Below, in pieces: positions 1-46,839 of a stretch of DNA of 46,839 bases (positions are counted from its first letter, which is position 1; every line of letters starts with the position of its first letter). The translations under genes and the position numbers were made by a program. Location: IMG/VR virus record IMGVR_UViG_3300048818_000120, positions 1 to 46,839 of that record; one strand, 5' to 3'. Under the pieces are notes generated by a model that ran no database searches, was not told where the DNA came from, and worked only from the letters and a program-made list of their open reading frames with translations. Origin of the DNA: a virus.

Positions 1-67
1 CCCTGGCAGCCCAGGAAGCATCCCTGGCAACAGCCCTGGCAGCCCCGGCAGCAGCCCCGGCAGCAGC
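1..67. repeat. Low-complexity CCTGGCAGC-type repeat, left end
   Basis: This is a short-period repeat of CCTGGCAGC, CCCGGCAGC and CCAGGAAGC units. It encodes on the minus strand the Ala/Trp tail of the gene starting at 394. It matches the tail just before the unique domain in copies 1 and 2 and is where the circular map was cut. Confidence 0.9.
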
Positions 68-394
68 CATTTCCTCATGTGTAATCAGACCATTGGCGAA
101 GTCGCGGCCCGCTTGAATAGCGAGTTCAGGCTCTTTATATTGGGAGTATTTCTGCCAGAGTGGAAGGACTTCTTCGGCGAAGTCAGCAGCCATGAGCCGA
201 GCTACTTTATCAGAGTTCTCAGTCGTGGCTTGCAACGCCCACAGCGCATCATCCAGGCCGTTGGTTTCAAGAATAGTTAGCAAGTTGATTGGCTCGGTAT
301 CCTCGACGCCTTTGAGGGCTTGGCGCAGGAATTTGTAGCGATGCTCGCAAGCGCCAGCGTTCCGCAAACGTTCAAATGTGGTGGTGAGTGTCAT
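1..394 (-). CDS. Ala/Trp-repeat protein, copy 3, N-terminal part (continues at right end)
   Basis: The ATG is at 394 and overlaps the stop of the upstream gene as ATGA. The frame runs off the left edge after 131 codons. Residues 1-109 form a charged helical domain containing DALWAL and ARLMAADFAEEVLPLW, followed by the start of an Ala/Trp/Arg repeat tail. The domain plus repeat layout resembles proteins often annotated as 'putative immunity protein' in bacteria and phages; that is recognition from memory and the function is unknown. The nucleotide sequence of the domain is identical to copy 2 (46563 downward) and differs from copy 1 by one synonymous base. Its C-terminal half is at 46591-46839. 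Confidence 0.85.
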   Translation of the reverse strand, partial: MTLTTTFERLRNAGACEHRYKFLRQALKGVEDTEPINLLTILETNGLDDALWALQATTENSDKVARLMAADFAEEVLPLWQKYSQYKEPELAIQAGRDFANGLITHEEMAAAGAAAGAARAVARDASWAAR

Positions 395-642
395 TTGATT
401 CCTTTCGTCTCCGTCTCGGCGGCGTAGCGCCGCCTAGCCCACGCAAGATGTGTCGCAAATGTATCGGGACTGTGTCGATCACACCAATGCATGAGATTGC
501 AGAGTAGCACCGGAAGAACGTCTTGATAGCGGTGCCATGTCACGTTTTCGAAAGTGGTGATCGCCCACTCGGCCCAAGCGGCCCGATCGTCATTCAGGCC
601 TTCCGGGTCCGGTGGGATTGTACGCTTCTTTGACTTTCTCAC
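391..642 (-). CDS. Small hypothetical protein, paralogue A
   Basis: 83 residues, starting at the GTG at 642 that overlaps the upstream TGA as GTGA. It begins VRKSKKRTIPPDPEG and aligns along its whole length with the next upstream gene (shared motifs KSKKRTIPPDP, WAEWAI, LMHWCDRHSPDT, FATHL). The stop overlaps the next start as ATGA. The equal length of the pair and the overlaps at both ends fix this start. No family is recognised; the basic N-terminus and the Trp/His-rich core are the only visible traits. Confidence 0.82.
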   Translation of the reverse strand: MRKSKKRTIPPDPEGLNDDRAAWAEWAITTFENVTWHRYQDVLPVLLCNLMHWCDRHSPDTFATHLAWARRRYAAETETKGIK

Positions 643-890
643 TGTGTTTCCTCTTTCGTCTCGTCGGCGTAGTGCCGCGCAGCCCGCACAAGATGTGTCG
701 CAAAGTTGGTATCGGGGCTGTGCCGGTCGCACCAGTGCATGAGATCGCAGAGCAGGTCCATAACCGCGTGTTCATCGTCGGTGTGCGTCATGCTCTTGAA
801 GTGGATGATCGCCCACTCGGCCCACTCGGCCCGGACGTCATTCTGGCCTTTCGGGTCCGGTGGGATTGTACGCTTCTTTGACTTCTTCAT
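639..890 (-). CDS. Small hypothetical protein, paralogue B
   Basis: 83 residues beginning MKKSKKRTIPPDPKG. It is a tandem paralogue of the gene at 391-642, with conserved WAEWAI, DLMHWCDRHSPDT and ATHL. A purine-rich Shine-Dalgarno (GAGAGGAAAC) lies upstream. Its TGA overlaps the GTG of the copy downstream, so the two are probably translated together. Function unknown. The duplication is old, since the proteins differ at many positions. Confidence 0.83.
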   Translation of the reverse strand: MKKSKKRTIPPDPKGQNDVRAEWAEWAIIHFKSMTHTDDEHAVMDLLCDLMHWCDRHSPDTNFATHLVRAARHYADETKEETQ

Positions 891-938
891 GTTTGTTTCC
901 TCTCTTTCATGATCGGCTACTCGCCGGGGCCAACCGGC

Positions 939-1160
939 TCATCGGGCAGCTACCAATTTTAATGCTTTCGCAGCAGCTTCCCACGCTTGACGCGGGGTTG
1001 AGTGTAATCCAGAGGGAATCGGTGTAGTGTTACCAGCGACTCGCCCGCGACCGATGAACCATTGAGGATCGCCACGCAAGCGCATAAACTCTGAATAGTC
1101 CAGCACGAAGTCTCCAGAAGCCTTGACGATATATTTGTACGACTTAGATGCTTTTGCCAT
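939..1160 (-). CDS. Small hypothetical protein
   Basis: 73 residues starting MAKASKSYKYIVKASGDFVLDY and ending with the helical stretch AWEAAAKALKLVAAR. The start has a strong GGGAGGAAAC Shine-Dalgarno inside a leader that recurs before the genes starting at 890 and 1552. It is part of the leftward small-gene operon. No family is recognised. Confidence 0.75.
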   Translation of the reverse strand: MAKASKSYKYIVKASGDFVLDYSEFMRLRGDPQWFIGRGRVAGNTTPIPSGLHSTPRQAWEAAAKALKLVAAR

Positions 1161-1204
1161 TTTTGTTTCCTCCCTTGCATGAAGTGTGCGCTCTCGCCAG
1201 TTGG

Positions 1205-1552
1205 TTACAGATCAGGTATTCCTTTCCTATCCACTTCTGCATAGATCGCCGCCAAGGTAACCTTGTTTGAGTTGATGAGGTCAACTGCATCCTGCGGTGC
1301 ACTTTTGAATTCCCCAGATTCGGCGCGGGCTAAAATGCTCTCGCGGTGAGTTTGTGCTGCATCATTGAAGGCGCCGAGTAATGCTTCGACGTGATCGCGC
1401 ACCGCCGCAAGAGCCCTCCAATCGTCACCCCCCAGAGAACGAAACCGCTTGACGGCCTGCTCGATAACCTCTCGGCAGGATGGGACTTGCAAGGTATCAC
1501 AAGCCGATCCCTGCAAGCGTTTGTGGAACTCAGATGTCCTTTTCCTTGCCAT
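1205..1552 (-). CDS. Hypothetical helical protein
   Basis: 115 residues from the ATG at 1552 (MARKRTSEFHKRLQGS). An in-frame ATG at 1573 lies upstream, but the AAGGAAGGAAAC Shine-Dalgarno sits between the two and points to 1552. The middle is helical and charged, with no signal peptide or membrane segment. It lies in the leftward operon of small genes. Function unknown. Confidence 0.75.
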   Translation of the reverse strand: MARKRTSEFHKRLQGSACDTLQVPSCREVIEQAVKRFRSLGGDDWRALAAVRDHVEALLGAFNDAAQTHRESILARAESGEFKSAPQDAVDLINSNKVTLAAIYAEVDRKGIPDL

Positions 1553-1623
1553 TTTTTGTTTCCTTCCTTGCATGACGTGGACCAGGTGCGCTGTACTGCG
1601 GTTGATGTGCTAGATTGCACCTG

Positions 1624-1878
1624 TTAGGCTGCGATCTCCAGCATCTTGCCATGCTTGGGCGAGTAGATAGCGCCCTCAACCAACACATCAGCCTCGGCTT
1701 TGGCTTTGCCGCCTTGATGCGCTGCGTGGATTGCGTCGGCTACGATGATAAGCTGTGCGCTGGTAAGCTGCGCAATCAGCGCATCAGGTATCTGCGCCAT
1801 GATAGCGGCGGCTGTGCGGCCATAAGCGGCCATCTTCATTCCCTTGCGGGTGCGGGTGATTTTGGTATTGTGTGTCAT
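1624..1878 (-). CDS. Small hypothetical protein downstream of duplicated leader
   Basis: 84 residues from the ATG at 1878 (MTHNTKITRTRKG). An in-frame ATG at 1884 is only about 2 nt from the GGAGA Shine-Dalgarno, so 1878 is preferred. The N-terminus is basic, followed by an Ala-rich helix (AAIMAQIPDALIAQLTSAQ). It is preceded by one copy of a 45-bp repeated leader with a hairpin (1902-1946). Function unknown. Confidence 0.72.
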   Translation of the reverse strand: MTHNTKITRTRKGMKMAAYGRTAAAIMAQIPDALIAQLTSAQLIIVADAIHAAHQGGKAKAEADVLVEGAIYSPKHGKMLEIAA

Positions 1879-1901
1879 TTTCATTCTCCAAGAGGCTGGT
1901 T

Positions 1902-1946
1902 GCCTCTACCCGGATAACGCTCCGGGCTAGCGGTTTAGTGGGATAT
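1902..1946. repeat. 45-bp direct repeat, copy 1, in a gene leader
   Basis: Exact 45-bp match to 2279-2323. Read on the minus strand it ends just upstream of the gene starting at 1878. It contains the inverted repeat CCCGG-N8-CCGGG, so the leftward transcript would carry a hairpin in its 5' leader. A second hairpin (AGAGGC, AACCA loop, GCCTCT) follows next to the Shine-Dalgarno in this copy. Confidence 0.9.
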
Positions 1947-2043
1947 TGCATCGATTACCGTTTTCTGTTAACCGTCATGCGGATAGCGAGTACGGCGATC
2001 ATCCCGTAAACCCACCACGACAACTGCTCCCTGAAAGAGGAAA

Positions 2044-2274
2044 TCATGCGGACACCCATAATCCCCGAAGCGTCCATGTTGCGAGCTGGTTAAACCTGCC
2101 AGCCTCCGTCATTTTCCCGTCGCGACGCATGATGTTTGTAGCCATACGCACAATGCGCTCCCGGTCGTCGGGGCGAGCGATAAATTCAGCAGCGAGCGTA
2201 TCAAAGCCGATAGCTTTAATCACCGCCGCGACTGCCTCCAATTCCTCTATTGTGGGCACCTTTGCCATTTTCAT
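2044..2274 (-). CDS. Small hypothetical protein downstream of duplicated leader
   Basis: 76 residues starting MKMAKVPTIEELEAVAAVIKA. Predominantly helical and acidic at the start, with a basic middle (RPDDRERIVRMATNIMRRDGK). GAGG lies 5 nt before the ATG at 2274, and a second ATG at 2268 is possible. The second copy of the 45-bp leader repeat abuts it. Function unknown. Confidence 0.73.
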   Translation of the reverse strand: MKMAKVPTIEELEAVAAVIKAIGFDTLAAEFIARPDDRERIVRMATNIMRRDGKMTEAGRFNQLATWTLRGLWVSA

Positions 2275-2278
2275 TGCA

Positions 2279-2323
2279 GCCTCTACCCGGATAACGCTCC
2301 GGGCTAGCGGTTTAGTGGGATAT
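2279..2323. repeat. 45-bp direct repeat, copy 2, in a gene leader
   Basis: Identical to 1902-1946, including the CCCGG-N8-CCGGG hairpin. It lies 4 nt upstream of the minus-strand gene starting at 2274. The shared position before two unrelated genes suggests a moved or duplicated control cassette. Confidence 0.9.
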
Positions 2324-2393
2324 GGCGCCGAATCAGGCCGTCAGTGGTTCTGAGCGCATATCCGACTGTGCGCCGTACCAGTTGGGTGTCTCA

Positions 2394-2621
2394 TCACGCT
2401 ACCGCCATCTGGTATTCGGTGCGTTCGCTTTCAGTGAGTCGGCGATTCAAGGCGATAATGCCGAACGGTTGACGGGACAGAGGCAAGCCACGCCGAACTG
2501 CAATCATCGGATCAGTGGCAGGAGCTTCGACGTAATCCCATGTCACATCCGCTGGAAAGGCTGAATTGTGCGCTGGGCGATACATCGGGCGGTAGAGGTA
2601 CTCGATTGCAGAAAGTGTCAT
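2394..2621 (-). CDS. Small hypothetical protein
   Basis: 75 residues beginning MTLSAIEYLYRPMYRPAHNS. The ATG at 2621 overlaps the upstream stop as ATGA, which supports both genes. It contains IAVRRGLPLSRQPFGIIALN. No domain is recognised. About 70 nt without a gene separate it from the 45-bp leader repeat downstream. Confidence 0.75.
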   Translation of the reverse strand: MTLSAIEYLYRPMYRPAHNSAFPADVTWDYVEAPATDPMIAVRRGLPLSRQPFGIIALNRRLTESERTEYQMAVA

Positions 2622-2770
2622 GACCTAACCTCCGGGACAATATCAATAGGCCATGGAACGGGAATCCTATCAGCTTCTTTCCGCGCCTTGTCTACCGATG
2701 TGAAAGTTTTAGGTGAATACTGCCACCCTTCAAGGTTCTTCCAGCGGACTCTCCACACTAGATTCTGCAT
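2618..2770 (-). CDS. Very small hypothetical protein
   Basis: 50 residues starting MQNLVWRVRWKNLEGWQYSP. Its stop overlaps the next start (ATGA at 2618-2621) and its 5' end overlaps the preceding gene by 13 nt. The Trp/Arg-rich first half followed by VDKARKEADRIP looks like a small beta-alpha fold. The length and chain position are typical of phage accessory genes. Function unknown. Confidence 0.65.
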   Translation of the reverse strand: MQNLVWRVRWKNLEGWQYSPKTFTSVDKARKEADRIPVPWPIDIVPEVRS

Positions 2771-3093
2771 GGAGACGCCAGACGGCGGCGCGACTTGGCA
2801 TACATGTAGGTCTTTTCCGTAGCGAAAGCGATGCCGAGAGCCTGAATGTCGATAGGCTGCGAGAGATCGTCGAAAAGCCGGTTGAGTTGCTTGACGAGGA
2901 TGCCCCGGCAAAAAACGTTCACTTGATTGCCTTGGATCGATACCGCGTCCAAAGCGCCAACGTAGTTGTATGTATCGGCCTGTCCAGAGGCAGTGACGCG
3001 CTCGTGAAGGCGAAGGCCAGAGGCAATCAGATTGTTGTGGAGTGGACCGCTTACGGCCTTGGGCCGCGCCTGAGTTGTGTAGGTGTACGTCAT
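2758..3093 (-). CDS. Hypothetical protein, first gene of the leftward operon
   Basis: 111 residues from the ATG at 3093 with AAGGAG upstream (MTYTYTTQARPKAVSGP). It contains a GALDAVSIQGNQVNVFCRGILVKQ segment and a basic C-terminus. It is the first gene left of the control region at 3094-3500, and its mRNA leader can fold into a GAGGTT-GGC-AACCTC hairpin. No family is recognised. Confidence 0.72.
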   Translation of the reverse strand: MTYTYTTQARPKAVSGPLHNNLIASGLRLHERVTASGQADTYNYVGALDAVSIQGNQVNVFCRGILVKQLNRLFDDLSQPIDIQALGIAFATEKTYMYAKSRRRLASPCRI

Positions 3094-3107
3094 TTTGAAG
3101 CTCCTTT

Positions 3108-3122
3108 GAGGTTGGCAACCTC
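3108..3122 (-). promoter_or_regulatory. Leader hairpin before leftward operon
   Basis: GAGGTT-GGC-AACCTC is a perfect inverted repeat. It lies about 15 nt upstream of the minus-strand ATG at 3093, next to its AAGGAG Shine-Dalgarno. It could modulate translation of the first leftward gene. Confidence 0.45.
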
Positions 3123-3152
3123 TGATACCCTGCGTCCATGATGTAAACGTAA

Positions 3153-3175
3153 ATGATATGCATAATGCGTGTCAA
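3153..3175 (-). repeat. Promoter-like repeat element E1
   Basis: Shares ATGATATGCATAATGCGTGT exactly with 3353-3372. On the minus strand it reads TTGACA (3175-3170) followed by TATCAT only 11 nt away, too close for a standard sigma70 pair. It may be a regulator site or a decayed promoter rather than an active one. Confidence 0.5.
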
Positions 3176-3352
3176 GTGCAATATTGCATTAAGTTGTGGA
3201 TTTCCTGTGGATAACTTTCAAGTTGTTCTTTCTCCAAGAGATAAGACGCACTCTCTCACAGGCCAGGCAACGCTGGCGCCCGTCTTTGCCGACAGCGTTG
3301 AACAGATGGCCCTTCGCACAGTGCTTAGACCGGATCGCTCCCATATCCATAT

Positions 3353-3382
3353 ATGATATGCATAATGCGTGTTGCGTGTCAA
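3353..3382 (-). promoter_or_regulatory. Leftward sigma70-like promoter (element E2)
   Basis: On the minus strand TTGACA (3382-3377), an 18-nt spacer and TATCAT (3358-3353) make a good sigma70 promoter for the leftward operon. It contains the same 20-mer as E1, expanded by 7 nt. Its GTGTTGCGTGTCAA part recurs at 3872-3885 ahead of the terminase genes. Confidence 0.5.
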
Positions 3383-3443
3383 CCAGCAGGCAGTGGGCGT
3401 CTAAAATAGGACTGTACCCGCCGATAATGACGTGGTATCTTGG

Positions 3444-3471
3444 TTTTCCACGGGAAAACTAGTTTTCCACA
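3444..3471. promoter_or_regulatory. Palindrome flanked by TTTTCCAC repeats
   Basis: GGAAAACTAGTTTTCC (3453-3468) is a perfect 16-bp palindrome. It overlaps two direct TTTTCCAC(A/G) copies at 3444 and 3463 that resemble DnaA boxes. It sits 30 nt before the HicB-like gene and could be its operator or part of an origin. Confidence 0.5.
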
Positions 3472-3500
3472 GGGCGCATCTATCAGGGAATGAGGTTGTT

Positions 3501-3722
3501 ATGAACTGGAAAATCTGGCAAAGTCTGAATCGGCGCACCAATGAGACTCGGCAGGAAGATCCAGGATCGGTGTTGACTGTCGTTTTCAGACCGGGCGAAG
3601 ACGGCTATATTGTCGCAGAGTGTCTGCAATTGCCAGGCTGTATGTCTCAAGGAAAAACGAAAGATGAAGCGAACCAGAACATTATGGACGCGATCAATTC
3701 GGTCCTTATGGTTCGCAGATGA
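3501..3722 (+). CDS. HicB-like antitoxin-fold protein
   Basis: 73 residues from the ATG at 3501 with GAGG 5 nt upstream. The core VLTVVFRPGEDGYIVAECLQ followed by LPGCMSQGKTKDEANQNIMDAI is the classic HicB partial RNase H-like fold: the GYIVAE strand, the PGC.SQG turn and the helix with DEA. Family knowledge: HicB proteins neutralise HicA mRNA interferases and repress their own promoter. No C-terminal DNA-binding domain and no HicA gene are present, so this is an orphan. The palindrome just upstream could be a target site, but of which protein is unknown. Confidence 0.85.
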   Translation: MNWKIWQSLNRRTNETRQEDPGSVLTVVFRPGEDGYIVAECLQLPGCMSQGKTKDEANQNIMDAINSVLMVRR

Positions 3723-3811
3723 TGGGTAATTTGTGGTACAAAAGACAAAGAGAGCAAGCTGCTGACCCTCGCGGGTTATACGTTCCTCATAGGCGCCACC
3801 AGCCTCTCTAG
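3719..3811 (+). CDS. Possible 30-residue ORF after HicB-like gene
   Basis: The ATG at 3719 overlaps the preceding stop as ATGA. It encodes 30 residues (MMGNLWYKRQREQAADPRG start), basic, with no recognised family. The overlap is the only support; it is not a recognisable HicA. Confidence 0.3.
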   Translation: MMGNLWYKRQREQAADPRGLYVPHRRHQPL

Positions 3812-3949
3812 CCAAGCGTGGGGTCCGGTTCAGCCTCAGAAACTTTCCCGGACTCACGCTCTATTCAATATGTGTTGCGTGTCAAGGTTAGGCTGCATAC
3901 AGCTTCATTTCGAGGGCCATTACGATACAATCAAACAGAGGGATTTCCA
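3812..3949. other. Short leader before the packaging genes
   Basis: No gene is seen. It contains element E3 (GTGTTGCGTGTCAA at 3872-3885, shared with 3369-3382) and a TACAAT box at 3925-3930 close to the small-terminase start. It may hold a rightward promoter, but no good -35 partner was found. Confidence 0.35.
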
Positions 3950-4345
3950 ATGCCAACCGCAATCAACTGGACGCCGGAGCTGATGGGTTTGGTTCTAGCG
4001 CGCATATCTGATGGCAGCACATTGCGGGAGACTGCTGAAGAATTTGAGATTTCGCCAGCAGCCATCTTGAGACAATGCGTTGCGAATGAAGTGTTTGCGA
4101 AACAATACGCGTGCGCGTTACAAATTAGGGGCGATGCTGATTTTGAGGGATTACAAGACCAGCTAAACGCGGAACCAGAGCGCGGCAAGTATGGCATCGA
4201 TCCCGGCTGGGCGAATTGGCAGCGCACGCGCATTGACACGCTCAAGTGGATGATTTCAAAGCGCAATCCGAAGAAGTACGGTGAGCGTGTGCAACAGGAG
4301 ATCAGCGGTGAGTTGGCAATCAAGCGGGTGATTGTGGATGTGTAG
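3950..4345 (+). CDS. terS: Terminase small subunit, Sf6-like
   Basis: 131 residues from the ATG at 3950 with a GAGGG Shine-Dalgarno. An N-terminal helix-turn-helix (about residues 5-45, ISDGSTLRETAEEFEISPAAI) is followed by a helical part ending in DTLKWMISKRNPKKYGERV, the signature of Sf6-like small terminases. It recognises the packaging site and hands DNA to the large subunit as a ring oligomer. The large subunit follows at 5134, with three small ORFs in between. Upstream ATG codons lack a Shine-Dalgarno. Confidence 0.92.
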   Translation: MPTAINWTPELMGLVLARISDGSTLRETAEEFEISPAAILRQCVANEVFAKQYACALQIRGDADFEGLQDQLNAEPERGKYGIDPGWANWQRTRIDTLKWMISKRNPKKYGERVQQEISGELAIKRVIVDV

Positions 4346-4384
4346 GTGTTGCACATTGTCTGACGTTGTGGCACAATTATTTAC

Positions 4385-4768
4385 ATGAGCATGGTCCGAA
4401 TCGCAGTTCGTGTCCCACAATCCCTAGCAGACGAGTTGCGGGTCGAGGGAGAGGCGCATGGGTGTGATCTTAGCTGGGCTGTGCGGAGGAGATTGAATGC
4501 TGACATACGAGGATCAGGAACTGAACAGGCAGGACAGGTTGGCCGAAGTGGGCACGGAGCCTCCGTGTCCGTTTTGCCACAAGCCGAGGGTAAGCCGAAG
4601 CGACTACATCCGGTGCAACCCATGCGGGGTGAACTGGCTGGCAGAGGAAATGAGCCTACCCAATTACCTGAACATGGACCCGCGAGTTGCGCGAGTTGCG
4701 CGAAAGGAAGCTGCCCGCACGGGAAACTCAACGCCGCCTATTGCAGAGCCACCGGAGGAACCTGTTGA
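4385..4768 (+). CDS. Ribbon-helix-helix-like ORF overlapping a zinc-ribbon gene
   Basis: The first 40 or so residues (VRIAVRVPQSLADELRVEGE, then a second helix ending in SWAVRRRLN) look like a CopG/Arc-type ribbon-helix-helix DNA-binding domain. The rest of the 127-residue frame, including a Cys-rich end, lies wholly over the zinc-ribbon gene at 4497-4772 in another frame and may have no function of its own. No strong Shine-Dalgarno precedes 4385, so a leaderless start or a short functional product is possible. A frameshift fusion to the next gene is an alternative reading. Confidence 0.5.
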   Translation: MSMVRIAVRVPQSLADELRVEGEAHGCDLSWAVRRRLNADIRGSGTEQAGQVGRSGHGASVSVLPQAEGKPKRLHPVQPMRGELAGRGNEPTQLPEHGPASCASCAKGSCPHGKLNAAYCRATGGTC

Positions 4769-4772
4769 GTGA
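4497..4772 (+). CDS. Small zinc-ribbon protein
   Basis: 91 residues. GGAGGA lies 6 nt before the ATG at 4497. The CPFCHKPRVSRSDYIRCNPC segment (residues 24-43) is a C-x2-C ... C-x2-C zinc ribbon, followed by GVNWLAEEM. The tail is Pro/Glu-rich. It sits between the small and large terminase genes and may be a small DNA- or terminase-associated factor, but no family name is recognised. Confidence 0.75.
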   Translation: MLTYEDQELNRQDRLAEVGTEPPCPFCHKPRVSRSDYIRCNPCGVNWLAEEMSLPNYLNMDPRVARVARKEAARTGNSTPPIAEPPEEPVE

Positions 4773-4795
4773 TACACTTTCGGTGAGGTGAATCC

Positions 4796-5134
4796 ATGCC
4801 AGCCTACCCAGCGGCGCAGCCCGCATCTCTTTCGCAAGGCACGTCGATTGCTCTAGTCAACAATGCGGCAGTGGATGGCGGCATCACCACGACCGCGCAG
4901 TTTGCGCTCCCGCCTAACCAGGTTGGCTCTGGTATCACGTTGATGGTCCTCAACACAACCAACCAGCAGGCAGTGGGCCAGTTTGCCACGACCGACACGC
5001 CGGCCAATTACCAGCCGCTGTCTGCGCTTGTAGTTGGGCCTGGTGTGGCATACCCGTACAACTTGACGCCTGGGTGGGTACGATTCACGTTCGCCGTGGC
5101 GCCGACCAGCGGCAGCCTCATTGTCTCGCGGTAA
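4796..5134 (+). CDS. Hypothetical beta-rich protein between terminase genes
   Basis: 112 residues beginning MPAYPAAQPASLSQGTSIAL. Thr/Gln/Ala-rich strands (TTAQFALPP, GITLMVLNTT, WVRFTFAVAP) suggest an all-beta domain such as a small virion decoration protein. GAGGTG precedes the start, and the TAA overlaps the terminase ATG as TAATG. Positions 4960-4978 within it exactly repeat 19 bp of the control region (3380-3398). Confidence 0.75.
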   Translation: MPAYPAAQPASLSQGTSIALVNNAAVDGGITTTAQFALPPNQVGSGITLMVLNTTNQQAVGQFATTDTPANYQPLSALVVGPGVAYPYNLTPGWVRFTFAVAPTSGSLIVSR

Positions 5135-6669
5135 TGCCAGCCACCGAGGACATCCGGCTATCCTCGCTGATCGACCCTACTCCCAAGCAGAGTGAGTGCA
5201 TCGAGGCCACCGACCTTTACCGCTTTGTCCTGTACGGCGGTGGGGCTGGCGGTGGCAAGTCGTATCTTTTGCGCTGGTGGTGTCTCAGACAGCTACTCAA
5301 GCGGTACGCCGAGACGGGCATTGTTGGCCTGGTGGTCGGCCTGTTTTCCATCGATTACCCTACCCTCCAGGACCGGCAGATCAGCCGTATTGAGCACGAG
5401 TTCCCGAAGCGGCTCGGTGAGGTCAAGCGCACGGAGAAGGAGGGGCTGTGCTTCTTCGTCAAGGATGAGTTCGGCGGCGGAAGGATCGCGCTTAGGAACC
5501 TGCAAGACCCTAACAGCTACAAGTCCGCTGAATTCTGCGACATAGCGGTGGAGGAGTTGACGGAGAACAAGCGAGATGTGTTTGAAGACCTGGTGCTGTT
5601 CCGGCTGAGGACTCCGGGTATCTCGCGGCCATGCTTCCTGGGAGCGACCAACCCGACGGGGATTGGCTTGCAGTGGGTCAAGGCGCTGTGGCCGGACCAC
5701 AAGTTCCCTAAAGAGTTGCAGCACATCAAGCACGAGTTCAAGTTTGTCCCGGCGCTGCTGGAGGACAATCCGCACTTGGGGCCTGAGTACCGGGCTGCGC
5801 TTGAGGGTTTGCCGGCGAAGAAGCGCAGAGCATTGCTGGACGGCGATTGGACGATCCCGGAAGGACAGTATTTCATCAACTTCGAGGAGTCGGAGCGTAA
5901 GGTCCCGCACGCGATAGTGATGCGGATTGTGCAGCCCTGGTGGAATCACTGGATTGGGCAGGACTGGGGATTCAAGCATGCGAGCCCGGTGTACTGGCAC
6001 GCGGTTGGGTTTGTGAGCCCGACGCAGGCGAAGTTGCTTGGCAGGGACTGGGATGCACCGCGGCGGTGTGTGTTTACCACTAGGGAGCACATTGCGACAT
6101 TGGCGGATACGGACACGAGCGAGATTGAGTTAGGGCAACAGATTCAATCGCTTAACGGAGAACAGAAGCTCAAGGCGTGGATACTTTCAGCGGATGCGTT
6201 CGGGAAGAAGTCGAGCCAGCACACGCCGGCGGAGTTGCTCAAGGAGGGTGCAAAGTCGTTCCCAAACCCGCAGCCGGCCAACATGGAACCTGGGTCGAGG
6301 GTGCCGGGCTGGCGGTTCATGTACTCGCTGATCCAGTCGGATACGTGGTTCATTTCCGATATGTGCCCGGAATTGATTGCGGCTATCCCATCGCTGGAGT
6401 ACGATTCAGACAAGGGCGGCGAAGACGTTCTCAAGACCGATCACCTGTATGATGATTGCGGGGATTGCGCCCGGTACGGTCTGATGGATATGCTAGGGGC
6501 GAGCAAAGTTCCGATGGAAGTGAGGCGGTCGGAGTTGGCGGCAACGATTGTGGAGCCTGATTCGGAGCCCACGGCGGAGCAGATGACGGAACTGGCAATG
6601 GCGATGCGGAAGTTCAACTCCGAGGAGCGGCACAAGGGAAAGCGGAGGTCGAGATGGTCGGTGCGATAA
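5134..6669 (+). CDS. terL: Terminase large subunit
   Basis: 511 residues; the ATG at 5134 overlaps the preceding stop (TAATG). The N-terminal ATPase has the Walker A GGGAGGGKS at residues 35-43, the Walker B CDIAVEE near 135-141 with the catalytic Glu, and the ATNPT coupling motif at 171-175. The C-terminal RNase H-like nuclease shows WIGQDWGF (Asp277), SADAFG (Asp354) and the DHLYDD acids near 436-441. The enzyme translocates DNA into the prohead and cuts it. The length and all motifs are intact. Confidence 0.97.
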   Translation: MPATEDIRLSSLIDPTPKQSECIEATDLYRFVLYGGGAGGGKSYLLRWWCLRQLLKRYAETGIVGLVVGLFSIDYPTLQDRQISRIEHEFPKRLGEVKRTEKEGLCFFVKDEFGGGRIALRNLQDPNSYKSAEFCDIAVEELTENKRDVFEDLVLFRLRTPGISRPCFLGATNPTGIGLQWVKALWPDHKFPKELQHIKHEFKFVPALLEDNPHLGPEYRAALEGLPAKKRRALLDGDWTIPEGQYFINFEESERKVPHAIVMRIVQPWWNHWIGQDWGFKHASPVYWHAVGFVSPTQAKLLGRDWDAPRRCVFTTREHIATLADTDTSEIELGQQIQSLNGEQKLKAWILSADAFGKKSSQHTPAELLKEGAKSFPNPQPANMEPGSRVPGWRFMYSLIQSDTWFISDMCPELIAAIPSLEYDSDKGGEDVLKTDHLYDDCGDCARYGLMDMLGASKVPMEVRRSELAATIVEPDSEPTAEQMTELAMAMRKFNSEERHKGKRRSRWSVR

Positions 6670-6887
6670 AGCGGTTGCTGGGCATTGACAAGCTGGAGCG
6701 GGAGAATGCAGCCCGCGCCGAGGAGATTTTGGCCCTTGTCAAGCGGGTAAACACTCTGGCGCTATCGACCGCACGGGCGGCGCCAGTGCAGGAAGAGCCG
6801 AAGCCGAAGCCGAAGCCGAAGCCGGTAAACTGGCGCACTTTCATGGCTGCAGCCGAAAAAGCGAGCGAGGCTGTGGAGCAACCGTGA
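6654..6887 (+). CDS. Small hypothetical protein with KP repeat
   Basis: 77 residues overlapping the end of the terminase gene by 16 nt, with GGAGG upstream. A helical start (IDKLERENAARAEEILALVKR) could form a short coiled coil. A Lys-Pro repeat (EPKPKPKPKPV) follows near residue 50 and then an amphipathic helix. Function unknown; the position suggests a small virion or packaging accessory. Confidence 0.72.
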   Translation: MVGAIKRLLGIDKLERENAARAEEILALVKRVNTLALSTARAAPVQEEPKPKPKPKPVNWRTFMAAAEKASEAVEQP

Positions 6888-6918
6888 TATTCTTGAAACC
6901 GAATCCATAGGAGGGATC

Positions 6919-7116
6919 ATGGACGAGCAAAAGAAAGCCGAGCTGGACGCAATCGCAGCGGAACGCGCCGGAACCTTGGGTGGAGAGCATGTCACCGACG
7001 GCAAGCAGTTCTACCACGCGAATGACGTCGCCAAGGGCGACCATGTGGCAGGCAACCTTATTCCAGCGTTTGCTCGCAGGGAACCTGCTGAGCCGTGGAC
7101 TCCGACGAGGCAGTAG
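6919..7116 (+). CDS. Small hypothetical protein
   Basis: 65 residues starting MDEQKKAELDAIAAERAGTL, with AGGAGG before the ATG. It is charged, with no membrane segment. The stop overlaps the next GTG as TAGTG. Function unknown. Confidence 0.75.
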   Translation: MDEQKKAELDAIAAERAGTLGGEHVTDGKQFYHANDVAKGDHVAGNLIPAFARREPAEPWTPTRQ

Positions 7117-7580
7117 TGAACCATTTCGAGCATGAAGTCTTGCGGCGTCTCAGGGAAATCGAGAAGCTGCTCATCTACCCACGCCTAACCCTGTACCAAG
7201 TTGGAGACGCTATGGCCCTCGGCAGCATCACACCCGGCTCGACCGGGCAATTCGCACTCTCAATCAACTTTCCGGCAGGGGTAACGCCTCCCTCCGGCTA
7301 CGATCCAACCATTCAATTCTCATCTTCCGACCCGTCAATCACATTCGCTCCCGCAACCACGGATCTGACCAATGGTTCGGTTCCGCTTTCTCAGCAGGTT
7401 GTAGCGACTGTTCCGCTGACCGATACCGCCGTCACGGCGCAGATCGCTGCTACCGCTCTTGGAACCGATGGCGTTACGGTGCTCACTTCCAATGTGGTGA
7501 CGATTGCGATTCCGCAGGCGCCGCCGCCTCCTCCGCCACCCCCGACCGAGCCGACGCTGGTTCTTTCGCAGGTTGGATAA
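7116..7580 (+). CDS. Ig-like virion protein with polyproline tail
   Basis: 154 residues if the GTG at 7116 (TAGTG overlap, GAGG upstream) is used. An ATG at 7212 with GGAG 5 nt upstream would give a shorter protein. Residues 1-25 are a charged helix (HFEHEVLRRLREIEKLL); the rest resembles a bacterial Ig-like domain (FALSINFPAG, GVTVLTSNVVTIAIP), and residues 140-148 are nearly all proline. A structural decoration role is likely but unproven. Confidence 0.72.
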   Translation: MNHFEHEVLRRLREIEKLLIYPRLTLYQVGDAMALGSITPGSTGQFALSINFPAGVTPPSGYDPTIQFSSSDPSITFAPATTDLTNGSVPLSQQVVATVPLTDTAVTAQIAATALGTDGVTVLTSNVVTIAIPQAPPPPPPPPTEPTLVLSQVG

Positions 7581-7587
7581 CCAGACG

Positions 7588-7605
7588 GGCCGCTTTCGGG
7601 CGGCC
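7588..7605 (+). terminator. GC hairpin, possible attenuator
   Basis: GGCCGC-TTTCGG-GCGGCC forms a perfect 6-bp stem, followed by TGTTCTATACTGTTC. The T-run is interrupted, so this is at best a weak or partial terminator between two virion genes. Confidence 0.4.
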
Positions 7606-7634
7606 TGTTCTATACTGTTCGCAGGAGCATTCCA

Positions 7635-8006
7635 ATGGCTGAACCAATGGCAATGTCGCGTTTAGGTGGCCGTAACCGCATGGAACCGAAGGCAATCGAC
7701 ACGGTAGCCCATGTGGACACAGGCGGCGAAAAGCCTGAGGATGAAGGCGATCACATGCACGCCGCCGCCGAATCGCTACACGCCGCCGAGCCTGACTCCA
7801 AGCACCTGATTGTCTCGCACGATGGCCTGGGGATGAAGTCCCACGGGATCGACGAACAAGGCAACCACGAGCCGGAGCAGGGCGCTCACGACCACGAGAA
7901 CATCGAAGAACTGAAATCCCATCTTGGCAAGTTCTTCGGCGAAGAGGAAGATGAAGGCAAGGACGAAGGCGGCGAAGAGCCGGAAGAGAATCAGAGTCTG
8001 TACTGA
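7635..8006 (+). CDS. Acidic His-rich hypothetical protein
   Basis: 123 residues with a basic start (MAEPMAMSRLGGRNRMEPK), many His residues in the middle and a strongly acidic tail (FFGEEEDEGKDEGGEEPEEN). AGGAG precedes the ATG. Such acidic tails occur in scaffold or head-associated proteins, but no family is recognised. Confidence 0.75.
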   Translation: MAEPMAMSRLGGRNRMEPKAIDTVAHVDTGGEKPEDEGDHMHAAAESLHAAEPDSKHLIVSHDGLGMKSHGIDEQGNHEPEQGAHDHENIEELKSHLGKFFGEEEDEGKDEGGEEPEENQSLY

Positions 8007-8016
8007 GGAGAATCCC

Positions 8017-9753
8017 ATGAAGCTGTTTCGCTCACTCGTTTTTATGCTCGCTGTAACCGGGTTTGTCGGAGCAGCGTATGCCCAGGAAAACCCCTCCCGG
8101 TTCGCAGGAACCGTCCGCGCCGTCAACTTCGCTTACGGGTATCTGAACACCCCATCGCTTCAAGTGGATGAGCAGACCCTGTCCCCCACCGGCACGGCTA
8201 CCTTATCGGTTGCCTACGGCACCGTGACGCTGGGGGACGGGACGGTAATTACGCCGCTGTCGATTACCGCTCCCCTCATCATCGGCACCGGGGCGAATCA
8301 GGAGACTGTGACGCCCACGGCGGTCAATTGCACAACCCCGCAGATTTACCAGTCCTGCAACTTTACCGCATCGTTTCTCTACCAGCACGGAACCGGCGAC
8401 AAGATTGCCTCTGGAACATTTGGCTTGCAGGATGCGATCAACTATGCCTTTAGCAAGGGGGGCGGGCAGGTGGCCGTGGACTTCGGATACACGGCGCTTG
8501 GCGGCACGGATACGATCATCAATGCCGCGATTCCCTTCTCCAGTGTGACCATTCAGGATAACCGCAGGGGCGTGGTGCAGTATTGGAACAGTCTGCCATC
8601 GACCACCACATTGCTTGCGGCTCCCACTGTTCTAGCAGGGCAAGTGGCTTGCGATTCCACGCACCAGTTCTGCTCGGATGCTACGGTTGCCGGGTCAGGA
8701 TCGTGGGCTGGAACGGTCTATGGTTGCTATACCCTGGTGGACATCAACGGCAAAGAGAGCCCCTGCTCCGCCACGGCTTCCTATACATCGGTCGTCAGCA
8801 AAGCGATTGATATGGGCGTGTCATTTACGGCGCGCACCGATAACGTCGTGGGCTGGAAGCCGTATCTATCGGTGAGCGGCGGTTCCTATGTGCTGGCGTA
8901 CTCCGTACCCCTGCTGACCCAGCCGACCACCCTGCTTGCGGTTCCCGTGTCTTCGGGCGTTTGCACTCTGACCGCGCTCGAAACGACTACCCCGGCCTGC
9001 GCTATCGCCAACTCTACCTACGGCCAGTCTGGATCGACAACCGGCGTCACTACGCTGTTCAAGGGCGGCGCGCAGTTCACCGGATACCCTGTCGTGACCA
9101 ACACGCTGGCCCCGATGATTGGCTCGGTATCGGCGTTGCAGCATAACCCGAATGAGGATGCGCATGCGACTTACGGGTACGTTTCTGGCGCCCGCGTTGG
9201 CACCCCTGGAATCCAGTCGGATGACTTTATTTTCCCCATCACCGCAGCGGCTCAGACAACCATTGGAGAGGTGGAAGGCACCTTCCCGATTCCAGCCCAA
9301 ACGATGAACATGGTTGGAAAGACGCTTGAGGTTTGCGGAACGATTGTCAAAACCAGTACCACGGCGGACACGGTTGATCTGATCCAAGTTTGGTGGGATG
9401 CGGAAGGCTCGAACGTATCCGCTGGAACGCCAGTCAAGGTTGCATCCATCAACATTACTCCGAGTGCGGCTCTTGCCGCCGCCGCGAACTTTGATTTCTG
9501 CCAGCAGATTACAACCACCGTCGCATCCACCACGGCTACCGGCGGAACGCTCACACCTGGACATGGATGGGCAACTGTGGCGCAAGCCGCCGCTGGAGCT
9601 AATTCGGCTGTTGGTCCGACAAGTCTAGTTGCTGCTGTCGGATCGCTGAATCTTTCTTTGCCAGCCCACGTCTCAGTTGAACTTGTACACACGACCGGCA
9701 CAGACGGCGCTGGCAGCACCTTGCAAGGCGCAACCGTGAGGGTTATCAACTAA
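8017..9753 (+). CDS. Large virion-like protein with Sec signal peptide
   Basis: 578 residues from the ATG at 8017 (GAGGAG upstream). The N-terminus MKLFRSLVFMLAVTGFVGAA ending in YAQ is a textbook Sec signal peptide with cleavage near residue 22. The mature part is Thr/Ser/Gly-rich and all-beta in character, with several Cys. It lies between packaging and portal genes, where a virion protein is expected. A cleavable export signal is unusual for a cytoplasmically assembled virion part. Alternatives are a secreted or surface protein expressed late. Confidence 0.8.
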   Translation: MKLFRSLVFMLAVTGFVGAAYAQENPSRFAGTVRAVNFAYGYLNTPSLQVDEQTLSPTGTATLSVAYGTVTLGDGTVITPLSITAPLIIGTGANQETVTPTAVNCTTPQIYQSCNFTASFLYQHGTGDKIASGTFGLQDAINYAFSKGGGQVAVDFGYTALGGTDTIINAAIPFSSVTIQDNRRGVVQYWNSLPSTTTLLAAPTVLAGQVACDSTHQFCSDATVAGSGSWAGTVYGCYTLVDINGKESPCSATASYTSVVSKAIDMGVSFTARTDNVVGWKPYLSVSGGSYVLAYSVPLLTQPTTLLAVPVSSGVCTLTALETTTPACAIANSTYGQSGSTTGVTTLFKGGAQFTGYPVVTNTLAPMIGSVSALQHNPNEDAHATYGYVSGARVGTPGIQSDDFIFPITAAAQTTIGEVEGTFPIPAQTMNMVGKTLEVCGTIVKTSTTADTVDLIQVWWDAEGSNVSAGTPVKVASINITPSAALAAAANFDFCQQITTTVASTTATGGTLTPGHGWATVAQAAAGANSAVGPTSLVAAVGSLNLSLPAHVSVELVHTTGTDGAGSTLQGATVRVIN

Positions 9754-9755
9754 GG

Positions 9756-9944
9756 ATGCCGGCCGTCTCCAAGGCGCAGCGCAAGGCTATGGCTATCGCG
9801 GAGCGCGACCCCGGAAAGTTGAACCCAGCGAACCGGGGTCTGCTCTCGATGAGCCACAGGCAACTACATGAGTTCGCCGACACCAAAGAGGCTGGATTGC
9901 CGGAGCGGAAGGGCAGCATGATTTCGGCGCGGAGGAAGCGATGA
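9756..9944 (+). CDS. Small conserved basic phage protein
   Basis: 62 residues beginning MPAVSKAQRKAMAIAERDPG, with MSHRQLHEFA in the middle and a basic end. Proteins with this MPAxSKxQ ... QLxxFAxTK layout recur in many tailed phages, usually next to portal genes. Their role is unknown. The stop overlaps the next start (ATGA). Confidence 0.8.
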   Translation: MPAVSKAQRKAMAIAERDPGKLNPANRGLLSMSHRQLHEFADTKEAGLPERKGSMISARRKR

Positions 9945-10135
9945 GCATGTTGGGGGCGCGCAAGCCGAAGAACTGGATCGCAGGGGCTGTCAAGCACCCA
10001 GGAGCGGAAAAGGCGGCGGCATCGCGGAATGGCCGCTCAACGCTCGAAGAAGCCAATGTGGAGGCGAAGTCGGGCGATCCGAGTATCCGGTCGCGAGGGC
10101 TGTTGGCAAAACGCTTCATCAAGAAATCCATTTAA
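9941..10135 (+). CDS. Small conserved basic phage protein
   Basis: 64 residues, overlapping the previous gene as ATGA. It contains NWIAGAVKHPGAEKAAA and the basic end SRGLLAKRFIKKSI. This WIxxAIKHPGAL-type protein often accompanies the preceding one in phages. Function unknown; binding to DNA or to the virion interior would fit the charge. Confidence 0.78.
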   Translation: MSMLGARKPKNWIAGAVKHPGAEKAAASRNGRSTLEEANVEAKSGDPSIRSRGLLAKRFIKKSI

Positions 10136-10150
10136 TTTAGGACGTGTACC

Positions 10151-10393
10151 ATGTTAGTAAACAGCCTCATGCCGCCGGAGAAAAAGCTCGATTACATCCG
10201 CGAGCAAATCGTTCATATTGAGGCTGGACTGCTCACGTTCATTACCTGCCCATATTGCGGAGCCGAAAACACCCCAGTGGATCAGTACCTTTGCTGCCCG
10301 CTGTTTGCGGAGGCCAGCGCCGCCGTGCTCGACCGCATGGAAAAGCAGAAAGCGGTTGATTTCCTCAAGATGGTGCAGGACAAGGTGAACTGA
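10151..10393 (+). CDS. Small Cys-motif protein upstream of portal
   Basis: 80 residues. CPYCGAENTPVDQYLCC gives a C-x2-C and a CC pair that could bind zinc. It is helical on both sides. Its TGA overlaps the portal ATG (TGATG at 10391-10395), so it is translationally linked to the portal gene. Function unknown. Confidence 0.75.
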   Translation: MLVNSLMPPEKKLDYIREQIVHIEAGLLTFITCPYCGAENTPVDQYLCCPLFAEASAAVLDRMEKQKAVDFLKMVQDKVN

Positions 10394-12861
10394 TGGCGCA
10401 GGAACCCGAAGAACAATCCGCGCCGAACGATGGCGATAAGTCCATCGAGGACCATCCCGAAGAGATTCAAGACCCCAATGAGCCTCCAACCTACGGAGAG
10501 CGAAACTGCTACCTTCCAGACCAACTCAAGAATTCGCTGAAAGTTGCGCTTGAATCCCTGGCGACGAAGGAGTTGTACGACCGCCGCCGGCACGTTATGC
10601 GGGTGCGCCGCAACAAGTATTACCGGCACGGATTTCAGCACATCTACGAGAACAAGCAGAATGGAATGTACACGGTCGGCGTGGCTGGCGAGGCTGTAGC
10701 TGTCGGCTCCGGTGTTATCGAGTGCCCGCAGTACATCGGCGATTACAACATCATCCGGCCAACGGAGCTTGTGATCGAATCGGTGCTCACGCAGAACCCC
10801 CCTGGGATTGACTTCCGCCCCAACACGCAGGATACGGAAGACCTGGAAGCTGCAAACACAGCCGAGATTTACCGGGAGTTCTTTGATCGCTCGAACGATT
10901 CCAAGAATATCCAACTCAAGATCGTGCAGGCATTCTGTGAATCCGGCCTGACCATCGTATCGGTCTCTACGGAAGCCAATGCCCAACTCTGGGGAGAAAA
11001 CGAAGAGGGCGAGGCAAAGCAGAACGAAACAGCCCAGGTATGGGACGCGCTGAGTTCCCGTGTCTGGCCCCTGACCGCCAAAACGCAAAACGATCTTGAT
11101 GCGGTGATTCTCTATAACGATCCAACGATCAATTCTGCCAAGATGCAATATCCGCACCTGAGAAATGATGCTGGTGGGTGGAAGATCAAGCCGGAATCAT
11201 CGGGAATATGTGAGAACGCCTACGAGCGGATCGCCCGCCTTGGAGTCTTGCAGGGAACCAGGCGCTACGCTCAGGTGGGAGACTCGCTGACCCATCTTGT
11301 GCCGCGCGCGAACTGCTATCTCAGGCCATGCAACTTCATCGATGACAAGTTCGACGATCCTTACGAATTGTTTGCGGGTGACGAGGAAAACGATATTCCG
11401 GCGGATAATCCGGAGGACAACGAAACAGAAGAAGGCGAGCCCTTCACCGTCAGGGACAAACTGAATCAACTCTTCCCGAATGGCGTTCATTGCGTATTTC
11501 TTGGCAAAACCTATGCCGAGTCCTGGGCCGAATCGATGGACGATGGCTTGGTGATCGGGTTCCCCTACGAAGGGGATGGCATGGCGCGCGAAGCCATTCT
11601 GGACGATGCGATTGTGATTCAGGACTTTACCAACGACATCATGAACTCGCTTCGGGAGGCGCAAGATACGGGCTGGCCGCGCACCTATATTTCCGCCGAA
11701 GACGAGGAATTCGATGCGATTCAGGATCAGCGGTCGGAGCCGTATGCGTTCGCTATGAAAAAGGCGCGCGCAGGCCAGAAATTAGAAGATGATTTTTTCC
11801 GTGAACCGGATTTGGTGCTCCCGCAGTCGCTTGTCAATCTGATGGAGTACCTGGCTGGCCCATTCCTGCAATTCGTGCTGGGAACGCCTCCGGCGCTGTT
11901 CGGGGCCTCGATGGAGGACCAGCAAACGGCTTCCGGGTATGCACAGGCCAAGAATCAGGCAATGGGCGTGAAGGGAATCCCCTGGGCGGCTGTCCAATGG
12001 GTCATGGCGAAGATGTACTACCTCGCCGCGCTCAAGGCTTCCAAGAATCCCGACCATGCGGAGCAGATTTTGGTTCCCGTGAAGGGACAAACGCAGGTTT
12101 TGAAGCTCGAAAGGCTCACAAAGGGCAAGTTTGGAGCATTTCCAGACGAAGATTCGAGTTTTCCAGAGTCCACATCGGCAAAAAGAGTGCTTTTGCAGCA
12201 ACTCATCGCGATTGCAGGGACGAACCCGACAATTTCCGCTCAGATTTTGGGCGATGTTCACAATTGGGAGATTTTCTGCCAGATTTTCGGCTTCAAAGAG
12301 CTTCAACTGATGGAAGCGGAGGCCGCAAAGAAGCAAATGCGCGAAATCGAGGAGCTTTTACAGGCTTCCCCGATCCCGCCGAGCCTGGAAGAGATGCAGG
12401 CATATCAGCAACAGCAGACGATGGCCCTCCAGCAGCACGCCGCCGCCGCTTTGATGGCACAGCAGCAGGGAATGCCCGCTCCGCCCGCGCCACCGCCGCC
12501 GAAGATGATTCCATTCAGCCAAGGACCAGATGGCCAGATGGTCGACTATCCCGAAGACTTGCTCAAGCCATCGATCGAGGTTGACGACCTTGATTTCCAC
12601 CAGTGGGAAGGCCCATGCGGGCAGGATTGGCTCTCTACCGAGGCTTGCTGGCGGGAAATCAATGTTGGCCGTCCAGGAGCCGATGGAACGCCCATGCCAA
12701 ACGTGTTGGGTGTCGAGAATGTGAAGTTGCACACGAAGGAGCACTTGCAGCGCGCGGCTGTTATGATTCAGGCACAGCAGGCGGCGATGAGTGCTATAAC
12801 GCCGCCGAAACAGGGACCACCAGCGCCACCCCAAGCGCCCCAGGCCCCACCGACGATGTAA
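10393..12861 (+). CDS. Portal protein, large podovirus type
   Basis: 822 residues, longer than the usual 450-550 but within the range of podovirus portals with C-terminal barrels. The core has an acidic N-terminus, a region with IIRPTELVIESVL, and the diagnostic late segment LGTPPALFGASMEDQQTASGYAQ. The last 200 residues include a Gln/Ala/Pro-rich coiled part (MQAYQQQQTMALQQHAAAAL). The portal forms the dodecameric DNA channel at one capsid vertex. It is followed directly by the scaffold gene. Confidence 0.88.
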   Translation: MAQEPEEQSAPNDGDKSIEDHPEEIQDPNEPPTYGERNCYLPDQLKNSLKVALESLATKELYDRRRHVMRVRRNKYYRHGFQHIYENKQNGMYTVGVAGEAVAVGSGVIECPQYIGDYNIIRPTELVIESVLTQNPPGIDFRPNTQDTEDLEAANTAEIYREFFDRSNDSKNIQLKIVQAFCESGLTIVSVSTEANAQLWGENEEGEAKQNETAQVWDALSSRVWPLTAKTQNDLDAVILYNDPTINSAKMQYPHLRNDAGGWKIKPESSGICENAYERIARLGVLQGTRRYAQVGDSLTHLVPRANCYLRPCNFIDDKFDDPYELFAGDEENDIPADNPEDNETEEGEPFTVRDKLNQLFPNGVHCVFLGKTYAESWAESMDDGLVIGFPYEGDGMAREAILDDAIVIQDFTNDIMNSLREAQDTGWPRTYISAEDEEFDAIQDQRSEPYAFAMKKARAGQKLEDDFFREPDLVLPQSLVNLMEYLAGPFLQFVLGTPPALFGASMEDQQTASGYAQAKNQAMGVKGIPWAAVQWVMAKMYYLAALKASKNPDHAEQILVPVKGQTQVLKLERLTKGKFGAFPDEDSSFPESTSAKRVLLQQLIAIAGTNPTISAQILGDVHNWEIFCQIFGFKELQLMEAEAAKKQMREIEELLQASPIPPSLEEMQAYQQQQTMALQQHAAAALMAQQQGMPAPPAPPPPKMIPFSQGPDGQMVDYPEDLLKPSIEVDDLDFHQWEGPCGQDWLSTEACWREINVGRPGADGTPMPNVLGVENVKLHTKEHLQRAAVMIQAQQAAMSAITPPKQGPPAPPQAPQAPPTM

Positions 12862-12871
12862 GGAGAAAACC

Positions 12872-14146
12872 ATGCCCGAAGACGCGTTACTAGACGCGGT
12901 AGACGATGCAGTTGATACTGACGTCCAAGTAGACGATTCCAGCGCAGATTCAACCGCAACTGATGATTCCACACAAGTTGATACTGACGTCCAGGCCCAC
13001 GAAGACACCGCGCCGGTAATCTCCGACGCGAACGGCCAACTCAAGCTGTCCGAGAAGGCCCGCGCGGAGTTGGACCGCATCAAAGCCGACAATCCCAAGC
13101 TGGCACGCGAGATGCGGGCTGCGCTGTTTGACCGCCAGACGCTGCTTGCGAAGGTTCCAGGGGGAGTAAAAGAGGCCCTTGCGACCATCGAGGCATACGA
13201 GGCCGAGGGCGGTTCTGAGGCGGTCCAGGCGGTCAAGGCCGAGAACAAGCTTTGGCAGGACTTGGACGCCGATTTCCAAGCGGGTGACCCAAAGTTTGTC
13301 GAGGACATTGCCAAGGGCAACCCGGAAGCATTTTCCAAGCTCGCCCCCGCGGTGATGAGCAAGTTCGCGGAGATGGCCCCGGACCACTACTCGCATGAGG
13401 TATCCAAGGTATTTGCTGCTGATATGGCCGCAAACGACGTTGCATTGAACATGCGGCTGCTCCAGCGCGAAATCATGGCTCTTCCGGAAGCGAATCGCAA
13501 GCCGGTGCAGGAATTATGGAACGCGCTCGCGGGCTATGTGGATAGGGTCAACGGACTGGCAAAGACCCCGCCGAAGACAGAAGCCAAGTCAACCCCTGCG
13601 AATCCAACAGGAAACACGGAACTGGACCAGCGCGAGCAGCAGTTGACTATCCGCGAATTCAGTACGGAACGGGCGGCTGTCAAGGAATCGATCACCGCTG
13701 CCGAGTTTCACAAGAATCTTGGTACCCGCAAGTTGTCTGCCGAGAAGGTTTCGACCATTCAGGAGCTTTACGAAAATGCGCTCGACCGGATGGTAAAGTC
13801 TATCCCCGGCCACACGGCGAAGGTGGACCGCTTTCTGGCGGCAAAGGACAAGGCCGGATACCGCAAGCACATGGAGGCGGCAATCAAGGCCAAGGCGCCG
13901 GAGGCTATGGCGGCTGCTTTCCGTAAGGCTGGAGTTGGGGCGAAGCCTGGCCCGATAGCAAAGCCTGCCGCGAAGCCAGCCGCAGGAGTGGCCAAGACGG
14001 CCCCGGCGATTGGATTTACCCGTGTGGGAACCAAGCCGGACCACAACCAAGTGAATTGGCCGGCCACGGCGCAAATCCCCGGCAAAAAGGGCGGCGACGG
14101 AAAGTTCATCATGCGCGATGGGTCAAGAGTGCTTTACACGCGCTAG
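12872..14146 (+). CDS. Scaffold-like protein
   Basis: 424 residues, AAGGAG before the start. It is acidic at the N-terminus (repeat of DTDVQ plus Asp/Ser/Thr), helical and charged through the middle, and Lys/Pro/Ala-rich at the end (AKPAAKPAAG). This composition and the place between portal and capsid are typical of capsid scaffolding proteins, which shape the prohead and leave before maturation. No protease gene was seen. Confidence 0.8.
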   Translation: MPEDALLDAVDDAVDTDVQVDDSSADSTATDDSTQVDTDVQAHEDTAPVISDANGQLKLSEKARAELDRIKADNPKLAREMRAALFDRQTLLAKVPGGVKEALATIEAYEAEGGSEAVQAVKAENKLWQDLDADFQAGDPKFVEDIAKGNPEAFSKLAPAVMSKFAEMAPDHYSHEVSKVFAADMAANDVALNMRLLQREIMALPEANRKPVQELWNALAGYVDRVNGLAKTPPKTEAKSTPANPTGNTELDQREQQLTIREFSTERAAVKESITAAEFHKNLGTRKLSAEKVSTIQELYENALDRMVKSIPGHTAKVDRFLAAKDKAGYRKHMEAAIKAKAPEAMAAAFRKAGVGAKPGPIAKPAAKPAAGVAKTAPAIGFTRVGTKPDHNQVNWPATAQIPGKKGGDGKFIMRDGSRVLYTR

Positions 14147-14167
14147 ACGTGCGCATAGGAGACGAAC

Positions 14168-14380
14168 GTGGACGGCAAGATTGAAGGCACGGTGAAGTGG
14201 TTCAAAAACGACCTCGGTTATGGCTTCATTGCCCCAGACGGCGGAGGGAAAGACATTTTTGTGCATCACTCCGCCATTCAGATGGACGGCTACAAGACCT
14301 TGAAAGAAGGCCAGCGCGTGACGTTCGCGGTGGTCAAAGGACAAAAAGGCCCGCAATGTGACGAGGTTGTGATAGCATGA
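14168..14380 (+). CDS. Cold-shock domain protein
   Basis: 70 residues from a GTG at 14168 with TAGGAG upstream. [20 protein letters not shown] contains RNP1 (GYGFIAP, residues 17-23) and is followed by RNP2 (DIFVHH, 29-34). The five-strand OB fold is complete. Family members bind single-stranded RNA or DNA and melt RNA structure. It is placed between scaffold and major capsid genes, just upstream of a 194-nt leader that can fold, which suggests late-gene RNA handling, though this is inference. Confidence 0.93.
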
Positions 14381-14574
14381 AGTCGTAATTGCTTGAAGCG
14401 CAAGGCAAGAGGACAACCGAACTCCTTAAACGGTAGCCGAACGCAGAAGGCGCAATAGGAAAGTATCACCATGATGTTTGCATAGACTCGCTGGAGGGAA
14501 CGGACACCCTTAAACCGGAGCGATGACTGGCGGCGGAATGGCGACAGCAACTCATTTCATTTGAGGTGTGTCCC
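14381..14574 (+). promoter_or_regulatory. Structured 194-nt leader of the capsid gene
   Basis: No gene fits. A hairpin with CGCT (14489-14492) and AGCG (14519-14522) encloses an inner AGGG/CCCT stem, and smaller hairpins lie upstream. GAGG (14563-14566) is the Shine-Dalgarno for the capsid ATG at 14575. It is the longest untranslated stretch inside the structural operon, so a regulatory, processing or promoter role is plausible. Confidence 0.45.
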
Positions 14575-15840
14575 ATGCCCCCAGGCAATAATGCAAACAC
14601 AATCGCCTCCCAAAGAGAGTATCTGCGGGATAAGCTCGAAGAAACCTTTCTACTCTCCAGCAAGCTCTGGAGCCGCATTCAAACCCGCACGGACATCAAA
14701 CCCGTTTCCTCGCGCCCGGCGCGCATCCCCTTCACTCCGATCCCAACAGCAGCTTTCGGACAGTTCAACCCAAACGGTGGTCCTCTCGGCGTCGGCGATG
14801 CCCCGCAGGAAGTCTATGGGCAGCTTTCGTGCGTCTACTTCCGCCAAGGCGGCGCTTACACGGCGCAGTCTGAATGGGCGACCGAAGGCGATTCCCGTTC
14901 GATCAAGGATTACGTCGCATACACCGAAGAGACCGTTACCCGAACCCTCGCGGGCTTCATGGACGCGATGATTTGCACTGGAGACGGCGCAGGCACCCTC
15001 GATACCATCGTGACCGTGGGCGCAAACTACCTGGTGGTCAACAATGCCAACTACTTCCAGTCCGGCCAGCCAATCGACCTCTATTCGGCTTACACTGGCG
15101 CGGCTGGGTTCCTCGGCACCGTCACGATTCAGACGGTGGACACGACCAACACAACTCTCTGGCTGACCGGAGCGGTTCCCGTCGGAGTCGTCGCAGGAAA
15201 CTTTATCCTGGTCAACGGCTCGGCTGGAGTTGCCAATTCGAGCCTTTTCGGGCGCAACTATTATCAGGTTTCCGGCAACACGGGAAACTTTATGAACATT
15301 CTGCGCTCGACCTACCCGGATCAGTTCTCCGCGCGAAGCATCGCCGCCAACGGCGCTCTGGTTCCCGCAACTGTGCGCGCGATGCTGGCGCAGATCATTC
15401 TCGCCAAAGGCACGGAAGCGGCGGAGGAGAACGATCTGATTGTCCATCTCAACGTGGATATGGATGCCGCATGGGAAAACAATGCCCTCCTGGTGCAGCG
15501 CGAAGACATCGGCTCCGGGCGGCGCCGCAATTCGACGGACGTACTGCCCAAGGAAACTTCCGAGACCCTGGCCGGATACGAGAAGATCGTCAACCCCCGC
15601 GCCATCCCTGGCCTGATCGACTTCTTCCCGCTCAAGCAGTGGGGGCGGTTGGAAGCCAAGGCCCTCGACATGTACGAGGTTGATGGCAATACAACCTTCT
15701 GGCAGAACGCCTCGGATGGCTCGGTTGCGACCACCAACATGTTCTGGATGGTCCTCGGTGTCCAGATTGGCTCGTGGATGCCCCGGCTGAATGCGTTCAT
15801 TTCAAACGTCACCGTGCCCAAGGGCTTTTTCGGACACTAA
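14575..15840 (+). CDS. Major capsid protein
   Basis: 421 residues from the ATG at 14575, preferred over the GTG at 14566 because GAGG ends 8 nt upstream. It follows the scaffold, as in most tailed phages. It contains RDKLEETFLLSSKLWSRIQT at the start, FRQGGAYTAQSEWATEGDSR, a central insertion rich in Val/Gly/Thr and an MCP-like end (MLGVQIGSW-type segment followed by VPKGFFGH). The HK97 fold is inferred from context. About 400 copies per virion are usual for this type. Confidence 0.85.
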   Translation: MPPGNNANTIASQREYLRDKLEETFLLSSKLWSRIQTRTDIKPVSSRPARIPFTPIPTAAFGQFNPNGGPLGVGDAPQEVYGQLSCVYFRQGGAYTAQSEWATEGDSRSIKDYVAYTEETVTRTLAGFMDAMICTGDGAGTLDTIVTVGANYLVVNNANYFQSGQPIDLYSAYTGAAGFLGTVTIQTVDTTNTTLWLTGAVPVGVVAGNFILVNGSAGVANSSLFGRNYYQVSGNTGNFMNILRSTYPDQFSARSIAANGALVPATVRAMLAQIILAKGTEAAEENDLIVHLNVDMDAAWENNALLVQREDIGSGRRRNSTDVLPKETSETLAGYEKIVNPRAIPGLIDFFPLKQWGRLEAKALDMYEVDGNTTFWQNASDGSVATTNMFWMVLGVQIGSWMPRLNAFISNVTVPKGFFGH

Positions 15841-15843
15841 ACC

Positions 15844-16464
15844 ATGATCGAAACGGTAGATAATTTCACCACACTGCGTCATTGGCCTACCCCAATGGCG
15901 CGGTTTGGGCTTAATCCGAAAGGCGATCCTGTCTGGCGCATTGTCTTCACGGACGATGTCAAGCGGCTGATTGGCGGGCGCTGGCCTGATGGCAAAGAGG
16001 AATACCGGCTGGCAAAGGTCTATACCGGCAAGGGCGCAAAGGGCAAGTGGGTTCTGGAATCGTGGATTTCGGCATTCGAGCACACCGGCTGCACTGCCGA
16101 GGAGTACCGGATCAGGTTCCAGGCTCAAGGCTGCGTGACCACCATCCAGAATGAGCCCTATCCCTACGAAGGAACTTACGTCCAGCGGCACATCTTCGCC
16201 AAAGAGCCTGCCAACGTGGAGCAGTTGATTGCCAAGTGGCACAGCGAGCGAGATATTGGCTGGGCGGAAAGACGGCGCTTGACGCAGGAAGTTCTCGACT
16301 ACCAGCAGCGGAAAACCACGGAAAATGAGCGGTATCGCCTGCGAGATGCCCAACCAGACCCCTGCGGGATTATGATGTTGGGTAAGCAGAAAGCGTACAA
16401 GGTGGGCGAAGCGGCAAAGTACAACCTGCCCGGACAGGGTTTTGGGCAGATGCAAGGAGCGTAA
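15844..16464 (+). CDS. Hypothetical virion-region protein
   Basis: 206 residues starting MIETVDNFTTLRHWPTPMAR. It has a Trp-rich N-terminal half (WRIVFTDDVKRLIGGRWPDG) and a helical basic second half. It lies directly between the capsid gene and a zinc-finger protein, 3 nt after the capsid stop. No family is recognised; a head-completion role is possible from position only. Confidence 0.78.
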   Translation: MIETVDNFTTLRHWPTPMARFGLNPKGDPVWRIVFTDDVKRLIGGRWPDGKEEYRLAKVYTGKGAKGKWVLESWISAFEHTGCTAEEYRIRFQAQGCVTTIQNEPYPYEGTYVQRHIFAKEPANVEQLIAKWHSERDIGWAERRRLTQEVLDYQQRKTTENERYRLRDAQPDPCGIMMLGKQKAYKVGEAAKYNLPGQGFGQMQGA

Positions 16465-17310
16465 ATGGCAAGGACAAAGATTTGGCCTGACGGCAAAGCG
16501 GCGCTGGAATATGTGGCGAAGCATACCGGCAGAGAGCGGCGCGTGCCTCCGGTGAATGAGTCGATTCAGGATATTACCCGCAAGACGGTGCATGTCTTCA
16601 ACGTCGGGCCGTGGGGATTCCGTGAGAATGGCGGCTCCTTCGGCTACAAGTTCGTTCCAGCTTGCGAAGTCGGCGCCCCGATGGAGTGGGAGCGCCTGAA
16701 AGCCACTCCAGCCGCACCTGGAGTATACGTTCCCGACCACTGGGAACAGGGCGAGCGCCATGTCACCGATCCGCGCACGGAGTATGCCGCTTGTATACCG
16801 CTTCCCGGCCTGATGATGGAACCGATGCCCAACACGCAGGAAGACTGCATTTGGAACATGCAGGATACCGGCGAGTATTTCGCCGACGAAGTTCTGCTCA
16901 AGATCGGAATTGGCCACAGCAAGCAAAACTCGAATGTGCGCCTGGGCGTATTCCGCGCCGCTGGCAAGTTTCCGACGGAAGCGGAACTGGCTGAGGCCCG
17001 CGCCGAGCTTACCGCGTACATGACCGAAGCGGTCCTCGACGCCGACCGCGCCTGGGCCGCTGGACCCGTGAAGGCCGAGCAGGTCATCCGGCCTGAAATT
17101 CATCACGTTTGCGCTCAGTGGCTGAACCTGACCGACCGCGATTGGCTCCGTGGGACGAAGCCCCAGGGCCGTGTGCAGTGCAAGATGTGCGGCCTGATGG
17201 TCGAAGAGGGCATCGCCACCTGCGCCAATGGGCATATCGTCAACGCCGCTGCTTACAAGGAAGCCGTGGCGCAGCAGGAAGCTATCAAGAAGTCGCTGGC
17301 GGTGACGTAA
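16465..17310 (+). CDS. Hypothetical virion-region protein with C-terminal zinc ribbon
   Basis: 281 residues beginning MARTKIWPDGKAALEYVAKH, directly abutting the previous stop. The middle contains LPGLMMEPMPNTQED. Near residues 238-255 VQCKMCGLMVEEGIATCANG gives C-x2-C ... C, a rubredoxin-like knuckle, followed by a helix. Its TAA overlaps the next ATG (TAATG). It may pair with the preceding protein as a head component. Confidence 0.78.
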   Translation: MARTKIWPDGKAALEYVAKHTGRERRVPPVNESIQDITRKTVHVFNVGPWGFRENGGSFGYKFVPACEVGAPMEWERLKATPAAPGVYVPDHWEQGERHVTDPRTEYAACIPLPGLMMEPMPNTQEDCIWNMQDTGEYFADEVLLKIGIGHSKQNSNVRLGVFRAAGKFPTEAELAEARAELTAYMTEAVLDADRAWAAGPVKAEQVIRPEIHHVCAQWLNLTDRDWLRGTKPQGRVQCKMCGLMVEEGIATCANGHIVNAAAYKEAVAQQEAIKKSLAVT

Positions 17311-18101
17311 TGCCCCTGCCGCCAGCCAGTACAGCGCCGTATGACACCCTCGACACGGTGCTCAATACGGCGCGCGTGCGGCTGAATGATGCAATCCAGC
17401 AACTTTCTGGAGACATTCTCAAGGACACCCAGCCCTTTACTCAGCAAATGGCGAATTCCGCCTGGCTGCGGCTCCAGCAGTTCCTTGCGAATCTCGGCTT
17501 TGCGCGTCTGATCGACGAGTATGTGATAACAGCGTTGCCGATCTGTGCAAGTTCGGACCCGGCTTCGCAGTGCTGGATTGACTGGACAGGATTCTACGAC
17601 GGGACGCAGGTTTGGACCGGCTACGCGCTACCGCAAAGACTCTCGTTCCCGCTTAAAATATGGGACCGTGTTTCTGGATATAACGCGGGATGGGGAGAAC
17701 CGATCCGCAATATCATGGACGGCCTTCCGGCTACCTTCAAATATCCGCGAAACTGGATTTTTGAGTGGAGAAGTGACAGGATTTACCTGCCCGGAACCAC
17801 GCTCCCTATCGATCTGCGCGTCAGATTTGCTCAATTCTTCCCATCCTTCCAGACGCAGGGAGCTACCCAGTGGTATCAGCAGCCGGTGCCGATTGTGGGT
17901 TGCCTTGACTCGCTGGCGGATTATATTTGCGTGGAAGCGACGGATGGCCGGGACGATGTGGATTCTCAAACATTCAAAAGCAGGGCCGAAGCCGAAGCAA
18001 AACTGATTTTCAACCGCGATGTCCGGCTCAAGAACCGTTCCAACGTCCGCAGGCAACCTAGGAGCGGGGGGCGTGGAAAAAGCTACGGTATGGATTGGTG
18101 A
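17310..18101 (+). CDS. Probable head-tail connector protein
   Basis: 263 residues from the ATG at 17310 (TAATG overlap). A helical start (LDTVLNTARVRLNDAIQQLS) precedes a region rich in Trp and Pro (WIDWTGFYDGTQVWTGYALP) and a basic C-terminus. In podoviruses an adaptor of this size commonly follows the capsid module and binds the portal. The assignment rests on size, order and composition. Confidence 0.6.
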   Translation: MPLPPASTAPYDTLDTVLNTARVRLNDAIQQLSGDILKDTQPFTQQMANSAWLRLQQFLANLGFARLIDEYVITALPICASSDPASQCWIDWTGFYDGTQVWTGYALPQRLSFPLKIWDRVSGYNAGWGEPIRNIMDGLPATFKYPRNWIFEWRSDRIYLPGTTLPIDLRVRFAQFFPSFQTQGATQWYQQPVPIVGCLDSLADYICVEATDGRDDVDSQTFKSRAEAEAKLIFNRDVRLKNRSNVRRQPRSGGRGKSYGMDW

Positions 18102-18122
18102 TACGATAGTTCAGGAGGAATT

Positions 18123-18497
18123 ATGGCAGCGACAATTACCCCGATCACGGCACCGCAGAATCCCGATGTAACCGCCCGCGAAGTCATTACGGACGGGACG
18201 ATTGTGCTGACCGCCAACTATGGCGGCGCTGCTACCCACGGCGACACGCTGAATCTCCAGCAGTTGCAGGATTTGGCGAAGTCCTCGCAGTTGCCGACGC
18301 AGGTTGAGATTTGGGAAGCCCCTCCGGCTGGAACTACACCAACCGGGTATGTGTTCACGTTCTGCCCTGGCACCACGCAGATCAACGGCGTCCTGAATAT
18401 CACAAACAATCTGACCGAGTACACGCAGGCTTCCGGTTACTCCACCGTTCTTTTGGCTGCGATCATCCGCATCCGCGCCTATTTTCCCGCGTACTAG
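18123..18497 (+). CDS. Hypothetical beta-rich virion protein
   Basis: 124 residues (MAATITPITAPQNPDVTARE), AGGAGG upstream. Thr/Ala/Val-rich strands alternate with short loops, with no charged helix. It may be a small decoration or tail component, judged only by position and composition. Confidence 0.72.
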   Translation: MAATITPITAPQNPDVTAREVITDGTIVLTANYGGAATHGDTLNLQQLQDLAKSSQLPTQVEIWEAPPAGTTPTGYVFTFCPGTTQINGVLNITNNLTEYTQASGYSTVLLAAIIRIRAYFPAY

Positions 18498-18505
18498 GGG
18501 GCTAG

Positions 18506-21500
18506 ATGCCCGGATTCCAGACCAAAGGCGCGATTGAAGTCAGTCTTGAGACGTTCGGCGGCAGGGTCACGGAGATGGCTGCCGTCGATGTCCCTGATGG
18601 CGTATCTCCAGACGAGCAGGACAATACCTACGTCCCCGGCGCTGTGCTGACTCGCCCCAATCTCTCGCGCGTCCTTGCGGGTGCTCCTGCCAATACAACC
18701 GTCACATATCAAAAATCGTATGTTCTGCCCACCGGTGCGATCAGGAACTTGTATCTATTCTCGAATGGAGAGTTGATGTGGGAAGACCCGATCGGTGCGC
18801 CGGGAGTCCTCAACCTGCTCTTCACAGGACCGGCGGGATCGTATGCCAAGTCCGCAACGATGTTTGGGCGGGAGTTCATCGCAATCAACGATACCCTCCA
18901 CGGGGCCACAGTGCCGCTCCAGTGGGACGGGACGTATCTGGATAGGGTAACGCAGGACGGACCCTCCGCAGCGCCTACAGTCGTATCCCTAGCGCCAACA
19001 TCAGCCCAAATGGCGGCTTCCGGCAATACCCTGGACCGCAATGCTAACACTGTCACGGCGAATCTCGCAGGCCCGGTCAACCCGCCGTTGCAGGTAGGCT
19101 ACCAGGTCCAGATTTCCAATGTGCCGGACTCGAATGCAACGACAGTTAATCAGACGATTCAATCGCCAAGTCCATCGGGGCAGTCGTCGCCGGGAGGGAG
19201 TTGGTCCTACGTTGGAACTCAGTGGCGCTCCAATTTCAACCCCGGAACGTCGCCGCTTTCTGATTTTGTAGTGAGCGGATTGAATTTTTCCATTCCCGGA
19301 AGCGCGACGATCCTTGGGGCGGCAGTGCAGTTTAGCGTAAATTCTCAGTCGGCCACAACGGGAACCATAGCACAGGTGGCCCTTTGGAACGGCTCTGGAC
19401 AGGTTGGAACTGCAAAATCTCCGGGTACGAACATCACCACGACGATTACGCAGAATTCCTACGGCGGTGCGGCTGACCTCTGGGGCGCAGCACTTACCCC
19501 AACTGTCGTCAATAACCCCACTTTTGGGTTTGCTGTTTCGGTCGCCGCGGATTCCGTCCGCGATTTCCTCAATGGCCCGTACCAGTTGACGGTCTACTAT
19601 ACTCTGTCCGGGTCCGGCACCGTCGCTATTATTTCATCGATTGTGATCGACAACGAAACCGCTCCCGGCTTGGCTTTGGTGACAACGACTCAGCCTCATG
19701 GACTGGCGCCGGAGGAATATGTGTCGATTGTCGGGGTTGAGCCGGCGGCTGTGGGCGGGGGACTGTCGGCGGCGCAGTGGTCTTCAGGGAAAACTACGCT
19801 CACAACGGTAATAAATCACAATCTTACCCCTGGGGCTGTTGTACAGGTGGCGGCCGCGACTACCGCGACAGGCAGCACGACCTTTAGTTTTAATGGAACA
19901 TTCACGGTTCAAGAGGTTCCCAGCCCGAATCAGATTGCATACTTCCAAACCCCCATCACGGCAACGGACCCGGACGTAATCAACGCCACGGCAACTACAG
20001 GAACGGTCTCGATTTCATGGCCGCTTCCAGACACCCCGACGCCCACTTATTTTCAGGTAGAATCGGCTCCGAGTCCGACGAAGTTTTACGTTCCCATCAC
20101 ATTCTCGGATGGGACTTGGACAACGGGGACGGTGGGGTTTATCTGGGAAGGAACTTTCTACGTTACCGCAGTCATCTCTCCGACCCAGTTCCAATATCAG
20201 CAGTACGGGCCGAACGGGTCCACGACGGCTGTAGGAACGGTCACTCCTTTCGGGCAGGCGGCTCCGGGTTTTCACTTGATGCGGGTGAACTTTCAGACGC
20301 GGCAAGGCGCGGTGCTGAAACCGAGTCCCTACGTGAAGTTCATCGCCAACGGTGGCCAGTACCTCCAAGTCTCGAATATCCCCATCGGCCCCAGCAACAT
20401 CGTGGCTCGCATTCTGGAGTTCACCGGCGCGGATGGAGCCTACTTCTTCTATCTGCCTATCCCCGCTCAGGTAAATGGGCAAGTTGTCTCGACGGCCACG
20501 CAGATCAATGACAATGTCACAACCTCGGTCCTTCTCGACTTCTCGGACAATTCTCTCTTTGGCGGGATTGCGACCTCGATTCCAGGCAACGATCTTCGCT
20601 TGCAGATTGTGCTTGACGGGGCTTTGGGATTTGGCCAGTACGCGACCCGGCTCATCACTTACGGCCAACGGAACAAGATTCAGAACCTACTTAACCTGGG
20701 GTTCGGCGGCGGGACGTATGTGAATAACAATTTCCCATCGCAACTATTTCCGCTGGGCTGGACAGTGGGTCTGGTATCTCCGACCGGAACAGTGGTGCAG
20801 GAACCCGTGGGAATGGCTTGGGCGGTGACGCTAGGAACGTCAGCTTCGACCTACGGACAACTGTCTCAATCGGCCTATCTGGATGCGTATGGAAATCCGA
20901 TCTTTACGGGGAACTTGGCTTACTCGATCCGATTCCAGGCCAAGACGAATGGTGATGCCACATTCGTCAGTCCCACCGTCATTTTCGAGCTATCCAGTGC
21001 CTCTACGGGCTTTGTCTCTTCGTTGATTGTGCCGATCAACAATTCCACCAGCAATCAGTGGTATCAGGGAAATTTCAGCCTCACGCTGCCGGTAAACATT
21101 CCCTCTGACTTGATTTTTCAGTTCTGGATGGGGGGGGAGTCGAGTTCCGGCGCAGGTGTCGTAACGATTACCGAACTGTGCCCGTTCCCGACCCAAACAC
21201 CCTACCTTGATGGCGTTCTCTTCGGCTCCTACGGCAACAATGCGGAGGGAATCGACGGGCTAACAGGCAAGTTCGGGCCGGTCACAGACACCCGCAAGGT
21301 GATGGACTTCGGCGTGATGCGCGAGACGTTCTACATGCTCACCCAGGAACCGAGCGGCAGGCTGCATGAAACGACCGACAACGGCACGACAGAGCCTTCA
21401 GGATGGGTCGTAAACGAGGTAGGGGCGAACTGTGGAGCATTATCGGCATTCTCGCTTACCAAGTCACAGGCGGACGACACAGCGGCGTCTGGCGGCGAGG

Positions 21501-22348
21501 AATGGATGGCCTGGGCGAGCCTTTCAGGCGCAAGGATCTTCGGCGGGGCTTACCCGGACAAGATTTCTCAGGAGATTCAGCCGGACTGGGAGAACATCAA
21601 CCCAGCGGCTGCGCTGACCGTCTGGTGTGTGAACGATCCAGTGGAAAGGGCGCTCTACTTTGGCGTACCGTTAGGAGCGGCAACCGCGCCGTCCAATATC
21701 CTCTTTATGGGCTATCGGCAACTCGATTCAGCCCAGGCTATCGCATCCTCAGCCCCCTACCGCGTTTCCTACAGCGGGAAACTGATCGCCACAGACAATT
21801 GCCGCAAGTGGTCGCTGTGGAATATGAGCATGAACGGGGCGGCGCTGATGTACCGCGAACTTGGCACGCTCTCGCTGGTGCTCGGAGCAGGAAACGGAGT
21901 CACACCGGGAGTGGGCGGATTCGGGAATGTTTACACGCTCGACCCGCTCAAGTACACCGATGACGACTACGGGCTGGTTTCGAGCTACTACTTTACCTAT
22001 GGCTTCGTAAACCGCGGCGAGGAGCAGCAGTTGCAGGTCGGAAGCCATCAAAAGGGATTCTTTGGAGTTCTGGCGACCGTGACTTGGCCGGCGGGAACAA
22101 TGCTGGTGCAGGTTGCTCCAAACAACCCGGCAAACATCTGGCCGCTCTCCTGCGAGCGCACAGTGAGCCAGCCGAATATCGACTTGCAATGGGGATACGG
22201 CGGCATGATTATTGCGCGGGGCAGCCGTTTCTTCCTGAAATTCTCCTCTGTTCCGCTAGAAGGGCAGACTGACAACGCCTACAAGTTGGAGATGGTCACT
22301 GTGGCGCTGATTCCGACTCGGCTTAAAACGCGCGGGGCCAGCCAATGA
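18506..22348 (+). CDS. Large tail protein, possible hub or nozzle
   Basis: 1280 residues, the largest gene here. It begins MPGFQTKGAIEVSLETFGGR; residues 30-160 carry repeated aromatic strands (VTYQKSYVLPTGAIRNLYLF) like the propeller-type tail hubs of podoviruses. The middle (about 200-650) has Ig-like Thr/Gly-rich domains and the end returns to hub-like segments (GFVNRGEEQQLQVGSHQKGF). A run of eight G at 21130-21137 lies in the coding sequence. The function is inferred from size, order and domain style. Confidence 0.72.
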   Translation: MPGFQTKGAIEVSLETFGGRVTEMAAVDVPDGVSPDEQDNTYVPGAVLTRPNLSRVLAGAPANTTVTYQKSYVLPTGAIRNLYLFSNGELMWEDPIGAPGVLNLLFTGPAGSYAKSATMFGREFIAINDTLHGATVPLQWDGTYLDRVTQDGPSAAPTVVSLAPTSAQMAASGNTLDRNANTVTANLAGPVNPPLQVGYQVQISNVPDSNATTVNQTIQSPSPSGQSSPGGSWSYVGTQWRSNFNPGTSPLSDFVVSGLNFSIPGSATILGAAVQFSVNSQSATTGTIAQVALWNGSGQVGTAKSPGTNITTTITQNSYGGAADLWGAALTPTVVNNPTFGFAVSVAADSVRDFLNGPYQLTVYYTLSGSGTVAIISSIVIDNETAPGLALVTTTQPHGLAPEEYVSIVGVEPAAVGGGLSAAQWSSGKTTLTTVINHNLTPGAVVQVAAATTATGSTTFSFNGTFTVQEVPSPNQIAYFQTPITATDPDVINATATTGTVSISWPLPDTPTPTYFQVESAPSPTKFYVPITFSDGTWTTGTVGFIWEGTFYVTAVISPTQFQYQQYGPNGSTTAVGTVTPFGQAAPGFHLMRVNFQTRQGAVLKPSPYVKFIANGGQYLQVSNIPIGPSNIVARILEFTGADGAYFFYLPIPAQVNGQVVSTATQINDNVTTSVLLDFSDNSLFGGIATSIPGNDLRLQIVLDGALGFGQYATRLITYGQRNKIQNLLNLGFGGGTYVNNNFPSQLFPLGWTVGLVSPTGTVVQEPVGMAWAVTLGTSASTYGQLSQSAYLDAYGNPIFTGNLAYSIRFQAKTNGDATFVSPTVIFELSSASTGFVSSLIVPINNSTSNQWYQGNFSLTLPVNIPSDLIFQFWMGGESSSGAGVVTITELCPFPTQTPYLDGVLFGSYGNNAEGIDGLTGKFGPVTDTRKVMDFGVMRETFYMLTQEPSGRLHETTDNGTTEPSGWVVNEVGANCGALSAFSLTKSQADDTAASGGEEWMAWASLSGARIFGGAYPDKISQEIQPDWENINPAAALTVWCVNDPVERALYFGVPLGAATAPSNILFMGYRQLDSAQAIASSAPYRVSYSGKLIATDNCRKWSLWNMSMNGAALMYRELGTLSLVLGAGNGVTPGVGGFGNVYTLDPLKYTDDDYGLVSSYYFTYGFVNRGEEQQLQVGSHQKGFFGVLATVTWPAGTMLVQVAPNNPANIWPLSCERTVSQPNIDLQWGYGGMIIARGSRFFLKFSSVPLEGQTDNAYKLEMVTVALIPTRLKTRGASQ

Positions 22349-22920
22349 CATTGAATATCAAGCATCTCGCTTATATCCGTTCCGCGCAGGAGTGGACGCC
22401 TGAACTCGCAGGGCGCATGTACGAAGCACTCCAGAGCATCGCCACGGCGCACAACAACGTGGAAACTCAGACCAACGGCAATGCCACGGGGGAACCCCAA
22501 CCGCCAGCCGCTCCGCTTGGAATCCAGGTCACGGCTCGTGACGGCTACATGCATGTCGCGCTGAATGACCAGGGGCCGCTCTACCGGGGAGTTCAGTACT
22601 GGGTTGCCCACGCCGACAATCCCAACTTTACCAACGCGGTCCACACCCAGGCATCTGGAACGGAACTCAGGAACCACACGGAATTCATCGGGAATCAGAC
22701 CCGTTATGTGCAGGCGTACAAGTCCTATCCGTGGAGCGGGCCGACGCCGCCGGTGATCCATGGCGGGGCGATACCGATTGCGGTCCAAGGCGGGGGTTCA
22801 AGTCCTGGCCCGTTGTACCTGCCGTCGCAGGGCACGGGCACGAGTATGGCTGGGCAGCCTCCATCCGGGCCTGGCGCCGTACCATTTAGAAGCTCGACGG
22901 GCCAGCCGCCCACAAGATGA
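22345..22920 (+). CDS. FN3-like tail protein
   Basis: 191 residues, overlapping the previous gene as ATGA. A helical start (WTPELAGRMYEALQSIATAH) is followed by a fibronectin type III-like domain (residues 52-145: PLGIQVTARDGYMHVALND, YVQAYKSYPWSGPTPPV) and a Gly/Pro/Ser-rich tail. It is probably a virion protein that works with the large tail protein. Its stop overlaps the GNAT-like gene as ATGA. Confidence 0.78.
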   Translation: MTLNIKHLAYIRSAQEWTPELAGRMYEALQSIATAHNNVETQTNGNATGEPQPPAAPLGIQVTARDGYMHVALNDQGPLYRGVQYWVAHADNPNFTNAVHTQASGTELRNHTEFIGNQTRYVQAYKSYPWSGPTPPVIHGGAIPIAVQGGGSSPGPLYLPSQGTGTSMAGQPPSGPGAVPFRSSTGQPPTR

Positions 22921-23288
22921 TCCGCGAGCGGCAAGACTCGGATGCGGCGGAGTTGCAACAGTTGTACACTGGGAATGTCCCGAAGTTGGCTTACGAGTTG
23001 GTTTTAGTCGAGGATGGCCGGATTGTAGGGCATGGCGGCTTCAGAATGGTGCCGGAAGCGGTTTTGATGCTGGCAAAGGGCCATCCGGCGGCAAGAATGC
23101 ACCGGCTGAGGCTGTTTCAGGACGTGCTGTTGCAGTTTATGAACGACACGGGCTACAAGAGAATTTTCGCTCTTGTCGCACCGAAGATTGAACGGGGCTT
23201 CCTACGGAGGCTAAAGTCTTTGGGATGGAAAGAAGGCTATCAGTCGGCTATCTTTCTAGCGGAGGGTGAGCGTGAGGATTCACACTAG
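22917..23288 (+). CDS. GNAT-like acetyltransferase-fold protein
   Basis: 123 residues beginning MIRERQDSDAAELQQLYTGN. ELVLVEDGRIVGHGGFRM matches the beta2-beta4 strands of the GNAT fold, and a late FLRRLKSLGWKEGYQSAIFL fits the C-terminal helix and strand. The acetyl-CoA loop (Q/RxxGxG/A) is not clear, so catalysis is uncertain. It sits in the tail operon by ATGA overlap. Similar small GNAT-like genes occur in podovirus tail modules with unknown role. Confidence 0.68.
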   Translation: MIRERQDSDAAELQQLYTGNVPKLAYELVLVEDGRIVGHGGFRMVPEAVLMLAKGHPAARMHRLRLFQDVLLQFMNDTGYKRIFALVAPKIERGFLRRLKSLGWKEGYQSAIFLAEGEREDSH

Positions 23289-23952
23289 AACGGTTCTGGA
23301 CATTGAAACCGGACGCGTGCTCGAAGACAAAGCCTACGAATACTCTGGACCGGTGGAATTATGCAATATCGGGACCGGAGCCAAAAAGCAAGACTTCGCC
23401 AATTCAGCCGCAGGCCAGCAACTCTCCGCCACCGGAGCAAACAACGCCTCATCCCTTTACGGAACCCTGAATCCAGCCCTCACTACGATGGCCGTCAATC
23501 CCCAGGGCATCAACCCGGCGGATATGGCGAAAATTCAGACTTCCAACATGCAGACGGCTGGAGGAGCCAATTCCGGGGCTGTTGGGCAAGGCTCACTGCT
23601 GGCGGCGCGCACGAAGAACGCGGGTACGGCGGATGCGGCGATTGCGAAGAGCGGAGAAGCGGCAAGTCAGAATCTCTCCAAGGCGAATCTGGGCGCACAG
23701 GTCGAGAATCAGCAGGTCAAGCAGCAACAGCAGAACACCGGCCTCAAGGGGCTCGGTTCCCTCTACGGAACCAACGAATCGACGGCGCTAGGTGGGTTGA
23801 AAGAATCGAACGACGCGCTCAAGAATGAGCAATCGTCTCCTCAATCCTTCTGGCAGAAGTATTTACAGGGGTTGAGCGCCAGTGGAATGAACACCATAAT
23901 CAACGGCGCTAGCCAAGGTGTTGGTGGTCCAGCTTTCGCGGGGGGTGGATAG
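23272..23952 (+). CDS. Internal virion (ejection) protein-like
   Basis: 226 residues from the GTG at 23272, which has GGAGG 6 nt upstream; a GTG at 23266 would abut it. The start MRIHTRTVLDIETGRVLEDK resembles an N-terminus seen in podovirus internal proteins. The rest is Ala/Gly/Gln/Asn-rich (QVKQQQQNTGLKGLGSLYGT) and low in hydrophobics. A role in the pre-ejectosome is inferred from order and composition. Confidence 0.68.
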   Translation: MRIHTRTVLDIETGRVLEDKAYEYSGPVELCNIGTGAKKQDFANSAAGQQLSATGANNASSLYGTLNPALTTMAVNPQGINPADMAKIQTSNMQTAGGANSGAVGQGSLLAARTKNAGTADAAIAKSGEAASQNLSKANLGAQVENQQVKQQQQNTGLKGLGSLYGTNESTALGGLKESNDALKNEQSSPQSFWQKYLQGLSASGMNTIINGASQGVGGPAFAGGG

Positions 23953-25545
23953 ATGGATTTCAACCCCTTAGTGACGGAGTTTAACGCCCACCTCGCGGCC
24001 ATGACGCCGGCATTGCAGGGTGTGGTGGCCAAGATGGGCGGACAACCTCAAGCCGCCACTCCAGCCGCGCCCCCTGCTACTCCCGCGCCCGGTATGCTCT
24101 TGCCGCACCCCGACGCCGGACCACCGCCTGCGCCAATCGGCATGGAAAGCCAGACCCCGCCTCTTACGATGCCATCGCAGACCCCGCAACTTGTCACCGG
24201 CCCAAAGCGCGGGCAGGAGATGATGACGAACGGCCAGCAGGTTCACCAAGGGACCATCCTTGGCGATCAGACGGACCGCACTCGGTTGCTCGACGAAGGG
24301 CCTCCCGTGGACAACATCTACCACAACATCACAACTTCCGGGTTTGGGCAGAATCATCCTTTCCTCGGGAAGCTGCTTGGCGGAGTTGCGGAAGTCAGTG
24401 GGAAGATTGGGGACACGCTTGCGAATGCAGCGCCGGGGATCGCGCGTGAGATACCAGGCACGACCGTGCGCCACAACATGCTGCTAGGGCAGGAGAATAC
24501 GCGGCTCGGGCAGGATGTCGGCAACGCGCAGAAAGAGGCGCAGACAGCCAATGAGAACGCCACGGCTGGCAAGACGGCTGCGGAGACACCGGAGGTTGTG
24601 CCGGAGGCTGAGGCGAAGATCGGGCTGGAAGGGGCGCAAGCATCCGCCGTGCCATCGGAGATTGCGGAGCGCGGAGCACAGACGGCGCACTTAGGCGCGG
24701 AGACTGCGGATATGCAGGCCGGGAAGCCGATGGAAAGCTCGGCTGGCCTACTTCAAGTCAAGCCGGATGGCACAGCCCAACGCATTACGGTGGATGGTCA
24801 GCCAGTAGGACCTCCGATCAAGACCGAAGTGAAGCAGTTCAACGTAAACGGCAAGCCCCATCAGGTTCTCATCGATTCGCTGACTGGGGATCATTTGCGC
24901 GATATGGGGGAGAGCGGCGAGAGGGCTCCAACCGTAAATATCGCAGCGCAAGGCGAAAAGGCTTTCGAGTACAGTGACAAGGCTCTTACTGCGCTCTCAA
25001 ATCCAATCAGCCAAGTACAAATGCGGATGGGCCGTTTGAAAGACACAATCGCGCAAGGCAGTCCCCAGGCAGATGCTCTTATCGGGCCTGAATTGCTCAC
25101 CATCATGGCGGGCGGTCAAGGTTCCGGCCTTCGCATGAACGAGGCTGAAATCGCGCGGATCGTAGGTGGACGTTCGGTATGGGAGAACCTGAAAGCATCA
25201 ATTCAGCATTGGTCTACGAACCCGGAAACCGCTAATAGCATCACGGCGGACCAGAGGAAGCAAATCCGCGCTCTAGTGTCTACGGTGGATAGCAAACTCA
25301 TTCAGAAGCAGAATCTCCTGAACACTGCTGGCGATAACTTGCTGGATGCAAAGACTCCAGAAGACCAGCATCGCATTATCATTGAGGCGCGTCACGGCCT
25401 TGCGAAGATTGATGCGGGAGAGAATGGTGCCGCGCAGCCGCAAGGCGCACCGGAAGGTGCAAGCGATGAGGTCTACGCAGCGGACGGCAAGACACTTATC
25501 GGGCATGTTGTAAATGGGAAGTACGTTGCGCTCGGAGGTAAGTAG
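23953..25545 (+). CDS. Internal virion protein-like, Ala/Pro-rich N-terminus
   Basis: 530 residues. Residues 1-70 include an Ala/Pro linker (QAATPAAPPATPAPG), then a glycine-containing hydrophobic stretch (FLGKLLGGVAEVSGKIGDTL) and a long Ala/Glu/Gln helical region. The last third is compact and helical. The TAG overlaps the next GTG (TAGTG). Size and order match the larger ejection proteins of podoviruses, but no domain is diagnostic. Confidence 0.68.
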   Translation: MDFNPLVTEFNAHLAAMTPALQGVVAKMGGQPQAATPAAPPATPAPGMLLPHPDAGPPPAPIGMESQTPPLTMPSQTPQLVTGPKRGQEMMTNGQQVHQGTILGDQTDRTRLLDEGPPVDNIYHNITTSGFGQNHPFLGKLLGGVAEVSGKIGDTLANAAPGIAREIPGTTVRHNMLLGQENTRLGQDVGNAQKEAQTANENATAGKTAAETPEVVPEAEAKIGLEGAQASAVPSEIAERGAQTAHLGAETADMQAGKPMESSAGLLQVKPDGTAQRITVDGQPVGPPIKTEVKQFNVNGKPHQVLIDSLTGDHLRDMGESGERAPTVNIAAQGEKAFEYSDKALTALSNPISQVQMRMGRLKDTIAQGSPQADALIGPELLTIMAGGQGSGLRMNEAEIARIVGGRSVWENLKASIQHWSTNPETANSITADQRKQIRALVSTVDSKLIQKQNLLNTAGDNLLDAKTPEDQHRIIIEARHGLAKIDAGENGAAQPQGAPEGASDEVYAADGKTLIGHVVNGKYVALGGK

Positions 25546-26921
25546 TGGCAGACGGTCAGCAGATCGAAGGATTGCCGCCTGGGGCCGTTGTGAAGCCGGT
25601 AGGCGGCCTTCCGCCTGGGGCAATAGTGCGCGCGATGGGGCAGGCAGCTACGCCTCCGCCTGAGCCTTCGATGCTCTCCCGTGTCGGGAAGGGGGCGCTT
25701 AATCTTGGCAGCGATGCCCTTCAGGGGCTCGGTGAATCTGGAATATCGCTCATGTCTACAGGAGATGATTTTGCCCGCAAGCATCTTCCTGCCTTTATGA
25801 CTAACAGCAACATGGGTTTTGGACCTCCGGCAAATCTTGAGCATGTGCATCAACTGGCAAGCCCGGACAATACCACGCAGGCGATCTCAAAAGGAATTGG
25901 CAATGCAGCACAGTTCTTGATTCCGGGGAGTGCAGAGGAAAAGGTTGCATCTCTCGCACCAAAAGCAATTCAACCTTTGGCCCGCATTGCGACTTCAGCG
26001 CTATCGACCGGCGCGGTCAACAAGGCGCAGGGAGGAGAGTTCGGTACAGGTGCCTTGCTTGGCGGCGGAGGGTCGGCCATCGGGCAGGGACTCAAAGCGG
26101 CGGCACCGATGATTGCGGAGTCTGCGCTTGGCATTCCCAAGGTAGCGCGCGCATTCGGCAAGACTCCCGGCGCGGCAATCATCAACGAAACGCACGGTAT
26201 TAATCCTGAAACGGTTGCGGCTAGCGCACAGGAGCGCATGGGGCAGTTGACGCCGGAACTTGACCAGGCGGCGGCGAAGGCACCTGGTTCTGCATCTTTA
26301 GCGCCAGCGCGTGCTGTCATTTCCGACGCGGCTAATAAAGCATCCTCACAGAATGCCGCTAGCCTTCATGGGCAACTGAATACGATGGGTGACACCTTGG
26401 CGCGGCGCTTTGATACTCATGCGCCGATTCCTCAAGATATTACGCCCTCCGAACTACTCAACCTGAAACGCGGCTTCAGCGATGAGCACTTGCGCTGGAA
26501 TCCCGAGATTCACGATAGGGCGCTCTCCACCGGGCGGCAAGCATACGGCGCGCTTGATTCAGAACTTGATCGCACGGTGCCGGAGGCCGCGGGACTCAAT
26601 CAGCGCATTTCCAGCCTGATTCCTGTTGCGCGGCGGGCAGAGTCCGTGGGCCGCGATGCGCCGACGACACAGCGCGTGTTGGGGCGCTTTGCTCGGCCAA
26701 CGGGCGCATTGTTCGGCGCTGGACTCGGAGGGTCGGTAGGCTACCGCGAAGGCGGTACGCCGGGTGCGATTGCTGGCGGCTTGACAGGCCTCGTAGCTCC
26801 CGAACTGATCGCTTCACCGGAAGGCCAGATGCTTGCGGCGCGGTCCCTCAATAAAGCTGGTAGTTTGCGTCCGATCGTGGGGGCAGCTTTGCAGGCAGAC
26901 AGAAAGAAGAGTGGACAATGA
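25545..26921 (+). CDS. Internal virion protein-like with glycine-rich helices
   Basis: 458 residues from a GTG at 25545 (TAGTG overlap, GGAGG upstream). It begins with a repeated LPPGAxVxP motif (residues 9-30), then helical domains, and near residue 385 a glycine-zipper-like stretch (ALFGAGLGGSVGYREGGTPG). Such segments can insert into membranes, which fits a DNA-ejection conduit. The stop overlaps the tailspike start as ATGA. Confidence 0.68.
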   Translation: MADGQQIEGLPPGAVVKPVGGLPPGAIVRAMGQAATPPPEPSMLSRVGKGALNLGSDALQGLGESGISLMSTGDDFARKHLPAFMTNSNMGFGPPANLEHVHQLASPDNTTQAISKGIGNAAQFLIPGSAEEKVASLAPKAIQPLARIATSALSTGAVNKAQGGEFGTGALLGGGGSAIGQGLKAAAPMIAESALGIPKVARAFGKTPGAAIINETHGINPETVAASAQERMGQLTPELDQAAAKAPGSASLAPARAVISDAANKASSQNAASLHGQLNTMGDTLARRFDTHAPIPQDITPSELLNLKRGFSDEHLRWNPEIHDRALSTGRQAYGALDSELDRTVPEAAGLNQRISSLIPVARRAESVGRDAPTTQRVLGRFARPTGALFGAGLGGSVGYREGGTPGAIAGGLTGLVAPELIASPEGQMLAARSLNKAGSLRPIVGAALQADRKKSGQ

Positions 26922-29593
26922 TTATTCTCGCCTTCGCCGTTGCGCTAGTTTTGCTGCGCATTTTCTACTCAGTTGGGGAAGTATATTTCGAGCGCGACTG
27001 GCCACGTTCGACATGGCGCGGACTAATGCTTTCCGTGCTCCTGCTCATCTTATGTGCTGATGCTTTCGGCCAGAACGTGCGCTTTGATCTTCCGATCACC
27101 ACCGTCCAGGCGCAGGGCGGGAACCTCCTGCCCGTCTATGCTATCCCCGGCGCTGGAGTAGTGTTCTACAACGAACCTGCCGGCACGCTGGCAACGACTT
27201 ACATCTCCGCGACCTCGGCAACGACCTGCCCGGTAAGCCCCACACCTGCTCAGGTGGTCTTAAACGGCAGTTCGACCTGCGTTTCCTCTGCCGATCCCTA
27301 CGGCAATATGGGCGGATGGTTTCAGGCGGGTCAGTACATGGCGACCATCACTGCCCAGGGGGCAAGTTACAACTACTATTTTACTGTCAGCGGACAAGGA
27401 AACAGCGGCGAAATCAACATCACAGCGGCTCCGTACAATGCGGTGAGCGGTGGCCCGGCGGGAGCGAACACAACGGCGATTCAGGCGGCGGCAACGGCTC
27501 TCGTGGCTGGGCAGTGCATGTACATTCCGCTCGGCACCTACAGCATCAACGGAACCATCACGATCAATAACGTTCCGAATGGGTGTATGCATGGGAGGGG
27601 AGAAATTGTCCAGACAGTCGCAACTACGAAGAGTTGGATCATTCAAAACTCTCCGGGTTTTACAGTCTACGATAGATGGGAACATGGGGTCGGAACCGAC
27701 TATGTGAACAGCGGATCGCCGCCAGCGACGTATCTGATTGAGTTTATTAATTCCTCCGGGGCGGGTGTCACCCATTCCTTCCTAGACAACTTCGGCACGG
27801 CTGGCGTGTTCATCGACGGGACCAATTCCAACATCGACATCGACGATAACTGGTTCAACGGACCCGGATCGAGTGTGACCGGCACAGGGCCAATTCCAGC
27901 GGGAGGAAACGGCAACTTCGGCATCTTCGCCAATTACGTGACCACGGGCGGCCAAGGCCTGAAAGTGACCAATAACCGCTTTACGAACGTGGGCATCGGA
28001 GAGTTCATCAGCAACAACTGGTATGGGAATGTGTTCACCGGCAACTACTGCGCTCCTGTTGGAGAGGGTTGCATATATGGTTATCCGCAGGACTTGCAAG
28101 CATCCGGCAACGTAGTTTTGACCAGTCCTCTGACGGAAGGCATCGGCTTCGTTCTCCGGCATAATTCAGCGGTCAACACGGTCGGAATCAACATCGGCCC
28201 GAACGTGATCGAAGCAACCGAGTGTGTGTTTCTCACCACCATCGCTCCCGCTACCTCGACATTTGTGAACAGCCGCATCCATGACAACACCTGCTCCGGA
28301 GCGGACTACGGCATCTTGGCGGCGAACTTGACGGGGAACACCGCTTACGATCTCCAAGACGTGTTTGTGGAGAATAACAATATCTACGGCGCGACGACAT
28401 ACAATCCTACCTGGGGCATCGCGTATGAGGGCGCGAGTGGCAAAATCAAGGGAAACACCATCAACACGATATTCTGGAGTTGCATCCTTGCTGAGACCAG
28501 TCTATCGACGGAAACCATCGAAGTGGACGGCAACACTACGAGCAAATGCGGAATCCAGAATAGCGGCGGCGCGGAGTACCAGTCAAATATCTATGTCACC
28601 GGGCCTGGGAAGACGATTGCCGACAACAACAAATCCTATGTTGGCGGCGGACCTGCGCTTTATTCCATCGCAACAGACCTGAACAACCATGGCTCCATAC
28701 AGTACGGGTTCAACAATCTAGCCGATCCCACGCTGCCGATACTTAATGCTCCCGGCTTCACAGTCGTTCCGTGGCCTCCGGTTCCGTTCTACCAATACAC
28801 AAACTTCAGCACACAGCAGCCGGAAAACGAACTGACCTACAATTATGCGTTTAATCCGAACTGGGTACTTTCTTCAAGTGGCGGCGGAAGCAATCCGACA
28901 GTCACGCCGAACGGTGCAGCGGGGCCTGGAAGCACCGGAACGGGAGTTGTCAATCTGATCGCCTTCACGGTTGGCGGGGCAGGTGGTCAGTCAGTAGTCA
29001 CACAGACGGTGACCGCGCCTGCTGCTCCAAGAACTTCCACCCTCGGCATCTGGTACAAGCAGAGCGGGTCGAGTTGTAACTTTCGCATAGAGGATAGCGC
29101 GGCGGGTTCCACTGGAATCAATGCAGTCGTTCTGACGACTTCGGCAACTTGGCAGTTTATGGCGCTCCCTGTGACGTTCACCAGTGGAACCAGCGATACC
29201 TATGTGCTCTTCGAGCTTGGCAGCGACAACGCGGGCGCGAATTGCAGCGCATTGATCTACGGGGCGCAACTGACTTGGTACGGCGGCCAGTACATCCAAA
29301 CCGCTGCGGCGGCGATCAATAACACTCCTTACTTCCCGTTTGCGGCTGGATGGTGTACCGGGCCGCTCGGCTCGCAACTGTGCGAAACCAGCCTCGACGG
29401 GACCGGGACGGTAGGCGTCACCGAAACCGGCGGGGCGATCACAGAGAACACATCGGGCACGGCGGCAAAGGCTACGGCTCTAGCGGCAACTCCTGGCAGC
29501 GCAACGAATCAGGCAATGTGCTGGAAGGCGGCGGGAGTTCCCGGCTATTGCTCAACCGTGGTAGGGGCAACTGGCGCCTGCACATGCAATTGA
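26918..29593 (+). CDS. Tailspike-like beta-helix protein with hydrophobic N-terminus
   Basis: 891 residues. The ATGA overlap supports the start at 26918. Residues 1-20 are hydrophobic (MIILAFAVALVLLRIFYSVG) and residues 37-52 (MLSVLLLILCADAFGQ) look like a signal peptide, so an internal start at 27026 is possible but lacks a Shine-Dalgarno. Residues 160-600 are Asn/Gly/Ile-rich short repeats (NNRFTNVGIGEFISNN) typical of parallel beta-helices in tailspikes. The end is beta-sandwich-like and may bind carbohydrate. Cys residues are frequent. Confidence 0.8.
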   Translation: MIILAFAVALVLLRIFYSVGEVYFERDWPRSTWRGLMLSVLLLILCADAFGQNVRFDLPITTVQAQGGNLLPVYAIPGAGVVFYNEPAGTLATTYISATSATTCPVSPTPAQVVLNGSSTCVSSADPYGNMGGWFQAGQYMATITAQGASYNYYFTVSGQGNSGEINITAAPYNAVSGGPAGANTTAIQAAATALVAGQCMYIPLGTYSINGTITINNVPNGCMHGRGEIVQTVATTKSWIIQNSPGFTVYDRWEHGVGTDYVNSGSPPATYLIEFINSSGAGVTHSFLDNFGTAGVFIDGTNSNIDIDDNWFNGPGSSVTGTGPIPAGGNGNFGIFANYVTTGGQGLKVTNNRFTNVGIGEFISNNWYGNVFTGNYCAPVGEGCIYGYPQDLQASGNVVLTSPLTEGIGFVLRHNSAVNTVGINIGPNVIEATECVFLTTIAPATSTFVNSRIHDNTCSGADYGILAANLTGNTAYDLQDVFVENNNIYGATTYNPTWGIAYEGASGKIKGNTINTIFWSCILAETSLSTETIEVDGNTTSKCGIQNSGGAEYQSNIYVTGPGKTIADNNKSYVGGGPALYSIATDLNNHGSIQYGFNNLADPTLPILNAPGFTVVPWPPVPFYQYTNFSTQQPENELTYNYAFNPNWVLSSSGGGSNPTVTPNGAAGPGSTGTGVVNLIAFTVGGAGGQSVVTQTVTAPAAPRTSTLGIWYKQSGSSCNFRIEDSAAGSTGINAVVLTTSATWQFMALPVTFTSGTSDTYVLFELGSDNAGANCSALIYGAQLTWYGGQYIQTAAAAINNTPYFPFAAGWCTGPLGSQLCETSLDGTGTVGVTETGGAITENTSGTAAKATALAATPGSATNQAMCWKAAGVPGYCSTVVGATGACTCN

Positions 29594-29604
29594 ATGGAGG
29601 CACT

Positions 29605-30924
29605 ATGAAACGCATATTCTTGGCTGCATTTCTGATGGATGTACCGGCGTGGGGGCAGGTCCCCAACATGGCCCTGGTCCCCTGGTATAGTGCTACGCCG
29701 CCCACATCTTGTTACGCCGCGTTGCCGGTCTACATCATTGCCCCCGGCTATGCGGGAGCAGGGAATCTCTACGGCAACACAAGTCCTTCTACCGGAACAA
29801 CCTGCGCGTTGCTTGGCTCCGCCGCTACCGGTGGAACGGCCAGTGGCGACCTGAGCGGCAGTTATCCGAATCCGACTGTAGTTGGGATTAACGGTGTTCC
29901 TCTACCTACTCCACCTGTCTCCAACACACCCGGCGATCTAGCCTGCGCTGTGGGCAGCGATCCCACCGTGGGGCCGTGGTCGCCTACAAGCGCCAGCAGC
30001 ACCGCGTCCACGCTGACGTTCACAGGAACAGCCCTGCCTCGCTGGTTCATTACAGGCCAACTCATGCAATGCCAAGGATGGACGCCAGCGGGTTACAATG
30101 GCGCTTTCACCGTTGCCACGGGTGCCCCGGCCTCAACGACCACGATCACGGCAACGAACGCGGCCAATCCCGGCGCAAGCAGCATTGCGGGAACGTGCTC
30201 ACTCGTTTGCTCGAATACCGCGGATGCGATAGCTATCGGCTCAAAAGTGCAGTTTGCCAACACGAGTCCTGCTCTCACCTTGGGGAACCAACTGTCTTTC
30301 AAAACTCAATGGCAGTTCACTTCCTTTGCTACCGCGACCACAGCCACAGTGCGTTTTGCTGGCTATTACGGAGCGGTTCAAGCCTTTTTAACGACTAACT
30401 CTCTTACTTGGGGGGCCGTCAATCAAGGTTATCCCGGGGATGTGACCCTTAACGGAATCTCTGACTCCTCCACGCAATTGAACACCACTCCACTGGTAAC
30501 CGGTCCGTTTAATAATTATCCCTTCGTATTGGCCAACATAGACCTGCAACCATTACCGGTTACCTCGGGAAACAAGTACAGTCTTAGTGTCTATTTCGCG
30601 CCAACCGGATGCTGCACTGGCACCTTCACTTATTCCAGCGGCGGGACTGCCTGCTCAAACGGGACGCAGGTTGTGAACAACTTCAATAACTCTTGCAACA
30701 CAGCAACTAACTGCGCTCAGACGGCAGGGACCATCAGCGTGAGCGGCAACATTCCGACTGGCAATATCACCTTCACATCCCCCGGCTGCGCCTGCACAGC
30801 CATCCCAACGACAGGCCAAGTGGCATCCTGCACCGGGGTGACTACATTTTCAAACGTTGGCGGTGCGCTGCGGGGCGGCGCCGGAAACGGGATTCTGGTG
30901 CTGAACTCGAAGACAACGCAGTAG
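29605..30924 (+). CDS. Tail-fibre-like protein with signal peptide
   Basis: 439 residues from the ATG at 29605 with GGAGG upstream. The start MKRIFLAAFLMDVPAWGQ is a short Sec signal. Residues 82-98 contain GDLSGSYPNPTVVGING, a repeat unit well known in tail fibres and in secreted bacterial proteins. The remainder is Thr/Ser/Gly-rich and beta-stranded, with CC and C-x-C motifs near the end. A receptor-binding role is likely; the export signal is unexplained. Confidence 0.75.
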   Translation: MKRIFLAAFLMDVPAWGQVPNMALVPWYSATPPTSCYAALPVYIIAPGYAGAGNLYGNTSPSTGTTCALLGSAATGGTASGDLSGSYPNPTVVGINGVPLPTPPVSNTPGDLACAVGSDPTVGPWSPTSASSTASTLTFTGTALPRWFITGQLMQCQGWTPAGYNGAFTVATGAPASTTTITATNAANPGASSIAGTCSLVCSNTADAIAIGSKVQFANTSPALTLGNQLSFKTQWQFTSFATATTATVRFAGYYGAVQAFLTTNSLTWGAVNQGYPGDVTLNGISDSSTQLNTTPLVTGPFNNYPFVLANIDLQPLPVTSGNKYSLSVYFAPTGCCTGTFTYSSGGTACSNGTQVVNNFNNSCNTATNCAQTAGTISVSGNIPTGNITFTSPGCACTAIPTTGQVASCTGVTTFSNVGGALRGGAGNGILVLNSKTTQ

Positions 30925-30932
30925 GAGACATG

Positions 30933-31592
30933 ATGATTACTACTCAAGAACTTGACGCATCAACGACGTTGATCGCGCAGACGGGGCCGACCATCGCGCC
31001 GGTTGCGCCTGCTTCCTTTAGCGTGACACCGATTCCCGGCAAGCGGCCTGGATGGTTATTTGAAACTTCCGGCACGATGGACCCGGCAAAGGCAAAGTAT
31101 CCCGGCGTCCTATTCTCGCCCGGAGCGGCTGGAAAGAGCGTTCCGCTGCCCATCCCGCCGAATACGGGCTACTTGGCGCTGTGCTTCGATCTGTGGCAGA
31201 GCGCATCCATGCAAGCCGCCGCCAACGCCCGCGAGACGGACGTGTTGGTTGTCAGGGACGGCCTGAAGTTCAACCTGAGTGGGCAGGTGGTCATTCCAAC
31301 CGGGGCGATTGAGATCGGTAACTGGACGGATACTCAGTTGAGGGCCTTCCCACTATCTCCGAATCGTCGGCACAAGATCAAGTGGACGTACAGCATCACG
31401 CCGACGGCTTGCTCCGTGCTCAGCTACGAGCAAGACGGGTCAGTGTACCAGGTGCCTGCCAAGTATGGAGGGATGGCCGCCACGCCCTGCAACTGGCTCC
31501 CAGGGGCCTACATCCAGATTCAGCTTGGCTCGCTGCCTGCGGGGTTACCTTGGTCACAGAGGCTTGGCAGAATCCGGCTGAAGTGGTGGTAA
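30933..31592 (+). CDS. Hypothetical virion-region protein
   Basis: 219 residues from the ATG at 30933; a tandem ATG at 30930 is too close to AGGAG. It contains TPIPGKRPGWLFETSGTMDP and aromatic beta strands, with no signal or membrane segment. It ends 23 nt before a coiled-coil membrane protein. It is possibly a fibre tip or chaperone, by position only. Confidence 0.72.
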   Translation: MITTQELDASTTLIAQTGPTIAPVAPASFSVTPIPGKRPGWLFETSGTMDPAKAKYPGVLFSPGAAGKSVPLPIPPNTGYLALCFDLWQSASMQAAANARETDVLVVRDGLKFNLSGQVVIPTGAIEIGNWTDTQLRAFPLSPNRRHKIKWTYSITPTACSVLSYEQDGSVYQVPAKYGGMAATPCNWLPGAYIQIQLGSLPAGLPWSQRLGRIRLKWW

Positions 31593-31615
31593 ACTTAACC
31601 CTGTGAACACGTCAC

Positions 31616-32149
31616 ATGAATAAAGAACAATCGCGCAAGAAAAAAAATGAAAATATCGACCCCACTCTGAATGTCAAAGAGCTTGTAGACCTGCAAGTGA
31701 AGCGTCTGGATGACTTGCGTTTGGCCGAGGAAAGCAGGACTAACGACTTGCGCGATGCCGAATCCAAGCGAGTGAACGAGGTTTTATTGTTGTCGGCCAG
31801 TTACGAAGAAAAGCTCAGACTGGCGGAAGCAAAGCGCATCGATGCCATCCGCGCTGTGGACGTGAATGCGGTTTCCATTGCCAATGAGCGGGCGGTGCAG
31901 CAGGCGGCGGTATTGCAGAATCAGGTTTCCAACTCCGCCGAGGCGCTCCGGGCACTCGTGGCGACCACAGCCTCCACCATTGCCCAGCAACTCCAGCAGA
32001 TCACCAACCAGACGACTGAGCGCCTTGCGGCTGTCGAAAAGGCGCAGTACGAGGGGCAGGGGCGCGGCACTGGAATCAAGGACATTTACGGTTGGCTGGT
32101 TGGCCTCATTGGCTTGGGGCTATACTTATGGTCGGTGATGCATAAATAG
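31616..32149 (+). CDS. Coiled-coil protein with C-terminal membrane segment
   Basis: 177 residues. It is basic at the start with an A8 run at 31640-31647, then heptad-rich helices through residue 145 (ELVDLQVKRLDDLRLAEESR), and one membrane span near the end (IYGWLVGLIGLGLYLWSVMH). It resembles tail-anchored phage membrane proteins of lysis regions. It precedes the holin-like gene; a spanin or lysis-control role is possible. Confidence 0.72.
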   Translation: MNKEQSRKKKNENIDPTLNVKELVDLQVKRLDDLRLAEESRTNDLRDAESKRVNEVLLLSASYEEKLRLAEAKRIDAIRAVDVNAVSIANERAVQQAAVLQNQVSNSAEALRALVATTASTIAQQLQQITNQTTERLAAVEKAQYEGQGRGTGIKDIYGWLVGLIGLGLYLWSVMHK

Positions 32150-32159
32150 GAGGCAGCAG

Positions 32160-32321
32160 ATGAACCTGTTTGATCCTGCGGAGATGGAGCGACGGCTTCG
32201 GAATGGCTATATCCAGAACCTGGAACAGTGCCTCAACACCATTCCAGTGAACCGGGCGGAAGCCGAATTGAATCAGCGCCGAATAGCGGCGGCGGAAGAA
32301 TATCTCAGGACGCATCCATGA
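32160..32321 (+). CDS. Very small hypothetical protein
   Basis: 53 residues beginning MNLFDPAEMERRLRNGYIQN. AGGAGG lies 6 nt upstream and the stop overlaps the next ATG (ATGA). It is a helical, charged protein with a single Cys. Function unknown. Confidence 0.72.
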   Translation: MNLFDPAEMERRLRNGYIQNLEQCLNTIPVNRAEAELNQRRIAAAEEYLRTHP

Positions 32322-32563
32322 CCAGCGACACCCCAAGCCTGAACGATCTCCGCAATGGCTCCAAAGGCCAGCCGAAAGGCCCGTTCGCCGGTCCCGGCGT
32401 CACGTACGCCCAGGCACGCCGCCGCAGGCGCCAGCCGGGATCGGTCTACGACAAGCTCGAAATGTACTCCATGAAGCGGCTGGAGATAATCGCGCAACAG
32501 CCGCTGCCAACAGACGAGCGCCTACGGGCGTACATTAAGGGATATGGGAGGCCGATGCCATGA
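32318..32563 (+). CDS. Small basic hypothetical protein
   Basis: 81 residues, in the ATGA chain on both sides. It has a central basic patch (YAQARRRRRQPGSVYDKLEM) and could bind nucleic acid or phospholipid. It lies between the coiled-coil membrane protein and the holin. Function unknown. Confidence 0.72.
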   Translation: MTSDTPSLNDLRNGSKGQPKGPFAGPGVTYAQARRRRRQPGSVYDKLEMYSMKRLEIIAQQPLPTDERLRAYIKGYGRPMP

Positions 32564-32835
32564 ACTGGCGCACCTGGCTGTACTCGCTGCTTTCCGCAGG
32601 CATCGGAGGCGCGGCAAATTCGCTTGGCGGCGTCATCGTCGCGCCGGCAGTGTTCAACTTCTCGCATGAAGGTCTAATCAAGATCGGGCAACTTGCGATC
32701 TTTGGTTTTGCGGTGCCCGTGCTCGCCCTGCTCAAGCAATCGCCTCTGCCGCCTGAATCACAGGTCACAACAGAGACACTGACGAAAACCACAACCGTAA
32801 CGCCTCCACCCTCACCATCGAAGGAGCCTGTATGA
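32560..32835 (+). CDS. Holin-like membrane protein
   Basis: 91 residues with two predicted membrane spans (about residues 5-30 and 40-60; KIGQLAIFGFAVPVLALL) and a Thr/Pro-rich hydrophilic tail (TTETLTKTTTVTPPPSPSK). Its size, topology and place just before the lipoprotein and lysozyme genes fit a holin that permeabilises the membrane. It is not assigned to a named holin family. Confidence 0.68.
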   Translation: MNWRTWLYSLLSAGIGGAANSLGGVIVAPAVFNFSHEGLIKIGQLAIFGFAVPVLALLKQSPLPPESQVTTETLTKTTTVTPPPSPSKEPV

Positions 32836-33365
32836 AGCGCAAAATCATCGCAACAATCACCGCCGTCCTGCTGTGGGTGGCCGTGTTGCCTGTCGCAACC
32901 GTGACCGTCGTTCCGCTGACCGGATGCACGCCTAGCCAAGTCGAGAACGAAATCAACGTGCTCATCCAAGAAGCTGCCGGAATCATCGCCGTGGCTGATC
33001 CGGGCGTATCCTGGCTGGCTGACTTTACCAAAGCCGCGAACCTGCTCAAGGTGGACGAAGCTGCTTGGATCAAGGGCGGAGCCGTGCAGGACGTGATTAA
33101 CGTCTTGAATGACATTGAACAGATCACGGTGCTCATTTCGCCGCTTGTGCCCTATGCCTCACTGATTACAGTGCTTGTTGCTGGCATAGACGCCGCCCTG
33201 GCGCTGTTGCTGCCCACTGCGGCGGCTACTCCTGCCATTTCGACTCATGCGGTCGTCCAGAACCCGTGGAAGGGCCGCGCAACGGTGACTAGCGCCAGCG
33301 ACTCGAAGACGCAATGGAATCGTATTTGCAAGCAGAATCCGGCGCTGGCGAAGGCTAAAATCTAG
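32832..33365 (+). CDS. Lipoprotein of the lysis region
   Basis: 177 residues overlapping the holin-like gene as ATGA. The N-terminus is a lipoprotein signal with the lipobox LTGC (Cys32). The mature part is helical, with a hydrophobic patch (LISPLVPYASLITVLVAGID). Between holin and lysozyme, a lipoprotein is often the outer-membrane spanin, although spanin lipoproteins are usually shorter. Other lysis roles are possible. Confidence 0.72.
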   Translation: MKRKIIATITAVLLWVAVLPVATVTVVPLTGCTPSQVENEINVLIQEAAGIIAVADPGVSWLADFTKAANLLKVDEAAWIKGGAVQDVINVLNDIEQITVLISPLVPYASLITVLVAGIDAALALLLPTAAATPAISTHAVVQNPWKGRATVTSASDSKTQWNRICKQNPALAKAKI

Positions 33366-33375
33366 CTGAGGCACT

Positions 33376-33852
33376 ATGCGGACATCCCCGGCAGGGCAAT
33401 CCTTCATCAAATCCCAGGAGAGCCCTGCCGGCCCTCTGCTCACCGTCCAGGGCGACACTGGCGGCAAGCAGGAGATTGGCTGGGGCCACGATCTGCTCCC
33501 TGGCGAGTCCTACCCTGACGGCATCACAGTAGAGCAGGCGGAGGTCCTCTTTGCGTTCGACGTGGCCAAGGTAGACGCCGCCATGAACGCTCAACACTTG
33601 GGTCTGGACTTCAACGAGAACCAATGGACAGCGATTGCCGATTTCACCTTTGAATGTGGAGAGGGCGCGCTGATTCAACTGCTCGCGCATGGCATCGACC
33701 AGATATGCGCTCAGTTGCCAAGATGGGTACGCGCCCGAGTCAACGGGGTAGAAGTGGAGTTGACGGGCATGGTTGCGCGGCGTGCGGCAGAGGTTGCGCT
33801 ATTCAACTCTCCCCGCACCTGCTCATCGAGCACTGCGCAATATGCCAGGTGA
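33376..33852 (+). CDS. Endolysin, GH24 lysozyme-like
   Basis: 158 residues without a signal peptide. The catalytic region has Glu15, Asp27 and EIGWGH (33-38), aligned to the usual TIGYGH, so the usual Thr is Glu33 here. A later helical lobe has NQWTAIADFTFECGEGALI and VNGVEVELTGMVARRAAE, both family hallmarks. It cleaves the glycan of peptidoglycan. The last 142 nt overlap a minus-strand ORF on the opposite strand. Release would need the holin upstream. Confidence 0.88.
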   Translation: MRTSPAGQSFIKSQESPAGPLLTVQGDTGGKQEIGWGHDLLPGESYPDGITVEQAEVLFAFDVAKVDAAMNAQHLGLDFNENQWTAIADFTFECGEGALIQLLAHGIDQICAQLPRWVRARVNGVEVELTGMVARRAAEVALFNSPRTCSSSTAQYAR

Positions 33853-34013
33853 ACCACTTGCATCGCTGAGACCACGCCCCATCTCCACCGGGGATCTGTC
33901 CCCTTGCCATTTAGGTTGCGCAAATGGAGCTGCACTCTGCGCAACACCATCTCCGCGCGGAACAACTCGTTCAGCCTTCGCTGCTCTGCCCGCACACCCG
34001 CTGACTTGGTCAT
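33711..34013 (-). CDS. Hypothetical protein convergent with endolysin
   Basis: 100 residues from the ATG at 34013, which overlaps the upstream stop (ATGA at 34010-34013). The first 40 residues (MTKSAGVRAEQRRLNELFRA) are helical and look real. The last 47 residues lie antisense to the endolysin gene (33711-33852), which is unusual. It may be a real gene that extends into its neighbour or a short gene ending in noise. Confidence 0.5.
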   Translation of the reverse strand: MTKSAGVRAEQRRLNELFRAEMVLRRVQLHLRNLNGKGTDPRWRWGVVSAMQVVHLAYCAVLDEQVRGELNSATSAARRATMPVNSTSTPLTRARTHLGN

Positions 34014-35104
34014 TCCCGCACCGCCGGAAATGCCTTGTGCTCTATGCCGTCCAGCAGCGCGCCCGCGGCCTTCCTGCCCACTCGGGTGATTGCTTGCGCG
34101 CTATCCGACCAATTAGTGAGCCAGTTTGTAAGTTGGCCATCGAAGCCAGCAAACCATGTCATTGACCCATCCAGGTTTACCGCTTGTGTCCCTTTTGGCT
34201 CCCTATAATCATCGGGGGCCCAGGGTGCCCACTCGCCCCATTGTTTGAAGAAGAAGGCAGTGTCGGTGACCTTGCACTGATCACGCAGTGCCCGCGCCCA
34301 ATCCGGATGCATCGGCCTCGCGCCTGGTCCGCTCTCCCCGCCGCAGATCACCCAGTCGATGCCGCTTAAATCCACAGTGCCAGGATCGAATAGCAACGGC
34401 TCAAAGGATACGAATCGCACGGCAGCCGGAACCTGTCGAAGAATGTCAATGCGTTGGTGTTGGTTGCCTTCGTCGCTCACGCCCAGCCACGCGTTCCGCA
34501 ACCTAACCCCAGTCAACCCATCATCGATTTGTTCCGGATAGGTAAACACCGCGCGCCCTCCCAGGAAATTCGATATCGCATCAACCGCTCGGAGTAAGCG
34601 AGCTAACAGGGCATCGCTGGCGCAATACTCCAGCATCTGCTCAGGCCGCTTGGTGAGTACCTGGAAGTCGTGCCACCAGCAGAGCGTCATCATCGCGAAA
34701 ACGCGGTCGCGCATTGCATCGGTAACCCACTCGCCGAAGAGATCAGACTGGTTCTCGACGAAGATGCGGCGCGGCGCGGGGGGAAGCTCCCCCCACTTCA
34801 ACGGCTGCAACAGCACCTTCTCATCCACGAAAGCCTCAACCAGATCACGCGAGCGCCGGTCATAGGGCAGGCCGGTTCCGTTCGCAGGCAGGCAGCGATG
34901 ATTATTGGTCTCCGCATAGCAGTTCTCGCATCCAGGCGAGACGTGCTCGCAGTGCGCCCCCACCCTGCCCGCCATCTTCTCCGCGATCTGCACCAGCGAT
35001 GTGTAACCCTTCTCCTTAGCTATCGATGGCGCATCCATTTTCACTCGCGCACGGATGGGCGACCATGTTGAGTCGCACCAAGCAATCTCTGTTGTTTTCC
35101 CCAT
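34010..35104 (-). CDS. Phage Gp37/Gp68 family protein (DUF5131)
   Basis: 364 residues from the ATG at 35104 with AAGGAG upstream. It begins MGKTTEIAWCDSTWSP and has three Cys in CEHVSPGCENC (residues 52-62), then FVENQSDLFGEWV, AWLGVSDE, ICGGESGPGARPM and FFFKQWGEW, all hallmarks of the family. Family members are common in phages and resemble radical-SAM proteins by the Cys cluster, but the activity is unknown. It is in the leftward module with the regulators. Confidence 0.9.
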   Translation of the reverse strand: MGKTTEIAWCDSTWSPIRARVKMDAPSIAKEKGYTSLVQIAEKMAGRVGAHCEHVSPGCENCYAETNNHRCLPANGTGLPYDRRSRDLVEAFVDEKVLLQPLKWGELPPAPRRIFVENQSDLFGEWVTDAMRDRVFAMMTLCWWHDFQVLTKRPEQMLEYCASDALLARLLRAVDAISNFLGGRAVFTYPEQIDDGLTGVRLRNAWLGVSDEGNQHQRIDILRQVPAAVRFVSFEPLLFDPGTVDLSGIDWVICGGESGPGARPMHPDWARALRDQCKVTDTAFFFKQWGEWAPWAPDDYREPKGTQAVNLDGSMTWFAGFDGQLTNWLTNWSDSAQAITRVGRKAAGALLDGIEHKAFPAVRE

Positions 35105-35604
35105 TTTCCTCTCCTTTTAGCCTTCTCCCGCAACCTGCGATCCGCTCCGCACATGTGCCTGGCAGCGTGCAGCACTTGGCGTTTCTGTTCTCGATCCAGA
35201 AAGGGTATAAGAGCGCGTACCTCGTCCATGAACGGCTCCGGCTCCGGGTTGATCTCCCCGCCGCCCAAGAACTCGAAGAGCGTAGAGCCATACAATTTGC
35301 ACAACCGTTCGAGCGACCCAGGGAGCGGCGTCCTGGTCAAGTTCTCCACCTTCGAGAAGAACGTGCGTGGCGTACCGTAAAGGGCACCCGCATCCTCTTG
35401 GGACAGATGCTTCCTGAGCCGCAATTCCCTAAGTGCGCGGGCCACGTACTGCGCCAACTCAGAGAATGGTGATGGCGCCTCAGGTTGCAACTCGGATGGA
35501 GCTTCGGCTACCAATCGCCTATGGCAGCGGCGGCACATTCCAGACGCGGTGTGGAATTGATTCAGGTCGCAATGAGGACAGCGTATGGCGAGGGCGGCGT
35601 TCAT
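35041..35604 (-). CDS. Zinc-ribbon and XRE-type HTH regulator
   Basis: 187 residues. C9, C12, C24 and C27 form an N-terminal zinc ribbon (RCPHCDLNQFHTASGMCRRC); residues 48-110 form a helix-turn-helix of XRE type (ALRELRLRKHLSQEDAGALY). The basic tail overlaps the start of the next gene by 64 nt. Its ATG overlaps the upstream stop as ATGA. Probably a transcriptional regulator of this module; the target is unknown. Confidence 0.85.
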   Translation of the reverse strand: MNAALAIRCPHCDLNQFHTASGMCRRCHRRLVAEAPSELQPEAPSPFSELAQYVARALRELRLRKHLSQEDAGALYGTPRTFFSKVENLTRTPLPGSLERLCKLYGSTLFEFLGGGEINPEPEPFMDEVRALIPFLDREQKRQVLHAARHMCGADRRLREKAKRRGKWGKQQRLLGATQHGRPSVRE

Positions 35605-35795
35605 GGTGTCATGCCCCTTGAAGCCTTCAGCCGCTCGTTTTCCGCAATGAGCACTTGATATTGCTCTCGTGGCACGTGAGTGCGCAAAAGCTCTGCAACT
35701 TCGGCCTCATGGTCATCCCATTTTACCCAATCGCCATCCTTTTCAAGAACTAATGGTTCCCACGGGTAGCCCGTTCGATACCGTGCTATTGCCAT
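35601..35795 (-). CDS. Small hypothetical protein
   Basis: 64 residues beginning MAIARYRTGYPWEPLVLEKD, with a helical end (YQVLIAENERLKAS). The ATG at 35795 is shared with the upstream stop (TAATG) and the stop overlaps the regulator start (ATGA). Function unknown. Confidence 0.7.
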   Translation of the reverse strand: MAIARYRTGYPWEPLVLEKDGDWVKWDDHEAEVAELLRTHVPREQYQVLIAENERLKASRGMTP

Positions 35796-35998
35796 TACGC
35801 CCGCCCTCCGTCTATCTTCTTCAAGGTTGCTTCAATCTTCCTTGAATCCTGTTGCAGTATCTGCTGCACGCAGTCAGCCACGCAGCGATTGCAGATATAC
35901 GCCCGAGGGCGTATTGTCTCTGGCCCGCTTATGAACCATCGCACGTCAGGATCACGAGCATGAACGTGGCAAAAAGAGCACTTCGGATTACTTGCCAT
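35795..35998 (-). CDS. Standalone ClpX-type zinc-binding domain
   Basis: 67 residues, GGAGG before the ATG. CSFC at 7-10 and CNRC at 36-39 flank a segment with VRWFISGP and RPRAYI, closely like the N-terminal zinc domain of ClpX, where this domain dimerises and binds adaptors and substrates. No AAA+ part follows. An isolated copy could interfere with host ClpXP or act as an adaptor, but this is inference. Confidence 0.83.
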   Translation of the reverse strand: MASNPKCSFCHVHARDPDVRWFISGPETIRPRAYICNRCVADCVQQILQQDSRKIEATLKKIDGGRA

Positions 35999-36007
35999 TA
36001 CTGCCTC

Positions 36008-36214
36008 CTAGCCTCGCACCTTCCGGTAAAGTTTCTCCCGCACCTTTTCGTAGCCCAGGTATGCCAGCAGCTTTCCCGTAATGGGAGAGCCATGGACAGC
36101 CATTGACATCACTGAGGCGCTCACGCCTGCCGCTCTCCCTACTGCGACCTGCGTCCTATCCGCAAGAGTCCGTGAGAGTTGTCGTCTCAATTCGGGTTCG
36201 GTAATCAATCTCAT
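36008..36214 (-). CDS. Small HTH regulator, repressor-like
   Basis: 68 residues. A helix-turn-helix (about 12-45: QVAVGRAAGVSASVMSMAVH) is followed by the segment GKLLAYLGYEKVREKLYRKV typical of small phage XRE/Cro-like proteins. No Shine-Dalgarno precedes the ATG. The promoter just upstream (36249-36221) places the transcript start at about the A of the ATG, so translation is probably leaderless, as for lambda cI. It likely controls the divergent rightward operon. Confidence 0.78.
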   Translation of the reverse strand: MRLITEPELRRQLSRTLADRTQVAVGRAAGVSASVMSMAVHGSPITGKLLAYLGYEKVREKLYRKVRG

Positions 36215-36220
36215 GGAAAT

Positions 36221-36249
36221 AGCCTAGCAAAAAGAATTCACCATGTCAA
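36221..36249 (-). promoter_or_regulatory. Leftward promoter, probably leaderless transcript
   Basis: TTGACA (36249-36244), a 17-nt spacer and TAGGCT (36226-36221) on the minus strand. The expected start lies about 7 nt further on, at 36214, the first base of the HTH gene's ATG. The -35 box is one arm of an inverted repeat shared with the rightward promoter. Confidence 0.6.
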
Positions 36250-36259
36250 CTGAAATCGC

Positions 36260-36286
36260 TTGACAACGCTCCGGCACAGGTATACG
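36260..36286 (+). promoter_or_regulatory. Rightward early promoter
   Basis: TTGACA at 36260-36265 is followed by TATACG at 36281-36286 (15-nt spacing) or TACGCT at 36283-36288 (17-nt). It faces the ERF operon. TGTCAA (36244-36249) and this TTGACA form an inverted repeat with a 10-nt centre that could be an operator for the HTH protein. Confidence 0.55.
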
Positions 36287-36310
36287 CTCTGTAATCGGGA
36301 GGAAATACAC

Positions 36311-36535
36311 ATGACCGCAGCACAGGCTAGGATGTACGCTGAACGGCAATACATGGAGATAATCGAACCCGTCTCGCTTGTGTCTCCGGAAACAGCAACA
36401 CTCATCAAGGATCGGATCGCCCATGCATACATGGACGGCGCGATTGAGATATTGGGGTCGATGGGCCTCAGTAAGCAAGAGACCAGCGAGCAGCGCATCG
36501 AACGCGGCAACCGGGAACTCGGAGCCTTTGCATGA
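36311..36535 (+). CDS. Small hypothetical protein, first early gene
   Basis: 74 residues from the ATG at 36311 with GGAGG upstream (MTAAQARMYAERQYMEIIEP). Mostly helical. Its stop overlaps the next ATG (ATGA). First gene of the long rightward early operon. Function unknown. Confidence 0.8.
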   Translation: MTAAQARMYAERQYMEIIEPVSLVSPETATLIKDRIAHAYMDGAIEILGSMGLSKQETSEQRIERGNRELGAFA

Positions 36536-36717
36536 GCTTCCCAATCGACTTCAAGACCCGCGAGGGCCAGCAGCTTGCTCTTGATGCTGTGCGCTGTGGA
36601 GACTTGAGGATGTTGGACGCATACCGTCTTTGCTTTCCAGAGGACAAGGCAACCATCGAGACCATGGAAATCAACGAAATGCTGGACAACTATTTGGCTT
36701 GTGAGGACACGATATGA
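36532..36717 (+). CDS. Small hypothetical protein
   Basis: 61 residues (MSFPIDFKTREGQQLALDAV) linked by ATGA overlaps on both sides. It ends in an acidic helix (MEINEMLDNYLACEDTI). No family recognised. It directly precedes the ERF gene. Confidence 0.75.
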   Translation: MSFPIDFKTREGQQLALDAVRCGDLRMLDAYRLCFPEDKATIETMEINEMLDNYLACEDTI

Positions 36718-37637
36718 TTCTCAGAACCGATCAAACAGGAGACTTGATGGCAGCCCTAGCGAAAGCGCAGGGAGAGTTTCCGCCCATCAAGAAAGACACC
36801 AAGAACTACTACGGCAGGAACTACGCCCAACTCGATGCCATCGTTGATGCTGTGCGACCCGCTTTGTCGAAGAACGGCATTGCTTTCTATCACATCATCG
36901 AATCAGACCTCGAACGCCGCACGGCCTCTGTCACAACCTATCTGCAACTCGGCGAGCAATGGATCGCGGATTTTGCGGAGGCGTCCGCTGTCAACCGGCA
37001 GTGGGATAAACAACAAAACTCGACGGTTGAGCGATTCGACACCCAAACCATCAGCATCGTCTGGACGTACTTCAAACGGACCACCCTCCAGGCGGTTACA
37101 GGAACCGCAGCCGAAGAGGACACCGATGCACAGGAGTTGGTAGGCAACAATCCTCCGCAGCCAGCCAGACGCATTCTGCCCTCTGAGCAAGGTGCAATAT
37201 TTTCAGAAGCCGCAGGAGCTTCCGGGGGTGCTCAACCATTCACTCAACGGCCAGCAGCGCCACAGCAAGCCTCCCAGCCCCAGGCAGGGGCACTCAAGTT
37301 TATCCCTCCAAACGGTCTGATAGCGGTAATCAAGGATGTCAAGGAGATTGTCGGTATTCCCGCCAAACTCGCCACCGACACCCTCCCGGCAATGAAGGCG
37401 GTACGCGCCCGCATGATCGTAACATTCCTTGGAAAGCATAACGGCGTAGATCAGGCGTCCTGCTTTGACACGAAGTTCTGGCCCGCGCTCCACGAAGCGG
37501 TAGGTTTAGAGTGCTATTTCCAGATCGCCGAGAAGGATGTAGGCGGAAAACACTACATCAACATCGAAGATTTGGCATACGTGGCAGGCGAAGAGTTTTT
37601 GAACGGCAAACCAGTTGTGACAGGAGAAAAGCAATGA
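36714..37637 (+). CDS. erf: ERF-family single-strand annealing protein
   Basis: 307 residues starting in an ATGA overlap. Residues 8-150 match the ERF superfamily: LMAALAKAQGEFPPIKKD, YYGRNYAQLDAIVDAVRPAL and VSTVVTY-like strands, with FDTQTISIVWTYFKRTTLQA later. A Pro/Gln-rich linker (150-200) leads to a second domain of about 100 residues. ERF proteins anneal complementary single strands and circularise or recombine phage DNA. A coiled-coil gene follows directly. Confidence 0.88.
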   Translation: MILRTDQTGDLMAALAKAQGEFPPIKKDTKNYYGRNYAQLDAIVDAVRPALSKNGIAFYHIIESDLERRTASVTTYLQLGEQWIADFAEASAVNRQWDKQQNSTVERFDTQTISIVWTYFKRTTLQAVTGTAAEEDTDAQELVGNNPPQPARRILPSEQGAIFSEAAGASGGAQPFTQRPAAPQQASQPQAGALKFIPPNGLIAVIKDVKEIVGIPAKLATDTLPAMKAVRARMIVTFLGKHNGVDQASCFDTKFWPALHEAVGLECYFQIAEKDVGGKHYINIEDLAYVAGEEFLNGKPVVTGEKQ

Positions 37638-38668
37638 TCGACGATAACCCTTTCGCGGTCGAAGAGACCGGGATTACGACTGACACCCCCTCCCCCGGCT
37701 CCGCTCTGGCGCTGATTGACTCCATGGCCGACGATTTGCTCTTCACTCCAGGGCACGTCACCGACGCACAACTAGCAACAATGCGCTCAGATTGGCTTGC
37801 CGAAGCGAAGAAGTACGACATCTCCACCGAGGCGAAGCGCACGGAACTCAAGCGGTTTGCGCGGCCACTCCAGAAGCTCCGTACCGGCATCGAGGCGCGG
37901 GCGAAGGAGTTGACTGGAGCGACAAAGCGGAAGATCGCGGCTATCGACGCTGAGAAGCGCCGGCTGGTACAGCTTGTCGGCGGCATCGAGGATGAGGTAT
38001 TGGCACCGTCGAAGGCTTTGGAGCAGGAAGAGGAAGCGCGCAAGGCTCGACTGGCCGGAAGAGTGCAATTCTTGGCTAACATGGGACAGGTGCATCTCTA
38101 TACCGACGTTGCAATGTTGGAGACAGGCATCGCGGAACTGGAGGCCATCGACACATCCACCATGCAGGAGTTCAAGGTGTCGGCTGAGAGCGCCATCGCT
38201 GCATCCCTCAAGGTGCTCAAGCTGGAACTGGAGCGCCGCAAGGTAGTTGAAGCGCAACTGATCGAGCTTGCGGACATGAGAGCCGCGGCCGCAGTCAGGG
38301 CAGAGCAGGACCGGCTAGATGCTGTGGCGAAACAGGCAGTCGAGGCGGAGCGCCAACGGGCCGAATCTGAGCGCGTGCTGATGGAGCAACGGGCACAGGC
38401 GGCAGAACGCCGGGAAGCGGAAGCCGCCGCACAAGCCAAGCGCGACCAGGAGCAAGCGGTCGAGAACGAGCGGATGCGGGCAGCGTTTGAAGCCAAGCGG
38501 GAGCGTGAATACGCTGAGGCGCGAGCGGCGAACAAAGCGCATCGGCTCAAGATCGACAATGAAGCTCTTGGGGCTATCGTAGCTCTAGACATCCCGATGG
38601 ACAGAGCGCAGGACTTGCTCATTGCCATCGCCAAGGGACTCATCCCCCACGTCAGCATCACCTACTAA
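37634..38668 (+). CDS. Coiled-coil protein of the recombination module
   Basis: 344 residues, ATGA overlap with the ERF gene. After an acidic start, residues 50-300 are long charged helices with runs of Glu/Arg/Ala (EAERQRAESERVLMEQRAQA). The C-terminal part (DIPMDRAQDLLIAIAKGLIP) recurs in phage proteins next to ERF or RecT genes, and it may be their partner. No nuclease motif is visible. Confidence 0.8.
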   Translation: MIDDNPFAVEETGITTDTPSPGSALALIDSMADDLLFTPGHVTDAQLATMRSDWLAEAKKYDISTEAKRTELKRFARPLQKLRTGIEARAKELTGATKRKIAAIDAEKRRLVQLVGGIEDEVLAPSKALEQEEEARKARLAGRVQFLANMGQVHLYTDVAMLETGIAELEAIDTSTMQEFKVSAESAIAASLKVLKLELERRKVVEAQLIELADMRAAAAVRAEQDRLDAVAKQAVEAERQRAESERVLMEQRAQAAERREAEAAAQAKRDQEQAVENERMRAAFEAKREREYAEARAANKAHRLKIDNEALGAIVALDIPMDRAQDLLIAIAKGLIPHVSITY

Positions 38669-38676
38669 GGAGCGCC

Positions 38677-38934
38677 ATGAAAGAAGCAATCTACGGATTT
38701 CCTTGCGTGGAGAACCCGCACGACTTCTCGCCCGACGAAGAATCATGTACCTCAGAGGAAATCGCGTTTTGGGAAGACGCCAAGAAGCGGTGGGATGCGG
38801 GGGAAAGGGATGTTCGTGGCGCTCGCTGCGAAGATCTCAAGAACGCCGAAGGCAACTACAAGGGCCGCATCACGCGAACATCGTGGGGTATCGGCGTCAA
38901 CATGGTTGAGATGGACGACGAGGATGAGGAGTAG
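38677..38934 (+). CDS. Acidic hypothetical protein
   Basis: 85 residues, AAGGAG upstream, starting MKEAIYGFPCVENPHDFSPD and ending in an acidic run (VEMDDEDEE). It has two or three Cys. Function unknown; part of the early operon. Confidence 0.75.
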   Translation: MKEAIYGFPCVENPHDFSPDEESCTSEEIAFWEDAKKRWDAGERDVRGARCEDLKNAEGNYKGRITRTSWGIGVNMVEMDDEDEE

Positions 38935-38936
38935 CC

Positions 38937-39164
38937 ATGCCATTTCCTAAAGACCTTCAAGCACTCGAAGCAGCGGGGTATGTGTTCCTGAAAAGCGAAG
39001 CGTGTCCCGTCTGCGGGGAGATTGTCGAGGTCTTCTCGACGCCTGGGGGCCGCACCTTGGCCATGAATCCTATGTGCCTTCAAAACCGACCAGCGATACG
39101 CCACTACTTGTTTTGCGATCCTCGCACGAACCCCGTAGACGAGCCGCACCCAAAACTGAACTGA
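38937..39164 (+). CDS. Small zinc-knuckle-like protein
   Basis: 75 residues. CPVCGE at residues 23-28 is a C-x2-C knuckle and a second pair (C-x15-C near 47 and 60) may complete it. It is 2 nt after the previous stop. Function unknown. Confidence 0.72.
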   Translation: MPFPKDLQALEAAGYVFLKSEACPVCGEIVEVFSTPGGRTLAMNPMCLQNRPAIRHYLFCDPRTNPVDEPHPKLN

Positions 39165-39175
39165 AAGGACTCACT

Positions 39176-39652
39176 ATGAGTTATGAATCCACGCAGGTTC
39201 CCGTTTCGCGGTCACAAGAGGGAATCCGAAAACTTGTTATGAGTCGGAAGGGAGGCAGGGTGGCATTTATTTCAGACCCTCCGCGTGAAGGATTCTCTGC
39301 GATTGTGGAGATTGATCGACTGCCTTACGAAATTCGCATTTTTGGAGTCTGCCGCGAAGCTCCTCTTCAAAAGAACCGGAAATGGAAAGGTCGCAATATA
39401 GGGACCAAAGATACAACAGAGCGATTCCAGAAACAATACCGCGTAGACGAAGAAAAGCGCATTTGGAGAGTTCTCTTTTACCATGTCAAGAGCGTTTTCG
39501 AGGCGGCGGATTCAGGGGTAATGGAGTTCCGTGAGTTGATGCTGCCGTACATCGTCACCAAGAGTGGACAAACCATCGGAGAACAAATTCTTCCAATGCT
39601 AGACAAGGCAATCGAACACAACCCGGCGCGGATGCTTAACGCCGCCAACTGA
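39176..39652 (+). CDS. Hypothetical early protein
   Basis: 158 residues from the ATG at 39176 with AAAGGA upstream (MSYESTQVPVSRSQEGIRKL). Basic middle (QKNRKWKGRNIGTKDTTERF) and a helical end (GEQILPMLDKAIEHNPARML). No signal or membrane segment. No family recognised. Confidence 0.78.
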   Translation: MSYESTQVPVSRSQEGIRKLVMSRKGGRVAFISDPPREGFSAIVEIDRLPYEIRIFGVCREAPLQKNRKWKGRNIGTKDTTERFQKQYRVDEEKRIWRVLFYHVKSVFEAADSGVMEFRELMLPYIVTKSGQTIGEQILPMLDKAIEHNPARMLNAAN

Positions 39653-39662
39653 AAGGAACACC

Positions 39663-39848
39663 ATGACACCGGAGACGGTTTCAGTCGCAATCGCGGAAGC
39701 TAAGCGATTTCTAAAGAGAGCCGCAATAATTCGCTTTTCCGAACTTGAACATGGGGGAAGATATATTTCCCGATCAAAGGAAACGGGAGCACTTCGCCGC
39801 GCTTCAATGGAACTCACCCGCGCTCTCGCTGAGATGCGCAAACCGTAG
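39663..39848 (+). CDS. Small hypothetical protein
   Basis: 61 residues (MTPETVSVAIAEAKRFLKRA) with AAAGGA before the start. Helical and basic. Function unknown. Confidence 0.72.
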   Translation: MTPETVSVAIAEAKRFLKRAAIIRFSELEHGGRYISRSKETGALRRASMELTRALAEMRKP

Positions 39849-39862
39849 AAAGGGAAAACACC

Positions 39863-40048
39863 ATGAAGAAGAATGAACCGGAAGACTCGCCTGAACTGAA
39901 ACTGACCGTCAAGAGACCCTCACGCGTCGTTCTTGCGACTCGGCATCTGGTAAAGCAGCGGCTCAAGGCTTTGCTCATCCGAGACAAGGCTATCGCTGAA
40001 CTCGAGCAGTTGGATGCGGCGCTGCTGGCGCTGGGCTACCCGGAGTGA
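39863..40048 (+). CDS. Small basic hypothetical protein
   Basis: 61 residues beginning MKKNEPEDSPELKLTVKRPS with a long helix after residue 25. GAAAGGGAAA precedes the ATG. The stop overlaps the next GTG (GTGA). Function unknown. Confidence 0.72.
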   Translation: MKKNEPEDSPELKLTVKRPSRVVLATRHLVKQRLKALLIRDKAIAELEQLDAALLALGYPE

Positions 40049-40251
40049 CGTGCTCCCGCTGCTTTCACATCGTCGGTGAGCACCACATGTGCGCGCTTCA
40101 CGGCGGGGGGCCTTACTGGAGCGTGGGAGCCTACAAGTGGCAACCCAGGCCGAGAGACTACCCGCCGCCGGAAGCGATGAACAACCTGCATCACCCGTGG
40201 TGGGGGTTTTTAGACAGGGGAAAAAAGGTTATGGAACAGGCAATCCCATGA
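40045..40251 (+). CDS. Small Cys/His-rich protein
   Basis: 68 residues from the GTG at 40045 in a GTGA overlap. CSRCFHIVGEHHMCALHGGG holds C-x2-C and H/C pairs that look like a small zinc finger. The stop overlaps the KTSC gene start (ATGA). Function unknown. Confidence 0.7.
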   Translation: MTCSRCFHIVGEHHMCALHGGGPYWSVGAYKWQPRPRDYPPPEAMNNLHHPWWGFLDRGKKVMEQAIP

Positions 40252-40628
40252 CGCAGCGAGTGTACAGTGGATGGCGGGGCGTGACCGATCCCTCTCACTC
40301 GCTGATCTGTGTGTCGTATGAACCCATCCAAGGGAGCCTTGCATGTCGATTCAAAACCGGAGTTTACGTCTTCGAGGGAGTGCCGGAGAACAAGTACCAA
40401 ATCCTTCTAAAGAGTCCGTTTGCAGGGAGCTACTTCCACAAGCAGATCAAGGACAAGTATCCTTGCTACAATCCCCAAGGCATCCTGATCCCGGCCAAAC
40501 TGGACGATTCAGCGGTGAAAGCAAAGCAGGCAAAACAGGCAAAAAAGCGCCTGGAAGCTGTGCCGGAACTGACGATGAATCTCTTCGGGGAAGTCGAGCG
40601 TGGGAGCCGAGCGAAAAAGCAAGGATGA
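40248..40628 (+). CDS. KTSC-domain protein
   Basis: 126 residues, ATGA overlap at both ends. Residues 33-75 (FEGVPENKYQILLKSPFAGS, YFHKQIKDKYP) match the KTSC domain, a small fold first seen at the ends of lysyl-tRNA-synthetase-like proteins and in phage proteins; its role is unclear. The C-terminus is Lys-rich (AKQAKQAKKRLEAVPE). Confidence 0.78.
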   Translation: MTQRVYSGWRGVTDPSHSLICVSYEPIQGSLACRFKTGVYVFEGVPENKYQILLKSPFAGSYFHKQIKDKYPCYNPQGILIPAKLDDSAVKAKQAKQAKKRLEAVPELTMNLFGEVERGSRAKKQG

Positions 40629-40663
40629 CGTTCGGGGAGTATTTGAGTTGGCTCGACGGATGA
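40625..40663 (+). CDS. 12-codon ORF linking two genes
   Basis: ATGACGTTCGG... encodes MTFGEYLSWLDG. It overlaps the preceding stop (ATGA at 40625-40628) and the next start (ATGA at 40660-40663). It could be a coupling peptide that carries ribosomes between genes; function unproven. Confidence 0.4.
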   Translation: MTFGEYLSWLDG

Positions 40664-40803
40664 AGCACGTATTGTGGACGCTGCACCGGCTGATTCTCTT
40701 TCCGCCCTACCAGGGTATATGCGAGTGTGGGGCGATGTCGGAATACCTGGATACGATCCCTGCTGTTTGGGAATGGTTTAGACAACATAGAAGGGAAGCA
40801 TGA
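40660..40803 (+). CDS. Very small hypothetical protein
   Basis: 47 residues (MKHVLWTLHRLILFPPYQGI) with GICECGAMSEYL, joined by ATGA overlaps to the 12-codon ORF and to the DnaB-N gene. It may be a small membrane or Cys-containing protein. Function unknown. Confidence 0.6.
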   Translation: MKHVLWTLHRLILFPPYQGICECGAMSEYLDTIPAVWEWFRQHRREA

Positions 40804-41315
40804 CAACCTCACAGATAGCCCGTATGAGACCACCAATCAAAGAAGACACCCGAGTTCCACCCGCTGAAACTCTCCCGGCTAACGTCCATGCCGAGAGGAC
40901 CATCTTAGGCGCGATCCTGCTCGACAATGCCGCCCATTCCGAGGCCGCTGCAACGCTGGATTCAGACGATTTTATACTCGACTCGCATCGCCGCATTTTC
41001 CTGCGCATGACCGAGTTGATGAACGAAAACCATGCTGTCGATATTGTGACCTTGGCAGACAGACTGGCCTTTTGCAAGGAGCGGGATTCCATCGGCGGCA
41101 CGGCTTACCTGGCCTCGCTCACTGAGGGGTTGCCGCGCCGACCGGTCATAAAAGAATACATTGGAATCGTCAAGGAAAAGGCTAAATTAAGACGTATCAT
41201 GTTGGCATGCTCCGCTGCTATCGCGCAGGCCGCAGACCAATCCACCACCGCTTCTGACATCATTGAGCAGCTTGGGATAGGTGTGCGTGGAATCAAAGAG
41301 AAGAGGACACCATGA
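40800..41315 (+). CDS. DnaB-like N-terminal domain, no helicase domain
   Basis: 171 residues, ATGA overlap at both ends. Residues 22-150 follow the N-terminal domain of DnaB helicases (VHAERTILGAILLDNAAHSE, FILDSHRRIFLRMTELMNEN, VDIVTLADRL). The RecA-like ATPase with Walker A is absent. In DnaB this domain binds primase and helps ring formation. A freestanding copy could load, block or redirect the host helicase. The protein ends at KEKRTP, so the truncation is a natural end. Confidence 0.85.
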   Translation: MTTSQIARMRPPIKEDTRVPPAETLPANVHAERTILGAILLDNAAHSEAAATLDSDDFILDSHRRIFLRMTELMNENHAVDIVTLADRLAFCKERDSIGGTAYLASLTEGLPRRPVIKEYIGIVKEKAKLRRIMLACSAAIAQAADQSTTASDIIEQLGIGVRGIKEKRTP

Positions 41316-41950
41316 CATCTAGTGCAATATCGGTCTTGCCCCTGCGAGAGCCTGATTGGCTGGCCTTGAGGCTTCTACCCCCTTACCCCTGTGCGGAGGC
41401 TCTCAGGGCGATTCTGGCCCATCTGGAGGGAGGGGAACGATGGATTTACAGCATCCGAGGCGAATGTCTGAGGCTGTTTGACGAGCGACGGCTGTACATG
41501 GAGTTTACCGACCCGGCCACGAATCAGCCTTGTACCTGCACCGATCGGTTTCTCAAAGTCTACCTGCCTGACTCCTGGCGATATTGTGAGGAGGCTCTCA
41601 AGAACCGGCAAGCCCTCTTTGATTCCGTGCCCTTGGAATCCGCCGTCCGCATGACCAGAGCCAATCTGCGGCTCTTGGAGGGCGCCAGCGAGTCGGTACG
41701 GAAGTTGCCTGAGGTGCACGCTGCTGCGGAGAAGCAGACCCAAGAGCAATTTGCGGCCACTCTGAGCCAAGAGCCTTACAATCAGCATCTTGAGGCCAGA
41801 CGAACGCTCAAGTTCACATTTACTGCTGGCGAGGCTGAAATAGTTGAACAAGCCCTGGGAATTGTGGGAGAGCGGTGCGGAATCAGCGACCAATCGGGCG
41901 AACTGTTGGCGCTGGCTATCGACTACATAGCGGAGCAGGTAACGGCATGA
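41312..41950 (+). CDS. Hypothetical protein of the replication operon
   Basis: 212 residues, ATGA overlap. The central region is acidic and contains CTCTDRFLKVYL; the last 45 residues (KFTFTAGEAEIVEQALGIVG) resemble a small helical domain seen in phage proteins. It ends in EQVTA, as does the next protein. Function unknown; it lies directly after the DnaB-N gene. Confidence 0.78.
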   Translation: MTSSAISVLPLREPDWLALRLLPPYPCAEALRAILAHLEGGERWIYSIRGECLRLFDERRLYMEFTDPATNQPCTCTDRFLKVYLPDSWRYCEEALKNRQALFDSVPLESAVRMTRANLRLLEGASESVRKLPEVHAAAEKQTQEQFAATLSQEPYNQHLEARRTLKFTFTAGEAEIVEQALGIVGERCGISDQSGELLALAIDYIAEQVTA

Positions 41951-41951
41951 A
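41930..41951. repeat. 22-bp direct repeat, copy 1, at a gene junction
   Basis: Identical to 42331-42352. It spans the last codons of one gene (AEQVTA) and the overlapping ATGA start of the next (MK). Confidence 0.9.
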
Positions 41952-42351
41952 GCACACTGAAGAGGAGATGGAAATGGGAAATAAAACAGATCGACCTGAT
42001 CCAACGCCGAGGATGACCTATGAGGAGTGGATGGCGGAAGGCCAGAAGCGGTTCGGCACGGACTTCGAAACGTGGCGCTTTGTCTGCCCGATCTGCGGGA
42101 ACGTGGCGTCTGTCGCGGACTTCAGGCTGTTTAAAGATCGGGGAGCTACGCCCGACTCCGCGACCAACCAGTGTATCGGTCGATTTGACGGATCGACGAA
42201 CAGGGCATTTGGGAGTTCGCTGAAGGAACGCGGGAAGCCGTGCGATTACGCCCTTTTCGGCCTCTTCCGTCTGCCTGGTGTAATCATCGCAATGCCTGAT
42301 GGCAAAGAGCGGATGGCCTTCGCCTTCGGGGCGGAGCAGGTAACGGCATGA
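41947..42351 (+). CDS. VVA0879-family zinc-binding protein
   Basis: 134 residues, ATGA overlap at both ends. MTYEEWMAEGQKRFG, then FVCPICGNVASVADF (C47, C50) and NQCIGRFDGS match the VVA0879 family found in phages. The family has a conserved Cys pair and unknown function. It ends with AEQVTA, matching the preceding gene's end. Confidence 0.8.
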   Translation: MKHTEEEMEMGNKTDRPDPTPRMTYEEWMAEGQKRFGTDFETWRFVCPICGNVASVADFRLFKDRGATPDSATNQCIGRFDGSTNRAFGSSLKERGKPCDYALFGLFRLPGVIIAMPDGKERMAFAFGAEQVTA

Positions 42352-42352
42352 A
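42331..42352. repeat. 22-bp direct repeat, copy 2, at a gene junction
   Basis: Second copy of the 41930-41951 repeat, again covering EQVTA-stop and the ATGA start of the following gene. Confidence 0.9.
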
Positions 42353-42521
42353 ACACGCTGGAGGAAGGCCGAAAGAGCCGGTTGCGTTAGGGTGGGCTAT
42401 GCGTTTTGGGTTTCGAGTGAAGACCGGATACATTCATATTTTGACGCCTCGGCTTTGCCAGCAGCTTTGTTTATGCCACTCGGATGAGGCGAGACGGCTG
42501 ATTTTAGGGGTATCACGATGA
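42348..42521 (+). CDS. Very small Cys/basic protein
   Basis: 57 residues (MKHAGGRPKEPVALGWAMRF) between two ATGA overlaps. CQQLCLCHSDEARR may bind metal. Below the length of most annotation cut-offs, but supported by the unbroken overlap chain. Function unknown. Confidence 0.68.
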   Translation: MKHAGGRPKEPVALGWAMRFGFRVKTGYIHILTPRLCQQLCLCHSDEARRLILGVSR

Positions 42522-42823
42522 TTCGCACCCCTGAGCCCACTCCATCCGAGAAGCAAGCCCTGAGAGTCAAAGTGCAGGAGTTGGCCGGCGGACAGTGCGA
42601 GTTGCGGTTGCACAAACGGTGCCTCTACCCTCAAATTTTGCCGCTTAGTGGCGATCTGCTCTGGAGAGGGCATTTGGTTCACATCCGGGCGCGTTTAATT
42701 GGCGGGGAGTGGACAACGGAAAACTGCCTGTGGGGATGCGCCTTTTGCCATAACGGATCGTTGCACACCACCGGAACGCCAATCGATATGGAGGCTATTA
42801 TGCAAAGACGGAAAGGGCAGTGA
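42518..42823 (+). CDS. HNH endonuclease-like protein
   Basis: 101 residues. GGQCELRLHKRC gives two Cys (27, 35), then RGHLVHIRAR with His52 and His55, Asn69 in ENCLWGCAFCH, and Cys74, Cys77 and His78. This is the HNH beta-beta-alpha metal fold with zinc-binding Cys pairs. It may nick or cut DNA in recombination or packaging. ATGA upstream and TGATG to the next gene. Confidence 0.85.
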   Translation: MIRTPEPTPSEKQALRVKVQELAGGQCELRLHKRCLYPQILPLSGDLLWRGHLVHIRARLIGGEWTTENCLWGCAFCHNGSLHTTGTPIDMEAIMQRRKGQ

Positions 42824-43140
42824 TGAGCAAATACCACAACCGCCAAACCGCAGCGCGTGACGGCAAAGTCTTTGCCAGCCAGCGGGAGGCCCGCCGCTAC
42901 GAGGAATTGCTCCTGCTGGTCAAGTTGGGCGAGATTCACAACCTTGAGACTCAAGGCCGATGGGCGCTGATCCCTTCGCAGCCAGGTGAGCGCCGGATAG
43001 ATTATTTAGCCGACTTTCAGTATATCGACAGGGCAGGCAAAATCCACGTCGAGGACGCCAAGGGGATGCGAACCCAGGTCTACATTTTGAAGCGGAAGCT
43101 CATGTTGTATTTTCACAACATAACCATCGAAGAGGTCTGA
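42823..43140 (+). CDS. DUF1064 nuclease-like protein
   Basis: 105 residues from the ATG at 42823, overlapping the HNH stop as TGATG. It opens with MSKYHNRQTAARDGKVFASQ and contains REARRYEELLLL, IDYLADFQYIDR and VEDAKGMRT. These are hallmarks of DUF1064, a family with PD-(D/E)XK-like acidic and lysine residues, often near HNH and recombination genes. It ends the early operon. Confidence 0.85.
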   Translation: MSKYHNRQTAARDGKVFASQREARRYEELLLLVKLGEIHNLETQGRWALIPSQPGERRIDYLADFQYIDRAGKIHVEDAKGMRTQVYILKRKLMLYFHNITIEEV

Positions 43141-43154
43141 ACCGTTCTAAAATG

Positions 43155-43215
43155 TGACGTTAGCTCAGCCGGGGCGGGTCATACCGCTTCCAAATCTCGC
43201 CTCGCCATCATCATC
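43155..43215 (+). other. tRNA-like fragment
   Basis: TTAGCTCAGCCGG, then GCGGGTCATACCGC and TTCCAAATC recall a D arm, a CAT anticodon arm and a T arm, but D-stem pairing and acceptor stem fail. It partly overlaps the minus-strand gene ending at 43179. It may be a decayed tRNA or chance. Confidence 0.2.
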
Positions 43216-43334
43216 GCTTTACCTCGCATTTCAAGAGCGACCCAAAATGAATCTCCGCTCCAATCGTTGTAAGAGACCAGCCCGGTCTCGTTGGGATAAC
43301 CACTGAAGAGATTAGTCACTCTGACTTTTATCAT
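43179..43334 (-). CDS. Small hypothetical protein downstream of RNA candidate
   Basis: 51 residues from the ATG at 43334 with AAGGAGAG upstream (MIKVRVTNLFSGYPNETGLV). A beta-rich core and a basic helix (GKAMMMARRDLEAV). The structured leftward transcript upstream leads into it. Function unknown. Confidence 0.7.
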   Translation of the reverse strand: MIKVRVTNLFSGYPNETGLVSYNDWSGDSFWVALEMRGKAMMMARRDLEAV

Positions 43335-43364
43335 TCGACTCTCCTTAAAGACTTTGTTCTTCAA

Positions 43365-43757
43365 CTCCTATGCGGTACTGGTGAAGGTGGGGGGAAGGGT
43401 GTGGTTAACCCGGTCTCCCAGGACGGCCACTACGCCCGGCTATTGCCAAGCGCCTTTTCCCATGCGTAACCGGAGCCAGGCGAGGGGCAGTGTCTCCACT
43501 GCGGGCGGGTGTTTGCCGGGGACTGGTTTGACGCCTTAACCACCACGGGGGCATCCAACAGACTGAACCCCCGCACTCAGCTTATCCCGAAGGATTTAGG
43601 CGATTGGTCCAATTTGCTATCGAGGCTCCCCTGAGCGCACCGCTCTTCCCGCCCCGCCTGCCTTTCGCGCAGGATGCCCAGGCGCAAGATGGCGGAAACA
43701 TTGACTCGTGTCGAATTGTCAGTGATTTTCCTGTCATTCTCAAGTCCAAACTCTTGT
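43365..43757 (-). ncRNA. Candidate structured RNA, about 390 nt
   Basis: No gene fits this GC-rich region. On the minus strand it holds stems with stable loops: GCAGTG-GAGA-CACTGC (43502-43487, GNRA type), ATCC-TTCG-GGAT (43595-43584, UUCG), CCTGC-GCGAAAG-GCAGG (43673-43657), a G5/C5 stem (43572-43547) and an 8-bp helix, 43631-43638 with 43573-43580, that encloses a multi-arm domain. The loops are stable only when read on the minus strand. A promoter lies just upstream (43785-43758). It was compared from memory with RNase P, tmRNA, 6S and group I intron hallmarks and matches none. Confidence 0.6.
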
Positions 43758-43785
43758 AGAATAGCAAAAAATTTGGTATTGTCAA
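43758..43785 (-). promoter_or_regulatory. Promoter for the RNA candidate
   Basis: TTGACA (43785-43780), a 16-nt spacer and TATTCT (43763-43758) on the minus strand. The spacer is AT-rich. It is the best sigma70-like pair seen in the window and drives transcription into the structured region. Confidence 0.62.
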
Positions 43786-43883
43786 GTTGCGGGGTTCAGG
43801 TCCCAAACCTCATCCATTCTCGTCCAAGCACCGAAATGGAACCCCGCGTAAGATTCCACCCAAAACGTGCAATCGGCAGTAAG

Positions 43884-43911
43884 AAGGCTCCCGGAATCAA
43901 CCGGGAGCCTT
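43884..43911. terminator. Strong hairpin terminator between convergent units
   Basis: AAGGCTCCCGG-AATCAA-CCGGGAGCCTT, an 11-bp perfect stem with a 6-nt loop. It is followed by CGGTGTTTG on the plus strand. It lies just before the 3' end of a minus-strand gene, so it could stop transcription from both sides. The T-run is imperfect. Confidence 0.7.
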
Positions 43912-43913
43912 CG

Positions 43914-43933
43914 GTGTTTGTGCGCTACAATTG
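43914..43933 (+). repeat. 20-bp promoter-like repeat, copy 1
   Basis: GTGTTTGTGCGCTACAATTG, identical to 44161-44180. It carries TACAAT, a good -10 box, without a clear -35. It abuts the terminator hairpin. Confidence 0.7.
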
Positions 43934-44143
43934 GCTTGGGTTTGGTCGCTCTACGCGGATTTTCGCTTGAGGAAAATACTTCGCTAGGTGTTTAGCGCAG
44001 AGTATGGCCGCATAGTCCCGATCTTTAAGCGCCTCCGCTTCCGTGTCCCGCGCAGGGCCTTCCCTGCGTCCTTCAGGATCATCCCAGTAGGCATGAAACT
44101 TGCCGTCGCGCTCGCCTACGCCGAAATTAAACTCCATCTTCAT
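43925..44143 (-). CDS. Small hypothetical protein
   Basis: 72 residues from the ATG at 44143 with GAGAGGAA upstream (MKMEFNFGVGERDGKFHAYW). An acidic middle (DDPEGRREGPARDTEAEALK) and a basic end. No family recognised. An upstream ATG at 44197 has no Shine-Dalgarno. Confidence 0.72.
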   Translation of the reverse strand: MKMEFNFGVGERDGKFHAYWDDPEGRREGPARDTEAEALKDRDYAAILCAKHLAKYFPQAKIRVERPNPSQL

Positions 44144-44160
44144 GCAGTTCCTCTCTCTCA

Positions 44161-44180
44161 GTGTTTGTGCGCTACAATTG
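44161..44180 (+). promoter_or_regulatory. 20-bp promoter-like repeat, copy 2
   Basis: Same 20-mer as 43914-43933. TACAAT at 44173-44178 lies about 20 nt before the start of the membrane protein gene at 44197, consistent with a promoter for it. No -35 match is clear. Confidence 0.5.
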
Positions 44181-44196
44181 AAAACGAGGTGCCTCA

Positions 44197-44397
44197 ATGC
44201 TCGGAATCCTGATTACTTTCGTGGTTCTGCTCATCATCTTCAGCCTTCTCTGGTGGATTGTCAGCGTGCTACCCTTGCCTCCGCCAATCAACAGAATCGC
44301 CCAGGTCGTGATCGTCGTGCTGTTCTGCATCATCCTGATTTATATGCTCTTGCCGTATGCGGGAGGGTTTGGTGGGCCGCATCCACTGGTCAGGTAG
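44197..44397 (+). CDS. Small two-span membrane protein
   Basis: 66 residues with two hydrophobic spans (LGILITFVVLLIIFSLLWWI; VVIVVLFCIILIYMLL) around the loop PLPPPINRI. It resembles small bacterial membrane proteins of the Thivi_2564 type. It could be a second holin or a host-membrane modulator. It is alone on the plus strand among leftward genes. Confidence 0.72.
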   Translation: MLGILITFVVLLIIFSLLWWIVSVLPLPPPINRIAQVVIVVLFCIILIYMLLPYAGGFGGPHPLVR

Positions 44398-44398
44398 G

Positions 44399-44599
44399 CT
44401 ACCAGCGGATCAGTTCCCATATCGCGGCGCCGAACAGCAAAACGATTCCCACGCCGCAGATCAGGTTGATTCTGTTGATTCGCCGGCGAGAGCGGTTGTA
44501 GCCTTCCCGCAGGTCGTTAGCTCGAGGGTAGGGGCGTTCCCAGGCTGGCTCAGCCTCGGATGGGCGGCGGGATGTGCGGGCGCGGGTCAGGGGGTTCAT
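44399..44599 (-). CDS. Small basic protein with C-terminal membrane span
   Basis: 66 residues. A basic N-terminus (RSRRRINRINLICGVGIVLL) leads to one span and a short end. The ATG overlaps the upstream stop (ATGA). A late leftward gene; function unknown. Confidence 0.7.
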   Translation of the reverse strand: MNPLTRARTSRRPSEAEPAWERPYPRANDLREGYNRSRRRINRINLICGVGIVLLFGAAIWELIRW

Positions 44600-44850
44600 G
44601 GCTTCTCCTTCCCCAGCGCAAGGGCTGCGCGGGCTTGCTTGACTGCGGCGCTTACTGTTGGCTCAGGTCGTTTAAAGCCTTCCCAGTAAAAACCACAATC
44701 CACGCACCTGCGCCCAATTCCAGATTCTTCCCATGCTATGTGGATGCATGGCACACAGTCTTTGAGCAATTCCTTCAGCGCCCGTCTGAGCGCGTCTACT
44801 TGTAGCTCAAGGTTTTCTACGACCGAATATGGCAACTTCGTTTCACTCAT
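44596..44850 (-). CDS. Small Cys-containing protein
   Basis: 84 residues. CVPCIHI and RRCVDCGFYW give two C-x2-C pairs that could bind one zinc. Helical at both ends. Linked by ATGA overlaps on both sides. Function unknown. Confidence 0.75.
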   Translation of the reverse strand: MSETKLPYSVVENLELQVDALRRALKELLKDCVPCIHIAWEESGIGRRCVDCGFYWEGFKRPEPTVSAAVKQARAALALGKEKP

Positions 44851-45089
44851 GGCTTACCCCACAAATCAATCAAATTGGCGTAGTGCAGGATGGCGATGAT
44901 TGCGCCAATAATGAACGCCTCGCCCAAAAGCGCGAGACAGAAACCGCGCCAGGAGACTCCAGGGCGCTTTTCCGGCTCGTGTTCCCACTCAACAGGATCG
45001 TCCGTATCGGGCGGAAAACCGTAGAATGGAATAGGACCACGGGGGATGGGCACTCGGCGCTGGTCGGGTTGTCTCTCAAACGGAATCAT
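44847..45089 (-). CDS. Small membrane protein
   Basis: 80 residues. A Pro-rich soluble N-terminus (MIPFERQPDQRRVPIPRGPI) and one span (LALLGEAFIIGAIIAILHYA) near the C-terminus. It overlaps the upstream gene by 14 nt and the next by ATGA. Function unknown. Confidence 0.72.
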   Translation of the reverse strand: MIPFERQPDQRRVPIPRGPIPFYGFPPDTDDPVEWEHEPEKRPGVSWRGFCLALLGEAFIIGAIIAILHYANLIDLWGKP

Positions 45090-45228
45090 GAATCTCCCTT
45101 CTACGATCCCCGCTCTCCAATGCTTTCAAATCGCGGGATGCGCGAATGTTGACAAACAGGACGACAGGGGCGGCGACCAACAGTGCGCCCAGGAGCAGGC
45201 CGAGGGTCAGGCTGGCGAGGTCAATCAT
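45076..45228 (-). CDS. Small single-span membrane protein
   Basis: 50 residues, GGAGG before the ATG at 45228. It starts MIDLASLTLGLLLGALLVAA with one long span and a basic tail (SGDRRREIHDSV). Its start region is the part that was copied with the repeat genes: the same Shine-Dalgarno and ATG recur at 45989 and 46598 followed by unrelated codons. Confidence 0.72.
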   Translation of the reverse strand: MIDLASLTLGLLLGALLVAAPVVLFVNIRASRDLKALESGDRRREIHDSV

Positions 45229-45955
45229 GGGGAGCCTCCGGTTGCAGATAACGAGTGAATATCTCTTTCTGTTTTTCCCTGGCAGCATCCCAGGAAGCAG
45301 CCCCGGCAGCATCCCAGGCAGCATCCCAGGCAGCATCCCAGGAAGCATCCCTGGCAGCAGCCCTGGCATCCCAGGCAGCATCCCAGGCAGCATCCCTGGC
45401 AGCAGCCCAGGCAGCAGCCCAGGAAGCATCCCTGGCAGCAGCCCTGGCATCCCAGGCAGCATCCCAGGCAGCATCCCTGGCAGCAGCCCAGGCAGCAGCC
45501 CTGGCAGCCCAGGAAGCAGCCCTGGCAGCCCAGGAAGCAGCCCTGGCAGCCCAGGAAGCATCCCTGGCAGCCCAGGAAGCATCCCTGGCAACAGCCCTGG
45601 CAGCCCCGGCAGCAGCCCCGGCAGCAGCCATTTCCTCATGTGTAATCAGACCATTGGCGAAGTCGCGGCCCGCTTGAATAGCGAGTTCAGGCTCTTTATA
45701 TTGGGAGTATTTCTGCCAGAGTGGAAGGACTTCTTCGGCGAAGTCAGCAGCCATGAGCCGAGCTACTTTATCAGAGTTCTCAGTCGTGGCTTGCAACGCC
45801 CACAGCGCATCATCCAGGCCGTTGGTTTCCAGAATAGTTAGCAAGTTGATTGGCTCGGTATCCTCGACGCCTTTGAGGGCTTGGCGCAGGAATTTGTAGC
45901 GATGCTCGCAAGCGCCAGCGTTCCGCAAACGTTCAAATGTGGTGGTGAGTGTCAT
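45221..45955 (-). CDS. Ala/Trp-repeat protein, copy 1
   Basis: 244 residues from the ATG at 45955 with AAAGGA upstream. Residues 1-109 are the shared helical domain. Residues about 110-225 are a low-complexity run of Ala with Trp every four or eight residues plus Asp, Arg and Ser (DAAWDAAWDARAAARDASWA style), then the fixed end KQKEIFTRYLQPEAPHD. It has the longest tail of the two complete copies. It resembles proteins called putative immunity proteins. It is predicted to be a long amphipathic helix or coil. Confidence 0.85.
   Translation of the reverse strand: MTLTTTFERLRNAGACEHRYKFLRQALKGVEDTEPINLLTILETNGLDDALWALQATTENSDKVARLMAADFAEEVLPLWQKYSQYKEPELAIQAGRDFANGLITHEEMAAAGAAAGAARAVARDASWAARDASWAARAASWAARAASWAARAAAWAAARDAAWDAAWDARAAARDASWAAAWAAARDAAWDAAWDARAAARDASWDAAWDAAWDAAGAASWDAAREKQKEIFTRYLQPEAPHD
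45277..45634. repeat. Repeat array encoding the tail of copy 1
   Basis: About 360 nt of CCTGGCAGC, CCCAGGCAGC and CCAGGAAGC units with longer repeat blocks inside (for example 45343-45414 resembles 45427-45498). Other frames give long collagen-like ORFs, which are artefacts of the repeat. Confidence 0.9.
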
Positions 45956-45989
45956 GGTGTCCTTTCTTGGTTCTCCGCCGGTCAATCAT
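45933..45989 (-). pseudogene. Duplicated start of the membrane gene, remnant 1
   Basis: The Shine-Dalgarno and MID codons of the gene at 45228 recur here, then run into unrelated codons for 18 residues (RRRTKKGHHDTHHHI). It marks the junction of the tandem duplication. Confidence 0.55.
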
Positions 45990-46563
45990 GGGGAGCCTCC
46001 GGTTGCAGATAACGAGTGAATATCTCTTTCTGTTTTTCCCTGGCAGCAGCCCTGGCAGCAGCCCTGGCAGCAGCCCTGGCAGCAGCCCAGGCAGCAGCCC
46101 CGGCAGCAGCCCCGGCAGCAGCCCAGGCAGCATCCCAGGCAGCATCCCTGGCAGCAGCCCAGGCAGCAGCCCTGGCAGCCCAGGAAGCATCCCTGGCAAC
46201 AGCCCTGGCAGCCCCGGCAGCAGCCCCGGCAGCAGCCATTTCCTCATGTGTAATCAGACCATTGGCGAAGTCGCGGCCCGCTTGAATAGCGAGTTCAGGC
46301 TCTTTATATTGGGAGTATTTCTGCCAGAGTGGAAGGACTTCTTCGGCGAAGTCAGCAGCCATGAGCCGAGCTACTTTATCAGAGTTCTCAGTCGTGGCTT
46401 GCAACGCCCACAGCGCATCATCCAGGCCGTTGGTTTCAAGAATAGTTAGCAAGTTGATTGGCTCGGTATCCTCGACGCCTTTGAGGGCTTGGCGCAGGAA
46501 TTTGTAGCGATGCTCGCAAGCGCCAGCGTTCCGCAAACGTTCAAATGTGGTGGTGAGTGTCAT
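45982..46563 (-). CDS. Ala/Trp-repeat protein, copy 2
   Basis: 193 residues from the ATG at 46563. The N-domain is the same as in copy 1 apart from one synonymous base, and the C-terminal end (KQKEIFTRYLQPEAPHD) is identical. The repeat tail is about 50 residues shorter and richer in AAA and GAAA units. The tail length difference with an unchanged domain points to repeat slippage or unequal exchange. Confidence 0.85.
   Translation of the reverse strand: MTLTTTFERLRNAGACEHRYKFLRQALKGVEDTEPINLLTILETNGLDDALWALQATTENSDKVARLMAADFAEEVLPLWQKYSQYKEPELAIQAGRDFANGLITHEEMAAAGAAAGAARAVARDASWAARAAAWAAARDAAWDAAWAAAGAAAGAAAWAAARAAARAAARAAAREKQKEIFTRYLQPEAPHD
46041..46231. repeat. Repeat array encoding the tail of copy 2
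   Basis: About 190 nt of CCTGGCAGC and related units, shorter than the array of copy 1 and different in order except for its right end, which matches copies 1 and 3. Confidence 0.9.
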
Positions 46564-46598
46564 TTGATTCCTTTCTTGGTTCTCCGCCGGTCAATCAT
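46560..46598 (-). pseudogene. Duplicated start of the membrane gene, remnant 2
   Basis: Second short copy: MIDRRRTKKGIK, 12 codons, with its stop overlapping the ATG of copy 2 (ATGA at 46560-46563). It keeps the GGAGG site, so ribosomes could pass from copy 3 into copy 2. Confidence 0.5.
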
Positions 46599-46839
46599 GG
46601 GGAGCCTCCGGTTGCAGATAACGAGTGAATATCTCTTTCTGTTTTTCCCTGGCAGCAGCCCCGGCAGCATCCCAGGCAGCATCCCAGGCAGCATCCCAGG
46701 AAGCATCCCTGGCAGCAGCCCAGGCAGCATCCCAGGCAGCATCCCAGGCAGCATCCCAGGAAGCATCCCTGGCAGCCCCGGCAGCATCCCAGGCAGCATC
46801 CCAGGCAGCATCCCAGGAAGCATCCCTGGCAGCAGCCCT
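46591..46839 (-). CDS. Ala/Trp-repeat protein, copy 3, C-terminal part
   Basis: 83 codons in frame to the right edge, ending in KQKEIFTRYLQPEAPHD and TGA at 46593-46591. The tail here is mostly AAWD-type units. It joins the N-terminal part at 2-394 when the ends overlap by CCCT, giving a 212-residue protein. Confidence 0.82.
   Translation of the reverse strand, partial: RAAARDASWDAAWDAAWDAAGAARDASWDAAWDAAWDAAWAAARDASWDAAWDAAWDAAGAAAREKQKEIFTRYLQPEAPHD
46649..46839. repeat. Repeat array encoding the tail of copy 3
   Basis: About 190 nt of near-periodic units. Blocks such as 46664-46711 and 46724-46771 are almost the same. The window ends inside it. Confidence 0.9.

Follow-up and report, generated by a model that had tools for sequence, protein, structure and literature searches.

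We found that a stretch of phage DNA without a plausible gene almost certainly specifies a structured RNA. The window analyzed here is the whole 46,839-nt stretch of IMG/VR virus record IMGVR_UViG_3300048818_000120, and the element, a folded RNA gene of about 385 nt that encodes no protein, lies on its minus strand (43752 to 43367) behind a sigma-70-type promoter. The minus-strand structure, the noncoding character, the conservation limited to the element, the absence of an Rfam match, and the variable neighborhood are computed rather than inferred. Identity of 82 to 88% among phages that share little other DNA argues for selection as an RNA and for apparent movement of the RNA by itself. We think it probable that the element is an autonomous, portable phage RNA of an undescribed family that carries passenger genes and acts in trans, the action in trans being an inference, and we favor this reading over a pure leader. 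To our knowledge, large structured RNAs have been described from phages only rarely, and GOLLD and ROOL, the most familiar of them, still lack a known function. What a phage can do with a large folded RNA is now a directly testable question: the element brings a compact gene of 385 nt that has its own promoter, together with natural variants and a covariance model, currently spanning 169 nt.

The element is carried by seven IMG/VR records (loci L073 to L079), with DNA identity of 82 to 88% over 239 to 432 nt. We scanned IMG/VR with the plus-strand pseudo-translation of the element, which served merely as degenerate DNA probes, and the DNA matches cover window positions 43791 to 43331, up to 432 nt. 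A second, independent pattern from a loop region, AAGGCGTCA-N{5,12}-CCNNGCAAAC, recovered these seven records precisely; its 26 further matches all lay outside the family. The original prediction had looked to homologous phage regions for covarying pairs; these regions were found, and they show compensatory pairs, tetraloop exchange, and minus-strand wobble pairs. The RNA is carried by four lineages, namely, the window, G036/G037, G038, and G039 to G042, where each locus corresponds to one record (L073 is G036, and L076 to L079 are G039 to G042). The sample is limited to about six distinct sequences from these four lineages, and many pairs never vary.

The RNA spans the region from the predicted 5' end to a conserved GCATAGG. 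A promoter had been predicted immediately upstream, and it is present on the minus strand (43785 to 43758): TTGACA at 43785 to 43780, a 16-nt spacer, and TATTCT at 43763 to 43758, with TG preceding the -10 element. With 10 of 12 matches, it ranks best among the 6 promoter-like sites in 41000 to 46839, where shuffles gave 1.9 sites. The sigma-70-type reading is an assumption. The position of the -35 and -10 elements is kept in homologues, as TTGACT-17-TATTCT in L074 and with TTGACG in L076 and L078/L079; the promoter is weak in L073 and L075. Transcription is inferred, without transcript data, to start near 43752 and to proceed leftward from the RNA's own promoter. Similarity among the homologues has its edges at the promoter and 5' end on one side and at GCATAGG on the other, and conservation in the alignment runs from near TGCAA, where transcription is predicted to start, to GCATAGG. 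No terminator after the RNA marks its 3' end. The RNA is followed on the same strand by a spacer with a Shine-Dalgarno sequence (GAACAAAGUCUUUAAGGAGA; 43335 to 43366), which resembles the spacer of L076/L078 despite the different gene behind it.

Several repeats lie upstream of the promoter. Between the upstream gene and the promoter is a 12-bp perfect hairpin (43883 to 43912); TT follows it on the minus strand, and on the plus strand its score is terminator-like. A 23-nt direct repeat, TCRGTGTTTGTGCGCTACAATTG, adjoins this hairpin, with its copies at 43911 to 43933 and 44158 to 44180, the ends of a 72-aa gene. In addition, a 9-bp inverted repeat, GCGGGGTTC and GAACCCCGC at 43789 to 43797 and 43839 to 43847, ends 3 nt before the -35 element and is a possible operator.

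The original prediction rested on tetraloop-capped stems that were said to be stable only in the minus sense. For the tetraloops, this held. There are 4 such stems of at least 4 bp on the minus strand (UUCG, two GAGA, and UCCG) versus 0.47 expected (0 of 500 shuffles), and 1 on the plus strand versus 0.41 expected. The element tops about 240 minus-strand bins of its size for tetraloop stems. However, because the site had been chosen for such stems, their count alone is not decisive. For folding energy, the claim did not hold: the single-sequence energy was like that of shuffles and alike for the two strands (-154.8 and -153.6 kcal/mol; z of -0.35 and -0.29), and sliding-window folding energy gave no support either. 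Folding energy alone would have led us to reject the RNA; a reader working from the letters spotted a real RNA by its tetraloop stems despite the silence of the energy.

We aligned the distinct homologues by hand, helix by helix, and observed that 357 of 375 cells at 56 pairs were paired. Compensatory double changes occurred at 9 pairs, in helices P1, P3, P4, P6, and P10. There were 43 G.U cells versus 5 A.C cells, an asymmetry that identifies the minus strand as the RNA. P3 and P10 depend on a hand alignment that was fitted to the structure. As a control that needed no manual alignment, we counted seven helices on an unedited MAFFT alignment. There, the covariation score was 0.172 versus 0.123 ± 0.010 (0 of 500), the doubly changed cells numbered 8 versus 3.1 ± 1.3 (0 of 500), and the pairing of 96% dropped to 27 to 42% when the helices were slid by 1 to 3 columns. 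The number of doubly changed pairs on this alignment, 3 versus 2.2, was not significant in itself. The consensus fold (alifold) reached -104.5 kcal/mol versus -82.6 ± 5.8 kcal/mol for column shuffles (0 of 200; z of -3.8). The plus-sense consensus fold was also strong (z of -3.2), and therefore it is the wobble pairs and loops, rather than the consensus-fold test, that assign the strand. Tetraloops are exchanged among homologues, UUCG with GUGA, GCAA, or GGAA and GAGA with GAAA or GUGA.

The helices, all read on the minus strand, are predicted to fold from the very 5' end of the RNA into a multihairpin body. The 5' end forms P1, 43746 to 43752 with 43675 to 43681, where one pair is seen as U.G, A-U, C-G, and G-C. 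P2 (43711 to 43722) is a small hairpin, CYGA-CAAU-UCGR, and P3 (43657 to 43673) is a GAAA-capped hairpin with three consecutive compensatory pairs in L075. P4 (43633 to 43645) is a 5-bp hairpin, GAGYG-GUG-CGCUY, with one G-C to A-U exchange. An 8-bp helix of 43573 to 43580 with 43631 to 43638, which had been proposed to enclose a multiarm domain, is not supported. Although it is present, shuffles yield helices of 8 bp or more about as often (18 ± 5 versus 23 here), and L076 to L079 break it, with AA opposite CC; P4, which lies at the same place and shows its exchange, is supported and replaces it.

P5 (43584 to 43595) keeps its AUCC/GGAU stem, with one mismatch in L076, around a loop of UUCG, UUAG, GUGA, GCAA, or GGAA. 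P6 (43546 to 43573), CGGGGG/CCCCCG, has a G-C to C-G exchange, and in the window one base is missing on each side, from the same pair. RNAalifold also proposed an alternative long arm, CUGGACC/GGUUCAG, which would clash with P6 unless it is a pseudoknot. P7 (43524 to 43542) reads UGGUU-AAGGCGUCA-RACCA; P8 (43487 to 43502), GCAGUG-GAGA-CACUGC, is invariant in all homologues; and P9 (43435 to 43450) is a weak hairpin around GGC-AAUA-GCC. P10 (43409 to 43422) has two compensatory pairs and a 1-bp extension, and in all homologues but L073 it presents a GNRA loop (GAGA, GAAA, or GUGA) on a changing stem. By inference, the GNRA loops would probably dock internally or bind a protein. The conserved C-rich 3' stretch (ACACCCUUCCCCCCACCUUCACCA...GCAUAGG; 43367 to 43400) is mostly unpaired in the models; it is a candidate interaction site and the most obvious contact, a function that is inferred.

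The copy in L073 (G036) has a poor promoter, UUAG in place of UUCG, and a broken P10, and it may be decaying; its sister G037 looks intact. About 40 nt past the RNA in L073, the 3' end of the convergent terL holds TTCCCTGAGTGCACCAC (read on the RNA strand), which is complementary along 17 nt to GTGGTGCGCTCAGGGGA of the RNA itself and is absent in L074. This may be a relic of an insertion or of gene conversion.

When the window phage was compared by BLASTN with the complete records G037, G038, G039, G041, and G042, the element was the only similarity found; G036 shares a few other short stretches with the window. Between the window and G038, structural proteins show 23 to 46% identity, and G037, G039, and G041 have no more than one or a few proteins detectably in common with the window. 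A closely similar RNA in otherwise unrelated phages points, as far as sequence comparison can tell, to an RNA passed among phages. None of the 22 terminase relatives of the window (68 to 88%) has the RNA in the sequence available, although several of these contigs are fragments. Thus, the RNA is accessory. BLASTN against 50,697 phage records and 72,556 plasmid records gave no match to the element, and 17-mer patterns gave chance matches only, both of those inspected falling in coding DNA. With the 72-aa upstream gene and DUF1064 as queries, we found no RNA-bearing relatives, and two scans of genome contigs found no prophage or host relatives.

In the window, the RNA leads toward a 51-aa gene with a strong Shine-Dalgarno sequence (43179 to 43334, minus strand), a co-oriented passenger. 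That gene, already noted in the original prediction, is real: its homologues are 75% identical in L008 and 46 to 47% identical in L075 (G038). It matches no Pfam family, and the predicted protein fold is too poor for use (pLDDT of 63). A search with the gene gave a single relative, on a contig beginning 39 nt upstream, and the gene is missing from the longer terminase-relative contigs searched. The gene behind the RNA belongs to the 51-aa family in the window and G038 lineages, and the gene directly behind it in G039 to G041 is an AntA/AntB antirepressor (PF08346; E of 1.3e-29). In G036/G037, no co-oriented gene lies behind the RNA, which faces the 3' end of the convergent terL. Thus, the downstream gene is exchangeable or absent across lineages, and the RNA is not simply the leader of one gene. 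G037 keeps the promoter, P1, and P10 intact without a gene behind the RNA, so the RNA seems to be of value by itself. A Dps/ferritin-like gene (PF00210; E of 4.5e-13) is found on the opposite strand, upstream of and near the RNA, in L076 to L079.

The original prediction had left the choice between an independent RNA and a very long leader. With G037 and the differing downstream genes, the evidence leans toward an independent RNA that is often cotranscribed with a gene. A very long cis-acting 5' leader, whose fold would sense a ligand, a protein, temperature, or the state of the ribosome and would set translation or read-through as one control cassette before different genes, is a possibility that we regard as unlikely but not negligible. 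It would account for the fact that, in the window, G038, and G039 to G041, an open reading frame (ORF) with a Shine-Dalgarno sequence begins about 30 to 45 nt past the RNA with no terminator in between, and for a spacer that is alike in the window and L076/L078 though the genes differ. It could also use the 5' arm of P7, GUGGUUAA, as a possible switch, since this arm pairs either locally or with UUAACCAC near the 3' end. However, no conserved pairing joins the RNA body to the Shine-Dalgarno region, the downstream genes have no evident common function, and a leader or riboswitch should always lie upstream of a co-oriented gene, which is not the case in G036/G037.

One point against an autonomous RNA with passenger genes is that in three of the four lineages a gene follows the RNA immediately, which is what a leader would show. 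Such a gene is frequent and its spacer is related, which leads us to suspect that the transcript commonly acts as an mRNA too. In the mechanism that we propose, several unrelated tailed phages would carry the RNA gene as a portable "moron" module, and the folded RNA itself would be the selected product, presumed to act in trans in the infected cell. Without a terminator, the transcript in most lineages would read into the passenger gene (for the 51-aa protein or the AntA antirepressor), an arrangement that we infer to be a dual small RNA and messenger. Host targets can only be imagined, examples being ribosomes, RNA polymerase, or a defense system. Whether this amounts to a new class of autonomous mobile phage RNA, in which the 385-nt RNA is the cargo, is retained by unrelated phages without regard to any protein, acts in trans on the host, and has exchangeable passenger genes, is to us evenly balanced.

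The antirepressor raises the alternative of an antisense-type immunity RNA that, like c4 of P1 or IsrK of Gifsy-1, would control antirepressor synthesis by base pairing. Precedents have been described: c4 of P1/P7, at 77 nt, pairs with the region of the ant ribosome-binding site (RBS), and IsrK is both a small RNA and a messenger, with the antirepressor gene anrP downstream (PMC12197685). As with c4, a phage RNA here lies beside an antirepressor gene, the AntA/AntB gene directly downstream in G039 to G041. However, this is the case in only one of the four lineages, the element is 385 nt long and has no match to C4 in Rfam, and there is no consistent complementarity to the spacer or RBS across homologues. 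A c4-like action on the antirepressor was dropped after the test of RBS complementarity gave no support, and we consider the antisense reading improbable. IsrK is a parallel in arrangement only; it is 217 nt long, and its sequence relation to the element was compared via Rfam only.

The expectation that the element matches no known large RNA class was borne out. A covariance search of the window against Rfam 15 (4,227 families, including GOLLD, ROOL, OLE, HEARO, C4, tmRNA, RNase P, and introns) found nothing at the gathering threshold. At E values up to 5, the region 43150 to 44200 gave only two archaeal snoRNA chance matches, both outside the element, and the homologue loci gave none at E values up to 1. 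As far as Rfam 15 and the searched open-access literature show, the RNA family is undescribed, and we file it as a new family within a known kind, the phage-borne structured RNAs. GOLLD and ROOL are nearest in kind. Members of GOLLD are often longer than 800 nt, a homo-oligomeric RNA cage is a feature of GOLLD and ROOL, and their location near tRNA islands is frequent but not obligatory. Both are large structured RNAs of phages and prophages, of unknown function and often near tRNA islands (PMC12286853). In contrast, the element has no sequence or covariance match to them, is only about 385 nt long, and lies in a 46.8-kb window in which we found no tRNA or tmRNA genes. HEARO (OMEGA-nickase RNA), with a 343-nt example (PMC12286853), is similar in size and sometimes has an ORF behind it. 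However, the element does not match it in Rfam, and no IscB/IsrB-type nuclease ORF lies beside the element, where we found the 51-aa family without a Pfam match, the AntA antirepressor, or nothing. A tmRNA was also rejected: there was no Rfam or tRNA-like (ARAGORN) match, and in L075 an insertion interrupts the GCAAAC... frame.

Conservation at the DNA level and occurrence in otherwise unrelated phages would also fit a DNA site. A replication origin or a recombination or packaging site, whose inverted repeats mimic RNA stems, is nonetheless very improbable. We observed an excess of G.U over A.C (43 versus 5), exchange of GNRA and UUCG loops, and a promoter that keeps its position, features that one would look for in an RNA but not in a DNA element.

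The prediction that about 390 nt lack a plausible gene agrees with the absence of a codon-usage signal in any frame of the element. Every frame of every homologue has stops, and none stays open. Gaps between homologues are often 1, 2, 4, or 8 nt, and the indels of 1 to 2 nt break every frame. We saw no clear three-base periodicity at variable positions, and no frame of the element matched a PHROG better than E of 0.08. Codon-like substitutions or a lack of covariation would have refuted the original prediction; both were examined, and neither was the case. A decayed or undetected protein gene can scarcely be entertained, since the 77 to 88% matches of the plus-strand pseudo-translation reflect DNA conservation and stand against stops in all frames, 1- to 2-nt indels, and the lack of periodicity, codon signal, and PHROG matches.

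Two other regions of the window drew our attention. Window positions 45221 to 46823 (minus strand) hold tandem gene copies about 600 bp apart, which start with MTLTTTFERLRNAGACEHRYKFLRQAL... and each end in alanine- and tryptophan-rich repeats (ARDAAWDAAWDAA); other frames across these copies read as LPGLLPGM and SPGSSPG repeats. A relative of this gene lies in G036 at about 30.2 to 30.7 kb (66% identity). At 34010 to 35604 (minus strand), a 364-aa ORF, which by eye only resembles the phage Gp37/Gp68 (DUF5131) family, overlaps a gene for a helix-turn-helix (HTH)-like regulator and has a 53%-identical relative in G001.
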